From NCBI GenBank assembly GCA_018304105.1, contig JAGVWX010000007.1, forward strand, positions 1 to 64,000: 64,000 nt of DNA. The letters are read 5' to 3'. The stretch comes from Candidatus Pacearchaeota archaeon. Its GTDB lineage: Archaea > Nanobdellota > Nanobdellia > Pacearchaeales > GW2011-AR1. This document shows, one piece after another, positions 1 through 64,000 of this stretch; within the stretch, counting starts at the first letter, position 1, and each line of letters opens with the position of its first letter. The notes beneath the pieces are model-generated. The model was not told the origin of the DNA. It made no database searches and saw only the letters and a program-made list of their open reading frames with translations. Made by a program: the position numbers and the translations under genes.

Positions 1-116
1 TGATGGAAGACTGATGTTTTGCCGTCGTGGGAAGCCGCACTCCGCCGAAGGCGGATTTGACTCCGTAGAGTCAAACCTTTAGGGTGCGGAGGATGTCACA
101 AAGTTTTATTCTTTTA
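1..116 (+). ncRNA. Possible 3' part of a structured RNA cut by the window edge
   Basis: No ORF covers this stretch. A stem CCGCAC (35-40) pairs with GTGCGG (84-89) and encloses three consecutive hairpins: TCCGCC-GAA-GGCGGA, TTTGACTC-CGTA-GAGTCAAA (8 perfect pairs) and CCT-TT-AGG. This multibranch fold is followed by a T-rich stretch near 105-116, which would fit an archaeal RNA 3' end. I compared it by eye with RNase P RNA and SRP RNA consensus boxes and could not match either. It may also be a leader or an intergenic repeat. The strand is inferred from the T-run. Confidence in a real fold is moderate; identity is unknown. Confidence 0.3.
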
Positions 117-118
117 GC

Positions 119-304
119 TTGATGAAACTTTCCTTGAATAGCGTTACTTGTATCGGATGTGGGCTTTGTAGTGACATCTGTGGAGAAACTTTCGGAATGA
201 AAGATGGAAAGGCAATTTTGAAAAAGAAGGTTTGTGAGGATAACGGTCGTGAAAAGGAAGCAATTATTTCTTGTCCGACGAATGCTATTAGCGTGTCTAA
301 ATAA
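119..304 (+). CDS. Small [4Fe-4S] ferredoxin
   Basis: This 61-residue protein has the single-cluster ferredoxin pattern CIGCGLCSDIC near the N-terminus and SCPTNAI near the C-terminus. By comparison with Pyrococcus-type ferredoxins, C11, C14, C17 and C52 would bind one [4Fe-4S] cluster. C21 and C39 are left over and could form the disulfide known from some hyperthermophilic ferredoxins, although their spacing differs. It is a soluble electron carrier; its partner is not evident from neighbours. Two ATG codons lie in tandem (119 and 122) and either could be used. The gene is convergent with the ZIP transporter. The family call is firm. Confidence 0.9.
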   Translation: MMKLSLNSVTCIGCGLCSDICGETFGMKDGKAILKKKVCEDNGREKEAIISCPTNAISVSK

Positions 305-392
305 TTTTCTTTACAGTACTACAAATATTTTATGCTCCTGGCATATTATATCATTGGTCCTGTTTCTGTAGAGTTTTGGAGAGTTATAAAGT

Positions 393-1148
393 TTACTCGA
401 GCAAGATTAATAGAGCCATAATTGCAATGCCTGCGAGGAATGTTAAAAGTTGCAGGAAGGATTTGCTTAATGTGTCGGAGTGCTTGTGGAGCTGAGGGAT
501 GAGATCCGAAGAAGCAATGTAGACGAAACCACCTATTGCGATTGGGACAAGGAGCGTTTCCAAGTTGGCTATTGAGCTGCCGAGCCAGAGAGTTAAAAGC
601 GTGCCAAGAACTGCGAACAGGGCGGAAACAAAATTGAGCGCGAGAGCTTTGGATTTTGAGAAGCCTCCGTGGAGAAGAACGCCGAAATCCCCTATTTCCT
701 GAGGGATTTCATGGAATATGACTGCGAGAGTTGTTGCGACGCCTGCAGGAACTGAAATCAAGTAAGATGCGGCGATTATCATTCCGTCGAGGAAGTTGTG
801 GAGCGCATCGCCAACTAAATTTATGTAAGCGAAAGGATGAACATGATGGTGTTCTGTTATTGTGCCGTGGCAATGCTGCCAATGGATGAACTTTTCAAGG
901 ATGAAGAAGATGACGATTCCTGCCAAGATGGATAATGAGATGTTTAAAGTTAGCCCGAAATTTTCAATGGCCTTTGGAAGAAGATGAATAAAAGCGTCGC
1001 CAAGCAATGTTCCTGCGGAGAAGCTGATTAGGTAAATTAAGAACGCTTTTAACTTTTTTGTGTTGATTGAGAAAGTTAGAACTCCAATTAGGGAGATTAG
1101 TGAGACAATGAATACGCTAACAAGGGAATAGAGCCAGACTTGTTCCAT
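393..1148 (-). CDS. ZIP-family divalent metal transporter
   Basis: This is a 251-residue polytopic membrane protein with about eight hydrophobic segments, the usual ZIP layout. The two signature metal-site helices are visible: HNFLDG (H117, D121) and HEIPQEIGD (H146, E147, E151). Between helices 3 and 4 lies a histidine-rich loop (residues about 89-104, HWQHCHG and EHHHVH), typical of the cytoplasmic metal-sensing loop. It most likely moves zinc, possibly iron or manganese, into the cytoplasm. Length agrees with compact bacterial and archaeal ZIPs (ZupT/GufA-like). The gene is monocistronic and convergent with the ferredoxin. Confidence 0.93.
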   Translation of the reverse strand: MEQVWLYSLVSVFIVSLISLIGVLTFSINTKKLKAFLIYLISFSAGTLLGDAFIHLLPKAIENFGLTLNISLSILAGIVIFFILEKFIHWQHCHGTITEHHHVHPFAYINLVGDALHNFLDGMIIAASYLISVPAGVATTLAVIFHEIPQEIGDFGVLLHGGFSKSKALALNFVSALFAVLGTLLTLWLGSSIANLETLLVPIAIGGFVYIASSDLIPQLHKHSDTLSKSFLQLLTFLAGIAIMALLILLE

Positions 1149-1291
1149 GAAGTAGTTAATGAAAGAAGGTATTTAGTTTTTCTGATTACTCACATAAATT
1201 CCAACCTTGAAAAATTCAAAATAGCTTAAGTTTTCAAAATTAATGTTATGATGATAGTTTGGAAGGGAATGGGATGAAAAGGGAAATTATC

Positions 1292-1393
1292 TTAGATAAA
1301 TGATTTTACTATTCCGTAAATTAGGATGACGGCTGCGAAGATGCCGATGGCCCATGCAATATAATAAAGAATTTTTAATGTCTTTTTGTTCAT
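1292..1393 (-). CDS. Small single-pass membrane protein (33 aa)
   Basis: This ORF is too short for the supplied track. It starts with ATG at 1393 and ends with TAA at 1292, coding for 33 residues beginning MNKKTLKILYY. Charged residues at the start are followed by one hydrophobic helix (YIAWAIGIFAAVILIYGIV) and a short tail. It lies 28 bases beyond the stop of the 75-residue PLDc_N protein on the same strand, so both may share a transcript. There is no known family. The layout and position support a real membrane miniprotein, but coding by chance cannot be excluded. Confidence 0.4.
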   Translation of the reverse strand: MNKKTLKILYYIAWAIGIFAAVILIYGIVKSFI

Positions 1394-1421
1394 GATAATG
1401 TTAAGTAAACTAAATTTATAA

Positions 1422-1649
1422 TTATTTCTTCTTGGATATTTTTACGGCAAAGTAATAGATTAATGCGCCGAGGATTTGAAGTAGTACGACGACGAGAATC
1501 CAGACGATTTTGTCATTTTCTTTTTTGAAGTCGCGTCTTGCGCAGTCAATAATCATCCAAATCCAGAATGCGAAGGCAAGGACTACGATTGCTACGATTA
1601 AAAATACGATGAGAATAATCAAGGAGATTATCATTGCTTCTGCTGCCAT
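1422..1649 (-). CDS. PLDc_N-like small membrane protein
   Basis: This 75-residue protein has two hydrophobic helices separated by a short charged loop containing CARRDFKKENDKIVW. The layout WIWMIIDC..KIVWILVVVLLQILGALIYYF resembles the PLDc_N domain (N-terminal membrane part of cardiolipin synthases), which also occurs alone as a small membrane protein in archaea. No phospholipase catalytic HKD motif is present, so no enzymatic role is suggested. It probably shares a transcript with the 33-residue ORF downstream. Confidence 0.6.
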   Translation of the reverse strand: MAAEAMIISLIILIVFLIVAIVVLAFAFWIWMIIDCARRDFKKENDKIVWILVVVLLQILGALIYYFAVKISKKK

Positions 1650-1684
1650 GTTTGGATTAAGGAAAAGGAATATTTAAATGTTTT

Positions 1685-2212
1685 TTATAATCCTGATTTA
1701 TTAGGATGTTTTCCCGAGATATTGTTCAGAACAAATTCTCTTATCCTTTCTGCTGTGTCTATATCGACTCCCGGAATATATCCTTCGGCTAGAGTTCCAC
1801 CACCCTTGTGGTATCCGGAGTATCCTGCTGTTTGGATGTTCACTGTTGAGAAACCGAAAATTCTTGCGATAATTCCACGAGTGATATCGACGTTTTGGAC
1901 TCTTTCATATGGAACGTTGCTATATCTCTTCCAAATAATTCCTCTTTCTATTTTGAGTTCTCGGGGCGTAAACTCATACCCCCAGTTTGCATATGCTAAC
2001 TGAGCATAAATTTCTCCAAAGATTATTATTAATGCCAACATTCCAATTGCGACGATTGTAATGTATACGCTAAGATTATCTCCCGACCTAAAACTTAAGA
2101 ATAGGCCTGCTGGAACTAACAAAGCGTATGTCAAAATAATTACAAGGACAATGCTTCCAAAATATCCGCTAATCCTAAAAAGCCATTTTGTAGCTGGATG
2201 TAATTTGTTCAT
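1685..2212 (-). CDS. Membrane-flanked bacterial PH domain protein (bPH_2/DUF304, YdbS-like)
   Basis: Two transmembrane segments (residues about 18-40 and 48-70) precede a soluble domain with YEFTPRELKIERGIIWKRYSNVPYERVQNVDI. This is the hallmark of the bPH_2 (DUF304) family: a conserved strand followed by a V(P)YxRIQ-type motif, then GFSTVNIQTAG. The family has a PH-like fold and sits on the cytoplasmic membrane; its exact function is not known. The protein is 175 residues, a normal single-domain length. Its start codon lies 30 bases beyond the stop of glyS, also on the minus strand, so the two may be cotranscribed. Confidence 0.8.
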   Translation of the reverse strand: MNKLHPATKWLFRISGYFGSIVLVIILTYALLVPAGLFLSFRSGDNLSVYITIVAIGMLALIIIFGEIYAQLAYANWGYEFTPRELKIERGIIWKRYSNVPYERVQNVDITRGIIARIFGFSTVNIQTAGYSGYHKGGGTLAEGYIPGVDIDTAERIREFVLNNISGKHPNKSGL

Positions 2213-2242
2213 TTTAACAGAACGATATAATTATTTATAAAC

Positions 2243-3781
2243 CTATTTAACAACTTTTCCGGCATGTTCGAATTCGATGTCTCCGTTGATGAGCTGGCGG
2301 ATTGTGTGACGGAGGTTTGCGATTGGAACTCTGATTTGCTTTTCAGTATCACGGTCTCTCACGGTGACGTCGTTTTTTTCTATTGAGTCGAAGTCAATTG
2401 TGATTGCGAGAGGGGTTCCTGCTGTTGCTGAACGCAAGTAACGACGACCAATCGAGCCGGATTCGTCATAGTCGACTATAAAGTCTCTTTCGAGCTCTTC
2501 TTTTACATCTAACGCGATTTTGAACAGCTCTGGTTTTTTGATTAGAGGGAAGACCGAAACATCTATCGGAGCCATGTGATAAGGAATTGAGAAAGTCGTT
2601 TTGCCTTCTCCCAAGCCTTTTTTTTCGTAGAATAAATCGATTAACGCATAAGTTGGGCGGTCTGAACCAAATGCGATTTCTAAGATGTGGGGAGTGAACG
2701 CTTCGCCGGTCTCGTTTTTGAATTCTAATTTCTGTCCGGAGAACTTCGAGTGCTGTTTCAAGTCGTAATCTGTTCTGTCGTGAACGCCACACATTTCGAA
2801 CCAGCCGTAATTATTGAGTTTTACTTCGATGTCCCAAGCGTCGTCGGCATAGAATGCTTTTTCATCTGGATGATGCTGTCTTAGACGGATTTTTTCTTTC
2901 GGAATTCCGAAGTTGACGAATTGCATGTAAGCTAAGTAAATGCACCAGCCGTAAGCCTGAGAATTGATGAATTTCTTTTTGAGAGCGTCTTCAATGGAAA
3001 TTGGTTTAACGCTCTCCTCGGATTTTTCCTGGCTTTTGTAATCCCAAAATGGAAGGATTTCTTTTTTGATTGGCTCGTACTTGTCCCAAGAGTTTTTTGT
3101 TTTTGGGTCAACAAAGATTTGGCCTTCGGCTTGAGTGAATTCCCTCCCCCTTAGGACGTGCTGCCTTGGAGAGATTTCATTTCTGTAAGCTTTGCCTATT
3201 TGGAAAACTCCGAAAGGAAGTTTTTTTCTGAAGTAAGAAACGAATCTTGGGAAAGGCAAGTAAGTTGTTGTTGCAGTTTCCGGCCTTAAAGACGCGTCTT
3301 CGCCTGCGACTTTTGTTTTCATCATTAAATTTTGTCGGGTAATGTCTTTTTCAAGCTGGCCTTTGCAACTTGGACAGATAATGCTGTTCTTTTCTATGAA
3401 CTCAAGGAGTTTTTTGTCGGAAAAAGAATCTGCGGAAACATCAAATTTTTCTTCTATTAATTTGTCTGCGCGGAAAACTGATTTGCATTTTGAGCAGAGG
3501 ATTATTCTGTCGGAGAATGTTTCCAAATGTCCTGATGCTTTCCAAACGATGTCTGGAAGAATTGTTGGGGCTTCGACTTCTCTCAGGCCTTGGGAATTGA
3601 ACACGCGCCTTATGGAGTTTTCAACTTTGTTTTTGAGGAGCTTTCCGAGGGGGCCGTATTCGTAGAAACCTGCGAAACCGCCGTAAATTTCGGGAGATGG
3701 GCCCCAGACGAGGCCGGCTTCCTTGATGAACGCGAGAAATTCTTTTTCCTTTTCTGAATTCTCTTTTTCTTGTTTTGACAT
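2243..3781 (-). CDS. glyS: Glycine--tRNA ligase (class II, archaeal/eukaryotic type)
   Basis: The 512-residue protein attaches glycine to tRNA-Gly in the cytoplasm. The opening FIKEAGLVWGPSPEIYGGFAGFYEYGPLG is the diagnostic motif 1 region of the homodimeric enzyme. Motif 2 is seen as FQIGKAYRNEISPRQ followed by REFTQAEGQIF, and motif 3 near GSIGRRYLRSATAGTP. A zinc-finger-like insertion with CSKC and CPSC pairs lies at about residues 97-163. The C-terminus holds the anticodon-binding domain. The length is slightly below the usual 550-570. The start ATG at 3781 is preceded by an AT-rich promoter region. The family call is firm. Confidence 0.97.
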   Translation of the reverse strand: MSKQEKENSEKEKEFLAFIKEAGLVWGPSPEIYGGFAGFYEYGPLGKLLKNKVENSIRRVFNSQGLREVEAPTILPDIVWKASGHLETFSDRIILCSKCKSVFRADKLIEEKFDVSADSFSDKKLLEFIEKNSIICPSCKGQLEKDITRQNLMMKTKVAGEDASLRPETATTTYLPFPRFVSYFRKKLPFGVFQIGKAYRNEISPRQHVLRGREFTQAEGQIFVDPKTKNSWDKYEPIKKEILPFWDYKSQEKSEESVKPISIEDALKKKFINSQAYGWCIYLAYMQFVNFGIPKEKIRLRQHHPDEKAFYADDAWDIEVKLNNYGWFEMCGVHDRTDYDLKQHSKFSGQKLEFKNETGEAFTPHILEIAFGSDRPTYALIDLFYEKKGLGEGKTTFSIPYHMAPIDVSVFPLIKKPELFKIALDVKEELERDFIVDYDESGSIGRRYLRSATAGTPLAITIDFDSIEKNDVTVRDRDTEKQIRVPIANLRHTIRQLINGDIEFEHAGKVVK

Positions 3782-3837
3782 TCTAGAATCTAGAAATGCT
3801 CATATTTAAAATTAGTGAAAAAAAATAAATTGCAGGG

Positions 3838-4032
3838 TTAGAAGCCTTTTTTAGCCTCTCCGGCTTTGATAGCCTTCATTGCGTTTTCTTCAGACATCAT
3901 TGCACAAACGGTTATGCCTGTTTCAGGGCATTTGCCTTTTGCAATATATCCGCCCCTTGATGTTTTTTCTATAACAGGGTGCTGGATATTGACTTTCTTT
4001 TTTGCTTTAACGCTGTATCCTTGAATTGCCAT
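3838..4032 (-). CDS. DUF5679-like small protein with lost zinc cysteines
   Basis: This 64-residue protein resembles the small archaeal DUF5679 family (pattern YCVKCKKKVEM..KNGRPAxKGxCPxCGT). Here the first CxxC pair reads YSVKAKKKV, so both cysteines are gone, and the second pair reads KCPETG with only one left; C43 is extra. The family fold is therefore recognisable but zinc binding is unlikely. An ideal ribosome-binding site, GGAGG, lies 5 bases before the ATG. The gene follows glyS's promoter region and is probably transcribed alone. Function is unknown in the family. Confidence 0.6.
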   Translation of the reverse strand: MAIQGYSVKAKKKVNIQHPVIEKTSRGGYIAKGKCPETGITVCAMMSEENAMKAIKAGEAKKGF

Positions 4033-4085
4033 GTGGTCCTCCTTGTATGATTTTTTTAAGAAAAGGAGGATTATAAAGTTATTTG

Positions 4086-4553
4086 TTACGCGTGTTGAAT
4101 TAATGTTCTGGTTAAAGAAGGGATTTGTTGACGATATTTATCGTGAAAAGGAGACTTTTCGTCCCATGGAAAAATTATTCTGCCTCGTTGCTTTGCTGCA
4201 TAAAACCCTGAAGGCTCACGTTCAGAAGATACCAACACGGCTCTTTGCACCCTCGTTATTCCAGCCGCATGAAGTTTTGGCTCTGCAAGAAAGTAAGATA
4301 ACTCGTCCGTCCTATCATTAATCAAGATGACATCATTTACATCCTTGCTCGGTCTGAATGCTCGGCTTGACAATACGAGCCCTGACGGAATTCCGAGCTC
4401 TCTTGCGACGAGGTGGGCTGGGGCATATCCACTGGGATGGATGCCAACGACTGCGTCAGGATTTACCTTTTTCCCCCTGATTTGTTCTGCAAGATCGTAT
4501 GAGAGTTGAACAACTTCTTCCCAACTTAACATGGTTCGTTTTCTTAATCCCAC
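4086..4553 (-). CDS. Phosphoribosyltransferase-like protein with altered PRPP motif
   Basis: The 155-residue protein resembles archaeal Gpt-type purine phosphoribosyltransferases: an N-terminal MLSWEEVVQLSYDLAEQI helix, PDAVVGIHPSGYAPAHLVARELGIP (substrate loop and helix) and a terminal GRIIFPWDE, the FPWE signature of the family. The PRPP-binding loop, normally (V/I)DDVxDTG, reads ILINDRTDELSYF, so catalytic competence is doubtful. The track start is GTG at 4553; an ATG eight codons later (4532) lies 15 bases after a GGTGG stretch and is an alternative. The upstream TTTTTATATTTATTG on the other strand gives a promoter. Nucleotide salvage or a binding-only role are both possible. Confidence 0.6.
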   Translation of the reverse strand: MGLRKRTMLSWEEVVQLSYDLAEQIRGKKVNPDAVVGIHPSGYAPAHLVARELGIPSGLVLSSRAFRPSKDVNDVILINDRTDELSYFLAEPKLHAAGITRVQRAVLVSSEREPSGFYAAKQRGRIIFPWDEKSPFHDKYRQQIPSLTRTLIQHA

Positions 4554-4644
4554 CTTTTTGCGCAGGATAAGGGGTTTTTATATTTATTGAGAAACTGCGA
4601 AGAGCCATACTGTCCCGTCATTCGCTTGACTGTTATCGAATGAA

Positions 4645-4718
4645 AGCACGGACCCGGGTTCGAACCGGGGGAATACTCGGGCTGCAGCCGAGCGCGTTAA
4701 CCACTTCGCCATCCGTGC
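4645..4718 (-). tRNA. tRNA-Cys (GCA)
   Basis: On the minus strand a full cloverleaf is seen. The acceptor stem GCACGGA pairs with TCCGTGC, the anticodon stem CTCGG/CCGAG encloses the loop CTGCAGC with anticodon GCA, and the T arm contains GGTTCGAACC. The discriminator base is T (U73), which is the expected identity element for cysteine. CCA is not encoded. No intron is visible. Confidence 0.95.
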
Positions 4719-4757
4719 GTGCATTGTAATGGTGATTGAGAATGCTTCGCATTCGAT

Positions 4758-4770
4758 TTCGCCATCCGTG
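4758..4770. repeat. 13-bp copy of the tRNA-Cys 5' end
   Basis: The 13 bases TTCGCCATCCGTG are identical to 4705-4717 inside the tRNA-Cys gene, 53 bases away in the same orientation. A short direct repeat of a tRNA end like this can be a relic of site-specific integration at a tRNA gene or of a local duplication. Only about 50 bases lie between the copies, so nothing large is integrated now. Confidence 0.35.
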
Positions 4771-4861
4771 TGTTTGTTAGGAAAATGTAATAGTTATTTA
4801 AAGATATTGTCCTTTGCATGTATGAATACACTTAAAAAGGAATTCTTTTTCATTATCACAT

Positions 4862-4936
4862 GGCCTCGTAGCTCAGCCTGGATAGAGCGACGGACTTCTA
4901 ATCCGTAGGTCGCAGGTTCAAATCCTGTCGGGGCCG
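4862..4936 (+). tRNA. tRNA-Arg (TCT)
   Basis: The acceptor stem GGCCTCG pairs with CGGGGCC (one G-T pair), the D arm has GCTCAGCCTGGATAGAGC, and the anticodon stem ACGGA/TCCGT encloses CTTCTAA with anticodon TCT. The T arm reads GCAGGTTCAAATCCTGT. The discriminator is G. CCA is not encoded and no intron is seen. It decodes AGA, a codon used very often in the genes of this window. Confidence 0.95.
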
Positions 4937-5057
4937 TTTGAATAAGGTATCTTTGATTTGCTATCACTGTGGGCTTGCTCGCTTCGCTGTGCAGCTCCTC
5001 GCATCTGCAAACAAAGATGTCAGTAAAGTTTAAAAACCGCTTTGAAGAGTAATAATT

Positions 5058-5300
5058 ATGGAAATTGTAAAAGGCGAGAAGGGAGACATTGAACTGAAGA
5101 CGAATGACGTAACTCTTGTAGAAATTCTTAGGGTTTATCTGAATAAAGAAGGAGTTGATTTTGCAGCGTGGAGAAGGGAGCACCCGGACAGACCGGTAAT
5201 TATGAAGATTCAGAGCAAGGATGTAAAGAAAGATGTTTCTAATGCGGTTAAGGCAATAAAGAAAGATTTAGATTCTATTGTTAAGGTTGTGAAGAAGTAA
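5058..5300 (+). CDS. rpo11: DNA-directed RNA polymerase subunit Rpo11 (RpoL)
   Basis: The 80-residue protein has the archaeal Rpo11/eukaryotic Rpb11 layout: an N-terminal strand rich in charged residues (ELKTNDVTLVEILRVYLNKE), the loop VDFAAWRREHPDRPVIMKI matching the conserved AxYxxEHPL..PxxxI segment, and a C-terminal amphipathic helix (AVKAIKKDLDSIVKVV). Rpo11 dimerises with Rpo3 to form the alpha-like assembly platform of RNA polymerase. The length is slightly below the usual 85-95. A TTTAAA-rich promoter (AAGTTTAAAAACC) lies about 26 bases before the start, so the message is probably nearly leaderless. Confidence 0.88.
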   Translation: MEIVKGEKGDIELKTNDVTLVEILRVYLNKEGVDFAAWRREHPDRPVIMKIQSKDVKKDVSNAVKAIKKDLDSIVKVVKK

Positions 5301-5314
5301 TTTTATCTACTATC

Positions 5315-6154
5315 TTATTCTTCTAGGGGTTTACAATTTTGATTGCATCTATCGGCATTCGGGCATGCTAGACCTTCAGAGTTTAAGGGATTCAGCGAGT
5401 CACCAGGGTTATTCGGATCTTCACACCAACATGTTTGGATTCCAGATGTTGAAGTGTCGTGGTCTGCACAAATCATTGACTGATTGCACATTAACCAGCT
5501 GTTTGCTAGAGTAGCAACGAAATAATCGGTGTCACCACCATTTGGATAGAGACCATAACAATTAAAATCCATATTTACGAGGTCGCAGTCTGAGTGTTCT
5601 GTATTATAAATATCTGGTGTAGTTAATGCTTGTACGAATACCTGTATATCGTTAACAAAAGTAGGTAATTCGCAGAGATTTCCACCAAAGCCTTCTTTGC
5701 AGATTACCTTTCTTGAAATTGGGCAGACAATGTTCTTTGATTTGTCTTGGTTGTAAACTATTGGAGAAGCGATTGCATAGGCCGGTTGCTTTTTCATGGT
5801 TGTTAGCGGAACAATTTTCTTCGTTTCTAAGATATTTATTGGCTTTAAGTTTTGTATTGCAGACGTTCCATCTTCTGAGTAATATGCGACTCTAATTTCT
5901 GTGGAGTCTCCCTGTTTTAATTTTACGAAGCCCGTCACTAAAAAAATATTTCCCGAGAGAGTCTGAAGAGGTCCGCCGTAATCGCAGCTCTGCAGTTCGG
6001 TTTCTATGACATAACATTTTTCCTGCATTTGAACTCTTTCGGAAGATTCTGTTATAGATGAGCGGACGTAAAACCAAATTAAGAGTGCTGCGATGATGGT
6101 CATTAGAATGATGAAAACTGTGGCTACGACGTTGCTTAATCCTCTTTTTTTCAT
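5315..6154 (-). CDS. Type IV pilin-like protein with cysteine-rich ectodomain
   Basis: I chose the ATG at 6154 (MKKRGLSNVVATVF) rather than the track's upstream start, because KKRG-LSNVVATVFIILMTIIAALLIWFYV is a textbook archaeal class III pilin signal: basic leader, then a hydrophobic helix. The upstream extension overlaps an intergenic repeat. The mature ectodomain (about 240 residues) is cysteine-rich, with clusters such as VICKEGFGGNLCELP, CWCEDP and CPNADRCNQNCK, suggesting disulfides outside the cell. Cleavage by the prepilin peptidase would be after the glycine. There is no recognised adhesin domain. It lies far from the pilus assembly genes at 29-40 kb. Confidence 0.7.
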   Translation of the reverse strand: MKKRGLSNVVATVFIILMTIIAALLIWFYVRSSITESSERVQMQEKCYVIETELQSCDYGGPLQTLSGNIFLVTGFVKLKQGDSTEIRVAYYSEDGTSAIQNLKPINILETKKIVPLTTMKKQPAYAIASPIVYNQDKSKNIVCPISRKVICKEGFGGNLCELPTFVNDIQVFVQALTTPDIYNTEHSDCDLVNMDFNCYGLYPNGGDTDYFVATLANSWLMCNQSMICADHDTSTSGIQTCWCEDPNNPGDSLNPLNSEGLACPNADRCNQNCKPLEE

Positions 6155-6173
6155 TCTTTGTTTTGGGCTGTAT

Positions 6174-6385
6174 TGGACGCCTGTGCACTGACGAAGTCTC
6201 ACGATATTCTTCGTGAGAGGCAGCCAGCTGGCGTCTTGATTGGTCGGCTTATTTCTTTCGCTTCAATAGGACTTGCTGTTCAAAAGGCTGCATGTCTTAA
6301 TTATTTGGCTCACTACGTTCGCCTTATCACTACCCCACCCAAAAAATATCATACTATCTCTTCAAACCGAGAAGTGTGAGTTGCT
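6174..6385 (+). repeat. Intergenic repeat Family 1, two hairpins plus conserved tail
   Basis: The 328-base gap 6155-6483 holds two Family 1 hairpins. The first (6174-6242) pairs GGACGCC with GGCGTC, and its loop contains a nested hairpin TCTCACGA/TCGTGAGA. The second (6265-6303) pairs GAC-TTGC with GCA-TGTC. Both end in GTCTTRATT. They are followed by GGCTCACTACGTTCGCC and the family tail ATATCATAC...ACCGAGAAGTGTGAG. No ORF here looks coding. Confidence 0.75.
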
Positions 6386-6483
6386 AATTGTTCTTTTCAG
6401 ATTAAAAGAAAACTTGTTAGTCAATAGAATGAATTTTGATAGTTTTATATATTCTTGATTTCTTTTATAGTTGGAGGTGACAT

Positions 6484-6681
6484 ATGTGTAAAAGTTGGTG
6501 TGAGCTTGTTATCGGGCTTGTTATTGCGTTGGTTGCGCTGTTTGCCTGGAATACGACATATTCTAAGTGGGTAATAGTGATTGCTGCAATAGCCTTGATA
6601 ATTCACTCGTTTACGTGCAAGAAATGTTTTTACTGCGAATGCAAAGAAGAACCTGAGATGAAGAAGCGCAAGAGAAGATAA
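6484..6681 (+). CDS. Small two-helix membrane protein with cysteine motif
   Basis: This is a 65-residue protein with two hydrophobic helices (LVIGLVIALVALFAW and WVIVIAAIALIIHSF) and a short C-terminal tail holding CKKCFYCEC, then a strongly basic end (MKKRKRR). The cysteine cluster could bind a metal ion on the cytoplasmic side. A near-perfect ribosome-binding site, GGAGGTGA, lies 4 bases before the ATG, and TTTTATATATTC upstream gives a promoter. No family is recognised. It appears monocistronic. Confidence 0.7.
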   Translation: MCKSWCELVIGLVIALVALFAWNTTYSKWVIVIAAIALIIHSFTCKKCFYCECKEEPEMKKRKRR

Positions 6682-6785
6682 AGGCATGTTTTCATTTATT
6701 TTAATTAATTGTTTTACTTGTAGGAGGAAATGAATTTCATTTGCGAGGTTAGCGTTTTGGTTATTGTTCATCCCTAATCTGGTCC

Positions 6786-6910
6786 AATAGGACTCGCTGT
6801 GCTTTGAGGCTGCGAGTCTTGATAATTTACTCGCTGACGCTCGTTTAAATTATTATCCCACACTGACGAGGTTAAATCTTTCCAGTTATCGGGGCAGCCA
6901 AATCGACTTG
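6786..6910 (+). repeat. Intergenic repeat Family 1, single copy
   Basis: The gap 6682-6983 holds one Family 1 hairpin, GACTCGC (6791-6797) with GCGAGTC, flanked by AATAG and TTGATAAT, then ACTCGCTGACGCTCG, ATTATCCCACAC and a divergent tail. The rest of the gap is AT-rich, with a promoter-like TTTTATATATTTAAG just before radB. Confidence 0.7.
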
Positions 6911-6983
6911 AGCGTCTGTTATCTTTTAGATGGAAATTTTTTATTTTAATTAGTTTTATATATTTAAGATATCGTGGATTTTG

Positions 6984-7676
6984 ATGGCAAAAGTCAGCGC
7001 GGGAAGTTACGATTTGAATACGTGGCTGTATGGGGGATACGAGAACGATATTGTGACTGTGATTTATGGGGGGGCGGGAAGCGGGAAGACTAATCTCTGT
7101 TTGTTGGCTGCGGTTTCACAGGCAAGAAAAGGGAAGAAGATAATCTTTATTGACACTGAAGGGGGATTTAGCGTTGAAAGAGTTAAACAACTCGTTGGAG
7201 AGAAAGACGGGGTCGAGGAAGTGCTGAAGAATATCTTTCTTTTGAAGCCGACGAATTTTGAGGAGCAGAAAAAAGCTTTCATTGAATTGAACAAGAGGTT
7301 GAAGGACCAGGTTGACTTGATTGTTGTTGACGGAATGACTATTCTTTACAGGCTGGATTTTGCGGATGCGAGGGATGATAGCGAAGGAGCGATACAGACG
7401 ATAAACTCTGAGTTGGCGAAGCAAATGAAAACCCTTGCGGAAATCGCGAGAAAGAGAGAAATTCCTGTTCTTGTGACGAATCAGGTTTACAGGTGGGAGA
7501 ATGAAGACAGGATGGTTGGTGGAGACATCTTGAGATATTGGGGGAAATGCTTGATTGAACTTGTGAATGACAAAGGAAGGCGGACTGCATATTTGCGTAA
7601 ACACAGGTCTCTGCCTGAGAAGAGTTTGGATTTTGTAATTGATAATAAAGGCGTTAGGAAGAGAGGGTGGATTTAG
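6984..7676 (+). CDS. radB: RadB, RecA-family recombination mediator
   Basis: The 230-residue protein is a compact RecA-core ATPase without the N-terminal HhH domain of RadA, which is the definition of archaeal RadB. Walker A is GGAGSGKT (residues 29-36), Walker B is DLIVVDGMT, and the C-terminal RKHRSLPEKSLDFVI matches the L2/end region of the family. RadB assists RadA in homologous recombination. I chose ATG 6984 over the TTG at 6981. A TTTATATATTTAAG promoter lies about 25 bases upstream, so the message is probably leaderless. A 7-bp stem follows the stop. Confidence 0.92.
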   Translation: MAKVSAGSYDLNTWLYGGYENDIVTVIYGGAGSGKTNLCLLAAVSQARKGKKIIFIDTEGGFSVERVKQLVGEKDGVEEVLKNIFLLKPTNFEEQKKAFIELNKRLKDQVDLIVVDGMTILYRLDFADARDDSEGAIQTINSELAKQMKTLAEIARKREIPVLVTNQVYRWENEDRMVGGDILRYWGKCLIELVNDKGRRTAYLRKHRSLPEKSLDFVIDNKGVRKRGWI

Positions 7677-7694
7677 GAGAGTTATTTTGCTTGC

Positions 7695-7718
7695 TTCTAA
7701 ATCTCGCTGATTTTAGAA
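7695..7718. terminator. Hairpin between convergent radB and HxlR gene
   Basis: TTCTAAA (7695-7701) pairs with TTTAGAA (7712-7718), directly after the radB stop and before the 3' end of the convergent regulator gene. Placement suggests a bidirectional terminator or a 3'-end stabiliser. Archaea usually terminate on T-runs, so the role is inferred. Confidence 0.35.
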
Positions 7719-7722
7719 TTCA

Positions 7723-8091
7723 TTAAAATTCACAATCCTTGCAGTCTTTTTCTCCGCATATTTTATTATCTTTTTTCCACATTAAACTCCATCTTTTAAT
7801 GTTCTTTATAATACCTATAAAATCTTTTCCTGCCTTAGTCAGTTTATATTCTGATTTTATTGGGGATTTTTTTATACTAACTCTTTTTTCTATCAAATTT
7901 TCTATTTTTAGTTCTTTCAATCTTATAGAAAGAATTTTAGAAGTGATATTGTCAAGATTTCTTTTAATCTGAGAGAATCTTTTCCATTCAGACTTCCCTT
8001 TATATAGTTCTAATAATATTAACAGAGTCCATCTTTTACCTAAAAAATTAACAGCTTTTCTGATACTGCATTCTTCTTTCATGGTATACAT
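7723..8091 (-). CDS. HxlR-family winged-helix transcription regulator
   Basis: The 122-residue protein opens with CSIRKAVNFLGKRWTLLILLELYKG, matching the HxlR consensus (C..A..ILGGKWTLLIL..L). It then has the recognition helix ITSKILSIRLKELKIENLIEK and a beta wing YKLTKAGKDF. The C-terminus has a CGEKDCKDCEF cysteine cluster that could bind metal or sense redox. HxlR proteins act as dimers and often respond to reactive or electrophilic compounds. It is divergent from the HD hydrolase and PLP-enzyme genes and probably controls their shared promoter region. Confidence 0.88.
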   Translation of the reverse strand: MYTMKEECSIRKAVNFLGKRWTLLILLELYKGKSEWKRFSQIKRNLDNITSKILSIRLKELKIENLIEKRVSIKKSPIKSEYKLTKAGKDFIGIIKNIKRWSLMWKKDNKICGEKDCKDCEF

Positions 8092-8114
8092 TCTGAAACT
8101 TGCAGATATATAAC

Positions 8115-8131
8115 GGTATCTTTTTTATACC
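8115..8131. promoter_or_regulatory. Inverted repeat in divergent promoter, candidate HxlR operator
   Basis: In the 74-base divergent region, GGTAT (8115-8119) and ATACC (8127-8131) form an inverted repeat around TCTTTTTT-type spacer. Similar GGTATAC/GTATAC pieces occur at the regulator's own start (8084-8090) and at 8134-8139. A TATA-like GATATATAAC sits at 8105. Next to it AAATTTGCCA is repeated twice in tandem (8140-8160). The arrangement suits autoregulation by the HxlR protein. Confidence 0.45.
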
Positions 8132-8165
8132 AAGTATACAAATTTGCCATAAATTTGCCAAAATT

Positions 8166-8657
8166 ATGCTTGAAAAATTATTTGAACTTGCTGTACCCTA
8201 TCTTGAGAAAAACGATTTCGGAGCAGCGCATACAAGAAGAGTCTTCGAAATAGCGGGAAAGCATTTTGATATTCCTAAGGGGATAGAAGAACTTACCTTA
8301 GCAAGCGTAGTACTGCATGATATAGGCGGAAGCACTATAAAAGACCAATATGAGAAAGGACCAGAAATAGCAAGAAATGTTTTATTTCAACTAGGATATG
8401 GATCGGATTTTATTCAAGAAGTGTGTGGGATAATCAGAACTCACCATGATCATCCAGAATCTCCTTCTTTAAGCTTTAAAATTCTGTATGATTCTGACAG
8501 ATTGGTAATGTTATCTCCAGAAGAGTTTCCTCATTACAACTCAAGACCAGGTTTCAATTGGGGAGATATCATAGGTTTAATTTATCATGAGCATATCAGA
8601 TGTTTAGCAAAAAGGTCCTTGCAAGAAAGAAGAACAATACTTTCTTATGAGATATAA
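8166..8657 (+). CDS. HD-domain phosphohydrolase
   Basis: I chose ATG 8166, because the track's extra 22 residues cover the promoter. The 163-residue protein carries the HD superfamily metal ligands in order: H22, the H51-D52 pair in VVLHDIGG, H93-H94 in RTHHDHPE, and D109/D111 in LYDSDRL. This is a single-domain enzyme that hydrolyses a phosphoester in the cytoplasm; the substrate cannot be told from sequence. It is 21 bases before the PLP enzyme and divergent from the HxlR regulator. Start-codon context AAAATT-ATG shows no strong ribosome-binding site. Confidence 0.8.
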   Translation: MLEKLFELAVPYLEKNDFGAAHTRRVFEIAGKHFDIPKGIEELTLASVVLHDIGGSTIKDQYEKGPEIARNVLFQLGYGSDFIQEVCGIIRTHHDHPESPSLSFKILYDSDRLVMLSPEEFPHYNSRPGFNWGDIIGLIYHEHIRCLAKRSLQERRTILSYEI

Positions 8658-8678
8658 AATGAAACGACCAAGATAAAA

Positions 8679-10061
8679 ATGATAGAAAGATATGATGCTG
8701 AAGTTGTTGGAGGAACTCACGGGGTTACTTGCGTGTTCCCAACATTGCGCAGTGTGATAGATTATGAAGAAAAAAAGAAAGTTCCTAATCAAGGATATCC
8801 GCGCTTCATAACACATCCGTTTGTTGTTTCTGTCCAAAATAGGCATAAGAGAGATGGCCAAGAAGTTATAGCAGTTCAGAGTCCGGAAGCAGCAGAATTT
8901 GTGCATTTAAATTATTTTGACGATGATACGAGAAACCACTCTGGTGTTGAATCTCACAACGATAGTGGAAATAAATATGGGCTAATCTATGTGGGTCAAG
9001 AACATGCCCAATGTGCGCGCGATAGTGTAACTAATGCTGGCGTCGTCCTTAATTCACGAAAAGCTCAAAGAATATTAGAAAATCGCGAACCACCTAAACA
9101 ATCTGAATCACTGCCAAGAACATTAAGTGATTTAGAAAAAGGATCTAGCCCGGGTTTAACTTTTATCTATACAAGCGGGATGGCTGCAGTTTATGATGTA
9201 GTTAGCGGCTTTTTGGAAAGAGGAACAAGCGCAGCCGTCGTTGGAAATACTTATGTTGATTCTGGAAAGATTTTTCGAAAGCTGCCTGAAAGATTTCCTT
9301 ATAAGCCCACTACTTTCCATACAAGCGATGGCCAAATTTCATTGCCAGATTTCACTAGTCTTGTATTTTTAGAAATTCCAACTAACCCTTTACTAAAAGT
9401 AGCAAATCTAGAGTCAATTGTAAGGGCAGCCCATAATAAAGGAGCAGTTGTTATTGTTGACAGCACTATTGCATCTCCTTATCATTTCTCGCCTTTTGAA
9501 TTTGGTGCGGATATAATAGTACATAGCACAACAAAATCTTTAAGCGGTAAAAATAACCACATGGGCGGTGTTCTGTTTGTTAATCCGCGTTCTCCTAGTC
9601 TGGTTAAAAAAATTCGTCATTCTCTATTTGTGATTGATGAAGAAGAAAGTTTAATACTTGAAGAAAATCTTAAAAGTTTTCCTGACAGAATCAAAAGAAT
9701 GGCAAACAATGCAGAAGAAGTTGCAGAGTATCTTTTACATAATAAAAATATTAGCAGAGTATATTATCCTGAAGGATTAAAGAACGGGGGCGGACATGTG
9801 ATTAGTTTTGAATTAAAGGGGGATGATTTTAGAATTGCCGAATTATTTTATGATAATTGCACCCTGCCGACTAAAGGGCCAAGTATGGGATATGAAAGGA
9901 CAATGTTGATGCCTTATACACTTATCACACATTTCTCAGATAGTGATGGGGATATTGCCAAAATTGGACTGAAGAGATATCTAATGAGATTATCCGTAGG
10001 TACAGAGAGTGCTGATGAAATTATTGGACACTTATCTAGAGGGATTCGAGTTTTGGGATAA
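8679..10061 (+). CDS. PLP-dependent Cys/Met metabolism enzyme (cystathionine gamma-synthase/lyase-like)
   Basis: The 460-residue protein has the fold-type I core of the trans-sulfuration family: YTSGMAAVYDVV at the cofactor phosphate site, IPTNPLLKVANL, IVDSTIASP before the lysine, and HSTTKSLSGKNNHMGG, where K286 is the predicted PLP lysine. The C-terminal part has RLSVGTESADEIIGHL, the substrate-carboxylate region (RxSxGxE). About 130 extra residues precede the core. Reaction choice (synthase, lyase or sulfhydrylase) cannot be settled. It follows the HD hydrolase closely. Codons appear more AT-rich than in flanking genes, so transfer is possible. Confidence 0.82.
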   Translation: MIERYDAEVVGGTHGVTCVFPTLRSVIDYEEKKKVPNQGYPRFITHPFVVSVQNRHKRDGQEVIAVQSPEAAEFVHLNYFDDDTRNHSGVESHNDSGNKYGLIYVGQEHAQCARDSVTNAGVVLNSRKAQRILENREPPKQSESLPRTLSDLEKGSSPGLTFIYTSGMAAVYDVVSGFLERGTSAAVVGNTYVDSGKIFRKLPERFPYKPTTFHTSDGQISLPDFTSLVFLEIPTNPLLKVANLESIVRAAHNKGAVVIVDSTIASPYHFSPFEFGADIIVHSTTKSLSGKNNHMGGVLFVNPRSPSLVKKIRHSLFVIDEEESLILEENLKSFPDRIKRMANNAEEVAEYLLHNKNISRVYYPEGLKNGGGHVISFELKGDDFRIAELFYDNCTLPTKGPSMGYERTMLMPYTLITHFSDSDGDIAKIGLKRYLMRLSVGTESADEIIGHLSRGIRVLG

Positions 10062-10140
10062 AGAGGAATGTAATTTAAGATAGAAAGTCTTATAGAAAAA
10101 TATAAGATGTCAGACAAAAGCTCAACGGCTGTGTAAGAGA

Positions 10141-10656
10141 TTACTGTCTTCGATTTATCGTATCATACTCTTTATGAGTTTTTATCCAGTCGGCGACTTT
10201 TTTGTTTGAGGATGTGAATGTTGTTTCGTCCCAAACTTGGCCGAATTTTTTGCTTATGTGATAAGCGGCTTCGCGGCACAAGACGAAATATCTTTTGTTT
10301 GGATATTTGTGGTGGTGGTCTATCGCGACGTGATGGTCTATGCAAATAAGGCAAGAGCCGAAGGATTTTTTTGTTTCGAAATCATAACATTTTGTTTCTT
10401 CCAAATTGTAAGCATCTTCTCTTTTTTTCAATTTCATTAATTCGTTTTCATTGACTTCGAACAGAACTCCGTTAATGAAATTCTTTTTTGATTTTTCAAG
10501 ATTGAGGACATCCGGGTCTTTGCTTTTGTAGTCCATTACATCGAAGACTCTTTTGTAGCCTTTGATTATTACAGGATGAAAGTGCTTATTGTGGAGGGTT
10601 CTTTTCAGGGATTTGTGGCTAAGCAAACTTCCATAACCGACCATGAGATGTTTCAT
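10141..10656 (-). CDS. Gamma-glutamylcyclotransferase-fold protein
   Basis: The 171-residue protein starts with HLMVGYGSLLSHKSL, the substrate-binding YGSL loop of the GGCT superfamily. The catalytic glutamate is expected in the helix ELMKLKKREDAY (consensus LDxxEGxxxgxY); here the segment reads KREDAYN, so E93 or its neighbour is the likely acid. The typical sequence YxxxxV follows as LEETKCYDF. The family makes 5-oxoproline from gamma-glutamyl peptides or related amides. It is upstream-oriented toward the C39-like gene end, and both minus-strand genes are 36 bases apart. Confidence 0.72.
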   Translation of the reverse strand: MKHLMVGYGSLLSHKSLKRTLHNKHFHPVIIKGYKRVFDVMDYKSKDPDVLNLEKSKKNFINGVLFEVNENELMKLKKREDAYNLEETKCYDFETKKSFGSCLICIDHHVAIDHHHKYPNKRYFVLCREAAYHISKKFGQVWDETTFTSSNKKVADWIKTHKEYDTINRRQ

Positions 10657-10692
10657 TTTGATTCTTATGAACTGAAGAATTTAAAGTTTTGT

Positions 10693-11220
10693 TTAACCCA
10701 TATGAACTTTTTTATTTAAGGAGAATTTTGGTTTTTTTCCGTAAACTGAGATTGCATAATGAAAGTATTTTTCTTTTTTTTGCTGGTTGTGCCAGCGTTT
10801 GTTTAGCTCGTCATATGAAAGATAAGTTCTGAGCGGGGAAGAGGGATCCTCGAAGTAGAGTTTGTTTTTGTCATAGCCAATCGCGACTACATAGTGGCCG
10901 TCTTTCCAATCTTTCTCCCAATCAATTTTCTTTTTGTTCGTCCAAGCCTGTAAAATCAGGATTACGGGATGACCTTCATCAATTTGTTTTTTTATTTTTT
11001 CAATTTCGAGTTCGCCTGCGTGAAATTTTAATTTGAAATTTTCCAAGGTTTTTATTACGCCTTTTATTGAAGTGCCGTCTTTTTTGTTTGTGCCCGCAAG
11101 TTTTATTATTTTTTCTTCTTCAACATCGAAACCATAATAATCAAGGATTGCTTCGATAGCTGTGGCGCCACAGTCATAACTAAATGTTTGTTTTAGCCCG
11201 GGGAATTCAAGTATTTTCAT
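10693..11220 (-). CDS. Papain-like C39-family cysteine peptidase domain protein
   Basis: The 175-residue protein has the C39 layout: KQTFSYDCGATAIEAILDYYG with C17 as nucleophile, the basic-rich helix GTSIKGVIKTLENF, GHPVILILQAWT, then DGHYVVAIGYDKN with the catalytic histidine and FEDPSS with the aspartate. No transporter or membrane domain is attached, unlike bacteriocin exporters, so it acts as a free peptidase or related transglutaminase-like hydrolase in the cytoplasm. There is no signal peptide. All three catalytic residues are present. No small double-glycine substrate gene is seen nearby. Confidence 0.75.
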   Translation of the reverse strand: MKILEFPGLKQTFSYDCGATAIEAILDYYGFDVEEEKIIKLAGTNKKDGTSIKGVIKTLENFKLKFHAGELEIEKIKKQIDEGHPVILILQAWTNKKKIDWEKDWKDGHYVVAIGYDKNKLYFEDPSSPLRTYLSYDELNKRWHNQQKKEKYFHYAISVYGKKPKFSLNKKVHMG

Positions 11221-11271
11221 ATTTATTGAAGTTGACTTGTGGATTTAAAGTTTTTGAGTTCTTTTGCTGTC

Positions 11272-11467
11272 AATTGGAAGCCAATTGTCAGTGCGGCTTG
11301 TCTTAATTTATTGGCTTGTTGGCGCTCGCTCGGAAATTAATAATCGCCACCCAACTTACCGACTTGTGAATCGTGATTTTAATTAAATGAATGTGCTCAG
11401 CCCCTAACCTCTCCTGCCAAAAATATCATCCCCAACCCCCAAACCGAGAAGTGTGAGTTTCTATTTT
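11272..11467 (+). repeat. Intergenic repeat Family 1 with divergent stem and tail
   Basis: The 326-base gap 11221-11546 holds one degenerate Family 1 hairpin (AATTGGAAGCC with GGCTTGTCTTAATT) followed by TGGCGCTCGCTCGG, a region with ACCGACTTGTGAATCGTG, and then a second tail, AAATATCATCC...ACCGAGAAGTGTGAG. So it contains one hairpin and two tails. The remainder is AT-rich and contains the promoter of the ligase gene. Confidence 0.65.
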
Positions 11468-11546
11468 TATTAATAGTTAATGAGAGTTATTTTTCAAAGA
11501 GCTATGTTTTAAGAAAGTATAAATACTAATCTGAGCTTTTTTGATA

Positions 11547-13274
11547 ATGGCAAAAGGGGAGATGAAATATTCGGATTTTGTTGAAGTTTATGAGGAACTT
11601 TATGCGACGACTAAAAGATTGGAGAAGGAAACTATTCTTGCAGGGTTTTTGAAGAAACTGGCGAAGGAAGGGGAGCCGGAGTGGATTTATCTTCTTAGGG
11701 GAAAGGTGACGCCAGATTATGACGATAGGATTCTTGGCCTTTCTGATAAGCTGGCGATGAAGGCGATTGGAAAGACATTTGGAATTAAGGATGAGGAAAT
11801 TGCTAAGAGGTACAGGAAGATTGGGGACATTGGAGAACTTGCTGAAGAATTTGCGGGGAGGAAAAGGCAGACGAGTTTATTTGCAAGGAAGCTGACTGTT
11901 GAAAAAGTTTTTTCTAATCTTAGGAAAGTTATGGAAGTTGAAGGGAAGGGCGCAGTTACGGGAAAGACGGCATTGATTTCTGAATTGCTTGGAAATGCTA
12001 GCGGAAAAGAAGCGAAGTATATTGTTAGAATGCTTGTTGGACAGTTGAGAGTCGGGGTTGCGGATGCGACTTTAAGAGAAGCGATTGCAGAAGCGTTGTT
12101 TCCGGAAGAGAAGCAGGAAATGGGAAAGAAACTTGAAGTTGCTTATGACATGGCGAATGATTTTGCGATTGTATTTGAAGCGGCTTCGAAGGGAAAAAAG
12201 GAACTTGACAAGATAGATATTGTCGTTGGAAGGCCGATGAATGTAATGCTGCCTGTGAAAGTGACTGAAATTGGAGAGGCATTTAGGATTTGCGGGAAGC
12301 CTGCGGCGATCGAGCATAAATACGATGGATTTAGAGTTGTGATAAATAAAATAGGGAATGATGTGAAGCTTTTCACTCGAAGGTTGGAGAACGTAACAAA
12401 TCAGTTTCCTGATGTTGTGCAAACGATAAAGAAGTTCATCAAGGCGAAGGAAGTTATTCTTGACAGCGAGGTTGTTGGTTATGAGCCGAAGACGAAAAGG
12501 CAGAGACCGTTTGAAGCGATTTCGCAGAGAATAAAGAGAAAGTATGATATTGAGAAATTGGAGAAAGAACTTCCTGTTGAAGTGAATGTGTTTGATATTA
12601 TTTATCATAACGGAGAGAGCCTGATGCAGAAGCCGTTTAGCGAGAGAAGGAAAGTTTTGGAGAAGATTATTCCGTATGAAAAATGGAAGATAAGGCTGAG
12701 CATGCAGATTGTGACTGATAGCGAAGAAGTTGCTTTGAAGTTTTACAATGAAGCGTTGAAAGCGGGAGAGGAAGGAATTATGATAAAGAACCTAAACGCA
12801 GGGTACCAGCAAGGAAGGAGAGTTGGATATATTGTAAAGATGAAGCCTGCTGCGAATGATTTGGACTTTGTGATAACTGGGGCGGAGTATGGAAGCGGGA
12901 AAAGGGGAGGCATGTTGACTTCATACATTGTTGCTTGTCGTGAAGGCGAAAAGTATTTGGAAGTTGGGAAAGTTTCTTCTGGGTTGAAGGAATTGGAGCA
13001 AGAGGGTGGGACGACTTATGAAGAGATGACAGCATTGCTTAAGCCGCTGATTGAAAGCGAGAAAGGAAAGGTTGTGAAGGTCAAACCAAAGATAATTGTT
13101 TCAGTTACTTATCAGAATATTCAGGGGAGTCCGAGTTATGATTCTGGTTTTGCAATGAGGTTTCCGAGAATAACTAATTACAGACCGGATTATCATTTGA
13201 AGGATATTGCTACTTTGGACGACATTAAGATGGAAGTTGAGAAAGCGAAGAAGGGGATGTCACATCTGGGGTGA
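11547..13274 (+). CDS. lig: ATP-dependent DNA ligase
   Basis: The 575-residue enzyme seals nicks in DNA during replication and repair. It has the archaeal three-domain order: an N-terminal DNA-binding domain (about 1-220), the adenylation domain with the nucleophile K258 in EHKYDGFRVVI (motif I KxDG), motif IIIa/IV EEGIMIKN and motif V GYIVKMKP, and a C-terminal OB domain ending with FPRITNYRPD. The length is normal. I chose ATG 11547 over the TTG at 11541. A TATA-like AGTATAAATACTAA lies about 30 bases upstream. Confidence 0.96.
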   Translation: MAKGEMKYSDFVEVYEELYATTKRLEKETILAGFLKKLAKEGEPEWIYLLRGKVTPDYDDRILGLSDKLAMKAIGKTFGIKDEEIAKRYRKIGDIGELAEEFAGRKRQTSLFARKLTVEKVFSNLRKVMEVEGKGAVTGKTALISELLGNASGKEAKYIVRMLVGQLRVGVADATLREAIAEALFPEEKQEMGKKLEVAYDMANDFAIVFEAASKGKKELDKIDIVVGRPMNVMLPVKVTEIGEAFRICGKPAAIEHKYDGFRVVINKIGNDVKLFTRRLENVTNQFPDVVQTIKKFIKAKEVILDSEVVGYEPKTKRQRPFEAISQRIKRKYDIEKLEKELPVEVNVFDIIYHNGESLMQKPFSERRKVLEKIIPYEKWKIRLSMQIVTDSEEVALKFYNEALKAGEEGIMIKNLNAGYQQGRRVGYIVKMKPAANDLDFVITGAEYGSGKRGGMLTSYIVACREGEKYLEVGKVSSGLKELEQEGGTTYEEMTALLKPLIESEKGKVVKVKPKIIVSVTYQNIQGSPSYDSGFAMRFPRITNYRPDYHLKDIATLDDIKMEVEKAKKGMSHLG

Positions 13275-13344
13275 GTTCCAGAAAAAGTTTGCCCATTTCA
13301 AAACTAAAAAGTTATTTAAAGATAATAACTGTTTACCAATTACC

Positions 13345-13545
13345 ATGAAAATAGAAATAGACAGAGAAGTAGATGCAGCATATATCTATGCCAAATCACA
13401 TATAGGCGAGGGCGAGGCCGTCAAGACTATTGAAGTTAATGAAGATATAATTTTAGACTTTGATGTAAATGGGAAGCTTATAGGTATTGAAATTTTAAAT
13501 GCGAGCAAGAATCTAACAAAGGATTTTCTAAATTCAATTGCATAA
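13345..13545 (+). CDS. DUF2283 small protein
   Basis: I chose ATG 13345, since the long track extension overlaps the ligase. The 66-residue product MKIEIDREVDAAYIYAKS...VNEDIILDFDVNGKLIGIEILNAS matches the DUF2283 family, small single-domain proteins of unknown role common in archaea and bacteria. A TTATTTAAAG promoter lies about 30 bases upstream. It is free-standing between ligase and the convergent MBF1-like gene. DUF2283 genes are sometimes found near toxin-antitoxin modules, but none is adjacent here. Confidence 0.85.
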   Translation: MKIEIDREVDAAYIYAKSHIGEGEAVKTIEVNEDIILDFDVNGKLIGIEILNASKNLTKDFLNSIA

Positions 13546-13570
13546 ACTGAATAAGTAAAGAGGGTTGTGG

Positions 13571-14179
13571 TTAAATCTCGTCGTCATCAATAATATCAAT
13601 ATCTTTGCCTACGATGTCCTTATAAGCTTCCACGCGGCTTGTGCTGCTTCTTGATTTTGCTTGTGAGGTTTTGTCTTTGTTGTCTTTGTCTGCGGTTGCT
13701 GCTTTTTGCATCATTTCGTCCATTGAAAGGTCGAACTGCTTGCCGTCTTTTCTTAGATTGATGTTGAAGAATTTTTGAAGTTTGTTTATGAGGACGAAGT
13801 CGTTTGACGGAAGCCTGCCGGACTCGAGAACTTGAACCTGCTCTTCTGGAATATTTATCATTCGCGCGAATTGTTTTCTTGAGAGGCCGCGAACTCTTCT
13901 ATTGTAACGGATTTGCCAGTGGAAGTTGTCAACTAATTCGGAGATTACTTGTTTTTCTCTCCAGTCAGGCTTGAGGCGAATGTAATTGTCTAGAGGGACG
14001 GCGTGGGAAGTATGGCGCTCTTTTTTCTCGAGCATGTAAGACGGAGTAAGAGTTTTCTGCGCTTCTATCGGCGCTTTCTTGAGAATTAAAAGGCCTTCTC
14101 TTCTTGCGTATTGTTCTGGAACTTTGACTATGCGGCCCTCTTCAATTGCTTCTACAAGGTCTTTTTGCTCAAATTCCAT
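13571..14179 (-). CDS. MBF1-like XRE-family DNA-binding protein
   Basis: This is a 202-residue protein with a central helix-turn-helix domain: WQIRYNRRVRGLSRKQFARMINIPEEQVQVLESGRLPSN, the HTH_3/Cro pattern of multiprotein-bridging factor 1. Archaeal MBF1 usually begins with a four-cysteine zinc ribbon; here the N-terminal 80 residues have no cysteine pairs, so that part is replaced. The C-terminus is low-complexity and acidic (DIDIIDDDEI). The likely role is coactivation or ribosome-associated regulation. It is monocistronic, 51 bases from the glycosyltransferase operon end on the same strand. Confidence 0.7.
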   Translation of the reverse strand: MEFEQKDLVEAIEEGRIVKVPEQYARREGLLILKKAPIEAQKTLTPSYMLEKKERHTSHAVPLDNYIRLKPDWREKQVISELVDNFHWQIRYNRRVRGLSRKQFARMINIPEEQVQVLESGRLPSNDFVLINKLQKFFNINLRKDGKQFDLSMDEMMQKAATADKDNKDKTSQAKSRSSTSRVEAYKDIVGKDIDIIDDDEI

Positions 14180-14230
14180 GCCAGATGGCGGTAAGTTCGC
14201 TTTTTATTGTTTATTGTTGTGGGGGATACA

Positions 14231-14917
14231 TTAATTTTTGAATCTATATTTCAATAAAGTCCAAATTGCCTGAAGGCCGTCTTTCCAGTTTATTTTTTTG
14301 CCTTCTTCAATTGTTCTTGGGCTGTAGGAAATTGGAATTTCTTTTATTTTTATTCCTTTTTTCAGAAGTTTTGCGGTTATTTCTGGTTCGATATCAAAAT
14401 GATTTGCTTCTATCTGCAGATTTTTTATTATGTCTTTGCGGAAAACTTTATAGCAAGTTTCCATGTCTGTGATTTTCGCATGGTAAAGGATTTTTGTAAT
14501 GAAAGTCAGGAACTTGTTTCCCAAGAAATATATTTTGTAAAGCGGGTGGTGTTTTTTTAGAAACCTTGAGCCGTAAACTACCTGCGCTTTTTTTTCAATA
14601 ATGGGTTTTATCAGTTTTTTGTAGTCTTCAGGGCTGTATTCAAGGTCTGCATCCTGGATTGTTATTATGTCTCCGGTTGCAATTTTGAATCCGAGCTTTA
14701 CTGCAGAGCCTTTGCCGCCATTTTCTTTTTTTATTAAGCCGTAAATTTTTTTATTTTTAATGTATTCTTTTATTTTAGCGAAAGAATTGTCGGTGCTGCC
14801 ATCGTCAATTATAAGTATTTCTTTTTCCACAGGAAGCTTTGTTTTTTCGAGCCTGGAAAGTATCTCCAATATTGTTTTTTCTTCATTATAAACTGGGACG
14901 ATAATTGTAAGTCTCAT
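14231..14917 (-). CDS. Family 2 glycosyltransferase, dolichyl-phosphate hexose synthase-like
   Basis: The 228-residue cytoplasmic enzyme has the GT-A signature IIVPVYNEEKTI, ILIIDDGSTDNS, GGKGSAVKLGFKIATGDIITIQDADLEY (the DAD metal site) and VVYGSRFL, close to DPM1-like enzymes that load a sugar onto a lipid phosphate. There are no membrane helices. Its start overlaps the stop of the upstream GT-C gene by 4 bases, so the two are translationally coupled: one would make the lipid-linked sugar and the other would use it. It is the last gene of the operon. Confidence 0.88.
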   Translation of the reverse strand: MRLTIIVPVYNEEKTILEILSRLEKTKLPVEKEILIIDDGSTDNSFAKIKEYIKNKKIYGLIKKENGGKGSAVKLGFKIATGDIITIQDADLEYSPEDYKKLIKPIIEKKAQVVYGSRFLKKHHPLYKIYFLGNKFLTFITKILYHAKITDMETCYKVFRKDIIKNLQIEANHFDIEPEITAKLLKKGIKIKEIPISYSPRTIEEGKKINWKDGLQAIWTLLKYRFKN

Positions 14918-16386
14918 TTTTTGTTAAATGCAAGACAGATTTTTTTTGAGATGTTTTTAATCGATGGATTTTCAATTTTTAAGTCCACTATTTCACAGGT
15001 TTCAGGCAGCATCGGTCCATCCCAACCCGATCTCTTTAAGCAGTTTGACGAGCTGTAATTTTTATTTGCGACAATTAGCAGGTCATCGTTTTCAAATATT
15101 GTTTTGTCTGATTCTGCGCTGATTTCATCCAGATGGTCTTCGGATGCGAGATTGTTTTTGAAGATTAGCACGGCTTGATTGTCAGACATAGCAGCGCGCA
15201 CGCCATAAAGATAATACGCATTATTTGTGTAGTAATACATGGGAATCCAGTGGGATGTGCGAATTGCGCAGTGAGTCAGATTGAGTTCTTCTATTTTCTC
15301 GGAGGCATCAACATAAATTTTTCCATAATCGTCGAGGTTTTTTATTTGGTATATTGAAATAACAGAAACAATAGAGAATATGAAAATCAGGAAAAGAAAA
15401 GACGCTACTAGCTTGTTTATTTTTGGAAATTTTTCTTTTAGGTAAAGAATGGCCATCGTGGAGAAGAACGCAGCGGGAAGCGAAATGCTGAAGAGGTATC
15501 TTGCAATTTTAAATGGCGTTGTGGCATAATCGTAAATTATAACAGCAAGAATTGTTAAAAATAAAAGGGGGATTAAAGATTGTTTTTTGTTAGTTCTGAA
15601 GCTTTTTAGCGCAATGAATATTCCAATTATCATAAGCGGGATTGTCCAGTTTAGCGAGAGAAGAATGTCGTAAAAGTTGAATGGCTGCACAAGGTCTTGT
15701 CTTGAGAAAACATTCAGGAAATATGAATCTACAATGCTTGTGAAGAAATTGCCCCATTTTACGTAATTAAATACAAGCCATGGAAGGAGAACCGCGAAGA
15801 AAAGAAGGACGTTCAAGATGATTTTTTTTGGTTTTTTGTTGAATAATTGCAATGGGAAAAATATCATGAAGTTGTAACGAGACAAAACTGCGAGTGCCAG
15901 AAAATGACCGGAGTATTTGTTTGCTATGAAGTAAGCAAGAAAGAGCTCGAAGAAAGAGAGCGCTAAAAGCTCGGTGCCGACCAATGTGCCGTGGAAAATA
16001 ACAAATCCGTTTAAACTTAAAATATAGAAGATGGTCCTGAGCTGCTCTTTCGATGTGTTATATTTGTAAAAATATTTTTGATGAAGAGAATCGCTTAGCT
16101 TAGTATTTGCGATTAGGAAAAGCACTGAGACAAAGAAGACGTAAACGAATTCACCGAGTTTGCCGAATATTAACAACGGACCGAGAAGAAGACTTGCGAG
16201 CGGCGCGCGATAGACTTCCATGTAGTCGCCGCCATGAAAAAAATACTTAGCATTTATGACATATGCGGCGAAGTCCCAACTCAAATCCCAATAGTGCTGA
16301 ACAAGAAAAAAAGCTGTAGTTAAAACAAAGACTAGAAGTAAAAATTTATTTTTTGAAGCAAAGCTTTTCGCATTTTGAAAATTCAT
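14914..16386 (-). CDS. Polytopic GT-C glycosyltransferase (ArnT/PMT-like)
   Basis: This 490-residue protein has about 10-12 transmembrane helices in its first 350 residues and a C-terminal extracytoplasmic domain. The first outer loop contains HYWDLSWDFAAYVINA, and the acidic residues there match the catalytic aspartate of GT-C enzymes, which use lipid-linked sugars. The C-terminal domain has cysteines (HCAIRTSHW, SSNCLKRSGW, PETCEIV). Substrate is unknown. It is coupled by a 4-base overlap to a DPM1-like gene. It follows the thioredoxin-like or unknown 218-residue membrane protein by 22 bases. Confidence 0.75.
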   Translation of the reverse strand: MNFQNAKSFASKNKFLLLVFVLTTAFFLVQHYWDLSWDFAAYVINAKYFFHGGDYMEVYRAPLASLLLGPLLIFGKLGEFVYVFFVSVLFLIANTKLSDSLHQKYFYKYNTSKEQLRTIFYILSLNGFVIFHGTLVGTELLALSFFELFLAYFIANKYSGHFLALAVLSRYNFMIFFPLQLFNKKPKKIILNVLLFFAVLLPWLVFNYVKWGNFFTSIVDSYFLNVFSRQDLVQPFNFYDILLSLNWTIPLMIIGIFIALKSFRTNKKQSLIPLLFLTILAVIIYDYATTPFKIARYLFSISLPAAFFSTMAILYLKEKFPKINKLVASFLFLIFIFSIVSVISIYQIKNLDDYGKIYVDASEKIEELNLTHCAIRTSHWIPMYYYTNNAYYLYGVRAAMSDNQAVLIFKNNLASEDHLDEISAESDKTIFENDDLLIVANKNYSSSNCLKRSGWDGPMLPETCEIVDLKIENPSIKNISKKICLAFNKK

Positions 16387-16408
16387 TAATTAGTCTATTC
16401 TTTTCAGT

Positions 16409-17065
16409 TTATAAATTATTTCTGGATTTAAGGAGATATGCCTCTAGTTCGGCCGCGTTTGCTGGAGTGAAATTAATTTTCTGTTCATCCAGCACGACTG
16501 TGACGCAAGAATCTGCGCCGTATTTCTTTTTTAGAAAGTCTATAATGTCAGAGTTCAAATCTATGTCAAATGAGTAAACCCTCACAAAGTCGTATTTGTT
16601 CCTGATGTATGCCAAAATTGTAGATATTTCCTTTGTTGGAGTGTGGCATTTTTCACCATTTGAGTAAAAATAGAAGAAGACGGAATATTTTTGTGCGCAT
16701 TGCTTATTTCGCTGGCTTATCAACAGATAGTGCCTTGTTTCTAAAACTGTGTAAATTTTTTTAAGCCCTAGGACTTCCTGGTCATTTTTTCCTTTTTTTT
16801 GCTCGAGTGTTGTTATTAATTCTCCAAGATTGTCGAGTTTGCTTGAAGTGATGTCAAGCGCTTCGGTGTTGCACTGGAATTGTGAATCAAGAAGGTAAAT
16901 TGTTTCTAATTCGATTATTTCATTTCTTGCTGTTTCTTCTAATGTTAATGATGCTCCCTGAATGTATTCTTTTGCTACATAACCGGCGAGCAAGCCAAAT
17001 GCAAAAAGAAACACGGCTATTAAAAAAGCTAATGTTATTCTCGGCCAGTTAAATTTTCTTTCCAT
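16409..17065 (-). CDS. Membrane-anchored protein of unknown function in glycosyltransferase operon
   Basis: The 218-residue protein has one N-terminal transmembrane helix (residues about 10-30, ITLAFLIAVFLFAFGLLAGYVA), then a mainly helical segment with a heptad-like stretch, then a mixed alpha/beta end (YSVFFYFYSNGEKCHTPTKEISTILAYIRNKYDFVRVYSFDID). This end resembles a thioredoxin-like strand-helix-strand run, but the CxxC active site is absent: only single cysteines remain. I infer a thioredoxin-like fold weakly. It starts 1 base after the stop of the upstream GT2 gene, so it belongs to the operon. Confidence 0.5.
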   Translation of the reverse strand: MERKFNWPRITLAFLIAVFLFAFGLLAGYVAKEYIQGASLTLEETARNEIIELETIYLLDSQFQCNTEALDITSSKLDNLGELITTLEQKKGKNDQEVLGLKKIYTVLETRHYLLISQRNKQCAQKYSVFFYFYSNGEKCHTPTKEISTILAYIRNKYDFVRVYSFDIDLNSDIIDFLKKKYGADSCVTVVLDEQKINFTPANAAELEAYLLKSRNNL

Positions 17066-17066
17066 T

Positions 17067-18311
17067 TTACCATTCTATTTTCTTGCTTGTGAAGTAATAT
17101 ACTATCGATATCAGCCACCAAAAGGAAAATAGTAAACTGTAGAAAATCATAAAAAATATGTAGTTTATAAATGTTGAGACGGGGCGGTCCACCGATTTGA
17201 CTTTTTTGTTTATGTATATCAGAAGCAGGACGGAGAAGACAGCGAAGAATAACCCGAATAAGACTAGTGTCTCAGAAAGGAGCCTGTAAAAGCTTAACGA
17301 AAAGATGTAGGACTTAAACTCAAAGTTATTGATGAAGTCGTAGTTGATTAACGAGTAAAGGCTTAGATTTTCGATTGCGTCTGAGATTCCCCTGAAAATG
17401 AAGTAACTGGTTATAATCATAACTGTCAGTATTGAAAAGAGAGCAAGAGGAAGGATGATGACGCCGAGCTCGCCGTATTTTTTGCCGAATATGTTTCTGT
17501 ATTTGTTGAAATTGAAGAGCATTCCGAAATACCATCGCCTTCTTTGTCGGGTCAATTCTCTTATTTTGCCTGGAGAAATTGTGTAAACCAGCGATTTTGG
17601 TGAGTTGGCGATTTTGTAATTGAGGCTTTGGATGCGCATTGCTATTTCCATATCTTCGGTGATGTTGCTCTCGTCGTAACCGCCGTGTTTTTCGAAGAAG
17701 ATTTTTCTGTAGGCAGAGAATGGACCGGGAGTTACGTGAATGGCATTTAAATTGGAAAACGCTTTTCTTAGGAAGATTCCAAGGTCGTATTCAATTGCCT
17801 GCACTCTTTGTAAAATGCCGCGAGGTTTGTAAACTTTTAATGCGGGTGCAACGCTCATCACTTCAGGGTCTGCAAAATACGGAATCATATATATCAAAGC
17901 ATTTTCAGTCACCATAGAATCTGCGTCTAAGCTTAGAACAATTTCGCCTTTTGCTTTTTTTATTCCAAAGTTGAGCGCAGAACCTTTGCCGCCGTTCTTT
18001 TTTGTAAATGCACGAACATTGCCGTATTTATTTTCTAAATTTTTGGCGATTTCTTCTGTTTTGTCTTTGCTTCCATCGTTGACAATTATGATTTCATATT
18101 TTTCTTTTGGGTAATTTAGTTTGAGAACGCTTTCAACTGTTTTGGCAAGAGAATCCTCTTCGTTGTACGCCGGAATAATAATTGAACAAAAAGGAAGTTC
18201 CTTTATTGGTTTGAAACTTTTTTTTCTGTCTAAAAAACTGAGAAGATAATACGCTGCAGTGAAAAATCCGATGAAGATGCTGAGATAAATTAGGATTCTT
18301 ATAATGTCCAT
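17067..18311 (-). CDS. Membrane family 2 glycosyltransferase (processive-type)
   Basis: The 414-residue enzyme has one N-terminal helix, a cytoplasmic GT-A domain and three or four C-terminal helices, like PgaC or hyaluronan synthases. Motifs seen are SIIIPAYNEEDSL, IIIVNDGSKD, LSLDADSMV (DxD), TEDMEIAMR (the TED acceptor-site motif) and QRRRWYFG (Q(Q/R)xRW), which together mark processive or lipid-linked glucan-type transferases. Sugar and product are unknown. It starts 1 base after scpB ends, so the operon runs scpB, this gene, the 218-residue protein, GT-C, DPM1-like. Confidence 0.88.
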   Translation of the reverse strand: MDIIRILIYLSIFIGFFTAAYYLLSFLDRKKSFKPIKELPFCSIIIPAYNEEDSLAKTVESVLKLNYPKEKYEIIIVNDGSKDKTEEIAKNLENKYGNVRAFTKKNGGKGSALNFGIKKAKGEIVLSLDADSMVTENALIYMIPYFADPEVMSVAPALKVYKPRGILQRVQAIEYDLGIFLRKAFSNLNAIHVTPGPFSAYRKIFFEKHGGYDESNITEDMEIAMRIQSLNYKIANSPKSLVYTISPGKIRELTRQRRRWYFGMLFNFNKYRNIFGKKYGELGVIILPLALFSILTVMIITSYFIFRGISDAIENLSLYSLINYDFINNFEFKSYIFSLSFYRLLSETLVLFGLFFAVFSVLLLIYINKKVKSVDRPVSTFINYIFFMIFYSLLFSFWWLISIVYYFTSKKIEW

Positions 18312-18312
18312 T

Positions 18313-18837
18313 TTAATCTTCGGAGAGCGGGTCTCCTTTGTTGAGGTGGAAATAATCGTAGAATTTTTCTGTCAGGGAAAGTTCTGAGGTGTGGCCTGTC
18401 TTTTTTTTGTTTAATAAACCGAGTTCGACAAATCGCTTGATGTGGTCGTATCCTTTGTTGCCGCGGATTTTGATTATGACTGATTGTTTTATCGGTTGCT
18501 TGAAAGCAATCATTGCGAGAGTTTCCTGCTCTGCTCTTGCGAATTCGCTTGAGCCCGTTGCGAGCTTGTTTACCATGTCAATGAAGTCTTCAGCGATGTC
18601 CATTTTCCAAGTGTTTTCCTGCCGGACAACATTGATTCCGGAGTCTTTGTACTTATCCTGGAGGTCGGCAAGGAGTTTTTTTAGGAGGATTGGGTTGACA
18701 TCTGTTAAGGTGATTAGTTCCTGGAGAGTCATAAACCTGCCAGAAAGAAAGAGGGCTGCTTCTATTTTCCGCAGGTTTTCTGTTTCTATTTCGCTGTCTA
18801 ATTCTTCAACATTTCTCTCTGTTAAATGGGATTCCAT
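18313..18837 (-). CDS. scpB: Chromosome segregation and condensation protein ScpB
   Basis: The 174-residue protein has tandem winged helices: NLRKIEAALFLSGRFMTLQELI, then EQETLAMIAFKQPIKQSVIIKIRG followed by KRFVELGLLNKKKTGHTSELSLTEKFYDYF, the diagnostic ScpB second domain. ScpB is the kite subunit that bridges SMC via ScpA. Neither SMC nor ScpA is in this window. The gene heads an operon of glycosyltransferases, an unusual context. A promoter-like TTTTAAAGTTTTG is seen upstream on the minus strand. Confidence 0.9.
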   Translation of the reverse strand: MESHLTERNVEELDSEIETENLRKIEAALFLSGRFMTLQELITLTDVNPILLKKLLADLQDKYKDSGINVVRQENTWKMDIAEDFIDMVNKLATGSSEFARAEQETLAMIAFKQPIKQSVIIKIRGNKGYDHIKRFVELGLLNKKKTGHTSELSLTEKFYDYFHLNKGDPLSED

Positions 18838-18892
18838 TGTTTTATCTGGAAAGGGAAGTTTTAAAGTTTTGTTATGAAAGATTTATCTGTTT

Positions 18893-18966
18893 ATTGCCCC
18901 CGCCCCTCCCGAAAAGTTATTACACCAACTGTCCCTTACCGAGTTGTTGTGAGATTCTATTTTTAT
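18893..18966 (+). repeat. Isolated tail segment of intergenic repeat Family 1
   Basis: The 155-base gap between scpB and the SpoIIM-like gene contains GCCCCCGCCCCTCCCG, then AGTTATTACACCAAC and TTACCGAGTTGTTGTGAGATTCTA, which match the tail of the other Family 1 copies (TTATCATAC...ACCGAGAAGTGTGAG). No hairpin precedes it, so this is a partial copy. Confidence 0.5.
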
Positions 18967-18992
18967 TGTGTTTCTGAATTATTTTACGGTTT

Positions 18993-19613
18993 TTAACTCA
19001 GCAACCCAATCAAAATTCCTTCGATGATTGCTGCGACTATCAGTAATGGGACGATTATTACTAGGAAAACGTTTATTGAATTGTAGAACCGCCTTTTGAA
19101 TTCAGCAACGCGATGTTTTCTGTTTATGAAAAACGAGAAGCCGAGTTTTATGCCGAGGCCGAACGATATGAAAATTGCGGGGAGTTCGAAAATTCCATGA
19201 GGGAGGATGCGCCACCAGGAAGCTATGCCTGCGACTTCAGATGATTTCGAGAGAACGTAGCCGAGAATTATGCCGTTGGTGAAGTCGCTTATGATTGGGA
19301 AGATTCCTAAAAAAATTCCTCCGAGCATTGAAAGGAAAGAGCTTTGAAGATTGTTCTGAAGGATAAAGAAAGTCATTTCGAAAGTGTTCAGGCCGGATGT
19401 TTTGTTTAGAAGGTCTTTGAGAATTTCGTTAATCATCACGGCGAGTTCGTTCTGGAATAAGACACCGATAAAGATGCCGAGGACGAACAAGATTAGTGAG
19501 ATGAAGATGAATTGTTTTGACTCTCTGATGTAAGAAGTTGCTTCTTTGAATTGGACTTTTAACGAGAGCTCTTTTGCGGGAAGTTTAGACTTATTTATTT
19601 TTTTCTTTTTCAT
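18993..19613 (-). CDS. SpoIIM-family integral membrane protein
   Basis: I chose ATG 19613 (MKKKKINKSKLP); the 35 extra residues of the track are translated from a repeat element. The 206-residue protein matches the SpoIIM family (DUF95): a charged N-terminus, SYIRESKQFIFISLILFVLGIFIGVL, LQSSFLSMLGGIFLGIFPI, NGIILGYVL and the signature LPHGIFELPAIFISFGLGIKLG. It has four or five transmembrane segments. In bacteria SpoIIM works with SpoIID/P in engulfment; archaeal members have no proven role. Monocistronic, with a Family 2 element directly upstream. Confidence 0.85.
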   Translation of the reverse strand: MKKKKINKSKLPAKELSLKVQFKEATSYIRESKQFIFISLILFVLGIFIGVLFQNELAVMINEILKDLLNKTSGLNTFEMTFFILQNNLQSSFLSMLGGIFLGIFPIISDFTNGIILGYVLSKSSEVAGIASWWRILPHGIFELPAIFISFGLGIKLGFSFFINRKHRVAEFKRRFYNSINVFLVIIVPLLIVAAIIEGILIGLLS

Positions 19614-19627
19614 TGTGATTATTTTTG

Positions 19628-19800
19628 GCTTTGTTGAAATTTTTTGTGAATTGTTTGCTACTCGCAGCCACGCTCGTGATTTGTTTGCCGGTTTACTCTC
19701 GCGTAACTGCTCGCCCACCCCCCCGCCCAGATAGTTTCGGCTCGTAAATAATTAAAGCCGAATTATTTTTCGCAAACAATTCCTACTTTTTCAATAAAGC
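19628..19800 (+). repeat. Intergenic repeat Family 2 element, 173 bp
   Basis: Ends are GCTTTGTTGAAA (19628) and TTTTTCAATAAAGC (to 19800). Inside, GAATTGTTTGC (19648-19658) pairs perfectly with GCAAACAATTC (19772-19782). The core has GCAGCCACGC...GCGTAACTGC, the shared Family 2 hairpin, then CCCGCCCAGATAGTTT and a copy-specific stem TTCGGCT/AGCCGAA. It lies 14 bases from the SpoIIM-like start codon, within its promoter region, and also fills part of the 428-base gap 19614-20041. Confidence 0.8.
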
Positions 19801-19854
19801 TTAATGGGATTTTGTGTATAAAAGGATTTGTAAGTTGTTGATTTTTACCTGCCC

Positions 19855-19992
19855 AATTGGACTCGCTATTTTTTGCTGCTGCGAGTCTTGATTATTTGCA
19901 ACTTCGCTCGCAGTGCTCGCTCGTTGTTATGCCCCCTTCATCTCGCCGAAAGTTATGATACCTACCAGACCGACTTGGGAATAGGTTTCTTG
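19855..19992 (+). repeat. Intergenic repeat Family 1 copy with tail
   Basis: The hairpin GACTCGC/GCGAGTC is flanked by AATTG and TTGATT, then CAACTTCGCTCGCAGTGCTCGCTCG, AGTTATGATACC and ACCGACTTGGGAATAGG. The remaining bases to 20041 are AT-rich without signal. Together with the Family 2 element this accounts for the gap 19614-20041. Confidence 0.75.
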
Positions 19993-20041
19993 ACAATATT
20001 AATATTAATTAATTTTATTTTGGAATTGTAAATTATAAAAT

Positions 20042-20746
20042 TTATCTGAACATCTTTTGAAGCTTGGCGACTTTTCTCTGATATTTCATTCTAAGAAATA
20101 GTCCGTAGACGATGCCAGCGAGGAAGCCGCCGAAATGGGCGACGTTACCGATTGGCCAGTTTGCGAAAATGGAAATCGCCCAGACCACGAAGAGGACTAG
20201 CGGAACCATGATATATGCGGGAAGAGAGAAGAACGGGAGGAAGATAATCATGAATTTTAATTTTGGCAGGAGCATTACGTAGAGGCCTGCGATTGCGAAG
20301 ATTGCGCCAGATGCCCCGACCATGAACATGTCTGGAGAGCCGAATATTCTTTCGCCCCAAAGAGTACTGCCAAATTGAGCTGAGAGAGCCACGGAAAGTA
20401 TACCTGCGAAAATTCCTGAAAGAATGTAAAACCAAAGAAAGCGTTTTCTGCCGATTATCCTCTCGCATAAACTGCCGAGGGAGAAAAGGACGAACATGTT
20501 TATCAAGAGGTGGCCGATTCCGCTGTGAATGAACATATGAGTGATAAGTGTCCAGAGGAATTTGCCTTGCATTATGTTTGAAGGTTTTAGAGCGAGATAG
20601 TCAATATAATCGGGAAAAAATGCAAAGATGATTCGACCAATCAATGAAATAAATATAGTGATGACGATAAGCCAGGCTACTGTTGAAAACGAATTCAATA
20701 GCACCGAAAGGCTGCTTCCGGTTTTTTTTATTTTATAGCGGTTCAT
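20042..20746 (-). CDS. Rhomboid-family intramembrane serine protease
   Basis: The 234-residue protein has six transmembrane helices. Features in order: the L1/TM2 motif WTLITHMFIHSGIGHLLINMFVLF (with HxxxN), then GASGAIFA with catalytic S146, and AHFGGFLAGI with H204 as its partner. All catalytic residues are present, so it should cleave membrane proteins within the bilayer. Substrate is unknown, but pilin-like and giant surface proteins in this window are possible. The gene is monocistronic, with a Family 1 element upstream. Confidence 0.93.
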   Translation of the reverse strand: MNRYKIKKTGSSLSVLLNSFSTVAWLIVITIFISLIGRIIFAFFPDYIDYLALKPSNIMQGKFLWTLITHMFIHSGIGHLLINMFVLFSLGSLCERIIGRKRFLWFYILSGIFAGILSVALSAQFGSTLWGERIFGSPDMFMVGASGAIFAIAGLYVMLLPKLKFMIIFLPFFSLPAYIMVPLVLFVVWAISIFANWPIGNVAHFGGFLAGIVYGLFLRMKYQRKVAKLQKMFR

Positions 20747-20776
20747 TTTTTCTTAGCTATGCCAAATTTTTCTTTA

Positions 20777-20889
20777 GCAGGTTTACTTTCCTTTTCTCTT
20801 TCTCGAATTTGGATGCCCGTATTTGCGGCTGGCATCATAATTATCTGCAACTTCGCTACGCTCGCTGCCCTCGGTAATAGTAAACCTGC
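20777..20889 (+). repeat. Family 1 element with 11-bp terminal inverted repeats, 113 bp
   Basis: GCAGGTTTACT (20777-20787) and AGTAAACCTGC (20879-20889) form a perfect 11-bp inverted repeat. Inside is the Family 1 hairpin GATGCC/GGCATC with AATT flanks, then CAACTTCGCTACGCTCG. The outer stem is unique to this copy. The element exactly fills the gap between rhomboid and tfe. Confidence 0.8.
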
Positions 20890-20894
20890 GTTTA

Positions 20895-21725
20895 TTATTT
20901 TTTCGACATAGTTTTTTTCTTTGAGAATTTTTTTATCGCCTTATGCTTCGGAGAATTTTTCTTAGAATGCTTTTTTATCGCCTTATGCTTCGGAGAATTT
21001 TTCTTCTTAATGGTTTTTTTGCCGGCCTTTTTCTTTTTACCTTTTGTCTTCTGCCTTTTTTTCTCTTGTGGTTTCTTCTTTAACTTCTTGGCTTCTTTTG
21101 CTTTTTCTTTGTCTCTCTGAACTTTTCTTAACCTTCTTTCTTCTTCTTTTTGTTTCTTTTCTTCTTTCAATCTTTTTTCTTTTACTTTTCCTTCTTTTGC
21201 TTCTATTTCTGCAACATCAACGTCGATAACCAGGACTTGCTTTTCTATTTCTTTTATTTCATTTTTTATTTTTTCTACTTCTGGAAGGTTGTTTTTTAGC
21301 TGGAGGACTTCGCCGGTTTCGGGACAGACGTAGTCGTTGAGGATAGCTTCCTCTTCGGTATATTCTAAATCTGCGGAAGGGCTGTAGTAAAATCTTTCTT
21401 TTTGCCGTTTCTTTAACTGCTCTTCTAATTTTCTGGATTCTTCAAGGAGCCTTTCTTTGTATTTTAAAAGGCAGCGCTTTACCTTGAGGGTCCAGAAATA
21501 AGTATACCATCCACCTTTTTTCTTGTCTTTTTTTCTGATGAACTGGACGAGGCCGGAGTCGGCGAGCTTGTAGAGCATATTTCTGGTTTGGTTTATGGTG
21601 AGGTTGAGCCTTTTAGCGATGAGGAACTCGTTTACGTTTTGTTTGTTGTAAAGAAGGTCGACTATCTTTTCAGCATCCATGCCCGCGTATTCCGAGATAA
21701 TTTTTTTTAGAAGTTTTTCTTGCAT
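20895..21725 (-). CDS. tfe: Transcription initiation factor TFE-alpha with degenerate zinc ribbon and lysine-rich tail
   Basis: Residues 1-100 form the extended winged helix of archaeal TFE (NVNEFLIAKRLNLTINQTRNMLYKLADSGLVQFIRKKDKKKGGWYTYFWTL), followed by a coiled linker. TFE helps RNA polymerase open the promoter. The zinc ribbon, which should have two CxxC pairs, reads FYYSPSADLEYTEEEAILNDYVCPETGEVL, so three of four cysteines are gone. The C-terminal 110 residues are a lysine/glutamate coil ending in two copies of KKNSPKHKAIKK, like a histone-H1 tail. Total length is 276 against about 170-190 in typical TFE. Confidence 0.8.
   Translation of the reverse strand: MQEKLLKKIISEYAGMDAEKIVDLLYNKQNVNEFLIAKRLNLTINQTRNMLYKLADSGLVQFIRKKDKKKGGWYTYFWTLKVKRCLLKYKERLLEESRKLEEQLKKRQKERFYYSPSADLEYTEEEAILNDYVCPETGEVLQLKNNLPEVEKIKNEIKEIEKQVLVIDVDVAEIEAKEGKVKEKRLKEEKKQKEEERRLRKVQRDKEKAKEAKKLKKKPQEKKRQKTKGKKKKAGKKTIKKKNSPKHKAIKKHSKKNSPKHKAIKKFSKKKTMSKK
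20929..21005. repeat. 35-bp direct repeat inside the tfe 3' end
   Basis: A 35-base unit (20929-20963) recurs at 20971-21005 with a 42-base period. It encodes the duplicated SPKHKAIKK peptide of the tail, and the period is in frame. The unit is likely prone to copy-number change by slippage. Confidence 0.8.
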
Positions 21726-21810
21726 ATATATCCTTGAAAAAGAATAATTAAAAAGCTTTCTGTTTTTATTGTCGGCGTGAATTGCGTTTTTGTTACCTTT
21801 TGAAAGTTAA

Positions 21811-21827
21811 TATAAACTTATATAAAC
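21811..21827 (+). promoter_or_regulatory. TATA-type promoter of the proline-rich protein gene
   Basis: TATAAACTTATATAAAC lies 15-31 bases before the ATG at 21842. Two overlapping TATA-like cores are present. The distance implies a very short or absent leader. Confidence 0.5.
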
Positions 21828-21841
21828 AAAATTCCAAATTT

Positions 21842-22474
21842 ATGAATATGTTTTTTGGAAAAAAAGAGAATAAAGCCGAGCTTCCAGATTTACCGCCATT
21901 GCCTCCTTTGCCGAGGAAGGACCAGCAGGTTGTTTCGAACGCCGGGGGAGTGCCCGAATTTCCTGAGTCGCCTGGGGAGTCGTCTTTTGGGATGATGCAG
22001 CTTCCGGGAAGGAAAGATGCTTTTTTGAATCAGCCAATGGAAGAAAAGAAGGTTAAGGTTGTTGAAATGGAAGAGTGGCATCCGCATGGTTCGGAGCCGG
22101 AAGAATCGGATGAGGAATATGAGATGGAGCTTCCAGAGGTTCCACATCTGCCGAGAATTTCTGAGTCAGAATCTGAAATGACCCGCAGGCCAATGGGACA
22201 GTTGCCGATGTCGAGGAGAATGTATGTTCAGCACAAGACGATTCAGCCCCAGCAAGTAGATGATGTTTTTGTAAGGATTGACAAGTTTCACACTGCGAGA
22301 AAATCTTTGAGCGAGATCCAGAACAAACTTAACGATATTGATGAGCTGGTTAGAAGAATTAGGGATACCAAGCTAAAGGAAGAGCAGGAGCTGGCGAATT
22401 GGGAAAAGGAGTTGATGCAGATTAAATCCAAGGTGCAGACCGTAACAGAAAATATTTTTGAGAAGGTGGAGTAG
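21842..22474 (+). CDS. Proline-rich coiled-coil protein of unknown function
   Basis: I chose ATG 21842 (MNMFFGKKENKAELPDLPPLPPLPRK); the next ATG is two codons on. The 210-residue protein has a proline-leucine-rich disordered N-terminal half, an acidic middle (EPEESDEEYEMELPEVPHLPRI) and a C-terminal coiled coil (about residues 140-205). The N-terminal ELPDLPPLPPLP pattern resembles MPEMPGLPKLPSLP in the secretion ATPase at 29.6 kb, so a shared binding partner can be imagined. No family is recognised. Two small genes follow closely, probably in one transcript. Confidence 0.6.
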   Translation: MNMFFGKKENKAELPDLPPLPPLPRKDQQVVSNAGGVPEFPESPGESSFGMMQLPGRKDAFLNQPMEEKKVKVVEMEEWHPHGSEPEESDEEYEMELPEVPHLPRISESESEMTRRPMGQLPMSRRMYVQHKTIQPQQVDDVFVRIDKFHTARKSLSEIQNKLNDIDELVRRIRDTKLKEEQELANWEKELMQIKSKVQTVTENIFEKVE

Positions 22475-22478
22475 TAGG

Positions 22479-22616
22479 ATGTTAAATAAAAAATGCCTTG
22501 AGCATCTTGGAAAAGTAAAATTGAATGTGGATTGTTATCAAAACGATTTAATAATAGTTAATAATTTTAGATTTATTTCCTGGGCTATTTTTGGGGCTGG
22601 CGGGGGGGCAAGATGA
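22479..22616 (+). CDS. Small ORF (45 aa) overlapping the next gene by ATGA
   Basis: This ORF is too short for the supplied track. It runs from ATG 22479 to TGA 22614-22616 and encodes 45 residues beginning MLNKKCLEHLGK and ending WAIFGAGGGAR. It starts 4 bases after the previous stop, and its stop overlaps the start of the next gene as ATGA. That arrangement fills the whole gap between the two neighbouring genes and suggests translational coupling. No homologue is recognised. There is no clear ribosome-binding site of its own. Confidence 0.45.
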   Translation: MLNKKCLEHLGKVKLNVDCYQNDLIIVNNFRFISWAIFGAGGGAR

Positions 22617-22957
22617 CAAATGCAGAATATGTCAAGCTGTCTCCATCAGAGAGTAATTTTGGACAGGCGAATCTTCTTGGCGCGCAATTGGAACTTTTGA
22701 AGTTGATACAGAGTTTTCATAAGTTCAGGGTATTGAGAGATGAGGAGCTTATTCTGAAAATTACTTTGAAGAATTATCTTGAAGGAACGTCAAAGGAAGT
22801 TGTTAAGTTGGAAAGGCTTTTGCCGAAGGCGGATTACAAGGAAGATCGGGGCGAGGACGATTCTGAGAATGCTGCTGAGAAGCATAAAAGATTGTCGCTC
22901 GAAGAAGAGATTGAAAAAGTTCGAGCGAAGCTGAGCATGTTGAGAGATGAGATTTAG
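22613..22957 (+). CDS. Small helical protein of unknown function
   Basis: The 114-residue protein is predicted helical, with long amphipathic helices (LLGAQLELLKLIQSFHKFRVLRDEELILKITLKNYL) and a charged coiled-coil C-terminus (EEIEKVRAKLSML). GGGGGGGCAAG precedes the start. No family is recognised. Its position, coupled to a 45-residue ORF and the proline-rich coiled-coil protein, suggests these three act together. The coiled-coil ends of this protein and the 210-residue neighbour could interact, which is inference only. Confidence 0.6.
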   Translation: MTNAEYVKLSPSESNFGQANLLGAQLELLKLIQSFHKFRVLRDEELILKITLKNYLEGTSKEVVKLERLLPKADYKEDRGEDDSENAAEKHKRLSLEEEIEKVRAKLSMLRDEI

Positions 22958-23001
22958 GTTTCTTGAGATAATTTTATAAAAACCCTTTATTCTAAATTTA
23001 T

Positions 23002-23334
23002 ATGGAAAAGGAAGAAATAATTGAGGGGATACTTTATCTGCTGCAAGGAGACAATTCAAATTTTGATGGGTTTGGGTATACTCTGGAAGAGGTAAGGACT
23101 TTTCTTAAGTTCAATAAAGTTGGTGAATTTAAGGAGAATGGTGATTTAACGGATTTCTTGCATGAGATGGAACAAGACGGCTTAATTGAAGAAAGACATT
23201 TCGATTTTAGCGGAAAAGATTTAGGAAGGATTGATTATAGCATTGAAAATATTGGAATAAAGAAAATTGAAGAAATAAAGAAGAGTCTGAAAGTTAGGGG
23301 GATTAAACTGGAAGACAAATGGAAAATTGCCTAG
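23002..23334 (+). CDS. Winged-helix-like small protein of unknown function
   Basis: The 110-residue protein has helix-rich content with a repeated EEIIEGILYLLQ / FLHEMEQDGLIEERHFDFSGKDLGRIDYSIENIGIKKIEEI pattern. The helix pair followed by a beta-like wing and a terminal helix is reminiscent of PadR- or winged-helix folds. The TTTTATAAAAACC promoter lies 24 bases upstream of the ATG, so the message should be leaderless. DNA binding is inference. Confidence 0.5.
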   Translation: MEKEEIIEGILYLLQGDNSNFDGFGYTLEEVRTFLKFNKVGEFKENGDLTDFLHEMEQDGLIEERHFDFSGKDLGRIDYSIENIGIKKIEEIKKSLKVRGIKLEDKWKIA

Positions 23335-23391
23335 ATTTTAATTAAATAAAATGTCCAACAGTTTTATAAATTCCTTTGAGCTTTCTTGGTT

Positions 23392-24093
23392 ATGGGCAGC
23401 GAGATAAAAAATAAGGCTGTTGTTATAACAGGAGCCAGTAGCGGAATAGGCAGGTCAATTGCGGAAGCTTTCTTAGAGAAAGGGGCTAAAGTTATAGTTT
23501 TTGGAATGAACCAGCCCAAGACCGATGTGGAATTTCATAAGGTTGATGTGTCCAAAGAAGACGAGATTAAGTTTGCGTTATCTAAAGTCAAGAATATTGA
23601 TTTTTTAATCAATAATGCAGGCATTGCAAAGATTGAGAGTGTTGAAAAAATGTCTACTAAAGATATGAATGAAATGATAGATATTAATTTCAAGGGTATT
23701 TTCTGGATGTCTAAATATTCTATTCCTAAAATTAAGGATGGCGGATGTATTATTAATATTAGCTCTCTGGCGGGATTAAAAAGTTTTGAGAAATATGGAA
23801 TCTATTGTGCGACTAAATCTGCGGTAATCAGCCTAACTAAAACTCTTGCTTTAGAATTAGCTCAGAGAAAAATTAGAGTTAATTGTATTGCTCCAGGAGT
23901 AGTTGATACAGGAATATGGGAAAAGATGTATGGCAGGAATGGCAGAAAGGAGTTGAAAGATTGCGAAGACTCTATACCATTGAAGAGAGTTGGAAAGCCG
24001 AATGAGATAGCGCATGCGGCCTTATTTTTTTGCGAGAATGAATTTGTGAACGGTCAGACAATAAGCGTTGACGGTGGAGAGAGTATAGATTAA
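23392..24093 (+). CDS. Short-chain dehydrogenase/reductase (SDR)
   Basis: The 233-residue enzyme has a classical SDR layout: TGASSGIG (NAD(P)-binding glycine motif), NNAG, the catalytic set N-S-Y-K with ISSLAG (Ser), YGIYCATKSA (Tyr-xxx-Lys), then IAPGVVDTG and a C-terminal GQTISVDGG. This is the FabG/3-oxoacyl-ACP reductase-like group; the substrate cannot be read. The start is ATG 23392 rather than the upstream TTG. The stop is 1 base before the alaS start, so the two are cotranscribed. A TTTTATAAATT promoter precedes it. Confidence 0.92.
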   Translation: MGSEIKNKAVVITGASSGIGRSIAEAFLEKGAKVIVFGMNQPKTDVEFHKVDVSKEDEIKFALSKVKNIDFLINNAGIAKIESVEKMSTKDMNEMIDINFKGIFWMSKYSIPKIKDGGCIINISSLAGLKSFEKYGIYCATKSAVISLTKTLALELAQRKIRVNCIAPGVVDTGIWEKMYGRNGRKELKDCEDSIPLKRVGKPNEIAHAALFFCENEFVNGQTISVDGGESID

Positions 24094-24094
24094 T

Positions 24095-25882
24095 ATGGAA
24101 ATAAAAACGAGATGGGAACTGATAAAGAAATATATTGAGTTCTTTAGGAGCAAGGGGCATCATGAAATTCCTTCGGCTTCGCTGATTCCGGAGAATGATC
24201 CAACTGTGCTGTTTACGACTGCAGGAATGCATCCGCTTGTGCCGTTTTTGCAGGGGGAAAGGCATCCGCATGGGAAGAGGCTTGTTGATGTGCAGAAGTG
24301 CATTAGAACGGGCGATATTGAAGATGTTGGAGACGAAGTTCATCACACTTTCTTCGAGATGCTTGGGAATTGGTCGCTTGGAGATTATTGGAAAAAGGAA
24401 GCGATTGAATGGAGCTATGAATTTCTTACTTCGGAAGAATGGCTTGGGATTCCAAAAGAGAAACTTGCGGTTAGCTGTTTTGTCGGAGAAGAATCGATGG
24501 GAGTGAAGAAAGATATTGAGAGCTCGGAGCATTGGCTGAAGATGGGAATTCCTGAAAAGAGAATTGCTTTTCTTAGCAGGTCGCAGAATTGGTGGGGGCT
24601 GGCTGGAGAGAGCGGACCATGTGGGCCAGATACGGAAATGTTTTATTGGGTTGGGAAGGGAGACGCGCCAGAAAAGTTTGAGCCAGAAGATAAAAGATGG
24701 GTTGAAATATGGAATGATGTTTTTATGCAATACAGTAAGAAAAAAGACGGAGGGTACGAACTTTTGGAACACAAGAATGTTGACACTGGAATGGGAGTTG
24801 AAAGGACGATTGCAGTTTTGCTCGGGCTTGATGATAATTACAAAACGCCCGGTTTCACGCCGATAATTGCGGAGATTGAGAAATTGTCAGGAAAGAAGTA
24901 TGATGAAAATAAAAAAGCGTTTAGGATTATTGCGGACCATTTGAGAGCGAGTGTTTTTATTCTTGGAGACGAAAGAGGAGTGAAGCCGGGAAATCTTGGG
25001 CAGGGTTATGTTTTGCGAAGGTTGATTAGAAGAGCGATTAGGTATGGAAATATTCTGGGGATTGAGCAGGATTTTACTGTCCAGATTGCGAGGGCGATTT
25101 TACCGGTTTATCCGGATTATCAAGAACTGCATAGGAATCATAAGACGATTTGCGACGAGTTGCAAGCGGAAGAAGAGAGATTTAGGAAGACGCTTGAGAA
25201 AGGGCTTAAAATTTTTGAGAAGATTGCGCATGATGATATTATCACGGGAAGAGAGGCGTTCTTGCTTTTCCAATCGTATGGATTTCCGATTGAGATGACT
25301 GTTGAGCTGGCGAATGAGAAAGGCGCGCAGATTGATTTGGAAGAGTATAATTCGGAATTTAAGAGACATCAGGATTTGTCGAGGACTTCAAGCGCTGGGC
25401 AGTTTAAGTCTGGATTGGCAGACGATTCTGAACAGACGAAGAAGCTGCACACTGCGACGCACATGCTTCTTGAGGCGCTGAAAAGAGTTTTGAATTCAGA
25501 CATTAGGCAAAGAGGTTCGAATATTACTCCTACAAGGTCGAGGTTTGATTTTTCTTACGAGAGGAAATTGAGCGATGAAGAAAGGAAAGAAGTTGAGGAG
25601 ATGGTTAATGGAAAGATTCGCGCGGGGCTGGAAGTTGAAAGGGAAGAGCTGCCATTGCAGGAAGCGTTTAGCTCTGGGGCGATGGGAGAATTTGGAGCGA
25701 AGTATCCAGACATTGTTTCAGTTTACACGGTTCTTGATCCTAATGAACCAAGAGGATATTTCAGCAAGGAGATTTGCACAGGACCGCATGTTCATAATAC
25801 GAAAGAGTTAGGGAAATTTAAAATATTAAAAGAAGAAAGTGTGAGTGCTGGTGTGAGAAGGATTAAGAGTGTTGTGGAGTAA
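24095..25882 (+). CDS. alaS: Alanine--tRNA ligase lacking the C-terminal domain
   Basis: The 595-residue protein has the catalytic core (RWELIKKYIEFFRSKGHHEIPSASLIPENDPTVLFTTAGMHPL, FFEMLGNWSLGDYWKKEA), the tRNA-recognition helices and the editing domain with HTATHMLLE (HxxxH) and the CxxxH motif CTGPHVHNT. It ends at about SAGVRRIKSVVE, where usual AlaRS proteins (about 870) go on to a coiled coil and the C-Ala domain. So it lacks C-Ala. The N-terminus is of bacterial rather than archaeal type. It may dimerise differently. It is 1 base after the SDR gene. Confidence 0.95.
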   Translation: MEIKTRWELIKKYIEFFRSKGHHEIPSASLIPENDPTVLFTTAGMHPLVPFLQGERHPHGKRLVDVQKCIRTGDIEDVGDEVHHTFFEMLGNWSLGDYWKKEAIEWSYEFLTSEEWLGIPKEKLAVSCFVGEESMGVKKDIESSEHWLKMGIPEKRIAFLSRSQNWWGLAGESGPCGPDTEMFYWVGKGDAPEKFEPEDKRWVEIWNDVFMQYSKKKDGGYELLEHKNVDTGMGVERTIAVLLGLDDNYKTPGFTPIIAEIEKLSGKKYDENKKAFRIIADHLRASVFILGDERGVKPGNLGQGYVLRRLIRRAIRYGNILGIEQDFTVQIARAILPVYPDYQELHRNHKTICDELQAEEERFRKTLEKGLKIFEKIAHDDIITGREAFLLFQSYGFPIEMTVELANEKGAQIDLEEYNSEFKRHQDLSRTSSAGQFKSGLADDSEQTKKLHTATHMLLEALKRVLNSDIRQRGSNITPTRSRFDFSYERKLSDEERKEVEEMVNGKIRAGLEVEREELPLQEAFSSGAMGEFGAKYPDIVSVYTVLDPNEPRGYFSKEICTGPHVHNTKELGKFKILKEESVSAGVRRIKSVVE

Positions 25883-25916
25883 GATTTATAATTGAGTGGT
25901 TGTTTATTATATTAAA

Positions 25917-25982
25917 ATGAAAAGAAAGTCTTCTAAGAAATCGTCAAGGGAGAGCAAAATTTCTGCTAAAAAAAGAGCGTGA
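25917..25982 (+). other. Very short basic ORF in frame with the interrupted gene
   Basis: ATG 25917 to TGA 25980-25982 encodes 21 residues, strongly basic (MKRKSSKKSSRESKI). It is in the same frame as the interrupted gene that follows, so it may be that gene's original N-terminus rather than an independent peptide. It is preceded by TTTATTATATTAAAATG, a promoter-like stretch. Confidence 0.3.
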
Positions 25983-26012
25983 AGAGACCCAAAAAAGGAT
26001 GGGGACGCTCTT

Positions 26013-26462
26013 ATGGATACTGACCTTGTCATTCTGATTATTCAGGCGACGTCTTCAGTTATAGCCCTAATTTCAGTTGTCGTGCTTTATCTGACGATAA
26101 ACAGCAATAGGAAAATTAACTAAAGGCTTCTTTTTAATGAGGTTGTAAAACAAGAAAGAGAACTGAGGGTTAAACTAAGTGAGTATAGAGAAGAGATTCA
26201 TAAAAGAGAAAGCAAATCCAAAAAGGAAGAAGATTTTATTGAGATAAAATTGGATTACGACACCTTGCTGTTTAATTATTATGAATATCTTGCTATTTGC
26301 GTTTATCAGAGACTTGTTAATGAACAGGAAACAAAACTTTATTTTAAAGATTTGTTGGTTGGGGTTAGGCAGAAGTTTGAGAATTCTGTTTTATTCATGG
26401 AACATTATGCCGAGAGAAGTCAATACGGGGCTCTTCGTTGGTTGTTTAGACATTGGGACTGA
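26013..26462 (+). pseudogene. Membrane-anchored coiled-coil protein interrupted by an in-frame stop
   Basis: ATG 26013 begins MDTDLVILIIQATSSVIALISVVVLYLTINSNRKIN, a single transmembrane helix. It is then cut by TAA at 26121. The same frame continues without break to 26462 with RLLFNEVVKQERELRVKLSEYREEIHKRES... LRWLFRHWD. The continuous open frame on both sides, with a membrane anchor before and a coiled coil after, indicates one original gene of 150 codons (or 182 from 25917, with a second stop). It may be a decaying gene, a sequencing error or a site of readthrough. The shape is like DUF4760-type proteins; the function is unknown. Confidence 0.6.
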
Positions 26463-26497
26463 ATGATTAGTTATTGGTTCTCAAAAAGTTTAAATAG

Positions 26498-26518
26498 TTT
26501 CCTACTTTGGGTAGGAAA
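26498..26518. promoter_or_regulatory. Perfect inverted repeat at the AbrB start, candidate operator
   Basis: TTTCCTAC (26498-26505) and GTAGGAAA (26511-26518) form an 8-bp perfect inverted repeat with a 5-base spacer ending at the A of the ATG. A TTTAAATAG box lies just upstream. This is where an autoregulating AbrB-type antitoxin would bind. Confidence 0.6.
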
Positions 26519-26793
26519 TGGTAGAACTAAAGGTAAGACTTGGGCCAAAGGGGCAGGTTGTAATTCCAAAGATATTCAGAAATATGTTCAAGATGCACCC
26601 AGGCAGCGAGATAATAATCACGTTTGAGAAAGATAAAGGGGTTGTAATTAAGAAAACAGAAGGCAGGATTGCCGAGAAATTTAAGGAAATTGCGACGGAA
26701 GTATCGAAGGAGAGGAAAGGCAAGAAGTTTTCTTATAATAAAAATGAGTTTTATGAGCAATATGAAAAGAGAGAAAAAAGAGCAGGACTCTGA
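26518..26793 (+). CDS. AbrB/SpoVT-domain antitoxin
   Basis: The 91-residue protein starts with VRLGPKGQVVIPKIFRNMFKMHPGSEIIITFEKDKGVVIKK, the swapped-hairpin AbrB DNA-binding domain that binds DNA as a dimer. Its C-terminal tail (EIATEVSKERKGKKFSYNKNEFYEQYEKR) would wrap the toxin. The gene overlaps the following PIN-domain gene, the usual VapB-VapC order. A perfect palindrome at its start supports autorepression. The message is likely leaderless. Confidence 0.88.
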   Translation: MVELKVRLGPKGQVVIPKIFRNMFKMHPGSEIIITFEKDKGVVIKKTEGRIAEKFKEIATEVSKERKGKKFSYNKNEFYEQYEKREKRAGL

Positions 26794-27205
26794 GCTGGAA
26801 GATTTGTATCTGGACGCGAATGTTTTTATTTATTCTATTTTGGACGATAGTTTTGTTGGAAACAACGCTAGAAGAATATTAGAAAAAATTGAAAATGGAG
26901 TTTATCAAGGATTCACTTCGGTGCTGACGGTTGACGAGGTTTTATGGAAGATTCAAAAAGTTGTTGGAAAAGAGAAGGCTGCAGGCATAGCCAGGGATTT
27001 TTTGGGCTTGGCGAATCTTGAATTTGTGCCTGCCGATAATTCTGTAATAACAAAAGCACTGGAAATCTATATGAGCGAGAAATTGGACCCGAGAGACTCA
27101 ATACATTTGGCTTGCATGCAAATTAAAAAGCTTAAAGTAATCGCAAGCTCGGATATTGATTTCGACAGAGTAAAATGGATAAGAAGAATTGATTTCTCTA
27201 AGTAA
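26762..27205 (+). CDS. PIN-domain ribonuclease toxin (VapC-like)
   Basis: With the start at ATG 26762 the protein has 148 residues. ATG 26744 and 26753 are also possible; all overlap the antitoxin. PIN acidic residues are visible: LYLDANVFIYSI (D18), TVDEVLWKIQ (E), LDPRDSIHLACM (D), and ASSDIDFDRV (D). These form the metal site of a site-specific RNase. The partner is the AbrB-type antitoxin upstream. The gene is convergent with the pilin at 27206, directly abutting it by one base. Confidence 0.88.
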   Translation: MKREKKEQDSELEDLYLDANVFIYSILDDSFVGNNARRILEKIENGVYQGFTSVLTVDEVLWKIQKVVGKEKAAGIARDFLGLANLEFVPADNSVITKALEIYMSEKLDPRDSIHLACMQIKKLKVIASSDIDFDRVKWIRRIDFSK

Positions 27206-27595
27206 CTAGTTAACAAAAATCGTGCTATTGATTTTTCTTATGAGATTTGCGCCTTTCTTCAGCTGGCCTGTGGCGTTGAAGGTTGGGAGGGCCATGGCAT
27301 TTTTGCCGTCGGATGTGTTAAGGTAAACGTAGCCATCGTAAAGGCCTATTGAATATTCTTTGCCGGCAATTGTATTTGGAATGTCAAATTCCCTGGTGTA
27401 ACCGTCTGTTGATTTTGCTGCAATGTTTATTTCATTTTGAATATCTAATGCTAATTCGGTTATTATTATGTTTCTTTGCTCTGCACTTTTCTCCGCGATT
27501 CTTCCCTGGAAAATTCCTACAAAGACTATCACGAAAAAAAAGACTGCTCCAACTAAGAGCATGAATTCGATTGCGGACTGGGCTCTTTTATTCAT
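27206..27595 (-). CDS. Type IV pilin-like protein
   Basis: I chose ATG 27595 (MNKRAQSAIEFMLLVGAVFFFVIVFVGIF), because the leader NKRAQSAIEF is a typical archaeal pilin processing site, with a short basic leader and a conserved glutamate at mature position 5. The remaining track extension crosses a repeat element. The 129-residue protein ends with a small beta-rich domain (GKEYSIGLYDGYVYLNTSDGKNAM). It lies in the same neighbourhood as the pilus assembly genes, so it is a candidate minor pilin. It has no Cys. Confidence 0.75.
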   Translation of the reverse strand: MNKRAQSAIEFMLLVGAVFFFVIVFVGIFQGRIAEKSAEQRNIIITELALDIQNEINIAAKSTDGYTREFDIPNTIAGKEYSIGLYDGYVYLNTSDGKNAMALPTFNATGQLKKGANLIRKINSTIFVN

Positions 27596-27659
27596 AAGAT
27601 TGTTAGAATCTAAGCGTATATATTGTTTTTGCAAGGATAATAAATTATGATGTCCTACC

Positions 27660-27950
27660 CGCCCAATTGTCCGCAAACATTGAGGCTGCGGCAATTATTT
27701 GCAACTTCGCCTATTCGCAGATTTTTGGCATTGTTTTTTACCCGCCCAACTCGCAGCCACGCTCGAAATTTGCTAATTATTTGCACTCGCGTAACATGCT
27801 CGCCCACCCGATGCGATGTTGCCTTAGATATCTTGGCGTCTGGCAACATCGCCTAATGCCAAAAAATCGTTATGCGCTCGTTGCTTTGCCGCCTCTTCGC
27901 TCCGCCAAGAAATATCATCCCAAATCCACCAGACCGAGAAGAGTGGGAAA
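27660..27950 (+). repeat. Composite intergenic repeat region
   Basis: The 427-base gap 27596-28022 contains CCGCCCAATTGTCCGC, an inverted repeat GATTTTTGGCATT (near 27719) with AATGCCAAAAAATC (near 27856), and within it the Family 2 core GCAGCCACGC...GCGTAACATGC, an 11-bp hairpin GCGATGTTGCC/GGCAACATCGC, and a Family 1 tail with AATATCATCCC and ACCGAGAAGAGTGGG. It seems to be two element types nested. Translated shadows in the ORF track are not genes. Confidence 0.65.
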
Positions 27951-28022
27951 AGGTAGACTTGAGAACAGTTTTTTATTTAAAAGGAATTGAATTTTATTGG
28001 CACGAGATTGGTTTTTTTCATC

Positions 28023-28652
28023 TTAATCAGAAAGGACGACTGCGTTTGAGGTTGCGTTCAAATAAATCACTCTCAAGCCGGAAGTTGTTCTGATGTTTCC
28101 TGTGAGGTTGACGTTGCTCTTGTAAGCTGTGACGGAATTGCCTGAACTTGTCGAGACGTTGAAGACAATGTAGTAATCCATTATTCTGATTTCATTGATG
28201 CCGTCGGGGAGATATGCTTTGACGGTTGTTCTTGCCGGATAGCCGGAGTAAAAGACTGTTTCTGACTGGGAAACTATTTTTTGTGAGAAACTTTCTATCT
28301 GGTTGAATTTCATTGTGTCTTTTATTTGTGATGAGTATGTGAGTGCGATGCCAAGAGCGGTTAAGACTATGAAAAGGACGAAAGAAATTACTATGAGATA
28401 TTCTGTGCTGATTTGTCCTTTGTTGAAGATATTTTGGAATTGTTTGCACCCACCCAACTCGCGGTCACGCTCGGGTTGCTTGCTAATTCGCTCGCGTAAC
28501 GCGCTCGCCCGCCCAGATAGTTTTGACTTGCAGTTAACTGACGAAGTCTCACGATATTCTTCGTGAGAGGCAGCCAGGCAAGCTAAATTATTTCTCGCAA
28601 ACAATTCTGGTTTTTCAACAGAATTATTTATTTGTCCTCTTTTGTTTTGCAT
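28023..28652 (-). CDS. Type IV pilin-like protein with repeat element inserted in its leader
   Basis: The frame of 209 residues opens MQNKRGQI, then 70 residues of low-plausibility sequence, then FNKGQISTEYLIVISFVLFIVLTALGIAL, a classic archaeal pilin leader and helix. The 219 bases between the two GQI copies are an inserted Family 2 element plus a 9-bp duplication. Removing it restores MQNKRGQISTEYLIV, a normal pilin of 136 residues. Because 219 is divisible by three and no stop occurs, the frame stays open. As it stands, the signal helix would be internal, so export is doubtful. It could be a pseudogene or use an internal start. Confidence 0.7.
   Translation of the reverse strand: MQNKRGQINNSVEKPELFARNNLACLAASHEEYRETSSVNCKSKLSGRASALRERISKQPERDRELGGCKQFQNIFNKGQISTEYLIVISFVLFIVLTALGIALTYSSQIKDTMKFNQIESFSQKIVSQSETVFYSGYPARTTVKAYLPDGINEIRIMDYYIVFNVSTSSGNSVTAYKSNVNLTGNIRTTSGLRVIYLNATSNAVVLSD
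28420..28629 (+). mobile_element. Family 2 MITE-like insertion with 9-bp target duplication
   Basis: The flanking sequence ATTTGTCCT occurs at 28411-28419 and 28630-28638, giving a 9-bp direct repeat around a 210-bp insert. The insert has TGTTGAA/TTCAACA ends and a perfect GAATTGTTTGC (28437-28447) / GCAAACAATTC (28597-28607) inverted repeat. Inside are GCGGTCACGC...GCGTAACGCGC and a nested hairpin shared with 6187-6227. It carries no ORF. This is a non-autonomous mobile element. Confidence 0.8.
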
Positions 28653-28715
28653 AACTCTCGGAAGGAAAAGAGATTATTAAAGTTAGTGATTAGTCCGAAG
28701 GATTGTTTATACCTC

Positions 28716-28815
28716 AATAGGACGCCAATTGAGAATGGCTGGCGTCTTGATTAGTTGGCTCACTTCGTTCGCAAGTTATCATGCCGACTCCGTTAACCGA
28801 TAAGTTGTGGGCTGT
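28716..28815 (+). repeat. Intergenic repeat Family 1 copy with tail
   Basis: The hairpin GACGCCA/TGGCGTC (within 28716-28752) is followed by GGCTCACTTCGTTCGC, AGTTATCATGCC and ACCGATAAGTTGTGGG. It lies between pilin and the 45-bp tandem repeat in the 420-base gap 28653-29072. Confidence 0.75.
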
Positions 28816-28902
28816 CTTTTATTATTTAAGTTTGATTTAGCCGATAACATACGATATTTTTGCTTTTATTAGTTCTTTAACGAAGTTAGTTTACCAATAA
28901 AG

Positions 28903-29010
28903 TTTTAAAATAAAACTTAAGAAATCCTATAATAATTATAGTTAAGATTTTAAAATAAAACTTAAGAAATCCTATAATAATTATAGTTAAGATTTTAAAA
29001 TAAAACTTAA
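28903..29010. repeat. 45-bp tandem repeat upstream of the pilus operon
   Basis: A 45-base unit begins at 28903, 28948 and (partial, 18 bases) 28993. The unit contains the palindromic AAGTTTTAAAATAAAACTT and TATAATAATTATA. It is followed by two copies of TTTACATGCA (29013-29033). The region lies 60-170 bases upstream of the first pilus gene, so it could hold several binding sites for a regulator. Confidence 0.85.
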
Positions 29011-29072
29011 ATGTTTACATGCATTTACATGCAATTAGTTAAAGTTTTAAAGGTTCATGCTTACTAATAATT

Positions 29073-29630
29073 ATGAAAAGCAGGCTGACTTTCTTAAGTG
29101 TATTTTTAGTGTTTTTGGTAATTGTTGCGCTCGCCCACATGTTCATTCAGATTGCCTTTTACGGAACGGGATATAAGGGTTTTGCGGAGAAAGGGATAAC
29201 TGGGCTGGCAGTTGAAGGGAGTGAGGCGAATGGGCTGCCGATTTCGGAGGTTATTTTGTTTTTGGAATGGGGCTTGATTTTTTTGGGAGTGGTTTTTGTT
29301 TACGCGAAGCATAATATTGACTTGAAGAAGGAGTACACTTATTTGGCTTTGCTAAAAGAAAAGAAACATTTTTCCGGGGGAACTGAGTTGGACAGGTTCT
29401 ACGAACTTTTGAAAGAAATGAAACATTTCAGGCTTGCGACGGCTGCGAAAGTTTTTGATGTTGACACGGAAATTGTAGAAGACTGGGCGCAGAGTCTTGA
29501 GTCGAGCAAGGTTGCAGAGCTGACTTATCCTAGAATTGGCGGGCCGGAAATTAAATTAATTGAAGGAGCTTTACCAAGGAATGAAGAAAGTGAAGAAGGT
29601 TCGGAAGAGGAAAAGGAGGCAAAAAAGTAG
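29073..29630 (+). CDS. Membrane protein of the pilus locus with C-terminal helical domain
   Basis: The 185-residue protein has two transmembrane helices (about residues 5-27 and 59-78) with an outer loop containing GITGLAVEG between them, then a cytoplasmic part. This cytoplasmic part has LDRFYELLKEMKHFRLATAAKVFDVDTEIVEDWAQSLESSKVAELTY, reminiscent of a winged helix used as a protein-interaction domain, and an acidic tail. It ends 4 bases before the secretion ATPase gene, so it is the first gene of the pilus operon. No family is recognised. The role in assembly is inferred from position. Confidence 0.65.
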   Translation: MKSRLTFLSVFLVFLVIVALAHMFIQIAFYGTGYKGFAEKGITGLAVEGSEANGLPISEVILFLEWGLIFLGVVFVYAKHNIDLKKEYTYLALLKEKKHFSGGTELDRFYELLKEMKHFRLATAAKVFDVDTEIVEDWAQSLESSKVAELTYPRIGGPEIKLIEGALPRNEESEEGSEEEKEAKK

Positions 29631-29634
29631 GTGA

Positions 29635-31827
29635 ATGGGAATAGATTTTTTTAACAAGAGAGGTGAAGCGCAAATGCCTGAGATGCCCGGATTGCCGAAG
29701 TTGCCATCACTGCCAAAGAGCAGCGATGAAGAAACGGTAAAGGAAGTAAAGAGCGTTTTGTTTAAGAAGCCGGATGATGAATTTATAAAAAGACATGAGA
29801 AAAGTCATAAAATAAAGGAAGAGGTTAAGAAAAGTCAGAAGATAAAAAGAGGAGCAGGGAAGGGTCATAAAATTAAAAGAAAGAAGTTGAAACATATGCC
29901 GAGAAAGCTGCCTAAGAAATCACGCCGCGAAATTAAAAAAGAAATGAAGAAGCTGGGCCATGAAATTAAAAAGAAGAAGCGGAATGAGCACGGAAAAGAA
30001 AAAGAGCTGGAAGCGAACAGCGCTAAGGCGTTTGTTAAGAAAGGCTCGCTGGTAAAGATTGCGCCAGAGAAATCAAAGAACAGCGAAAAGGTCGAAGGGT
30101 ACCGCTTGGAAGTTGATGGCGCTTATGCAGATGTCGAGTTGAGAAAAGATGAAGAAGGGCTGACTTACCATCTTTCTATTCCGGAGATAAGCACGGTAAC
30201 TTCTATTTTTCTGGATGAGATAAGGAATGAACTTATAAGCGCGACGACGGTCAGCATGAAAGAGCTTACCGACCCGACGCTGTTTTACAGGATTAAGAGA
30301 AGATTTTTGGAAGATTCAAGAAAGCTGCTCAAGGAGAAACTGCCCCATACTGAAAAAGCGGTTGAAGATTTTCTTGTTGGGACGCTGATGCAGGAAATGC
30401 TGGGTTTGGGAAAGATAGAATATCTTATCTCGGACCCGAATCTTGAGGAGATTGTCATTCCGTCTGCGAAAGAGCCAATAAGAATTTATTTTAAGAAATA
30501 TGGGTGGCTGATTACGAATATCAGAATTGACAGAGAAGACGAGATTGTTAATTATGCGAATATAATTTCAAGAAGAATTGGAAGGCAGATAACGGTGTTG
30601 AATCCGCTGCTTGACGCGCATCTCGTCACAGGAGACAGAATCAACGCCGTCTTGTATCCCGTGAGCACGAAGGGAAACACGATTACTATCAGGAAGTTCG
30701 CGAGAGATCCATTCACAATGATTGACATGATAACCGGGAAGACCTGCAATCTTGAAGTTGCGGCACTATTGTGGCTGGCGATTGAGTACGAGATGAACGT
30801 CCTGATTTCAGGCGGAACCGGAAGCGGGAAAACTTCTTTCCTGAATGCGTGCATGCCTTTCATTCCGCCGAACCAGAGAATCATAAGCATTGAGGACACG
30901 CGGGAACTGATGCTGCCGGAATTTTTGTATTGGGCGCCGTTAGTTACGAGAACTCCGAATCCAGAAGGAAAGGGCGAGGTCAGCATGCTCGATTTATTGG
31001 TAAATTCTTTGCGTATGCGCCCCGACAGAATTGTCCTCGGTGAAATGAGAAAACAGCAGGAAGCGATGGTTCTGTTTGAGGCGATGCATACAGGGCATAG
31101 CGTTTATTCTACAGTTCATGCGGATTCTGCTGCCGAGACTATTTCCAGGCTGGTAAATCCACCGCTGAATGTTCCGCCGAATCTGCTGAAGTCCGTGAAT
31201 TTGAATGTTGTTATGTTCAGGGATAGGAGAATGAATAAAAGGAGAGTTTTGCAAGTTGCTGAGTTTGAGGCGGACAAGGGCGGGGCGAAGGCAAATATTC
31301 TTTATAGGCTTATTCCGGACAGGGATGAAATTGTAAAGCACGCCGAGAGTTCGAGATTTTTTGAAGATGTGACTCGAAATACGGGCATGTCTGATGTAGA
31401 AGTCAATGAAGCGCTGAAGGAAAAGATGCGAATCCTTGAATGGATGATAAAAAATGGCTTGCGAAGCCTGGAGGAAATGGGAAGGGTGACGAACCTTTAT
31501 TACAGAAACAAAGAATTGCTGATGAAAGCGATCCAGCAGAATAATAAAAATTTGGTTATGAAGCAGGTTAAGAAGGAAGAGGAGAAGGCGAATAAGATAA
31601 TTGCAATTGAGAGAGAAGATAAATTTGTTTTGGCAGAAGAAAAGAAAGAGATGCCTGCAGAAGGAAAGAAAGAGATGCCTGCAGAAGAAAAGAAAGAGAT
31701 GCCTGCAGAAGAAAAGAAAAGCTCTGGTGAATTAGAGAATAAACAGACAATTGCCAAGCTTGACGAGCAGAAAGCAGTTGAAAAAATTCTAGGCAAAGAT
31801 TTTAAACAAAAATTGGCTTGGAAGTGA
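29635..31827 (+). CDS. Type II/IV secretion and pilus assembly ATPase (FlaI/TadA family)
   Basis: The 730-residue protein powers pilus assembly or secretion. The ATPase core shows LIYLISDPNLEEIVI-type N-domain, INAVLYPVSTKGNTITIRKF, Walker A ISGGTGSGKTSFLN (about residues 391-403), the Asp box SIEDTREL, Walker B LRMRPDRIVLGEMR and the His box HTGHSVYSTVHADS. An unusual proline- and lysine-rich N-terminal extension of about 150 residues (MPEMPGLPKLPSLPK) precedes it, and the C-terminal tail has three copies of the 8-residue KKEMPAEE repeat. It is followed after 4 bases by the platform protein gene. Confidence 0.95.
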   Translation: MGIDFFNKRGEAQMPEMPGLPKLPSLPKSSDEETVKEVKSVLFKKPDDEFIKRHEKSHKIKEEVKKSQKIKRGAGKGHKIKRKKLKHMPRKLPKKSRREIKKEMKKLGHEIKKKKRNEHGKEKELEANSAKAFVKKGSLVKIAPEKSKNSEKVEGYRLEVDGAYADVELRKDEEGLTYHLSIPEISTVTSIFLDEIRNELISATTVSMKELTDPTLFYRIKRRFLEDSRKLLKEKLPHTEKAVEDFLVGTLMQEMLGLGKIEYLISDPNLEEIVIPSAKEPIRIYFKKYGWLITNIRIDREDEIVNYANIISRRIGRQITVLNPLLDAHLVTGDRINAVLYPVSTKGNTITIRKFARDPFTMIDMITGKTCNLEVAALLWLAIEYEMNVLISGGTGSGKTSFLNACMPFIPPNQRIISIEDTRELMLPEFLYWAPLVTRTPNPEGKGEVSMLDLLVNSLRMRPDRIVLGEMRKQQEAMVLFEAMHTGHSVYSTVHADSAAETISRLVNPPLNVPPNLLKSVNLNVVMFRDRRMNKRRVLQVAEFEADKGGAKANILYRLIPDRDEIVKHAESSRFFEDVTRNTGMSDVEVNEALKEKMRILEWMIKNGLRSLEEMGRVTNLYYRNKELLMKAIQQNNKNLVMKQVKKEEEKANKIIAIEREDKFVLAEEKKEMPAEGKKEMPAEEKKEMPAEEKKSSGELENKQTIAKLDEQKAVEKILGKDFKQKLAWK

Positions 31828-31831
31828 TAAA

Positions 31832-32767
31832 ATGAAATTTAATAATAGTTCTAGTTCTTTTTTGGTTGGGAAGAAGCCGAAGAGGATGCCCTTTAGAGTG
31901 CCGTTTTCTTTTTCTCAATTAGACAAGCTAAAAAAGCGTTCTGCTGTTTTTAAGAGATTTGCCGGATACAAGCGAGACACTTTACTTTTTAAGAATTTGA
32001 AAAATGCCGGAGTCGATTTGACGAGAGAAGAGTATCTCGCAATTTGCGTCGGAGGATTTGTTATCTCGTTTTTATCTTTGTTCATTTTGTCTTCGACTCT
32101 TTTGATTGTGATGCAGGTTGAGAGAGCATTAGTTCTTGCTCTGGGCTTTGCTTTTCTGTTCGGGGGTTTTGTTTTTTTCAGCCGACTGATTTATCCGAAG
32201 GTTTACAACAACAGAAAGCAGAGAAACATCGAGAGGAATCTTATTCCGGCATTGCAGGACATGCTGGTTCAGCTTTATTCGGGAGTTCCTTTGTTCACGA
32301 TTATGATTAATATTTCTCTCGCGGATTATGAGGAATTGAGCGAGCAGTTCAAGAAAGCGGTGAAAGGAATAAATGCGGGAAGGCCGCAGATAGAAGTTTT
32401 GGAAGAGTTGGGAAAGGATAATCCTTCTGAGTTTTTCAAGAAAGCACTTTGGCAGATAAGCAATGGGATGAGGGCAGGAAGCGATATTTCGATTGTTATT
32501 CAAGACACAGTGAAGTCTTTGAGCGAGGAACAGTACATCCAGATTCAGGAATATGGAAACAAGCTGAATCCGGCAATTATGTTTTATATGCTGTCTTCGG
32601 TGATTTTGCCAGCGCTGGCTATAACTTTTCTTACGATTATCTCTTCGATAGTTGGCCTTTCTGAGGCGCTGACGCAGATGATTTTTCTTGGAATGTTTGT
32701 CGGAGTTGTAGTTATTCAAATATTGTTTTTGGGAGTTATAAAATCAGTGAGGCCGAGTTTGCTGTAA
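31832..32767 (+). CDS. Pilus platform protein, TadC/FlaJ half (T2SSF domain)
   Basis: The 311-residue membrane protein has one T2SSF-type domain: NLIPALQDMLVQLYSGVPLFTIMINIS and IQDTVKSLSEEQYIQIQEYGNKLNPAIM between hydrophobic segments, with three or four transmembrane helices. Archaeal FlaJ normally carries two such domains in one chain, as in TadB plus TadC. Here the following gene codes for the second, so the platform is two separate subunits, Tad-like. It forms the membrane base that transmits ATPase motion to the pilins. Confidence 0.88.
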   Translation: MKFNNSSSSFLVGKKPKRMPFRVPFSFSQLDKLKKRSAVFKRFAGYKRDTLLFKNLKNAGVDLTREEYLAICVGGFVISFLSLFILSSTLLIVMQVERALVLALGFAFLFGGFVFFSRLIYPKVYNNRKQRNIERNLIPALQDMLVQLYSGVPLFTIMINISLADYEELSEQFKKAVKGINAGRPQIEVLEELGKDNPSEFFKKALWQISNGMRAGSDISIVIQDTVKSLSEEQYIQIQEYGNKLNPAIMFYMLSSVILPALAITFLTIISSIVGLSEALTQMIFLGMFVGVVVIQILFLGVIKSVRPSLL

Positions 32768-33973
32768 ATGGAAAAGGAAGAAGGTAGAAAGAAGCACGAG
32801 AAAAAAATGGGCGAGCTAATGGAGGAAATAGTGCGAGCTGAAAAGAATAAAGCTAAAGGAGAAAGAGCTGCGGATAAAAAAGCCGAAGTGAAGAAAGTTG
32901 CGGAAAAAACAGTTTTTAATGAAAAAATTGCAGACAGGACGGCAAATAAAAAAGTTGAGGACAAATTTGTTTTACCTGAAAAGAAACCTGAAGAAAAAAT
33001 AGCTTCTGAAAAGAAAATTCCTGAAGCAGTTAAAGCTAAAACCCTGGAGAATCAGGCTCCGGCTAGAAAATTTGGAAAAAAATATTCTGAGAAGACGACG
33101 ACACTAAAACTATTTGCTTATTTTTTGATGGCAATGCTGGTTTTGACTATGCTTTATTATCTTGCTACGAAGAATGCTCGGAATTCGTTTGTGATTTTTT
33201 CCGTGGCGATTTTGCTCTTTAGTGTTTATTTAGTTATGAGAAAGCGGCTGAAGAGATATTACGAAATTAAAAAAATGGAGGATGTTTTCCCAGACTTTAT
33301 TTCTCTGATGTCGTCGAATTTGAGGGCGGGAATGACAGTTGACAGGGCTTTGATTCTTAGCGCTCGGAAGGAATTTTATCCGTTGGACAAGGAAATTATG
33401 CAGGTCGGAAAGGATATTTTGACTGCGAGGGAAATAAGCGGGGCGTTGTATGAAATGGGCCAGAGAATAGGCTCTGATGAAATTAGAAAGACGATTCAGC
33501 TGCTGATTTCAGGAATAAGGTCTGGAGGGAATTTGTCGGTCTTGCTGGAACAGACGTCGAACAACATGAGGGAAAGGGGATTTGTAAAGAAGAGGGCAGC
33601 CTCAAATGTTTTGATGTATGTTATTTTTATTTTCTTTGCTGTTGCAATCGGGGCGCCGATGCTGTTTTCTCTTTCTTCTGTTCTGGTTGAAATGATGACT
33701 ACTATCTTTGCGGATGTTCCCATGAGTGAAACGGCTACAAACATGCCATTCACAATCAGCTCGATAAATATTTCGCTTAATTTTGTAATTTATTTTTCTG
33801 CGGCTTTCATAATCGTGTCTGCGATTTTGGCTTCGCTGATACTTGGGCTGGTGAGCAATGGGAACGAGAAAGACGGCTTGAAATATATGATACCTCTAAT
33901 CCTGATAGGACTTGTTGTTTTCTTCTCGTCAAGAATGGTTTTGGCAGGATATTTTGCCAGGGCGTTTGGTTAG
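32768..33973 (+). CDS. Pilus platform protein, TadB/C half with lysine-rich N-terminus
   Basis: The 401-residue protein begins with about 100 residues of charged, alanine-lysine-glutamate sequence (KAKGERAADKKAEVKKVAEKT), then hydrophobic helices and the T2SSF segment FPDFISLMSSNLRAGMTVDRALIL, with LISGIRSGGNLSVLLEQTSNNMRERGFVKKRAASNVL. It is the partner of the preceding platform protein. The ATG abuts the preceding stop (no gap). The charged tail may dock to the ATPase tail, which is similarly lysine-rich; this is inference. Confidence 0.88.
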   Translation: MEKEEGRKKHEKKMGELMEEIVRAEKNKAKGERAADKKAEVKKVAEKTVFNEKIADRTANKKVEDKFVLPEKKPEEKIASEKKIPEAVKAKTLENQAPARKFGKKYSEKTTTLKLFAYFLMAMLVLTMLYYLATKNARNSFVIFSVAILLFSVYLVMRKRLKRYYEIKKMEDVFPDFISLMSSNLRAGMTVDRALILSARKEFYPLDKEIMQVGKDILTAREISGALYEMGQRIGSDEIRKTIQLLISGIRSGGNLSVLLEQTSNNMRERGFVKKRAASNVLMYVIFIFFAVAIGAPMLFSLSSVLVEMMTTIFADVPMSETATNMPFTISSINISLNFVIYFSAAFIIVSAILASLILGLVSNGNEKDGLKYMIPLILIGLVVFFSSRMVLAGYFARAFG

Positions 33974-34002
33974 ACTTTGTTAATCTTGTTTGCCTTTTCT
34001 TT

Positions 34003-34215
34003 AATTAGACTTGCCATTTCTGAAACTGCAAGTCTTAATTATTGCTCGCTTAACTCCGCCCAATAGGACGCCAATTTTTGCGGCTGGCGTCTTAATTATC
34101 TGCAACTTCGCTCATTTCATTCTGCTCGCGATCAAGCGTCTAAGTAATCTTATTTTTGTGACGCTTGGTACGCTCGCTTGTTGCCTTAGTTATCGGCAAT
34201 GGTTGGTTTTCAACA
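34003..34215 (+). repeat. Family 1 repeat cluster downstream of pilus platform genes
   Basis: Three hairpins follow each other: GACTTGC/GCAAGTC (34003-34040), GACGCCA/TGGCGTC (34062-34097) and AAGCGTC/GACGCTT (34134-34166). The first two end in GTCTTAATT and are followed by GCTCGCTTAAC or CAACTTCGCTC. This fills about half of the 454-base gap 33974-34427. Confidence 0.75.
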
Positions 34216-34280
34216 GAATCGTCTGGTTAGTTAAGTTTTTATATTGTTTCTGGCTTGTAGTATATAAAATACGGGCGTTG

Positions 34281-34354
34281 TGCGGCGCAATAGGACTCGC
34301 TTTTCAAGAAGATGCGAGTCTTGATTTGCTGATGCGCTTCGCGCTAGCGCCGCA
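34281..34354 (+). repeat. Family 1 copy enclosed by TGCGGCGC/GCGCCGCA
   Basis: The outer inverted repeat TGCGGCGC (34281-34288) pairs with GCGCCGCA (34347-34354). It encloses the hairpin GACTCGC/GCGAGTC with the usual AATAG and TTGATT flanks and CTGATGCGCTTCGCGC. It lies between a TATA box (AGTATATAAAATAC, 34258-34271) and the small ORF, so it would be in the 5' leader of the KaiC-like gene transcript. Confidence 0.75.
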
Positions 34355-34362
34355 ATAAATTT

Positions 34363-34425
34363 ATGAAAATGAAAAAGAGTGAAATAAATTTCCCACGCTT
34401 TCCATTCAACTTGGGAGGAAGCTAA
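34363..34425 (+). CDS. Possible leader peptide of 20 aa before the KaiC-like gene
   Basis: ATG 34363 to TAA 34423-34425 encodes 20 residues (MKMKKSEINFPRFPFNLGGS). It ends 2 bases before the ATG of the next gene, and its 3' end overlaps that gene's ribosome-binding site GGGAGGAAG. Its start AAAATGAAAAAGAGT repeats the sequence of the next start. This arrangement suggests translation coupling. No conservation data were available. Confidence 0.35.
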   Translation: MKMKKSEINFPRFPFNLGGS

Positions 34426-34427
34426 GA

Positions 34428-35249
34428 ATGAAAAAGAGTATGAGACATAAACATAATCGGGCAGGGCATGAAGTGAAACATCATGCTGCTCACATAACGC
34501 ATGCTTCGCACGCCGGAAAGCATTTGCATTTCGCTCACAGAGATGTTATTGGTAAAAGAGTGCAGACATGGATTCCGCAATTTGACCATTTGATTCAGGG
34601 CGGGTTTGTGAAAGATTCCACGAATCTTCTTGTTGGGGGGAGCGGAAGCGGGAAGTCAATTTTTGCAACGCAGTTTCTTGTTGAAGCGATGAATCGTGGA
34701 GAGAAAGGGCTTTATGTTACGTTTGAAGAAAAGAAAAAGCAGTTTTATGAGAATATGCTGTCTTTGGGCTGGGACCTGGCAGATTACGAAAAAAAGGGGT
34801 TGTTTACTTTTCTAGAATATACTCCGATAAAAGTTAAGACTATGCTTGAAGAAGGCGGCGGCTCTATTGAAAGCATTATTGTAAACAAGAAAGTAAGCAG
34901 GATGGTGATTGACAGCATAACTTCCTTTGCCTTGCTGTTCAGCGATGAGCTTTCCCAGAGAGAGGCAGCGCTTGCGCTTTTCAGCATGATAAGAGATTGG
35001 GATTGCACTTCACTGCTGACTTTGGAGGAAGATCCGCTGGACAAGAATAAGTCAACTTCAAATGCCCTTGAGTTTGAAGTCGATTCGATTATTACTATTT
35101 ATTATGTCAGGGAAGCAAGGGAAAGGCAAAGGTATCTAGAGATTTTAAAAATGAGGGGAACAAATCATTCTAACAAAGTTTATCCATTTAGCATTGGAAA
35201 GAAAGGATTGGTTATAAGGAATTCGCCAGTTTCGAGAGTTTTTGGATAA
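34428..35249 (+). CDS. KaiC-like RecA-superfamily ATPase, FlaH-related
   Basis: The 273-residue protein has a histidine-rich N-terminal extension (HKHNRAGHEVKHHAAHITHASHAGKHLHFAHRD, about residues 7-39) and one KaiC domain: LIQGGFVKDSTNLLVGGSGSGKS (Walker A 70-77), GLYVTFEEKKKQ, RMVIDSITSFALLF (Walker B) and LEILKMRGTNHSNKVYPFSIGKKGLVI. FlaH in archaella is such a protein and docks to FlaI. A single-domain KaiC protein downstream of the secretion ATPase and platform genes is therefore likely to regulate that machine. The histidine tail may bind metal. Confidence 0.85.
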   Translation: MKKSMRHKHNRAGHEVKHHAAHITHASHAGKHLHFAHRDVIGKRVQTWIPQFDHLIQGGFVKDSTNLLVGGSGSGKSIFATQFLVEAMNRGEKGLYVTFEEKKKQFYENMLSLGWDLADYEKKGLFTFLEYTPIKVKTMLEEGGGSIESIIVNKKVSRMVIDSITSFALLFSDELSQREAALALFSMIRDWDCTSLLTLEEDPLDKNKSTSNALEFEVDSIITIYYVREARERQRYLEILKMRGTNHSNKVYPFSIGKKGLVIRNSPVSRVFG

Positions 35250-35354
35250 TATCTTGGTTTGTGTATTAGAACCGATATATATATATATTATTTTGCCTGA
35301 AGAAAGTAACTAGTGTTAAGCTAGTTGATGATAGGTAATTGAAAGGAGGATGAG

Positions 35355-35912
35355 ATGGAAGGAAAACAAAATTTAACAATAGTTGCGATTTCTTTGGTTG
35401 TCGCATTGGTAGTCTCACTGGTTGTCTCGCTGGGCGTTGCATCAAATGGTGGTTCTAACGTATATTTGAGCTCAAACTATACTGGGAATTCTTCGACAGG
35501 TAATATAAGCAGTGGAAGTAGAACCTGGAGTTATCCAGACTTGATTGCACAAAGATATGTGCCTGCGACAGTTGGCAAGGCAAACTCTACGGGGAATGAT
35601 ACTATGTGTAATGTGCGAATGTCGGCCGCTGTTAGAAATATTGGAAATGCAAGCGCAAATTATAGCTATACTTGGCTGCAGGCCGATTATGGGGGTTCAT
35701 ATGTCTATACCGTGCCTTTGGCCCCACAGCAAGCTACCGCAGTAAGCACATACTTTATTCTGCCTCCTGGAGCACACTCAGGCCTTGCATATGCTGATGC
35801 AATGGGCAATGTTGTCGAATCAAATGAATATAACAACGACTATCTGATGAACTTTACAGTTCCAGCGAATTGCGGAGTTGCGAAAGTCAGCAAGGTTATA
35901 ATTGCACCATAA
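35355..35912 (+). CDS. Secreted CARDB-domain protein
   Basis: The 185-residue protein has an N-terminal helix (VAISLVVALVVSLVVSLGVA) and an extracellular domain with VRMSAAVRNIGNASANYSYTWLQADYGGSY and VVESNEYNNDYLMNFTV, which is the CARDB fold often used as a spacer in archaeal surface proteins. There are about seven N-glycosylation sequons. A strong ribosome-binding site (AAGGAGGATGAG) lies 4 bases before the ATG. Its TATATATATATTA promoter is clear. It is located in the pilus locus and is likely secreted or membrane-bound. Confidence 0.78.
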   Translation: MEGKQNLTIVAISLVVALVVSLVVSLGVASNGGSNVYLSSNYTGNSSTGNISSGSRTWSYPDLIAQRYVPATVGKANSTGNDTMCNVRMSAAVRNIGNASANYSYTWLQADYGGSYVYTVPLAPQQATAVSTYFILPPGAHSGLAYADAMGNVVESNEYNNDYLMNFTVPANCGVAKVSKVIIAP

Positions 35913-35943
35913 AGATCATAAATTTTTATTTTTTTATTTTTTT

Positions 35944-36110
35944 AATTGGACGCCAGACTTGATGGTTGGCGTCTTGATTATTTTACTTGCTTCTTTTGTT
36001 TTAATTGGACTCGCAATTTTGGAAGATGCGAGTCTTAATTCTATTAGCTCACTTCGTTCGCTTAATTATCATACTGTCATCTTGTGCTGAAGGGTTGTGG
36101 GTTTTCTATT
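35944..36110 (+). repeat. Two Family 1 hairpins in tandem plus tail
   Basis: Hairpins GACGCCA/TGGCGTC (35944-35979) and GACTCGC/GCGAGTC (36003-36040) follow each other, each with AATTG and TTRATT flanks. After them come GCTCACTTCGTTCGC, AATTATCATACTG and the tail TGAAGGGTTGTGGG. It fills the gap between the CARDB gene and the next pilin-like gene. Confidence 0.8.
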
Positions 36111-36169
36111 AATTGTTCTAAGGATTAACTTTTAATATCTGAAGTTTCTAACTGATTATGAGGTAATAT

Positions 36170-36631
36170 ATGAAAAAAGAGGGACAGGCATGGGGATTTG
36201 ATTTAGTTATTGGAATGGTCATTTTTATAATTGGCATTTTTTCTTTTTATCTTTATACTATAAATCTTTCTGGAGGCGGGGGCGAGGTAATTCAGCAGTT
36301 GGAGCAGAACGGGGAGTTGATTGCAGATAGTTTGATGTCTGAAGGAAGCCCATTGGACTGGAACGCAGGGAATGTTGTAAGAATAGGACTGTTGTCTGAA
36401 GACAGAATAAACCAAACGAAGCTGGATGGTTTCAGGACGTTAGCAGGCGCGGACTATGCCCGCACGAAAAGTTTGTTCAGAATAAATAATGAATATTTTG
36501 TTTATCTTGATAATGATTTTGCGGGCGGAATCGGAAGAGATTCATCGAACGCAAATAATTTGTTTAAGATTTCGAGGGTTATTGTATATGATCAGAAAGT
36601 TACGACTTTGAATGTTTATTCATGGAATTGA
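36170..36631 (+). CDS. Pilin-like membrane protein
   Basis: The 153-residue protein opens MKKEGQAWGFDLVIGMVIFIIGIFSFYLYTI, a class III-like leader (KKEGQ) and hydrophobic helix. The ectodomain ends with DNDFAGGIGRDSSNANNLFKISRVIVYDQKVTTLNVYSWN. Such MxKKGQ-led proteins are the usual minor pilin components of archaeal pili. It lies before the vWA protein and another pilin-like gene, all in the same orientation. AAAGAGGG contains only a weak RBS. Confidence 0.7.
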   Translation: MKKEGQAWGFDLVIGMVIFIIGIFSFYLYTINLSGGGGEVIQQLEQNGELIADSLMSEGSPLDWNAGNVVRIGLLSEDRINQTKLDGFRTLAGADYARTKSLFRINNEYFVYLDNDFAGGIGRDSSNANNLFKISRVIVYDQKVTTLNVYSWN

Positions 36632-36849
36632 AAAAGAAAATTAGTGATTTGGAAAGATTCAATGATGAGCAGGTTTTGGAGTCTGACAAGGATTTCACCT
36701 TCGGTGAAAAATTCTGCTCACAAGTTGACTCGCAAATTGTTGTTCGCCCACCCTCCCAAAACAGGCTCGTCAACTTGCTCACTCTTCCATCCCAACCCCG
36801 CCTCCATAAAGTTAGTAAACTCGATAGACTTCGATGGAGGTTTCTATGA
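36622..36849 (+). CDS. Doubtful ORF between pilin and vWA genes
   Basis: The frame starts within the pilin stop region (10-base overlap) with MELKKKISDLERFNDEQVLESDKDF, which looks coding, but beyond residue 25 it runs through a hairpin ATTTCACC-TTCG-GGTGAAAA, a CAAGTTGAC/GTCAACTTG inverted repeat with CGCCCACCCTCCC, and into the next gene. It may be the remnant of a small gene cut by a repeat insertion. The inverted-repeat part is listed as repeat-like and is not a reliable coding sequence. Confidence 0.25.
   Translation: MELKKKISDLERFNDEQVLESDKDFTFGEKFCSQVDSQIVVRPPSQNRLVNLLTLPSQPRLHKVSKLDRLRWRFL
36801..36840 (+). promoter_or_regulatory. Hairpin that can hide the ribosome-binding site of the vWA gene
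   Basis: CCTCCAT (36801-36807) is complementary to ATGGAGG (36834-36840), which contains the GGAGG ribosome-binding site 5 bases before the ATG at 36846. If formed in RNA, the stem would block translation. A weaker stem GTTTACT-type segment lies inside the loop. Temperature- or ligand-dependent control is inference. Confidence 0.5.
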
Positions 36850-39359
36850 AAAAAGATATTACTCGCAGGTTATTTTCTAACAAAATTTCTTATAACTTTT
36901 TGAGACGTTCTAACAGGGCTGGCGCGTTTTTTAGCACGGATGCTTTGATAGCATTGATAATAATCTTTTTTATTATTTTGGCTGCGAGACCTTTGTTTAA
37001 TTATGTCCAGCCGGATTCAGAAATTAATTCGGACATTTTGACTGCGCTGTCCACGCTGAAGGTCTCTGAGCTGGACGATGCGAGCGTTCAGGCGATGATT
37101 TCTGACGGAACTATCAAGAATCCTGATAAAACTCTGATTGAGCAAATTGGGGAGTTTTATGTTTTTGATTACCCGGACATGACAAGAGCGAGAAATCTTG
37201 CTGGAATTGCCTTGAAAGAGATAAACACCACTCAGAATTTTGGAATCTGGTACGGAGACAGTTTAATTCTTTCTAAAAACATGACGGCAATTGAAACAGC
37301 GGCGAAAGTTGATGTTGCAAAACGAAGAATTTCAGGCGTTCAGGCGGGGGAAAGTTCTGTCGGATATTCTGCGAGGGCATTCTTGTCGAGCAATTCCAGG
37401 ACGAAGTATTTTTATTTTGGCGGGTATGTAGGCGATGGGAACATCTCAGTCTTAGCTAACTACGATGGAGAAATTTCTGACAATTTGGTAATTGAGATTG
37501 CGGTGAATAAAGAATTTGATTTGTATATCAATAATATTTCGTATGGCCATTTTGACAAGACGACCAGTTCGGTTTATGAGCCAGAAAGATATATTGTTAA
37601 TACCAGTTTGTTTTCGCCCGGAACGAACATTTTAGAATTCAGGGGAGACAGGCTGTTTATTGCCGGAGGATATGTAAAAATATCTTATAGAACAGATAAT
37701 TATTCTGCTGGAGAAGATTATAATTTTCCCGGAATAGACGGATTGGTAAATTTGTATGACGCTCTTTATGTTTCGGAGGATTTGGAAGGAATGGAAGTTA
37801 TGCTGCATGCAAATATCACTTATCCGTTTTTCTTTAATTTCGGAAATGTCACGCTTTACAATGGAACTACAATAGGGGAGCAGTATATCACGCTTGATAA
37901 CTCCGAAATTTCCTCTTTGATTGGTGATTACGGCAACATTGAAGGAAAAATGGTACCTCTGAGGCTCGGGCTGGAAGAATTGACGGAGTATTTTTATAGG
38001 ACAATAGATGTTTTTACAGTCACTGATTTGTCTTCAAGCATGAACAGACCTTGCGGCGGGTGCAGTTCTCCCAAGCCGACCTTATTTGAACTTGCCAAGG
38101 ATGCTAACCGCGCTTTCATAAGAGGCGTCTTGAATTACAGCGGCAATCGCGTTGGCTTGGTTGGTTATTCTGATGAAGCTTATCCAGCATTTTATCATAG
38201 CCTTTCAAACAATACGCAATCACTGAATGGTACAATAAACAGCTGGAATACGGTGAATAATAACTGCATTTGCTGTGGGATTAACCGGGCGGTTGAAGGT
38301 TTGACCGAAGAATCGAGCGGGTCTAAAAAAATTATGGTGGTGATGGGCGACGGAAGGCCGCAAGGAATGTGCGCAGAGCAGAATACTGGAAGCGCGGATA
38401 CCGATGCGATAGAAGCCGCAAGGCAGGCTTGCGAGTATTACGGGATTGTGACGCACACTGTTGGATTTGGGCCCATCGTTGATGAAACAGTTATGATAGC
38501 AATAGCTAATGCGGGGTGCGATGGCTCTTATTATTATTCTGAAGATTCGCAGATTGTTCAGGTTTACCAAACAATCGCCCAGGATTTGATAACTTCTTAT
38601 GCTGAACAGACAGTAAGTGCTGAAGGGCTCTACACAAAATTATATCCGGATTCTTATGTCAAGTTTTCGCATAATGCGAGCACTCTTCCCTTTGGGCTGT
38701 TTGTTACATCAGAAGTGTTGTTTGATGACGAAAACGGAGGCAGTTTTTCCATTCCGGCTGATTCTTTGCCTTTAGAAACAACAATCGTTTCTTATTCTGG
38801 AGCAAGGTGGACTGCAGAAGCCAAATTAAACGGGAACTCTGTGTTTAATCTGACTAAATATGGAACTAATTATGTTTTAATTGGCGATCCTTATCAAATA
38901 ACTCTAAAGGATTCGATAGTCTTGCCTGGTTCGAATAACTATGTTAATATAACAACAGGGGTTTCGGTGACTAACAGGTCGTCTGGGTCGGCGTTCGATA
39001 AGATAATTTATACAATCTTGAAAAATGCCAGTTCGTATTCTGAAATTAAGCCAACAGCCCAGGGTTGCATATGGAATATACAATTCGAGGACGGTTCTTA
39101 TCTTTCTAATTTAAGAGTTCCTTCCGACTATCTCGACGCGGACAACTGCGTTTATGATAGCGTAGGCCTTGGAGAAATAGCCAATAGCAACGACGTTTAT
39201 CAACTGGCGGTGCTCTCTCTTTTAAGGGACGTTGATTTAGACGATGATGGGATGGTTGACATATTTCTGAACGAAAGAGATTTGGATATTACGCTGAGCG
39301 AGATAGACGGAATTCCTTTTCCTTTTGATACGGAGGTGCAGGTAAGAACATGGTCGTGA
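36846..39359 (+). CDS. Large pilin-like protein with von Willebrand factor A domain
   Basis: I chose ATG 36846, preceded by GGAGG, over 36834. The 837-residue protein has an N-terminal helix (FFSTDALIALIIIFFIILAARPLF) and then a long ectodomain. A vWA domain is seen with the MIDAS motif DVFTVTDLSSSMNRPCGG at about residue 393, followed by NRVGLVGYSD and MVVMGDGRPQG. Such domains bind ligands or proteins in a metal-dependent way. CCGI, CGGCSS and others suggest disulfides. It is probably an adhesin-like tip or surface component of the pilus. The stop overlaps the next start by 10 bases. Confidence 0.85.
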   Translation: MKKDITRRLFSNKISYNFLRRSNRAGAFFSTDALIALIIIFFIILAARPLFNYVQPDSEINSDILTALSTLKVSELDDASVQAMISDGTIKNPDKTLIEQIGEFYVFDYPDMTRARNLAGIALKEINTTQNFGIWYGDSLILSKNMTAIETAAKVDVAKRRISGVQAGESSVGYSARAFLSSNSRTKYFYFGGYVGDGNISVLANYDGEISDNLVIEIAVNKEFDLYINNISYGHFDKTTSSVYEPERYIVNTSLFSPGTNILEFRGDRLFIAGGYVKISYRTDNYSAGEDYNFPGIDGLVNLYDALYVSEDLEGMEVMLHANITYPFFFNFGNVTLYNGTTIGEQYITLDNSEISSLIGDYGNIEGKMVPLRLGLEELTEYFYRTIDVFTVTDLSSSMNRPCGGCSSPKPTLFELAKDANRAFIRGVLNYSGNRVGLVGYSDEAYPAFYHSLSNNTQSLNGTINSWNTVNNNCICCGINRAVEGLTEESSGSKKIMVVMGDGRPQGMCAEQNTGSADTDAIEAARQACEYYGIVTHTVGFGPIVDETVMIAIANAGCDGSYYYSEDSQIVQVYQTIAQDLITSYAEQTVSAEGLYTKLYPDSYVKFSHNASTLPFGLFVTSEVLFDDENGGSFSIPADSLPLETTIVSYSGARWTAEAKLNGNSVFNLTKYGTNYVLIGDPYQITLKDSIVLPGSNNYVNITTGVSVTNRSSGSAFDKIIYTILKNASSYSEIKPTAQGCIWNIQFEDGSYLSNLRVPSDYLDADNCVYDSVGLGEIANSNDVYQLAVLSLLRDVDLDDDGMVDIFLNERDLDITLSEIDGIPFPFDTEVQVRTWS

Positions 39360-40288
39360 AAAATAAAAAAGGGATTTTCTTTTTGATGCTGACTTTGATT
39401 ATAATCTCTCTTTTTCTTTTGTCGGTGACTTTCTTTTCAGAGATGGCTTTGAGAAAGAGCGTGCAGAAAAGAGTTGAAACGCTGAGCGATTTTGTCAAGG
39501 CAACCGAAGACGATTTGCCAAGGCAGCTTTTCATAACAGGATTCAGGACGGTTTTTGTTGTTCAGAGAAATATTGTTGCAAGCGGAAATTATCCGAGTGA
39601 AACTGTTGAGGAAACTTTTAAGGAAGCATTTTTTAATGGAACTGTCGAAGGCAATGCCGAACCCATTCTGTTTGGAGCAACGTATGATGATTTGGTTTCT
39701 GATGTGCAGAGCCGGGCGAGGGAGATAAGCGCGGATGTTCAGTTTTCCAACGCAAGTGTTTCTCTCAGCCAGGAAGATCCTTGGAATATTAAGATAGATT
39801 TTGTTGCTGGCTTTTATGCTTCTGATATAAATCATCTGGCTTCATGGAACAAAACACTGCATTCTGTTTCTTATATTCGAATCAGCAATTTTTCTGACCC
39901 GCTTTATTTGCTGAACGGCTTTCAGGAAAGAAAAATTATTGAGACGCCTTATCTGAATTTTCCTTCGGAACTGCAACAGCATGTGGGCGATTGCGGGGCG
40001 GAATGTTCTTATTATATGGCCCGCGTTGGAGCGCCGAGCTTCATTGACAGACTTGAAGGCAATTATTTGGTTCTAAAATATCCGAATGAAGGGATAGAAT
40101 CTCTCGTTTATTTCCCGGCGTTTCCGAATCCACCAGGACCTCCGTATAATTCAAGGTCGGTGGTTGATTATCTTTATTTCAATGATCCTACTTCTGGAGA
40201 TTGTTCTCTTCCGGGGGTTTATTCCTGGTTTTGGCTGGACACTGAGCATCTGGATGATTATGGTTTTACTCTGAGTGATTGCTCTTAA
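39350..40288 (+). CDS. Pilin-like protein downstream of the vWA gene
   Basis: The 312-residue protein begins MVVKNKKGIFFLMLTLIIISLFLLSVTFF, a short basic leader with KKG and a hydrophobic helix. The ectodomain has two or three beta-rich parts and four cysteines (GDCGAECSYY, GDCSLPG, LSDCS) that can pair. It overlaps the vWA gene by 10 bases, so the two are likely translated together and their products may form a complex. No family is recognised. Confidence 0.65.
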   Translation: MVVKNKKGIFFLMLTLIIISLFLLSVTFFSEMALRKSVQKRVETLSDFVKATEDDLPRQLFITGFRTVFVVQRNIVASGNYPSETVEETFKEAFFNGTVEGNAEPILFGATYDDLVSDVQSRAREISADVQFSNASVSLSQEDPWNIKIDFVAGFYASDINHLASWNKTLHSVSYIRISNFSDPLYLLNGFQERKIIETPYLNFPSELQQHVGDCGAECSYYMARVGAPSFIDRLEGNYLVLKYPNEGIESLVYFPAFPNPPGPPYNSRSVVDYLYFNDPTSGDCSLPGVYSWFWLDTEHLDDYGFTLSDCS

Positions 40289-40305
40289 TTGTTTTGAGTT
40301 TTACG

Positions 40306-40932
40306 CTAAGTTGTGCAAACCAGTTTTGTTGGAATTGTTTCTTTTATTGAGTTGCATGTCAAGTTTTTGTCTGCATTCTCTCCTTGGAATTCCATAGATT
40401 TCCTGAATGTTTCAATCTCCCTGGGAGAAAGGGTTTGAGACACTAAGGCTGAATCAAGAATGTTGCTTTCTGTTTCAAAGAAGTTGAATCTTATTTCAAA
40501 CAGGCCTGTTGCATCGCGGTCCAGATTTTGCACAGTAAGAGCGCAGTCTACAGTTTTTTTAGCGCATGTTGGGCCTTGGTATTCTGTGCAATTTGAGAAT
40601 TTTGAAGGATTTGTAAGTGAGTATGAAATTAATGTTTCCTGGCAATTTGATGAAGAGCTGGAGTCGCTTGCAGTGCTGCCAGAGCTTTCACCACCGCTGC
40701 TGCTACCGCTTGAACTGCTGCCGCCCCCGCCGCCGGAACCCGAGCCAGAATTTTGCGAGCCATCTTCTGAGTTTTCATTGCCTGAATTGGAGTTGCTCAA
40801 GGAATCCTGGCCGTCATTTTTTGAAGAAAACACTTTTTGTATGGATTCGTCAAGGTTTAATTTCAGGGAAATGTAAAGAAGTCCAGCTAGGATTATTAAC
40901 ACTAAACCGACAATAACATATGACTTTCTCAT
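40306..40932 (-). CDS. Membrane-anchored Ser/Gly-rich exported protein
   Basis: I favour ATG 40932 (MRKSYVIVGLVLIILAGLLYISL); the track extends to 40977 with 15 more basic residues. One transmembrane helix is followed by a long disordered Ser/Gly/Asn linker (about residues 45-95), then a small beta domain with cysteines (SNCQETLIS, CTEYQGPTCAKKTVDCALTVQN, NLTCNSI, LVCTT), similar to CARDB-like or FxLD-type extracellular domains. The linker is a surface stalk. The protein is convergent with the pilin operon and is transcribed alone. Confidence 0.6.
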   Translation of the reverse strand: MRKSYVIVGLVLIILAGLLYISLKLNLDESIQKVFSSKNDGQDSLSNSNSGNENSEDGSQNSGSGSGGGGGSSSSGSSSGGESSGSTASDSSSSSNCQETLISYSLTNPSKFSNCTEYQGPTCAKKTVDCALTVQNLDRDATGLFEIRFNFFETESNILDSALVSQTLSPREIETFRKSMEFQGENADKNLTCNSIKETIPTKLVCTT

Positions 40933-40983
40933 CTCTTTCTGTTTTTTGAGGGAAAGGCGGTTAAAAAATGTTTTCAATGATGC

Positions 40984-41142
40984 AGCTTTGTTGAAAATCT
41001 TTTAGAATTATTTTACTCGCAGCCACGCTCGAAATTTATTTATTGAGTGCTCTCGCGTAACTGCTCGCCCTATCCTCGCCCAAATTCCTTCGCCCCTAAT
41101 CAATATAATAAAACCTACAACTTAGACTTTTTTAACAAAGCT
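40984..41142 (+). repeat. Family 2 element with TIR AGCTTTGTTGAAAA, 159 bp
   Basis: AGCTTTGTTGAAAA (40984-40997) and TTTTTTAACAAAGCT (41128-41142) form near-perfect terminal inverted repeats. The core GCAGCCACGC...GCGTAACTGC and GCCCTATCCTCGCCC follow the family pattern. No target duplication is clear. It lies upstream of the frameshifted protein gene. Confidence 0.8.
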
Positions 41143-41244
41143 CGAAGACGATAGAAACATTTTTTCATTCTTGAAAAATCAAAATATTTATAAACTGGAA
41201 ATCCTTTTGGAAACCAGATAATCAATAATCAAAAGGAGGTAAAT

Positions 41245-41668
41245 ATGAAAACAAAAGGACAGGCTTGTCATTGGAGTTCTGGCTATTTACTTTAGGCCTA
41301 GTAATCTTGTTTCGGAGACAGCTTTATTAAATGCGCCATTCAATGTGGTCTCTCAAGTTGTCACACCGACTGAATTCGATGTGGAATTTAGAAATGGGGG
41401 TGGAGAAACTTATACTACTATGAGTGTTGCTTTTACTTTCAATAGTCCAAGCACAATAACTTGTGTGCCGACGCCGGTTTTATCAGCTACCCAAGGTGGT
41501 ACGGCAGTAACAACGATGACGTCTGGACAAACAGCGTTTATACGTTGCACTTATAGTGCTGCGCAAACTGCAGGGACTACGATTGATGGAGACTTAGCCA
41601 TAACATACACAAGGCCTGGTGCTACTATACCTTTGACTACAACAGGGACCGTCACAGGAAAGGCATAA
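41245..41668 (+). pseudogene. Frameshifted small exported protein
   Basis: A strong ribosome-binding site (AAAGGAGGT) precedes ATG 41245, which reads MKTKGQACHWSSG and stops at TAG 41293. One base later the other frame reads LVIGVLAIYFRPSNLVSE and continues to 41668 with a beta-rich threonine-rich domain. Removing one G in CAGGCTT joins MKTKGQ to LVIGVLAIYF, which restores a standard signal-helix start. So this is a frameshifted gene, or a sequencing error. The ectodomain resembles pilin or CARDB domains. Confidence 0.65.
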
Positions 41669-41805
41669 ATTTAATTTATTTTTTATTTTTAATTCGTTAA
41701 TAAATATTGAAGGAAAGAGCCAATGATATGAGGCGAAAAGTAGTTTTTCTGGATTGTTGGTTGTTGTTCTGAGTTGTTGAATGAAGGAAACAACGTGTGC
41801 TTGTG

Positions 41806-42180
41806 TTAATGCTTATATCCAAAGACTTTATCGTAGTCTTTATGGTCATAGATGTCAAGAACGAAAGTAATTATTTCAATTTGGTTTCCCGTTATTGTGT
41901 AAACCAATCTCCACCTATTTGCCAACTCAATTCTCCAGATATTTTCCGCATCGTATCTTTCAGAATATTTGCGTGGCATTTGCCTCTTTGGAACTTGGTC
42001 TCCTGCAAACGGATTTTCTTTAAGCAAAGTTCTTACTCTTAAAATTGATCTAAGCAAAGTTTGATGAAACGAGCTTTCGATTCCTTTTTGTCTCTCTTCT
42101 TTAACAAGTTTATCTAGCTCTTCAAACATTTCATTTGCTTCTTCAGAAAGTTTTACAATAACCTCTTTTCCTTGAAACAT
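41806..42180 (-). CDS. RelE/ParE-like toxin
   Basis: The 124-residue protein has the RelE-superfamily layout: N-terminal strand and helices (VKLSEEANEMFEELDKLVKEERQ), then ENIWRIELANRWRLVYTITGNQIEIITFVLDIYDHKDYDKVFGYKH, with the typical R.vY.i......v.v..I..H.dY pattern. It probably cleaves mRNA at the ribosome or inhibits a related target. It overlaps by one base its upstream partner (42180..42449), a small winged-helix protein. The order partner-toxin is standard for a TA pair. Confidence 0.7.
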   Translation of the reverse strand: MFQGKEVIVKLSEEANEMFEELDKLVKEERQKGIESSFHQTLLRSILRVRTLLKENPFAGDQVPKRQMPRKYSERYDAENIWRIELANRWRLVYTITGNQIEIITFVLDIYDHKDYDKVFGYKH

Positions 42181-42449
42181 TATATTTCTCTTCCTTTTTC
42201 TATTTCTTTTTTGAGTTTGGGGCTTGGATTGTAAACCCAGAGAATTCCTTTATGGCTATCAGCAATAAAGCCCTTCTCTTCCAAATATTGAAGGATTAAG
42301 TTAAGAGTTTGGTGCATTATCTTTACGGGTAGCCTTCTTTTTATTTCTTCTCTGTCTATGGAAGTATCTGCTTCTTTCAGTACTTTTTCTACCATTAGCA
42401 TTGTCTTCAATGTTGGATAATGGATTATGCTTTTATTATATAAGTCCAT
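42180..42449 (-). CDS. Small winged-helix protein, likely antitoxin partner
   Basis: The 89-residue protein contains DREEIKRRLPVKIMHQTLNLILQYLEEKGFIADSHKGILWVYNPS, a winged-helix segment with wing, and a basic end. It overlaps the RelE-like gene start by one base, so the pair is cotranscribed. It probably represses its own operon and blocks the toxin. I did not recognise a named antitoxin family; the assignment rests on gene order and fold. A promoter-like TATATTTTATATG lies upstream. Confidence 0.6.
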   Translation of the reverse strand: MDLYNKSIIHYPTLKTMLMVEKVLKEADTSIDREEIKRRLPVKIMHQTLNLILQYLEEKGFIADSHKGILWVYNPSPKLKKEIEKGREI

Positions 42450-42666
42450 ATTATATTTTATATGTATTCATATATAAACGTTTTGTTCTACGAGTTTCGT
42501 CCACCTAGCCTTACACGAAAAGATACCATACTAACTTGCAGTCATATGCTGAGATTGATTGGATTTTGGTGGTACATAACGCGCTTATTGCTTCAATATT
42601 GGAAGAGCGAGTTTTTCAAAAGTCGTTAAAGACAAAATATAAAAAGAGTTTCTAATTAGTTTTTTT

Positions 42667-43005
42667 ATGGCGGATAAAATTGGACGTGAGGATTTTGCGA
42701 AGCTGGATTTGAGAGTTGGGGAGATAAAAAGCGTTGAAGCGCACCCGAATGCGGACAAGCTGCTTGTGCTCAAAGTTGACCTTGGAGAGGGAGAAGAAAG
42801 AACGATTGTTGCTGGATTGAAGAAGTATTACGAGACAGACGAGCTTATTGGGAAGAAAGCAATTTTTGTTGCGAATTTAGAGTCCGCTAAATTGCGCGGA
42901 ATTGAAAGCAATGGAATGATTCTTGCGGCAGTTAACGAAGACCATTCTGAAGTTAAAATATTAATGGTTGATGGTGACATGGAGCCTGGGACCAGGATTA
43001 GTTAG
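42667..43005 (+). CDS. Free-standing tRNA-binding domain (MetRS beta/EMAPII-type)
   Basis: The 112-residue protein is one OB-fold tRNA-binding domain: DLRVGEIKSVEAHPNADKLLVLKVDLGEGEERTIVAGLKKYYETDELIGKKAIFVANLESAKLRGIESNGMILAA. In many archaea MetRS has this domain as a separate subunit; CsaA is similar. It would bring tRNA to the synthetase. MetRS itself is not in the window. It is preceded by a weak AATTAG leader and no clear SD. Confidence 0.88.
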   Translation: MADKIGREDFAKLDLRVGEIKSVEAHPNADKLLVLKVDLGEGEERTIVAGLKKYYETDELIGKKAIFVANLESAKLRGIESNGMILAAVNEDHSEVKILMVDGDMEPGTRIS

Positions 43006-43035
43006 GTTTTTATATTATTATCTTGTGGGTTTTTC

Positions 43036-43350
43036 ATGATATTGAAACCAACGAGAGATATTGTTGAGAAAGTTGCTGGAGCAGTCTTAAGGGCAGATAA
43101 AAAATTAGAAGATGCAAGAGGAGAATTGCAAGATGATTATTTTCGTTTGAGATCTTATTTGGCAAATGGTCTTGGGGAGAATGGCCAGGTTTTTGTATGC
43201 AGGGTGCGGGCAAGATATAATTCCGGAAGCAGAAATTTTTATTACAGGTTTGCAGGAGAATGGGCTCAAAGAAATTATGACCTTTGTTGGCATGCATTAG
43301 GTTTTGCGCTGAAACAGAATCAAGACCGTGTTGGGGTGCCAGGGATTTAG
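43036..43350 (+). CDS. Protein of unknown function, 104 aa
   Basis: The protein is soluble, with an N-terminal coiled helix (VEKVAGAVLRADKKLEDARGELQDDYFRLRSYL) and a second half with VFVCRVRARYNSGSRNFYYRFAGEWAQRNYDLCW. No motif is recognised. A TTTATATTATTATC promoter lies about 25 bases upstream. It ends inside the last codons of the convergent minD gene (4-base overlap), so the two 3' ends share bases. Confidence 0.45.
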   Translation: MILKPTRDIVEKVAGAVLRADKKLEDARGELQDDYFRLRSYLANGLGENGQVFVCRVRARYNSGSRNFYYRFAGEWAQRNYDLCWHALGFALKQNQDRVGVPGI

Positions 43351-44105
43351 TATTTTCCGAATAATCTGTCGAAGAAGCTTGGCCTACCGTCGTACTGAAT
43401 GCCTTCCATTCTCGCGGCGATTCTTTTGTAAGCAAGAGCTGGGCGGGATTTTGGAAATGTATGAACGAGAGCGTCTTTCATGACGAGAGATTGCTGGACT
43501 CTTTCGTCTTCAGGAATGACTCCAAGAATTGGGAGCTCGAGCATTTCTGCGATGTTCGAAATAGGCATTTGGGTTTTGGAATTGTATTTTACCCTTGCCA
43601 CGATGACTCCCTTGACTGTTTTTCCAAGCTGTTCTATTAATTTAGAAGTTTTTAGAGCGTCAGTGACTGCTGGGATTTCAGGGTTTGTGACGATTATTAA
43701 TTCATCTGCTGCCTCCATCGCAGCGATTGCTTCTTCTCCAAGGCCTGCAGCGGAGTCGAAAATTATGATGTCTGCCATTTTTCTTAGTTTTTTCCCGACT
43801 TCTTTCAATCTTTTATGGTTTATTCTCCTTAGTTCGTTTACTGAAAGAGAAGAGGGGATTATTTTTGTGCCTGATTCGTGCTCATAAATCGCGTCTTCAA
43901 TCTTTGCTTTTCCAAGAAGGACGTGGTTTAAACTTATCGGGACTATTGGTGCGCCTAAATGGAGGCCGACATTGGGAGTTGTTAGGTTTGCATCTACAAT
44001 TATTACATTTTTTCCGAAGGAATTAAGGGCAGCTGCGAGATTTATAGAGGTAGTTGTTTTCCCAACGCCGCCTTTTCCAGATGTTATCGTTATAAGTTTG
44101 CTCAT
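43347..44105 (-). CDS. minD: MinD/ParA-family ATPase
   Basis: The 252-residue protein has the deviant Walker A TSGKGGVGKTTTSIN (K11, K16), switch I DANLTTPNVGLHLG, and Walker B IIIFDSAAGLGEEAI. The tail ERVQQSLVMKDALVHTFPKSRPALAYKRIA contains the dimer-type region, but the membrane-targeting helix is not obvious. Archaeal MinD paralogues act in polar positioning of archaella and chemoreceptors or in cell shape, so a link to the pilus locus is plausible. The ATG is preceded by a promoter on the minus strand. Confidence 0.9.
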   Translation of the reverse strand: MSKLITITSGKGGVGKTTTSINLAAALNSFGKNVIIVDANLTTPNVGLHLGAPIVPISLNHVLLGKAKIEDAIYEHESGTKIIPSSLSVNELRRINHKRLKEVGKKLRKMADIIIFDSAAGLGEEAIAAMEAADELIIVTNPEIPAVTDALKTSKLIEQLGKTVKGVIVARVKYNSKTQMPISNIAEMLELPILGVIPEDERVQQSLVMKDALVHTFPKSRPALAYKRIAARMEGIQYDGRPSFFDRLFGKY

Positions 44106-44139
44106 TCTGTATACTAGTTCTACCTAGAAGTAAGACAAC

Positions 44140-44490
44140 TTATTTGATATAGCTTATAAACCTTTCTAGCGTCGCTGCGTATTCTTTCAGTTGATTGAGA
44201 TTTATATTTACGATTTTATCTCGGTAAGTTACCTTGAGGTTCACGCCTTTTCTGAATTCGTTTTCGCGGAAAATGCTTTTCAGCTGGATTAGTTTTGCTC
44301 TCGGCGCATCCGGAATTGGTTTCCATTTTTTATCTTTTTTGGCTTTTGCGACTAGGCGGTCCATGCCTTGTTCTATCATATTTTTCCATCTTGAAAGTAA
44401 ATTAATAATTACGTCACAAGTTTTTGTGTATTTCAGACTTACGTAAAGAAGATGGTCGGCGCTTATTTTTTCTTTTATGATTGCTTCCAT
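44140..44490 (-). CDS. Conserved-looking protein of unknown function, 116 aa
   Basis: The protein is helical in the first half (ADHLLYVSLKYTKTCDVIINLLSRWKNMIEQGMDRLVAKAKKDKKWKPIPDAP) and beta-rich in the second (GVNLKVTYRDKIVNINLNQLKEYAATLERFI). The regular amphipathic pattern suggests a real folded protein. No family is recognised. It lies 34 bases before minD on the same strand and probably shares its transcript. Confidence 0.5.
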   Translation of the reverse strand: MEAIIKEKISADHLLYVSLKYTKTCDVIINLLSRWKNMIEQGMDRLVAKAKKDKKWKPIPDAPRAKLIQLKSIFRENEFRKGVNLKVTYRDKIVNINLNQLKEYAATLERFISYIK

Positions 44491-44578
44491 TAGAAAGATA
44501 TCTCTACAAAAAATCCATTTTTTAGGTAGGAATACTAGAGTAATAGTTGTTTAAATAGTTTTCGCGAAGAGGAGATTA

Positions 44579-44700
44579 GTTGAAAATCTTTTTAATTAAT
44601 TATTTTGCACCCACCCTCCCGCCCAGATTGTCCGCAAAGCTATCGCTTTTCGGTAATTCATTGCAAAATAATATGTTTGTCTGTGACTTTTTCAACAAAG
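44579..44700 (+). repeat. Short Family 2 element near the pepF 3' end
   Basis: GTTGAAAATC opens the element and TTTTTCAACAAAG closes it. ATTATTTTGC (44599-44608) pairs with GCAAAATAAT (44663-44672). Between them are CACCCTCCCGCCCAGATTG and a stem CCGCAAAGC/GCTTTTCGG. GGAGATT occurs on both sides (44571-44577 and 44707-44713), a possible 7-bp target duplication. The right boundary abuts the pepF stop codon. Confidence 0.7.
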
Positions 44701-44713
44701 ACTCTGGGAGATT

Positions 44714-46561
44714 TTAGATTTTCTTTAATTTTCTTGCGAGATTTTCTGTTTCGTTTAAGAGAGATTCAATTTCGTTTAGTCCTTGAAGCCAGAAATCTTT
44801 TTTTGAAATGTCAATTCCAAGATTTAAGAAGATGTTTTTTGGAGAGTCTGAAGTTCCCGCGGAAAGGAACTCTTTGACCTTTTCTATGAACTTAGGATTT
44901 TGTTTGACTTTTGACTGGAGGGATTTTGAAATCAGCTCGCCCGAGACGTAAGAGTAAACGTAGAAAATGTATCTGAAGTGCGGGACGTAAATCCACCAAT
45001 TGTCCGACGATGAAGTGTCGACGAATTCTCCCAGATATGAGGACATATGCTCTTTGAATAATTCTCCAATGTTTTCTTTTGAGAGGTATCCTTTTTTTCT
45101 GAACTCTCCATGGAGTTGGGTTTCAAAATTATAAAATGCAGTTTGTCGAAAGATTGAAGCGATTTCGCCGTTGAGTTTTTCCATGAGAATTGAGAGCCTT
45201 GTTTCTTCGTCCGATTCTTTAAGGAGCTCTTGCAAGACGAAGTCTTCCATGAAAGTTGAAGCGACTTCTGCCGTTGACTTCGGAGTTTCGAAATACAGCG
45301 AATGTTGTTTTTCTCTCATCAGCTCATTGTTGATGCCGTGACCGACTTCGTGAGCGATTGTTGTAACGTCTTTTAGGGAGTTAGTGTGATTTAACATTAT
45401 GTAAGTCGGCTGTGTTATGAGCATGTGAGTGCAGAAAGCACCGTTTCTTTTTCCTTTTCTTGGAAATGCGTCAATCTGGCCGTTTTTCAGATACATTTCG
45501 AAAATATCCAGGAATTTTTTGTCTAAAGATGAGAAAGTTTTTTTGACAAGTTCAATCGATTCTTCGAATTTGTATTTGGCTTTTTTCTTTCCGTAAGGAA
45601 TATTTTTTTCGTAATATTGAAGTTTTTTTAAACCGAGCAATTTAGCTTTGAGCTTGTAAAATCTTTTTGAAATGTCGAATCGGGAAGTGACTGCTTGAAT
45701 CACCGTGTCAACGATTTCGGTTTCGATGTCGTCGTCCAGATGTCTTGCCTGGTCTGCACGGGAGAATTTTCTCAGCGAGTCGTTTGTTTTTTTGTTTGAG
45801 AGGATTGCATTGATTTCAGGTTCTGCTATTTCGGCGTATTGTTCGAAAATTTCCATTAACGCTTTGTTTGCTTCTTTCCTTGTCTCTTGGTTTGTATCGT
45901 CAAGCAATCCGAGAAGGTCTGAGAAATTTTTTGTTTGTTTTTTCCCTTCCATCATTATTTCTCTTTCTTGTTTGGCTAACAAGCCAGAAGTTAGTCTTTC
46001 CCAGAAATCATGAGAAGTAGATTCTTTTAACGTTAAAACTTTTTCTTCGCCTTCTGACAAGAGATGTTTAGCTTCCTGGAAAGCTCTTTCTAGATGATGC
46101 TTGTAATCTTTGAGTTCTTCTGAAGAAAGGAATTTTTGCTGGTCTTTTTCTGGAATTTTAGCAATGTTAAGCATGAAGAACTTTTTTGAATTTCTCAATT
46201 CTTTTTCGAGCTCTTCTATTTTGTTGAGCTTTGCTTTTATTTCCGGATTTGCCTGGTCTAATTCGTATTTGAGGGCGAAATAAAATCCAGGAGAGCCGGA
46301 GTTTCCGAAGTTTCTTGAAAGCTCCTCGAGTTCATCAAGAGATTGTTTTAGGATTTTTGGCTCTTGAAGATAATCTTGCCTTTTGGACCATTTTTGAACA
46401 AACTTGGAGTTTGCTTGTTTTACCTTCTCGAGTTCTGTTTCTATTCTTGGGTCGTTGTCTGAATTGAGAAGCGGGGAAAGATCCCAAGATGTTTGCCACG
46501 GGCAAACTTCGCGACGTTTTCCGATGGAAACACGTCCAGATGTTTTTATTTGAGGAGCCAT
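44714..46561 (-). CDS. pepF: M3-family oligoendopeptidase F-like zinc peptidase
   Basis: The 615-residue cytoplasmic enzyme has the helical PepF N-domain (WDLSPLLNSDNDPRIETELEKVKQ) and the catalytic core with TTIAHEVGHGINNELM (HExxH zinc motif, near residue 389) and FMEDFVLQELL holding the third ligand glutamate. HFRYIFYVYSYVSGELISKSL completes the family signature. It hydrolyses short peptides. Length matches the family. The promoter TTTATAAACTC lies about 20 bases upstream of the ATG. Confidence 0.95.
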   Translation of the reverse strand: MAPQIKTSGRVSIGKRREVCPWQTSWDLSPLLNSDNDPRIETELEKVKQANSKFVQKWSKRQDYLQEPKILKQSLDELEELSRNFGNSGSPGFYFALKYELDQANPEIKAKLNKIEELEKELRNSKKFFMLNIAKIPEKDQQKFLSSEELKDYKHHLERAFQEAKHLLSEGEEKVLTLKESTSHDFWERLTSGLLAKQEREIMMEGKKQTKNFSDLLGLLDDTNQETRKEANKALMEIFEQYAEIAEPEINAILSNKKTNDSLRKFSRADQARHLDDDIETEIVDTVIQAVTSRFDISKRFYKLKAKLLGLKKLQYYEKNIPYGKKKAKYKFEESIELVKKTFSSLDKKFLDIFEMYLKNGQIDAFPRKGKRNGAFCTHMLITQPTYIMLNHTNSLKDVTTIAHEVGHGINNELMREKQHSLYFETPKSTAEVASTFMEDFVLQELLKESDEETRLSILMEKLNGEIASIFRQTAFYNFETQLHGEFRKKGYLSKENIGELFKEHMSSYLGEFVDTSSSDNWWIYVPHFRYIFYVYSYVSGELISKSLQSKVKQNPKFIEKVKEFLSAGTSDSPKNIFLNLGIDISKKDFWLQGLNEIESLLNETENLARKLKKI

Positions 46562-46726
46562 TTGCTAATGAAAGCAGAAGAGTTTATAAAAATTGGTAAT
46601 TCTGAGATGAAGATAATTAGAACAAAATAGCCAAAATATTTGTAATGCCGACGGTAATTACTGATAACGTTCTTGTCAGATGTCCCAGTATTTTGAGATT
46701 AATTTGGATATTTTTGTCTTTTGGTT

Positions 46727-47087
46727 TTGTTGAAAATCTTTTTTCGAGTTGGTTGCACCCACCCACCCGCCCAGATAGTTTCGATTTGTATTAATAAATC
46801 TCTCAAATCGAATCATTTGTCGCAATTCCACTATACAAGACACCTACGGTTTCTTCTATGAAATTTTCCCTTAGTATACTGCTCAGGGCTGGTGTGAAAA
46901 ACCCTACTCGCAGCCACGCATCTTAATTGAATAAATTATTGGTAATGCGTAACATGCTCGCTCGCGACCACGTGCGAAATAATTTACTAAATACTCGTCA
47001 CGTAGTGCGCTCGCCCTAATCATCCGAATCCACGCACTTCCAATCAATATAGTAAAACCTGCAACTTGGACTTTTTCAACAGAGCAT
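46727..47087 (+). repeat. Long Family 2 element, 361 bp, in a 550-base gap
   Basis: It starts TTGTTGAAAATCTTTTTT and ends GACTTTTTCAACAGAGC. Its first 98 bases are identical to 56441-56538 and include CCCGCCCAGATAGTTT with the stem TTCGATTTG/CAAATCGAA. Two core hairpins follow: GCAGCCACGCAT/ATGCGTAACATGC and GCGACCACGT/ACGTAGTGCGC. The first 165 bases of the gap (46562-46726) show only the pepF promoter. Confidence 0.8.
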
Positions 47088-47111
47088 CATCTTTTAAGAA
47101 AATTATTCTAA

Positions 47112-47456
47112 TTAATCTTCAGATAATTTCATAATTGCTTCGGCGATGTCGCCTTTAGTTTCTTCGAGAGCGGAGCGGGCGTCTTCTTCGGAACTTGATG
47201 TTTTTTCTGCGACAAGTTTTATATCGTCTTCTGAGAAAGATTCCGCTGATTCTTCTTTTATGTCGCCGGTGACTTGAAATGACTCCTGACCCTGCATCGT
47301 TATTTTTTGGATTGACGGATTTTCGATTACTATTTTTGAGCCGTCTGTCTTTTCAATAGTAACTCTTTCGGCATCGATGTCTTCCTGGTTTATACCTAGC
47401 TGCTTCATCATGCCTTTCATTTTTGCGGGATTCATGCCGCCTAATCCTGGAAACAT
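47112..47456 (-). CDS. nac: Nascent polypeptide-associated complex protein (NAC)
   Basis: The 114-residue protein has an N-terminal GLGGMNPAKMKGMMKQLGI segment, the NAC beta-barrel (VTIEKTDGSKIVIENPSIQKITMQGQESFQVTGDI) and a C-terminal UBA domain (EDDIKLVAEKTSSSEEDARSALEETKGDIAEAIMKL). Archaeal NAC is a homodimer that binds ribosomes and shields nascent chains. All parts are of normal length. The neighbour downstream is a Family 2 element, so it is alone. Confidence 0.95.
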   Translation of the reverse strand: MFPGLGGMNPAKMKGMMKQLGINQEDIDAERVTIEKTDGSKIVIENPSIQKITMQGQESFQVTGDIKEESAESFSEDDIKLVAEKTSSSEEDARSALEETKGDIAEAIMKLSED

Positions 47457-47492
47457 AATTTGAATGAGAATGAGAGTTATTTATATTTTTGC

Positions 47493-47855
47493 CTAGACTG
47501 CAAAATATTTGATATCTACTCTGTCGAATCTGCATCTGCTTGGAAAGTAACCGCCCATTGAAATTGGATCTTCCTTAGGGTTTGTCAGATTATGGAATCT
47601 TTCTTCAGATAACCAGACGTCGTATCTTGTTCTTTCTTTTGGAGATGCGTTTCTTGGTTTTGCGGTAACATGAAATCCAGATTCTTCACCAAGCTGGTAC
47701 CAAGAGTTTGGAACATTTCTTACGATGTGAACGACTAATCTTGGTTTCTGCCATTCGGGCATTACGTATTCTATTCTCTTTTTTTTCTCGCCCTTTTCTT
47801 TGTCAGCAAGATATAATGTTATATCTAATCCGCCTTGGTAAGATGATGCACGCAT
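47493..47855 (-). CDS. Protein of unknown function, 120 aa
   Basis: The protein is soluble and beta-rich: GLDITLYLADKEKGEKKKRIEYVMPEW, PRLVVHIVRNVPNSWYQLGEESGFHVTAKP, then YFPSRCRFDRVDIKYFAV. The alternating hydrophobic pattern looks like a real fold. No family is recognised. It precedes NAC on the same strand by 36 bases, so it may be cotranscribed with it. Start-codon context is not clear. Confidence 0.5.
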   Translation of the reverse strand: MRASSYQGGLDITLYLADKEKGEKKKRIEYVMPEWQKPRLVVHIVRNVPNSWYQLGEESGFHVTAKPRNASPKERTRYDVWLSEERFHNLTNPKEDPISMGGYFPSRCRFDRVDIKYFAV

Positions 47856-47901
47856 GAAACTTCATAATTTGAATGGTTAAAAGGATAATTGTGCTGGAAA
47901 G

Positions 47902-48072
47902 TTATTGCACTATCGGGAAAAAGAGTTTCATTCCCAGAACAATCAGAAGGATTGCCACTAAAAATACTATGACCTGTCCGGGCGTGATTATGAATCTAGA
48001 GTTGAATTCTTCATCGTACCTCATGAGGCCGCCGAAGGCGCCTGGCATGTGGATTTTATTGTCTTTTGCCAT
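47902..48072 (-). CDS. Preprotein translocase subunit Sec61-beta (SecG-type)
   Basis: I chose ATG 48072 (MAKDNKIHMPGAFGGLMRYDEEFNSRFIITPGQVIVFLVAILLIVLGM). The pattern MP...GGLMRYxDEE followed by one C-terminal transmembrane helix is the archaeal Sec61-beta signature. It joins SecY and SecE to form the channel, which exports the many surface proteins here. The length of 56 residues is typical. The STAS gene starts upstream on the same strand with an overlap of the track's longer frame. Confidence 0.9.
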   Translation of the reverse strand: MAKDNKIHMPGAFGGLMRYDEEFNSRFIITPGQVIVFLVAILLIVLGMKLFFPIVQ

Positions 48073-48106
48073 GATTAGGAGAATGAGGGGGGGTATAAAA
48101 AGTTTT

Positions 48107-48451
48107 TCATGCAACCTTTCTTTCTAATTCTGGTTCTGCTAGCTCTACGCCTATTTTATAGAAGTGGTCTCTTGTGTTGGTAACTTCAAGGAGCCTTTCA
48201 AATTTTTCCGGAGCACTTATGATAGAGATTCTGCTTGTTACGTTCTGCAAATTTCTCACAATCAAAACCATTTCCGCGATGAAGGTGCTGTCGAGATGAG
48301 TAACGCCTCCCAAGTCAAAAACAACACGATCGCCAGGTTTAATGTATGGAATGGTGTGGCCAGCGAGATCTATTCGGCGTTTATATGTGAAATCTCCAGA
48401 AAGGGCAAAAATTTGTTTTCCAAGGATTTCACGATAATCCACATGAGACAT
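48107..48451 (-). CDS. STAS-domain protein
   Basis: The 114-residue protein matches the STAS fold: IFALSGDFTYKRRIDLAGHTIPYIKPGDRVVFDLGGVTHLDSTFIAEMVLIVRNLQNVTSRISIISAPEKFERLLEVTNTRDHF. The motif DSTF corresponds to the phosphorylatable-serine position (DSxG/S) of anti-anti-sigma factors such as SpoIIAA. Archaea have no sigma factors, so it may bind another partner. It is 34 bases upstream of sec61-beta on the same strand. Confidence 0.85.
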   Translation of the reverse strand: MSHVDYREILGKQIFALSGDFTYKRRIDLAGHTIPYIKPGDRVVFDLGGVTHLDSTFIAEMVLIVRNLQNVTSRISIISAPEKFERLLEVTNTRDHFYKIGVELAEPELERKVA

Positions 48452-48475
48452 TGGTAAAAGAGAATATCTTTGTTT

Positions 48476-49090
48476 TTAATCTTTTAGTTTTGCCAGAAAT
48501 CTCTTCTTATCTCTTCCTGGAACGTCTTTGCCCCAGAGGACGAAAATTCTGTTGATTTTGCTCCAGTATTTTTTTGGCACTAGTTTTTGCAAGGTGAGTT
48601 CTGTTTCATGAGGTGTCTTAGTGCGAACAAGGCCGAGAATATTAGAAATTCTGTGAACGTGAGTGTCGACGGTGATTCCTGGTTTTTTGTGTATTTCTGT
48701 AAGAATTAAGTTTGCTGTTTTCCTTCCGACGCCCGGCAAGGTGACGAGGTCTTCAATCGTGTTTGGAACTTTGCCATTGAAATTTTTAATGAGCATTTGC
48801 GCGGTGGCTTTAGAATTTTTGGATTTGGTTTTGTAGTAGTTGATTTTTTTTGTTAGTGATTTGATTTTTGATAATGGAGCTTTGCTCCAGGAGCTTAATG
48901 TGGGCAAAGAGCGAAATGCGTTTGTCATTACAGGAATTGTGGTTTCATCCCTGCTTTGGGCGGAGTAGATTGTCGTTATGAGAGTTTGCCAGTCGTGCTT
49001 CCAGCCTTCTCCAGCTAGGCGCTTCTTGGATTTGGAATATTTTTTTTGGGCGAGCTTGAAGATGTGAAGGAATTTTTGTTTGGAATTCAT
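48476..49090 (-). CDS. nth: Endonuclease III-like DNA glycosylase lacking the Fe-S loop
   Basis: The 204-residue protein has the HhH-GPD domain: LPGVGRKTANLIL with catalytic K124 and VDTHVHRISN with D142, the pair used for base excision and AP-lyase activity. The 4Fe-4S cluster loop (C-x6-C-x2-C-x5-C) of classical endonuclease III is absent; the C-terminus ends as WGKDVPGRDKKRFLAKLKD with no cysteine. It removes oxidised pyrimidines or has a related specificity. It lies just upstream of the STAS gene on the same strand. Confidence 0.9.
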   Translation of the reverse strand: MNSKQKFLHIFKLAQKKYSKSKKRLAGEGWKHDWQTLITTIYSAQSRDETTIPVMTNAFRSLPTLSSWSKAPLSKIKSLTKKINYYKTKSKNSKATAQMLIKNFNGKVPNTIEDLVTLPGVGRKTANLILTEIHKKPGITVDTHVHRISNILGLVRTKTPHETELTLQKLVPKKYWSKINRIFVLWGKDVPGRDKKRFLAKLKD

Positions 49091-49125
49091 CAGGTAAAAA
49101 GAAAAAAGAAGTTAATAAGGTTTGT

Positions 49126-49803
49126 CTAGCGCTTCGCTTTCACGAAGAGAAGAACCAAAAAAATTATCAAGAGCATTGAGAGAGCCAGGAGAAGACTTGG
49201 GGCGAGTTTGTTTTGTTGCGGCAAAGGATTTGTGTTCTTGGACGAGAGTTTAATTTCATTTTGCGGGAAGTTGTAATTTATTTCCTGGAAGTTTTCTTTG
49301 GACGGTTCTGTTGAAGATTGAGAAGTCCAGACAATATTATTGGATGAACCTCCTGAACTGCCAGAGCTTTTAGACGAGGAAGTTTTGTTTTCAATAGGTC
49401 GCTCGTTGGTTTCTCCGGAAATTGAGACCTTAAGCCAGACTGCGAACTGGACGATTGAATTGCCGACTTCGCCTTGGCGGAAGACTAATGTGCCACGGTA
49501 ACTTCCTGGTTTTGAGCCGGACAAGCAGACTTCTATTTCTTTTTGGTTTGGGTTTATTTCGTTTGGATAACTTATGCTTATTCTGTGGGTTTGAGAAGAA
49601 GTTTGAAAATTTGAAATGGACCATTCCTGAGAAGAAAATTGTGCCCAGACGTCTTTGATTGTTGTTTGGGATTCTACTTCAAAGTTTATTTTCTTGCATG
49701 AGATTTGATTTTTTTCCAGATTGAATTCTAGACTTGTTGGGGAAAATTGTAATGCTGAAGTTATGGGGATTAATAATAGAATTAGAAAAATTAATTTTCT
49801 CAT
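49126..49803 (-). CDS. Exported membrane-anchored protein
   Basis: I chose ATG 49803 (MRKLIFLILLLIPITSALQF), which begins with a signal peptide and overlaps the upstream stop by 4 bases (ATGA). The 225-residue protein has a beta-sandwich ectodomain (LQFSPTSLEFNLEKNQISCKKINFEVESQTTI, SYPNEINPNQKEIEVCLSGSKPGSYRGTLVF), a Ser-rich linker and a C-terminal helix (SLLLALSMLLIIFLVLLFVKAKR). It is a surface protein. It is coupled to the LTD protein, so the two may form a surface complex. Confidence 0.7.
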   Translation of the reverse strand: MRKLIFLILLLIPITSALQFSPTSLEFNLEKNQISCKKINFEVESQTTIKDVWAQFSSQEWSISNFQTSSQTHRISISYPNEINPNQKEIEVCLSGSKPGSYRGTLVFRQGEVGNSIVQFAVWLKVSISGETNERPIENKTSSSKSSGSSGGSSNNIVWTSQSSTEPSKENFQEINYNFPQNEIKLSSKNTNPLPQQNKLAPSLLLALSMLLIIFLVLLFVKAKR

Positions 49804-50684
49804 TGCGGAGGCAGACCTGTTACGGTGTAAGTTATGATGCCTTGATTGTGCCCCGGTTGTGCGTCTTCGGGAATGTCGAGCGTGGGGAATGCTATTTGAA
49901 TTGGTGAAGTATAATTGATTATCCAAAAGCTTCCGGTTGCTGGTTGGCCGTCGATTTTTAATCCTTGGTTGAATGGAAAACCAAAGACTTCTGTTATTTC
50001 GACCTGGGCATCGGCAGTTGAACCAGTTATGTTAAATATAATTGGACCGTTTGTGGCAGGATTGTTTTGTGAGCCGGGCTGAACAAAGCCGAATTCTAAA
50101 TTCCTCGGCAAGACTTGGAATGCGACTGTTCCAGTTATGGTAACATTGAGGTCTTGCTGATTCTGGGGCGTGACTCCGTTTTCTGCATTGTAAGTGCATT
50201 CTGTTTTTATGAAATCGTTCTTGTCAATTCCTGTATCTTGGCCGTTTGGAATTCTTGCTAAACATTCATCTGAGAAACTGTCAGCATTGCCGTCGGGAGC
50301 GTTATCTGTGATATTGCCATCATTCCAAGTTCCGTGTGCTACTGAATCAACCAAAACTCCTTCTGAATTGTAAAGCGTGATTTGTCCGTCATCTTTTTGG
50401 TCGCCTGTCGGATTTAAAATTGTAAAATATTTATTGGGCTGAATTATTCCCTCTAAATGTACAGTTACATTTGTACCATCTGTGAGGTTTAATGTCCAGC
50501 CCGAAAGATTGACAGGATTGCTATCTGGATTGTATAATTCAAACCATTCATCGCTGCCAGTTGTTTTGTTATCACCGTTCCGGTCAGTTTGAGGGTCGGT
50601 TGTGAATTCGTTGATGACAATCGCTGAGGAGAAAGATGCTAGGAAGACTGTAAGAATTAGGAATGATATTATCCTCTTTTTCAT
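49800..50684 (-). CDS. Secreted lamin-tail domain (LTD) protein
   Basis: I chose ATG 50684 (MKKRIISFLILTVFLASFSSAIVINEF), a classical signal peptide, since the track start includes upstream sequence. The LTD domain is clear: VVINEFTTDP, DEWFELYNPDSNPVNLSGWTL, HLEGIIQPNKYFTI, VLVDSVAHG. A second beta-sandwich (VTITGTVAFQVLPRNLEF) follows, with a TVTGLPPQ end. The 294-residue protein is exported. LTD proteins in bacteria and archaea bind or process surface polymers; here the role is unknown. The ATGA overlap couples it to the next gene. Confidence 0.78.
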   Translation of the reverse strand: MKKRIISFLILTVFLASFSSAIVINEFTTDPQTDRNGDNKTTGSDEWFELYNPDSNPVNLSGWTLNLTDGTNVTVHLEGIIQPNKYFTILNPTGDQKDDGQITLYNSEGVLVDSVAHGTWNDGNITDNAPDGNADSFSDECLARIPNGQDTGIDKNDFIKTECTYNAENGVTPQNQQDLNVTITGTVAFQVLPRNLEFGFVQPGSQNNPATNGPIIFNITGSTADAQVEITEVFGFPFNQGLKIDGQPATGSFWIINYTSPIQIAFPTLDIPEDAQPGHNQGIITYTVTGLPPQ

Positions 50685-50771
50685 TTTATTTTGAGTTAAC
50701 TTATGTTTATAAACTTTGTTGAATTTTGGTGTTTGGAAAAGGTTTAAAAATAACCGGTGTTTATTGTTGCT

Positions 50772-50999
50772 ATGAATTTGCCGAGAGATTACAATCGAGC
50801 GGATGCTGTTGAGCAAGTGGCGGACAGGGTAAGGAAGGGTGAACTGATAGATGTTGGTAGAGTGGCTGCAGATTATAAAGTGCCTCCGAGCGAGGCGAGA
50901 GCGTTATTCTACTGTGCAAAATCAGTGGCGGGTCAAAAGCCTCAAGAGTTTCTGAAAAGATATGTTCCTAATAAAGATAGGGATAATGGAAACTGCTAA
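50772..50999 (+). CDS. Small helical protein, possibly DNA-binding
   Basis: The 75-residue protein starts at ATG 50772 (NLPRDYNRADAVEQVADRVRKGELIDVGRVAADYKVPPSEARALFYCAKS). The helix-turn-helix-like segment ELIDVGRVAADYKVPPSEARALFYCA resembles a small DNA-binding domain with the recognition helix at PSEARAL. Evidence is weak. TTTAAAAATAACC upstream gives a promoter, so it is probably leaderless. No family is recognised. Confidence 0.45.
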   Translation: MNLPRDYNRADAVEQVADRVRKGELIDVGRVAADYKVPPSEARALFYCAKSVAGQKPQEFLKRYVPNKDRDNGNC

Positions 51000-51102
51000 T
51001 CGAGTTTAAATAATATTTTCTAACTCTTTTTTAATTTAGTGATGATAATACGAAAGCTAATGAGCCAATACTGATGAAGTCAACTTCTTTCAGTCGTTGA
51101 GG

Positions 51103-51140
51103 CAGCCGACCGACTTGCGAATAGTCTTTTACTGGCGATT
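51103..51140 (+). repeat. Short relic of Family 1 tail
   Basis: CCGACCGACTTGCGAATAGTC resembles the tails at 11363 and 19965 (ACCGACTTG.GAATAG). The rest of 51000-51218 shows only AT-rich sequence, ending in a promoter-like TATTTAAGG and AACCTTAAAACC stretch before valS. Confidence 0.35.
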
Positions 51141-51218
51141 ATTTAAGGATTCTGACTTTTTCAAAAAACTAATCTAACACAAAAACCTTAAAACCACGCA
51201 CTTCTTGAGTTTTCTATT

Positions 51219-53564
51219 ATGGGTAAGAATCAACTTGACATAAAAGCGATTGAAGAAAAGTGGAGAAGGTATTGGGAGAGAGAAGAGATTTACAAGTTTA
51301 ATCCGCACTCGAAAAAGAAAGTTTATTCTGTTGACACGCCGCCGCCGACGGTTTCGGGGGATATGCACATCGGGCATGCGTCATCTTATTCGCATGATGA
51401 CTTTATTGTGAGGTATAAGAGAATGAATGGGTTTGAAGTTTTGTATCCTTTCGGAACGGACGATAACGGGCTGCCGACTGAAAGATTAATTGAAAGGCTA
51501 AAGAATGTTAAAAGCAAGAATATGTCGCGGGCGGAATTTATTGAACTTTGTTTGAAAACATTGAAAGAGATAACACCGGCGTTTGTCCAGGACTGGAAGA
51601 ATCTTGGAATTTCTTGTGATTACGACGTGCATTATTCAACAATTGATGAGCATTCAAGAAAAATGTCGCAGGCTTCGTTTATTGAATTGTATAAGAAAGG
51701 ATTGGTTTACAGAGAAAAGTTTCCGACGATTTATTGTCCAGAATGCCAGACGCCGGTTGCGCAGGCAGAACTTGAAGACAAGAACAAGGATACTTTGTTT
51801 ACTACCTTGAAATTTCTAACGGAGAACGGAACTAGTTTACCGATTGCTACAACAAGGCCTGAACTTTTGGGAGCGTGCGTTGCGATTTTTGTTAATCCAG
51901 ACGATAAAAGATATAAAAATCAAATTGGAAGGAAGGCGACAGTTCCGTTGTTTGAGTATGATGTCCCGATAATCGCTGACAAGTCGGCGGATATTGAGAA
52001 AGGCACAGGAGTCTTGATGGTTTGTTCTTATGGAGACAAGTACGATGTTGATGCAATCAAACGATACAAATTGGAACCGAGAGTTATTTTTTCGCTGGAT
52101 GGAAAAGTCAAGGCAGGGAAATATGCTGGGCTGACGATTCTTGAGACAAGGAAGAAAACGCTTCAGGATTTGAAAGAGAGAAATTTAATTTTGGAGCAGA
52201 AGAGCATAACGCATGCCGTAAATGTTCATGACAAGTGCGGAACCGGAATTGAGTTTTTGCCGACGGAGCAATGGTTCATTAAAATTCTTGACAAGAAGAA
52301 AGAATTGATTGAGCAGGGTAAGAAGATTAAATGGCATCCGGAATATATGTTCAAGAGATATGAAAATTGGATTCACGGACTTGAATGGGACTGGAGCATT
52401 TCGAGAGAGAGGCATTTTGGAATTCCGATACCGGTTTGGATTTGCGAGAAATGCAACGAAATAATTTTGCCTGAGGAAAAAGAATTGCCTGTTGATCCGA
52501 TGCAGAAAAATAAGAAATGTCCTAAGTGCAAAATTGATGCTAAACCAGAGACTAGGGTTTTGGACACTTGGGCGACTTCATCTCTGACGCCGCAAATTGT
52601 TTCTTCACTCGTTAAAGAAAAAGTTAAAGTTCCTTATTCATTGAGACCGCAGGCGCATGACATAATTAGGACTTGGGCGTTTTATACAATTGTCAAGTCA
52701 CTGTATCACGAAAAGAAAATTCCTTGGGAAGAAATTGCGATTTCGGGATTTGTTACGCTTGGAGGAGAGAAAATGTCGAAGTCTAAGGGAAATGTTGTCA
52801 AGCCAAAAGAAGTGATTGAAAGTTTTGGGAGCGACGCATTGAGGTATTGGGCGGCTACGGCAAAACTCGGAGATGACGTAGATTATCAGGAAAATGATTT
52901 GGTTGCCGGAAAGAAATTCGTTACTAAACTTTTGAATGCAAGCAGATTTGTTTTTATGAATTTGAAACATCAAAGCAAGAAGCCGAAGTTGCTTGAAGCA
53001 GACAGATTATTTTTAACGCAGGTTAACAAATTGGTAAAAGGCGCGAGTGAAGCTTTTGAAGATTATAATTATGCTAAAGCCAAGCTTGACACGGAAAGAT
53101 TTTTTTGGCAGGTTTTCGCGGATAATTATCTTGAGATTGTAAAGAACAGAGTTTATAACGGAAGCGACGAAGAAAAAGCGTCGGCGTTTTATGCACTTTA
53201 TCAGGGCCTGTTGGCGATTGTGAAATTAATGGCTCCGATTACGCCTTACATAACTGAAGAAGTTTATCAGAATCATTTTAAGAAATACGAAAAGGAAAAG
53301 TCTGTTCATATCTCGAGTTGGCCGGGGAAAATTGAAGTAGGTAAGGGAAAGAACGATGAGAAAATTTGGAACGATTTTTTGAATCTGATTGCGAGGGTCA
53401 GGCAGGCAAAATCCGAGAATCAGAAGGCGATGAATTCTAAAATTGTTTTGACTTTGAACCAAAGAGAGCAGGATGAATTGAAAGATGTTATGCAAGATTT
53501 TAAATCGGTGATGAATATTGCTGAGCTGAAGAGCGGAGAGTTTAAAGTGGATTTTGTGGAATAA
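51219..53564 (+). CDS. valS: Valine--tRNA ligase
   Basis: The 781-residue class I enzyme has HIGH at residues 50-53 (MHIGHASSY), the connective-peptide editing domain with TTRPELLGACVA, WDWSISRERHFGIPIPVWICEKC with zinc-ligand cysteines (CEKC and CPKC), KMSKS at 518-522 (GGEKMSKSKGNV), and the alpha-helical anticodon-binding domain (RFVFMNLKH, ITEEVYQNHF, SWPG). It charges tRNA-Val. Length is shorter than bacterial ValRS (about 880) because the C-terminal coiled-coil is missing. ATG 51219 has an AAACCTTAAAACC upstream. Confidence 0.96.
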   Translation: MGKNQLDIKAIEEKWRRYWEREEIYKFNPHSKKKVYSVDTPPPTVSGDMHIGHASSYSHDDFIVRYKRMNGFEVLYPFGTDDNGLPTERLIERLKNVKSKNMSRAEFIELCLKTLKEITPAFVQDWKNLGISCDYDVHYSTIDEHSRKMSQASFIELYKKGLVYREKFPTIYCPECQTPVAQAELEDKNKDTLFTTLKFLTENGTSLPIATTRPELLGACVAIFVNPDDKRYKNQIGRKATVPLFEYDVPIIADKSADIEKGTGVLMVCSYGDKYDVDAIKRYKLEPRVIFSLDGKVKAGKYAGLTILETRKKTLQDLKERNLILEQKSITHAVNVHDKCGTGIEFLPTEQWFIKILDKKKELIEQGKKIKWHPEYMFKRYENWIHGLEWDWSISRERHFGIPIPVWICEKCNEIILPEEKELPVDPMQKNKKCPKCKIDAKPETRVLDTWATSSLTPQIVSSLVKEKVKVPYSLRPQAHDIIRTWAFYTIVKSLYHEKKIPWEEIAISGFVTLGGEKMSKSKGNVVKPKEVIESFGSDALRYWAATAKLGDDVDYQENDLVAGKKFVTKLLNASRFVFMNLKHQSKKPKLLEADRLFLTQVNKLVKGASEAFEDYNYAKAKLDTERFFWQVFADNYLEIVKNRVYNGSDEEKASAFYALYQGLLAIVKLMAPITPYITEEVYQNHFKKYEKEKSVHISSWPGKIEVGKGKNDEKIWNDFLNLIARVRQAKSENQKAMNSKIVLTLNQREQDELKDVMQDFKSVMNIAELKSGEFKVDFVE

Positions 53565-53598
53565 GAAATTTTATAAACTCTTCTTGTTTTTAATTAGT

Positions 53599-53838
53599 AT
53601 GAGGGGCGATGGTTTTCTATTTGGCGACGTTCATCCTAAAGGATTATTTGGACAGCAGGCGGTGCGGACCGGAGATTCTGTTTTTGACAATAGTGGTTAT
53701 GTTGAGTCGGCAAGGGCGGATGCTGCTGGACAAAGGTATATTCCTTTTCAGGAACCTGAAGTTGACATAAATGGAAATCGAATGTTATTTGCCGGAAGAG
53801 TTTTGCATGATGAGAACGGCCGAAGTTATGACGCGTGA
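53599..53838 (+). CDS. Protein of unknown function, 79 aa
   Basis: I chose ATG 53599 (MRGDGFLFGDVHPKGLFGQQAVRTG) as the start, since the earlier codons overlap valS. The short soluble protein is glycine- and aspartate-rich with no hydrophobic segment. The TTTTATAAACTC promoter is about 20 bases upstream, so it is probably leaderless. No family is recognised. Confidence 0.4.
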   Translation: MRGDGFLFGDVHPKGLFGQQAVRTGDSVFDNSGYVESARADAAGQRYIPFQEPEVDINGNRMLFAGRVLHDENGRSYDA

Positions 53839-53892
53839 CGCTTAGATTTATTAACGTTAATTCTTAATATAAAATATCGATGTTGCGCGGCG

Positions 53893-53995
53893 CAATAGGA
53901 CACCCCTATTCGTGGCTGGTGTCACAAATATTTGACTCGCCGTTGGAATTGCTGCGAGTCTTAATTTGTTGGCTCATTGCATTTGCCGTGTGATG
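53893..53995 (+). repeat. Two Family 1 hairpins upstream of prf1
   Basis: Hairpins GACACC/GGTGTC (53893-53929) and GACTCGC/GCGAGTC (53932-53966) are followed by GGCTCATTGCATTTGCC. GCGCGGCGC stands directly before the first, similar to 34281. This occupies the gap to the prf1 start. Confidence 0.75.
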
Positions 53996-54010
53996 CGATA
54001 ACAAACTAAA

Positions 54011-56410
54011 ATGACACATGTTATTGACCCGAAAGAAAAACAGAAGCTTGAAGATTTGATTGAACTACTTGGAAGTATAAAAGGAAGACACACGGAGCTT
54101 GTTACTGTTTTGATTCCTGCCGGGGCGAACATTAACTTGATTCAGAGACAGCTCGAAGGCGAGAAGTCGACGGCTTCGAACATTAAGTCTGCTTCGACGA
54201 GGAAGAATGTTATTTCTGCGCTCGATATGATAATTCGAGAGATGAAAGGAATAAGGCAAACGCCGCCTAATGGGCTTGCGCTTTTTTGCGGGAACATCTC
54301 AGAGAAAGAAGGCTTTCCAGACATTCAGTTGTGGAATTATGAACCGCCAAAGCCGTTGAATGTAAAGATTTACAGATGTGATCAGGAATTTATTATTGAA
54401 CCTTTGAAGGAAATGGTTGCGATTGATGAAGTTTATGGATTGATTGTTATTGACCGGCAGCAGGCGACGATTGGCTTGCTCGAGGGAAGTCAGATAAAAG
54501 TTTTGCAGAAGCTGACTTCGGGAGTTCCGGGGAAAGTTAGGGCTGGAGGACAGTGTTTGTCGCCAGATACTCTGATAATGAAAGAAGACGGAGGGATAGT
54601 GCCAATAAAAAATGTCCATAACCCTATGATTATTATCACGGAAAATTTTAATCAAGAAAAAACTGAAGAGGCTCCCATAATTGCTAAATGGGAAAATGAA
54701 AAAGAAGTTTATCAGATAACAACAGCCTATCCAAAATTAAATATTCGAGCGTCTAAAGACCACACTTTTTTTGTTAGAACTGAAAAGGGCGTTATAGAAA
54801 AAGTTCTTTCGGAAATTAAGGAAGGGGATTATCTGCTCATGCCTGAAAAAATAAATCTCAACCTAGAAGAGCAGAAGATAGATTTTAAGCCATTGATTAA
54901 ACAAGAATTTAATATGAAACAAGTCAATATACCAGAAAAACTAACTGCCGGTGTTGCTAAAATATTCGGCTATTACCTTGGCGATGGTAATTATGAATTA
55001 GATAGAATTTCTTTTTCAGAACAAAGAAAGGAAGTTGCAGAATATTATAAGAAATTGATTGAAGAGTGTTTCGAAACCGAAGTAAAAATAAAGTTTAGAG
55101 AAAATAAAGGTTACTACCAATTACGAGCAGGGAGCAGAATTTTATCCCAGTTCTTTAGGAATGTATTCGATGAAAAAGAAAAAACGTTAAATGCAAGCAT
55201 ACCCTTGATTGTTTTAAAATCTCCAGATGAAATTGTAGCTTCTTTTATTGGTGGTTTTTTCGATGCTGAGGGGTACGTTTCAAAAAACAGGGTCGCTTTT
55301 GGAATTAACAACCAATTACTCGCAAGGCAGGTGCAGTTTGTATTATTAAGACTGGGTATTATATCTTCAATTAATGAATATGATAATAGAAAAAATCCTT
55401 ATTCAAAAAAAACACGATATACTCTCGCTATCGACGATTTGGAGTCTCTTAAAAAGTTCTACGCGCTAATAGGATTTGCTTCGGGTGAAAAACAAAAAAA
55501 GGTTGCCGGGCTTATTTCAATCAGAGGCAACCGCAATAAAGTAAGGCAAATTGTCGTCAATGGAAGAGAAATTGCACAGATAATCCATAATTCTGGCATG
55601 AACACCCGACAGTTTAATTGCCCAGACTTCTTTGTCAATAAGAAACAAATGAGCAAAGAAGTATTTAAGAAAAATATTTTGGATAAAATTCAAGACTCTG
55701 AATTAAGACGAAGGCTAGAGTTGTTTTATTTATCCAATCTTATTGCGGTTAAAATATCCTCTATTAAGTCGTGTGGTTTCCAAAAGACAGTCGATATCGA
55801 AACAAAAAACCATAACTTTATTGCAAACGGAATTTTGGTGCACAATTCAAGCCAGAGATTTCATCGTATTACTGAAGGATTGGCGAAAGAATTTTTCAGG
55901 CGGGTTGCTGAAGATATGAAAAAGATTTTTTTTGACATGCCTAAGCTGAAAGGGATTTTGGTTGGAGGACCGATTCCGACGAAAGAAGATTTTCTTGATG
56001 AGGGACAGTTGGTTACGAAGCTGAAGGAGAAGATTATTGCGATAAAGGACCTTGGGTATGTTGATGAGCATGGGTTGGAACTTTTAGTTGAAGCTTCGCA
56101 GGAAGAAATGCAAGAACAAGAATTGGTAAAGGAGAAAAAAATTCTTGAACGATTTTTTGAGACTCTTGGGAAAGATAGGAAAAAGGCGGCTTACAAAGAG
56201 CCGGAAGTTCGGCTTGCTTTGGAACGAGGAGCAGTTGATGTCTTGTTAATTTCTAAAAAGTTTGACAGAGATAAACAGAAAGAATTTGAGCAGATGGCGG
56301 AGAATATTGGGTCGAGTATTGTATTGATTGGGGCAGACCATACCGATGGGGAGCAGTTTTGGAATTTGACTGAAGGGGTTGGGGCAATTTTAAGATTTAG
56401 TTTGGATTAG
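54011..56410 (+). CDS. prf1: Peptide chain release factor aRF1 with an intein in the GGQ motif
   Basis: The 799-residue precursor begins as normal aRF1. TASNIKS (residues 54-60) and YRCDQEF recognise stop codons, and KVRAGGQ (175-181) is the hydrolysis loop. The loop is cut after Q181 by 431 residues of intein, and the chain resumes with SSQRFHRITEGLAKEFF. After splicing the protein has 368 residues, a normal length. Without splicing the GGQ loop cannot enter the peptidyl-transferase centre, so termination depends on splicing. The gene follows Family 1 repeats. Confidence 0.95.
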   Translation: MTHVIDPKEKQKLEDLIELLGSIKGRHTELVTVLIPAGANINLIQRQLEGEKSTASNIKSASTRKNVISALDMIIREMKGIRQTPPNGLALFCGNISEKEGFPDIQLWNYEPPKPLNVKIYRCDQEFIIEPLKEMVAIDEVYGLIVIDRQQATIGLLEGSQIKVLQKLTSGVPGKVRAGGQCLSPDTLIMKEDGGIVPIKNVHNPMIIITENFNQEKTEEAPIIAKWENEKEVYQITTAYPKLNIRASKDHTFFVRTEKGVIEKVLSEIKEGDYLLMPEKINLNLEEQKIDFKPLIKQEFNMKQVNIPEKLTAGVAKIFGYYLGDGNYELDRISFSEQRKEVAEYYKKLIEECFETEVKIKFRENKGYYQLRAGSRILSQFFRNVFDEKEKTLNASIPLIVLKSPDEIVASFIGGFFDAEGYVSKNRVAFGINNQLLARQVQFVLLRLGIISSINEYDNRKNPYSKKTRYTLAIDDLESLKKFYALIGFASGEKQKKVAGLISIRGNRNKVRQIVVNGREIAQIIHNSGMNTRQFNCPDFFVNKKQMSKEVFKKNILDKIQDSELRRRLELFYLSNLIAVKISSIKSCGFQKTVDIETKNHNFIANGILVHNSSQRFHRITEGLAKEFFRRVAEDMKKIFFDMPKLKGILVGGPIPTKEDFLDEGQLVTKLKEKIIAIKDLGYVDEHGLELLVEASQEEMQEQELVKEKKILERFFETLGKDRKKAAYKEPEVRLALERGAVDVLLISKKFDRDKQKEFEQMAENIGSSIVLIGADHTDGEQFWNLTEGVGAILRFSLD
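54554..55846 (+). mobile_element. Intein with LAGLIDADG homing endonuclease (431 aa)
   Basis: The insert begins with C182 (CLSPDTLIM) and ends with ANGILVHN before serine. Block B is NIRASKDHTFFV, with H. The two LAGLIDADG motifs are IFGYYLGDGNYE and FIGGFFDAEGYV, both with the acidic residue, so the endonuclease may be active. Block F/G is KTVDIETKNHNFIANGILVHN. The splice residues Cys1, His-Asn and +1 Ser are all present. Base composition is more AT-rich than the host gene. Confidence 0.95.
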
Positions 56411-56440
56411 TTTTGGTTTATTTATTATTTGTTTTTTGAT

Positions 56441-56700
56441 TTGTTGAAAATCTTTTTTCGAGTTGGTTGCACCCACCCACCCGCCCAGATAGTTTCGATT
56501 TGTATTAATAAATCTCTCAAATCGAATCATTTGTCGCATTAGGATTCCCACAAACTTTTCGCTTACAGCGAAAATCCCAACTCGCAGCCACGCTCGAAAT
56601 CAATCAGGACATTACTCTCGCGTAACATGCTCGCCCTATCCACTATGCCACTTTACCCCAATAAATTAGTAAACCAATATTTTGATTTTTTCAATAAATT
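56441..56700 (+). repeat. Family 2 element after prf1
   Basis: The first 98 bases are identical to 46727-46824. GCAGCCACGCTCG and CTCGCGTAACATGC follow, and the end is GATTTTTTCAATAAA, matching the TTTTTCAA end of the family. It occupies the first part of the 795-base gap 56411-57205. Confidence 0.8.
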
Positions 56701-56790
56701 TTTTCTTATTTTTCTGAATTTTTGATTCTTCTCTTTCTTTTGATAATCTTTATCATACATATTAAGTAAACTTCTGTGTAAAACAGATAG

Positions 56791-57205
56791 ATTTATAAGG
56801 TAAAAGTCACACAAAATAAGTATCCTAGGGTGTGTGTTGTGGTAACTGAATTAGTAGTTACAAAAGTAGAAGACTCAGTTAGCGAATTAGGTAGTTTTCA
56901 GAGTCTTACTAGTGATAATTTTAAACGGTTAATGCAGCGCAATTGGACACCAATTTTTGCGGCTGGTGTCTTAATTGTTGGTCTCGCTGCGCTCGTCATG
57001 CGCTGCATTTTTTCTATCAAATTTTTTAAACAGGAGTCGTCCACACACACCCTAGGAACCACAACACACACCCTAGTTGGACGACTCTCTGTTTCTTCTT
57101 TATCATATTTTTTGGACGGGCTGCCTAGCCACAACACATACCTTGGGAAAACACACACCCTAGAATTAGGCAGCCCTGTTTTCCTTTTCTTTCAGGAGGT
57201 GAATT
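56791..57205 (+). promoter_or_regulatory. Structured leader of the giant surface protein gene
   Basis: ATTTATAAGG (56791) is the likely TATA box, so transcription should begin near 56818. CCTAGGGTGTGTGTTGTGG (56824-56842) is complementary over 18 bases to CCACAACACACACCCTAG at 57059-57076. Two 10-bp perfect hairpins follow: GAGTCGTCCA (57034-57043) with TGGACGACTC (57078-57087), and GGGCTGCCTA (57118-57127) with TAGGCAGCCC (57167-57176). Each loop has two copies of a CACACACCCTAG-like sequence. A strong AGGAGGTG lies 6 bases before the ATG. Hairpins AAGACTC/GAGTCTT (56870-56907) are also present. Confidence 0.6.
56931..57009 (+). repeat. Family 1 copy enclosed by AATGCAGCGC/GCGCTGCATT
   Basis: The outer inverted repeat is perfect over 10 bp (56931-56940 and 57000-57009). 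Inside is GACACCA/TGGTGTC with AATTG and TTAATT flanks and GGTCTCGCTGCGCTCG. It sits in the middle of the structured leader, between the two hairpin groups. Confidence 0.8.
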
Positions 57206-60200
57206 ATGCATTTTGATTTAGATAATTTGGAAAAAAAGAGGAAGGAACTGCAAGAGAAAATTGGGCAGTTTGAGGCGCAGAAGAAATTTGTTAGGTCTGC
57301 GATTGAGAAGCTGACTGCGAGATACAATATCGGGGAGATAAAGTTTGATGAGTACAAAGAAGAGTATAAGAGAATTTTCAAGGACAAGACACCGGAACAG
57401 TGGACTAACTACTACAATATCCAAATCAAGTCTTGCAACGCGCAGCTGGATTGGTATGATTCTGAAATCAGAAAAGCGAGAAGTCGATTTGGGAAGAAAG
57501 CGCTAGCTGAAAGAGAGAAAGAAGAAAGGCAGAAAGCGATTCAAGAAAGGATACAAACGGCGGAGGGATACAAGAAGAGCGTTATTGGGAACGTTCAGGA
57601 ACTTGTAAAGAAGTACAACGCGAGAGAGCTGACTTATGAGCAGTATCAAAGCGAAACGAAGAAACTTTACCAGGGAAATGAGCCGCAGAAACTTGTTGAT
57701 TATTATGACGATTATATAAAGAAAGCAAAGAGCTTGAGCAGTTACGAGCCGAGAAAGAGCAAAGTAAAGACTAAATTAATTATGGTGCTGCCTCTGCTTT
57801 TGATTTTTGGATTGGCAATCTTCTTTTTGTTTGGTTTTGTTTTGAGACCGCAGTTTACCGGACTGACTGTTGAGATGGTTGATGAAGTTCATACGACAAC
57901 TTACAATGCTGTCTTGAATGAAAGCACGATTTATGATTTTGATTTGTCTGATGAAGGAAGTTTGAATTGGATTAAGTTTAATGGGGCGATAAGCAAGAAA
58001 GGAACAGTGAAAGTTTATTTGGATGATATTTTAATTTTGGATTCGGCAGATTTGGAAAGCGACGAACAATTTTCTGTTACTGGAAGTTTGATTAGTGGTT
58101 TTGCGAGTGAAGGAAGCGATGCGGCCGATAGCGGAACCGACCCTAGTTCTGAAGGTGCTGATTCTGGAAGTTCAGATGGCGGGAGTTCAACTGAGCAAGC
58201 GAGTGAAAGTTCAGGCACAGAAAGTTCGGGAGAAGAATCTGCTGGTAGTTCAGGAGAAGAACCAACTGGAGGGCCTAGTGCGGAGGAAGGCAGTCAAACT
58301 GGAGAAATCTCTGGAGGAACCGAGACAATGCAGACCGGTTCTGAAACTGGAAGCAACGAAAGCAACGAAAGTCCAAATGAAGAGACGAATGAAACTGAGC
58401 AAGAACCTGCGGGAAAGAATAATGAGACAGAAACTGCTGGAAATGAAACTGTTGTAGAAGAGCCTGGAGAAGAAACAGAGATTGTTGAAAAGATAAAGCT
58501 TGAAAATTATTGCAAGGAATCGTGTGACTTGAAAGAGCTCGGATTGAACAAGAGTTCTTACAAATTGAGGATTGAAATTGAAAACGCGGAGTTTGAACTG
58601 GGCGAGTTGAATTACGAAATTAGTGTTGAGAAGGAAGCCGGCGTGGAAGAGAATGCCACGATAACCGAGCCGCCGGTTATGACAAAAGAAATTCCGAATA
58701 TTGTTGTTGGGAAGAACGGATATTATGAACTGGATGTTAATGAATATTTCACCGGAGCGAGCGAATATTATTTGAAACAAACAGATAACCTTTCGACGAG
58801 TGTTTCAGGCAGCGTGATTAGAATTCAGCCAAGCGAGAATTTTATAGGAATAAGGGAAAGCAGAATTGTTGTTGTTAATGAATTTGGAAGTTCCGGAAGC
58901 AATTTGTTTAACATTACGGTTTCTGAAAATGAAAGTGCTGTTGAAGAGCTGTTAAATATTACAGGCAATGCGACGTTTAATCTTACAACGAGACAGTATA
59001 AAGCGATAATCAATCGGCCTGTTAAATGGGTGAAGAAGATTGAACTTGGGAATTTGGAAGACGCGGGCAATCTGATTTTGGAAATTCCTAAGGAGTCTAC
59101 GAATATTTCTATTAAGACTGGAGAGGAAGCAGAAGCGGCTTTGCAGGAAGCAGAAGATTATGAAGAAGCTGTTAACGATGCTGAACGGGAAGAAATTGTT
59201 GGAGGAGGAATTACTGGAAATGTTGTTAGCGACTTGCGAGGAAGAAAGGGAATTGTCACAAGAATTATAGAATGGTTTAAAGGATTTGGAATAACTGGAA
59301 ACGTAATCAGCGAAGATGAGCTGGGCGGGAGAATAACTGAAAGCAGCAACAGCAAGATTATTGACGTTAAGAAAATAGCCGAGCAGACTAACGAGAATGA
59401 AATCGCTGTCGAGTATTATACGCAGGCGCCTGGCGCGATTGAGGAAGATATAACACGAGGAAAGAGGATTACAGTTTCAGCTCCGGATGAACTTGGCTAC
59501 ACAGATATTCTGGCTTATACGGCTTTGGACAATTCTCTGCAGATGGAAAATTCTAATTCCTTGAAAGTTTACTGGCATGCATCTTACGAAGACGCAGTTG
59601 CTTACGGGTATATCAATGAAACTAAGGAAAAGAAAGTTAAGAAAAATACTGAAGAAGGCACGGAAGAAAATATTGCGGAAGAAGATGCTGAAGAAAATGT
59701 TTCTGAAAACGCCGATATTGGAATTGCAAATGGAAGCTCTTTCCTTACGGGATTTGCTGTTTCGGGAAATGATAAAAAATCCGGCGGGGATAATTCTAGA
59801 GATGTTCCTGTTAAAGGAACACAGGATTATTATCTTATTCCAATGGGCAGGGAAGTTTATGACATTGACGGCGACGGAAGAGTTGATTATGTTGAATGGG
59901 TTGTGCCGCACTTAAGCAATCAGACATTTGAGATAATAATAACTGATGCAGAACATCTTGATGAAAATAAGAACTTTGTAGAAAATATTTTTGACTATGT
60001 TAATGAGATAGACGGAATAAATTATAATATTCCTGAAAATCATTACGCAAGAGCATATTTTGAAAGAGAGCTAACCAGTGATAACGTTATTGATATTGTT
60101 GTAAACAGCTCTAATTCAACCACGATTGAAGTTTATGAAAAAGATTCTAATGTTTTAGTTGGTAAAATGGAAAACGTTACTCAAGGATTTTATTACACTT

Positions 60201-63200
60201 CTTTGAATTTTTCCGGCTCGCAATCAGTGTTTGACTTAAAGTCAGTTGGGGGTGATGTAAACTATGATTATATTCATGATGCAGCGAAAACTCTAGCTTC
60301 TGTTGCAATGTCAACTTCGCCATCGGGGAACATGAGCATTTTTGTTGGGGGCAATTTCACAATGACTTGCACTCCAGCTTGTACAGGGTCTGGGTCGACT
60401 CCGACTGTTACAAACAATTATGTATATTCAACAACAGCATGGTGTGCGGGCAGCAATATAAACATAAATTCAAGCGGGGTGCTGACAAATCTTTCTGTTA
60501 ATCCTGGTTCAGGCGCAAGCTGTGGGGCAACAACCGCAACAATTTATGCAAATTCAGCAGGGACAGTTTATGTAAGATGTAATTCAACAGAAGGTACACG
60601 TGTTGCTGTAAGCCCGCAATGTTATAACATTACTGTTAGCGCAGATACGGCTGCTCCTAACGTGAATATAACTTATCCTTTGAATATAACTTATAATATA
60701 AATGTTAGCGCATTAAATTACACCGTAAGCGATACTGACGCATTAAGCGCATGCTGGTATAGTTTGAATGGCGGGGCGGCGAACACGACGATAACCTGTG
60801 GAGATAATGTTACAGGATTGACTTCTACAGAAGGAAGCAATACTTGGAAAGTTTGGGCAAACGACAGCGCGAATAATGTTAATGTAAGTTCTGTAACTTT
60901 TTTGAAAGACACAGCTTATCCGATATTCTCTGCTTATTACGACAACAACGCAACTTTGACTGGAAGCGGAACAGGATTGTTCAATGTTACTCTTACGAAT
61001 ACAAACGGAACTGTTTTCTTGGAGATTAACAATACGAACTACACTGCTCTAAATGTTACTTCAAATGTTTATAATGTTTCTGTTTCATTGACGAACGGAA
61101 CGTATTCATATTATTGGGGAAGCTGGGGAAATGGAACTTCTTATCTTTACAATACCTCTGGAATGAGAAGTTATACTGTAAATGCAAGCAGCGCCACTGG
61201 AACAAATGTCTGGATATCTGCATCTGCTCAATTATTTACTAATGCGACTGCTTGGTCTCTTGGGCGCGTGCCAGTCGCCGGTGACGATGTAATATTCAAT
61301 GGAACTGGAATAGGGAGCGTAAATATCACAAACAACACAATGCCGCAGGATTTGAATTCATTCACTGTCGAAAATAATTATCCCGGAAAGATTTATTTTG
61401 CGCCTTTATTTGCCGTAGGAACTTGGGGTTCGAATGCGGGAACGCTGTTGTGGAATGTTACAAATAATATTAACATTTCAAACGGAACAATGTATGTTTA
61501 TGGCGATGGATATAATATCACTGAAACTTGGATGAATAATCCCGGTATGCATAATATAACTGATGATGGACATGGACAAGAGTGGCGTTCAGTGAACGGG
61601 AATATTACAATCGAAGCGAATGGGAAAATTGAAGGGGTTGGTTTGGGATTTGGACCTTGGATAGGACCGGGAGCACAATCTGGAAAATCAGGTACATACG
61701 GGGGCAGGGGAAATTTAAATACTGCAGACCCCTATGGGAATGCTACTGCCCCAACAAGTTTAGGAAGCGGTGGAGATTGCGTTGGTGCTGCGGCAATAAA
61801 ATTGGATTCACAAAATATTGAATTAAATGGGCAAGTAAATATGAGCGGCGCTTCATGTAGCGCAGATTCAGCTTCTGGCGGAAGTATTTGGATAAAAAGT
61901 AATTCCATAGTAGGTAACGGAGTTCTGCGAGCAGATAGCGGTTCAAGCGGTATAAGGGGTGGTGGTGGTGGAAGAATAAGATTGGAATATGGAAATTCAA
62001 TGAATTACACGGGCACAACTTCTATGATGGGGGCGAGAGTTGGAACTACTTCAGGAAGAGAGGGGACTTTAACATTTACTAATAACACTTGGCCTTCTAA
62101 TTGGGATTTAAAAGGAAATATAGGGTTGCTTGGAGGGAATTATGGCGACGGAAGCGTTGTAAACATTTTGGGAGATTTCAATACAAATAATTTTAATGTG
62201 ACAATCTATGGAGACTGCTTTTACAATAAGACAAATCCAATAACGTGCCATAATACAACATCAGATGGAAAAGGAATTTGGCTTAATGCAAGTGGAAATA
62301 TCACAATATCATCTTCTTCAATGTTAGATGGGATTGGATTAGGTTTCCCAGCTTCTACTGGACCTGGAACTAGCACGGGGGGTTCTTACGGAGGCAAGGC
62401 GGTTACTGGTGGTTCAACTTATGGAAATGAAACAATGCCGGTAAGCCTAGGAAGTGGGGGGGGAACTTCTGGAGGTTCTGCAGTGACAATAGAAGCACTC
62501 GGTTTTGTAAGAATGGATGGAAAAATTAATGTTTCGGGCACAGATAATGGTGGAGCCTACAATGGTGCTGGCGGTTCAATCTGGATAAAAGCCAGTAATA
62601 TTACTGGAACTGGAGTTTTGATTGCAGTTGGCGGCGGAATATATGGCGGAGGAGGAGGAGGAAGAATTGCACTTACTTCAACAAACATTATAGATTATGG
62701 TGGAATAATACTTAATACCGGTGGAATCTCAACTTCGAATAAAGATGGTTCAGGCGGCACGGTCTACATAAATGCAAGCACATCAATAATAATCTCTGGA
62801 AATATTTCTGTTGTGGGAAGAAATGGAACTTCTGGAAGTGGGCAGACAATTAATGTTACTGCTCCTCTTTTGACTTTGTCAGGAATATATAATGCATCTA
62901 GGATAAATCAAAGTGTTGCAGGAACAAGCGAAGGCAGAATAACTTTGAATTATACAGACTGTTCTTCAAACTTCACGAACGCTGTTTTTAATCCCGATGT
63001 AATTTGGTTGAATACAACTGCTTGTGGAGGGGGTACGACATATTCACTTTATCTTCCTTCCTATATAACATCTAACTTCCAAGTTAATGGTTCTGTTAAT
63101 GTATCGCTTGTAAACGGCTCCTCGTATACTGACGACCAGTTTGTTAATTTCACTAACGCAACTTACGGAAAAAGACTGCAGATTTATGGACAATTTTCTT

Positions 63201-64000
63201 CGGGAAATGTAGACTTAACGAATATGACTCTTAATATGACTGATACAAAAACGGTTGTGGATTTATCTACGGTTTCCGGAATTGCAACGAACCATACGAT
63301 ATTTATTCCAAACAACCGCAATGCAGGAGTTGATATATGCCCGTCAGCCAAAACTCTCTCGGATTTAAACGTCAGCTGTCCGAATAAACTAAGCTTTAGT
63401 TATGCGGAACTTTCTGCTGGAACATGGAAGAGTGGGATTTTGGCGAGCGTGGAAGGAACATTGTATAAGATTGAGAATCTAACCGGTTCTGGCGGAGGAG
63501 AAGACTTTACGCCACCGAATATAAATTTCACAAATCCGACGCTGAGCAACGGAACAGCGCAGACGGCAAATTCAATTTATGTTAATGTTTCTTCATCTGA
63601 CGCAAGCGACCATTACACATTTGCTGATTTTGACAGAAATGTCTTGCTGTGGATGAGAATGGATGATACGAATAGTTCTGGAGATCCAACAGATATTTCT
63701 TCATGGAGCAATAACGGAAGCAAAGTTGGAGGAGCAGTAATTAATTCTACTTCCGGGAAATTTGGAAATGGGACTTATTTTGATGGAAGCAACGATTTAA
63801 TTAATGTTTCCAATAGCGCATCGCTGGCTTTCAATGCCGCAGGAAATTATACATGGTCTATGTGGGTGTATCCGACGACAGTGGACGCTTCACATGGCGG
63901 AATTCTTCAAAAATGTGTTGCAACCGGCAGTGGCCAGAAAGGATATAGTATTTATTTAGAAAATCAGGGAGGAGTTAAGCTCTTTTTTGGGGATTGTGGT
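57206..64000 (+). CDS. Giant surface protein, 5' part only (at least 2265 aa)
   Basis: This open frame runs to the window edge with no stop, which is why the ORF track omits it. It starts at ATG 57206 after AGGAGGTG. Residues 1-190 are cytoplasmic, with two similar helical hairpins (YNIGEIKFDEYKEEYKRIF and YNARELTYEQYQSETKKLY). A transmembrane helix (LPLLLIFGLAIFFLFGFVL) follows at about 195-214, then a Ser/Glu-rich stalk (about 280-420), beta-rich domains, ITGNVV-type motifs at about 669, 695 and 848, a pair of about 130-residue homologous repeats at nucleotides 61600-62000 and 62280-62690, and a LamG-like domain starting at about 63640. It is a surface-anchored, heavily N-glycosylated (NxS/T) adhesin-like protein. 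Confidence 0.9.
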   Translation, partial: MHFDLDNLEKKRKELQEKIGQFEAQKKFVRSAIEKLTARYNIGEIKFDEYKEEYKRIFKDKTPEQWTNYYNIQIKSCNAQLDWYDSEIRKARSRFGKKALAEREKEERQKAIQERIQTAEGYKKSVIGNVQELVKKYNARELTYEQYQSETKKLYQGNEPQKLVDYYDDYIKKAKSLSSYEPRKSKVKTKLIMVLPLLLIFGLAIFFLFGFVLRPQFTGLTVEMVDEVHTTTYNAVLNESTIYDFDLSDEGSLNWIKFNGAISKKGTVKVYLDDILILDSADLESDEQFSVTGSLISGFASEGSDAADSGTDPSSEGADSGSSDGGSSTEQASESSGTESSGEESAGSSGEEPTGGPSAEEGSQTGEISGGTETMQTGSETGSNESNESPNEETNETEQEPAGKNNETETAGNETVVEEPGEETEIVEKIKLENYCKESCDLKELGLNKSSYKLRIEIENAEFELGELNYEISVEKEAGVEENATITEPPVMTKEIPNIVVGKNGYYELDVNEYFTGASEYYLKQTDNLSTSVSGSVIRIQPSENFIGIRESRIVVVNEFGSSGSNLFNITVSENESAVEELLNITGNATFNLTTRQYKAIINRPVKWVKKIELGNLEDAGNLILEIPKESTNISIKTGEEAEAALQEAEDYEEAVNDAEREEIVGGGITGNVVSDLRGRKGIVTRIIEWFKGFGITGNVISEDELGGRITESSNSKIIDVKKIAEQTNENEIAVEYYTQAPGAIEEDITRGKRITVSAPDELGYTDILAYTALDNSLQMENSNSLKVYWHASYEDAVAYGYINETKEKKVKKNTEEGTEENIAEEDAEENVSENADIGIANGSSFLTGFAVSGNDKKSGGDNSRDVPVKGTQDYYLIPMGREVYDIDGDGRVDYVEWVVPHLSNQTFEIIITDAEHLDENKNFVENIFDYVNEIDGINYNIPENHYARAYFERELTSDNVIDIVVNSSNSTTIEVYEKDSNVLVGKMENVTQGFYYTSLNFSGSQSVFDLKSVGGDVNYDYIHDAAKTLASVAMSTSPSGNMSIFVGGNFTMTCTPACTGSGSTPTVTNNYVYSTTAWCAGSNININSSGVLTNLSVNPGSGASCGATTATIYANSAGTVYVRCNSTEGTRVAVSPQCYNITVSADTAAPNVNITYPLNITYNINVSALNYTVSDTDALSACWYSLNGGAANTTITCGDNVTGLTSTEGSNTWKVWANDSANNVNVSSVTFLKDTAYPIFSAYYDNNATLTGSGTGLFNVTLTNTNGTVFLEINNTNYTALNVTSNVYNVSVSLTNGTYSYYWGSWGNGTSYLYNTSGMRSYTVNASSATGTNVWISASAQLFTNATAWSLGRVPVAGDDVIFNGTGIGSVNITNNTMPQDLNSFTVENNYPGKIYFAPLFAVGTWGSNAGTLLWNVTNNINISNGTMYVYGDGYNITETWMNNPGMHNITDDGHGQEWRSVNGNITIEANGKIEGVGLGFGPWIGPGAQSGKSGTYGGRGNLNTADPYGNATAPTSLGSGGDCVGAAAIKLDSQNIELNGQVNMSGASCSADSASGGSIWIKSNSIVGNGVLRADSGSSGIRGGGGGRIRLEYGNSMNYTGTTSMMGARVGTTSGREGTLTFTNNTWPSNWDLKGNIGLLGGNYGDGSVVNILGDFNTNNFNVTIYGDCFYNKTNPITCHNTTSDGKGIWLNASGNITISSSSMLDGIGLGFPASTGPGTSTGGSYGGKAVTGGSTYGNETMPVSLGSGGGTSGGSAVTIEALGFVRMDGKINVSGTDNGGAYNGAGGSIWIKASNITGTGVLIAVGGGIYGGGGGGRIALTSTNIIDYGGIILNTGGISTSNKDGSGGTVYINASTSIIISGNISVVGRNGTSGSGQTINVTAPLLTLSGIYNASRINQSVAGTSEGRITLNYTDCSSNFTNAVFNPDVIWLNTTACGGGTTYSLYLPSYITSNFQVNGSVNVSLVNGSSYTDDQFVNFTNATYGKRLQIYGQFSSGNVDLTNMTLNMTDTKTVVDLSTVSGIATNHTIFIPNNRNAGVDICPSAKTLSDLNVSCPNKLSFSYAELSAGTWKSGILASVEGTLYKIENLTGSGGGEDFTPPNINFTNPTLSNGTAQTANSIYVNVSSSDASDHYTFADFDRNVLLWMRMDDTNSSGDPTDISSWSNNGSKVGGAVINSTSGKFGNGTYFDGSNDLINVSNSASLAFNAAGNYTWSMWVYPTTVDASHGGILQKCVATGSGQKGYSIYLENQGGVKLFFGDCG

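What the first reader, a model, noticed from the sequence alone, without database searches (positions are those of the whole stretch)
28903..29033. 45-bp tandem repeat and paired TTTACATGCA in front of the pilus operon
Two and a half copies of a 45-bp unit, each with two palindromes, then TTTACATGCA twice, lie just upstream of the first pilus gene. Spacing of 45 bp (about four helical turns) puts palindromes on one DNA face, so cooperative binding of a regulator is plausible.
Basis: partly seen in the sequence, partly recalled or inferred. Interest (0 to 1): 0.5.

Follow-up and report, generated by a model that had tools for sequence, protein, structure and literature searches.

The report
Duplicated promoter segment before pilus operon
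In this small symbiont-type archaeon (a Pacearchaeota relative) a 45-base DNA segment in front of the pilus genes has recently been copied head to tail, and each copy carries the same start signal (TATA box) that the pilus genes themselves use, so it looks like a spare-promoter duplication seen in one species only and not a special regulator array.

Summary
In detail: 2.4 perfect copies of a 45-bp unit (28903-29010), then TTTACATGCA twice (29014-29033), 40 bp before the ATG (29073) of the first gene of a type IV pilus operon in a Pacearchaeota genome. The palindrome reading is weak: palindromes this good occur in shuffled AT-rich units, and 45 bp is 4.29 helical turns, so copies do not share a DNA face. 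Each unit carries AGTTAAGATTTTAAA, a form of the element AGTTAA(N)RTTTTAAA found directly upstream of this operon in five sister species and exactly nowhere else in this genome. A promoter model trained on 170 upstream regions reads it as a BRE/TATA box. The array holds three such boxes on the + strand (scores 11.9, 11.1, 11.1), better than the gene's own (7.7, at -32). Sister species lack the array, so it is a recent species-specific duplication in a spacer also invaded by MITE-like elements. Best reading: promoter multiplication, possibly adding start sites upstream of a weak pilus promoter; neutral duplication is the main rival. No expression data exist. Interest is modest. The conserved element, and the single TATA box apparently shared by pilin and pilus operon in three sister species, are the more durable findings.

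The parts
28903..29010 (+). 45-bp tandem array, 2.4 perfect copies (in register from 28898)
   Evidence: TRF score 216, 100% match; the repeat finder D1/D2
28899..28912 (+). BRE/TATA box in the leftmost, partial unit (AAAGTTTTAAAATA)
   Evidence: PWM score 11.9
28940..28957 (+). Genus pilus-promoter element AGTTAAGATTTTAAA with BRE/TATA box AAGATTTTAAAATA, unit 1
   Evidence: exact motif; PWM 11.1
28985..29002 (+). Same element and BRE/TATA box, unit 2
   Evidence: exact motif; PWM 11.1
28927..28941 (.). Palindrome CTATAATAATTATAG, at the predicted +1 (about 28932) of the upstream TATA box; repeated at 28972-28986
   Evidence: sequence; predicted +1 from the -33 rule
29014..29033 (+). TTTACATGCA twice; TACAT(G) lies about 9 nt upstream of the gene's own BRE
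   Evidence: spacing from sequence
29037..29054 (+). The operon's own core promoter AGTTAAAGTTTTAAAGGT, -32 from the ATG
   Evidence: PWM 7.7; conserved in five congeners
29073..29630 (+). First pilus gene: membrane protein with C-terminal winged-helix domain (possible regulator)
   Evidence: AlphaFold2 model, wHTH residues 105-162, pLDDT about 90; Foldseek matches MarR/CodY/MntR-type folds
29635..33973 (+). T2SSE ATPase and two T2SSF membrane proteins of the pilus operon
   Evidence: Pfam
28672..28685 (-). BRE/TATA box of the divergent pilin gene, exactly -33 from its ATG at 28652
   Evidence: PWM 9.9
28419..28618 (.). MITE-like insertion inside the 5' end of the divergent pilin gene
   Evidence: dispersed copies in the genome; uninterrupted pilin in sister species

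Best explanation
The array is a recent tandem duplication of a promoter-type segment. Each 45-bp unit contains the core promoter element that this genus uses for the pilus operon (AGTTAARR followed by the TATA box TTTTAAA) plus the stretch down to a start-site region, so three extra BRE/TATA boxes now sit in series upstream of the operon's own, weaker one. Shown: the array, the shared element, its restriction to this promoter, its conservation in congeners, and the ranking of box scores. Inferred: that TBP/TFB bind the extra boxes and start longer transcripts at about 28932, 28977 and 29022, raising or partly deregulating basal pilus transcription (the downstream genes more than the leaderless first gene). 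The TTTACATGCA pair is a separate small duplication.
For: Exact AGTTAARRTTTTAAA occurs three times in the 1.06-Mb genome, all in this spacer. It lies in front of the same operon in G001, G004, G006, G008, and as AGTTAATATTTTAAA in G002. Shuffled units contain it 9 times in 60,000. A promoter model from 170 upstream regions peaks at -33 and scores the three array boxes 11.9/11.1/11.1 against 7.7 for the own box, which is at the 13th percentile of positioned promoters. This is the only place in 260 kb with three + strand boxes of score 11 or more within 150 bp, though two are copies of one. The unit aligns with the own promoter down to AATAATTAT (p about 0.006).
Against: TATA-like boxes come easily in AT-rich DNA: 10% of shuffled units score as high on the model, so the case rests mainly on the exact shared element. 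The unit-to-promoter alignment needs a 9-nt gap. No sister species has the array, and perfect noncoding tandem duplications occur elsewhere in this genome, so no selection for it is shown. There are no transcript data.
Confidence: 0.5

Rival explanations
1. Neutral slippage duplication: a spacer freed from constraint by mobile-element insertions happened to duplicate a 45-bp AT-rich segment; the array has no effect on expression.
For: Copies are identical, hence recent; the array is absent from seven congeners; other perfect noncoding arrays exist in 260 kb of the genome; the spacer has grown from about 51 to 420 bp and contains MITE-like elements; 10% of shuffled units carry an equally good TATA box.
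Against: The duplicated piece carries the exact promoter element that is otherwise restricted to this promoter.
Confidence: 0.33
2. Operator array: a dimeric regulator binds the palindromes in each unit (or the TTTACATGCA pair) cooperatively, as EarA, ArnR or Ptr2 bind repeated sites upstream of archaeal promoters. The first gene of the operon, a membrane protein with a winged helix, would be a candidate.
For: Repeated activator sites upstream of a weak BRE are known: four EarA sites in Methanococcus (PMC5512572) and one to three TACA(T/C) sites nine nt upstream of the BRE in Thermococcales (PMC10665913); TTTACATGCA holds TACAT at a similar place. The own promoter is weak. Gene 1 has a predicted winged helix.
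Against: 45 bp is 4.29 turns; palindromes are within chance; neither the palindrome CTATAATAATTATAG nor the TTTACATGCA pair is conserved in the congeners' promoters.
Confidence: 0.12
3. The array belongs to a mobile or dispersed repeat that landed in front of the operon.
For: MITE-like repeats are immediately upstream.
Against: The array itself has no second copy in the genome; dispersed repeats end at about 28782.
Confidence: 0.03

Closest known systems
Serial promoters of haloarchaeal rRNA operons (Halobacterium cutirubrum; Dennis 1985, described in PMC4983044)
   Same: Several core promoters in series upstream of one operon (five in H. cutirubrum, all active at different strengths).
   Different: There the activity is measured and the gene is an rRNA operon; here only sequence evidence, a pilus operon, identical units and one species.
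EarA sites of the archaellum (fla/arl) promoter, Methanococcus and Thermococcales (PMC5512572, PMC10665913)
   Same: Short direct repeats just upstream of a weak BRE/TATA of a type IV pilus-related operon; TACAT core, about nine nt before the BRE.
   Different: Here the 45-bp repeat contains its own BRE/TATA boxes; the TACAT pair is not conserved in sister species; no EarA was looked for (no query sequence on hand).
ArnR/ArnR1 and the two ArnR boxes of flaB, Sulfolobus (PMC6396743)
   Same: Membrane-bound HTH regulator of type IV pilus-like structures; paired cis elements.
   Different: ArnR has an N-terminal HTH, HAMP and C-terminal TM segments and binds TCGAC-N5-GTCGA; here gene 1 has N-terminal TM helices and a C-terminal winged helix, and no such site is present.
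Bidirectional TATA promoters of Pyrococcus furiosus (PMC6640164)
   Same: One symmetric TTTAAA box with two divergent starts 49 bp apart; sister species here have one such box between two start codons 50-52 bp apart.
   Different: Here both outputs would be mRNAs of pilus genes; in the window species the arrangement has been broken up.

Membership tests
Archaeal core promoter (BRE/TATA, leaderless) | BRE plus TATA-like octamer matching the organism's own consensus | tested here: met
   Array boxes score 11.1-11.9, own box 7.7; model consensus AAAATTTATAAACC
Archaeal core promoter (BRE/TATA, leaderless) | Fixed distance of about 33 nt to a start codon | tested here: not met
   Own box at -32 meets it; the array boxes have no in-register start codon, so they would have to make leadered transcripts
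Archaeal core promoter (BRE/TATA, leaderless) | Transcripts start there | not testable with these tools
   No RNA data for this uncultured species
Serial (tandem) promoters as in haloarchaeal rRNA operons | More than one promoter-type sequence in the same direction upstream of one operon | tested here: met
   Four + strand boxes at 28899, 28944, 28989, 29041
Serial (tandem) promoters as in haloarchaeal rRNA operons | Activity of each promoter | not testable with these tools
EarA-type activator array | TACATA or A(C/G)(C/G)TACA(T/C) sites close upstream of the BRE | tested here: inconclusive
   TACATG twice, the second ending about nine nt before the BRE (sequence; PMC10665913); flanks do not match the Thermococcales form; not conserved in congeners
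EarA-type activator array | An EarA homologue in the genome | not tested
   No EarA sequence was available to search with
Phased operator array | Spacing in whole helical turns | tested here: not met
   45/10.5 = 4.29 turns

The most novel reading that the evidence does not exclude
Copy number of a 45-bp promoter cassette acts as an evolvable strength control for pilus expression in a DPANN archaeon. By adding strong BRE/TATA boxes next to a weak, activator-dependent pilus promoter it bypasses the activator, much as the BRE deletion in Methanococcus bypasses EarA, and the copy number varies among strains.
Probability: 0.12. Interest if true: 0.5.

Novelty: new variant of a known kind. Interest (0 to 1): 0.27.

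Why it matters
If the extra boxes work, this is a natural case of promoter multiplication in an uncultured DPANN archaeon, and it shows how a shared bidirectional promoter between pilin and pilus genes can be broken up by mobile-element insertion and re-equipped by duplication. The conserved element AGTTAA(N)RTTTTAAA gives a handle on pilus control in a group where no regulator is known to me. If it does not work, it is an ordinary tandem duplication.

Tried and rejected
Array as part of a dispersed repeat: rejected, single copy. Same unit before other pilus genes or in congeners: not found. Known RNA element in the region: none above threshold. Gene 1 in Pfam or by sequence in PDB: no significant match; structure comparison gave winged helices. 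Palindromes as evidence for operators: within chance. The AGTTAA element as a general promoter feature of the genome: not enriched at promoters. Other exact motif sites in congeners: G002 C92, G003 C8 143826 and G004 C20 gave no consistent pilus link; a similar ACAGTTAAACTTTTAAA lies before a gene that looks like Sec61 beta in G002 and G008, not followed further. Literature search for tandem repeats at archaeal pilus promoters found nothing direct.

Full report
Observation. It lies 40-170 bp before the ATG (29073) of a 185-aa gene that is followed by a type IV pilus ATPase (T2SSE) and two T2SSF proteins. The genome is a 1.06-Mb assembly whose closest named relatives are Pacearchaeota/Nanoarchaeota MAGs.

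Palindromes and phasing. The unit does hold ATTTTAAAAT and CTATAATAATTATAG, but 15% of dinucleotide-shuffled units have an equally long palindrome arm and 6% as many palindromes. A 45-bp period is 4.29 turns at 10.5 bp per turn, so successive sites are rotated by about 103 degrees. The argument for cooperative binding on one DNA face therefore fails on its own terms.

What the unit contains. The repeat finder showed that TAGTTAAGATTTTAAA of the unit recurs, with two differences, at 29036-29051 in the spacer next to the gene (family D3). The same stretch stands before the orthologous operon in sister species: AGTTAAGGTTTTAAA (G008), AGTTAATATTTTAAA (G002), AGTTAAAGTTTTAAA (G001, G004), AGTTAAGATTTTAAA (G006). 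In the whole own genome the exact pattern AGTTAARRTTTTAAA occurs three times, all here; congeners mostly have it once, at this operon, with a few unrelated sites. Shuffled units hold it 9 times in 60,000. Two congeners with the operon, G005 and G007, lack it. In G006 the element lies about 50 nt before the likely start codon, with another, weaker TATA-like box between.

Promoter model. From 260 kb of the genome I took 170 upstream regions and fitted a motif by EM: AAAATTTATAAACC, with a sharp peak at -33 from the start codon (74 sequences at exactly that position), which means leaderless mRNAs and a strict BRE/TATA spacing. On this model the operon's own box (29041-29054, -32) scores 7.7, the 13th percentile of positioned promoters; the array boxes score 11.9 (28899), 11.1 (28944) and 11.1 (28989). 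Palindrome 1 is thus the TATA box, and palindrome 2 lies at the predicted start site. A caution: 10% of shuffled units reach the same score, so the model alone would not carry the case; the exact shared element does. The unit also aligns with the own promoter down to AATAATTAT just before the ATG, with a gap (p about 0.006), suggesting but not proving that the unit is an old copy of the promoter.

History. In G008, G001 and G004 the pilin gene and the pilus operon are divergent, with start codons 50-52 bp apart and one TTTTAAA box between them that fits both directions: -32 for the operon and -33 to -35 for the pilin. In Pyrococcus furiosus one such box was shown to fire both ways with starts 49 bp apart (PMC6640164). 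In the window species the two genes are 420 bp apart, the pilin reading frame is interrupted by a MITE-like insertion (28419-28618) and a second dispersed repeat sits at 28712-28772, and the pilin has a TATA box of its own at exactly -33 (28685-28672, score 9.9). The array lies between these insertions and the conserved promoter. None of seven congeners has anything like it. Perfect noncoding tandem duplications also occur elsewhere in this genome, for example around tRNA genes, so duplication is a running process here.

Mechanism. Archaeal activators such as EarA are thought to help TFB onto a weak BRE, and a strengthened BRE makes the activator dispensable in Methanococcus (PMC5512572). The pilus promoter here is weak and carries a conserved flank, so an activator is plausible. 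Stronger boxes in series upstream would add basal starts that do not need it. Transcripts from them would carry a leader of about 50-140 nt. This is inference; no RNA data exist. The TTTACATGCA pair recalls EarA sites (TACATA; one to three copies nine nt before the BRE; PMC10665913) in core and place, but it is not conserved in the congeners and EarA was not searched for.

Possible regulator. The first gene of the operon is conserved across the family and is predicted as a membrane protein with a C-terminal winged helix (residues 105-162) resembling MarR/CodY/MntR-type DNA-binding domains (best E 0.005). It is a candidate membrane-bound regulator like ArnR in concept, with the opposite domain order (PMC6396743).

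Verdict. The feature is a real, recent, species-specific duplication of promoter-type DNA. Function is open. Interest is modest.

Noticed in passing
28023-28652 (-), insertion 28419-28618: The divergent pilin gene (class III signal KGQISTEYLIV) carries a MITE-like insertion between its first codons (MQNKRGQI) and the signal peptide; ATTTGTCCT is repeated on both sides. The frame stays open but the signal peptide is now about 84 residues in, so the pilin may be inactive.
   Followed up: partly
28419-28618 and 28712-28772; copies in L033-L061: Two families of short dispersed repeats (ends TGTTGAA...GAATTGTTTGC / GCAAACAATTC...; and GACGCC...GGCGTCTTGATTATTTGGCTCACTTCGTTCGC) with tens of partial, mutually nested copies in the genome. 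G002 has a 43-bp hairpin with the same TGTTGAAAAA ends at the matching place.
   Followed up: partly
L103 (G008), L009 (G001), L110 (G004), upstream of the operon: One symmetric TATA box apparently shared by the divergent pilin gene and pilus operon, with start codons 50-52 bp apart.
   Followed up: yes
29073-29630: First gene of the pilus operon is a membrane protein with a C-terminal winged helix, conserved across the family: a candidate pilus regulator.
   Followed up: partly
L125:1318-1590; L075:4790-4960 (outside the window): Perfect tandem duplications of tRNA gene fragments: around tRNA-Gln in L125, and of the 5' part of what looks like an intron-containing tRNA in L075.
   Followed up: no
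L089:1237-1251, L098:742-756: ACAGTTAAACTTTTAAA, close to the pilus element, stands before a gene that looks like Sec61 beta in two congeners.
   Followed up: no
whole genome sample: Very sharp BRE/TATA position at -33 from the ATG, i.e. mostly leaderless mRNAs in this Pacearchaeota lineage.
   Followed up: yes
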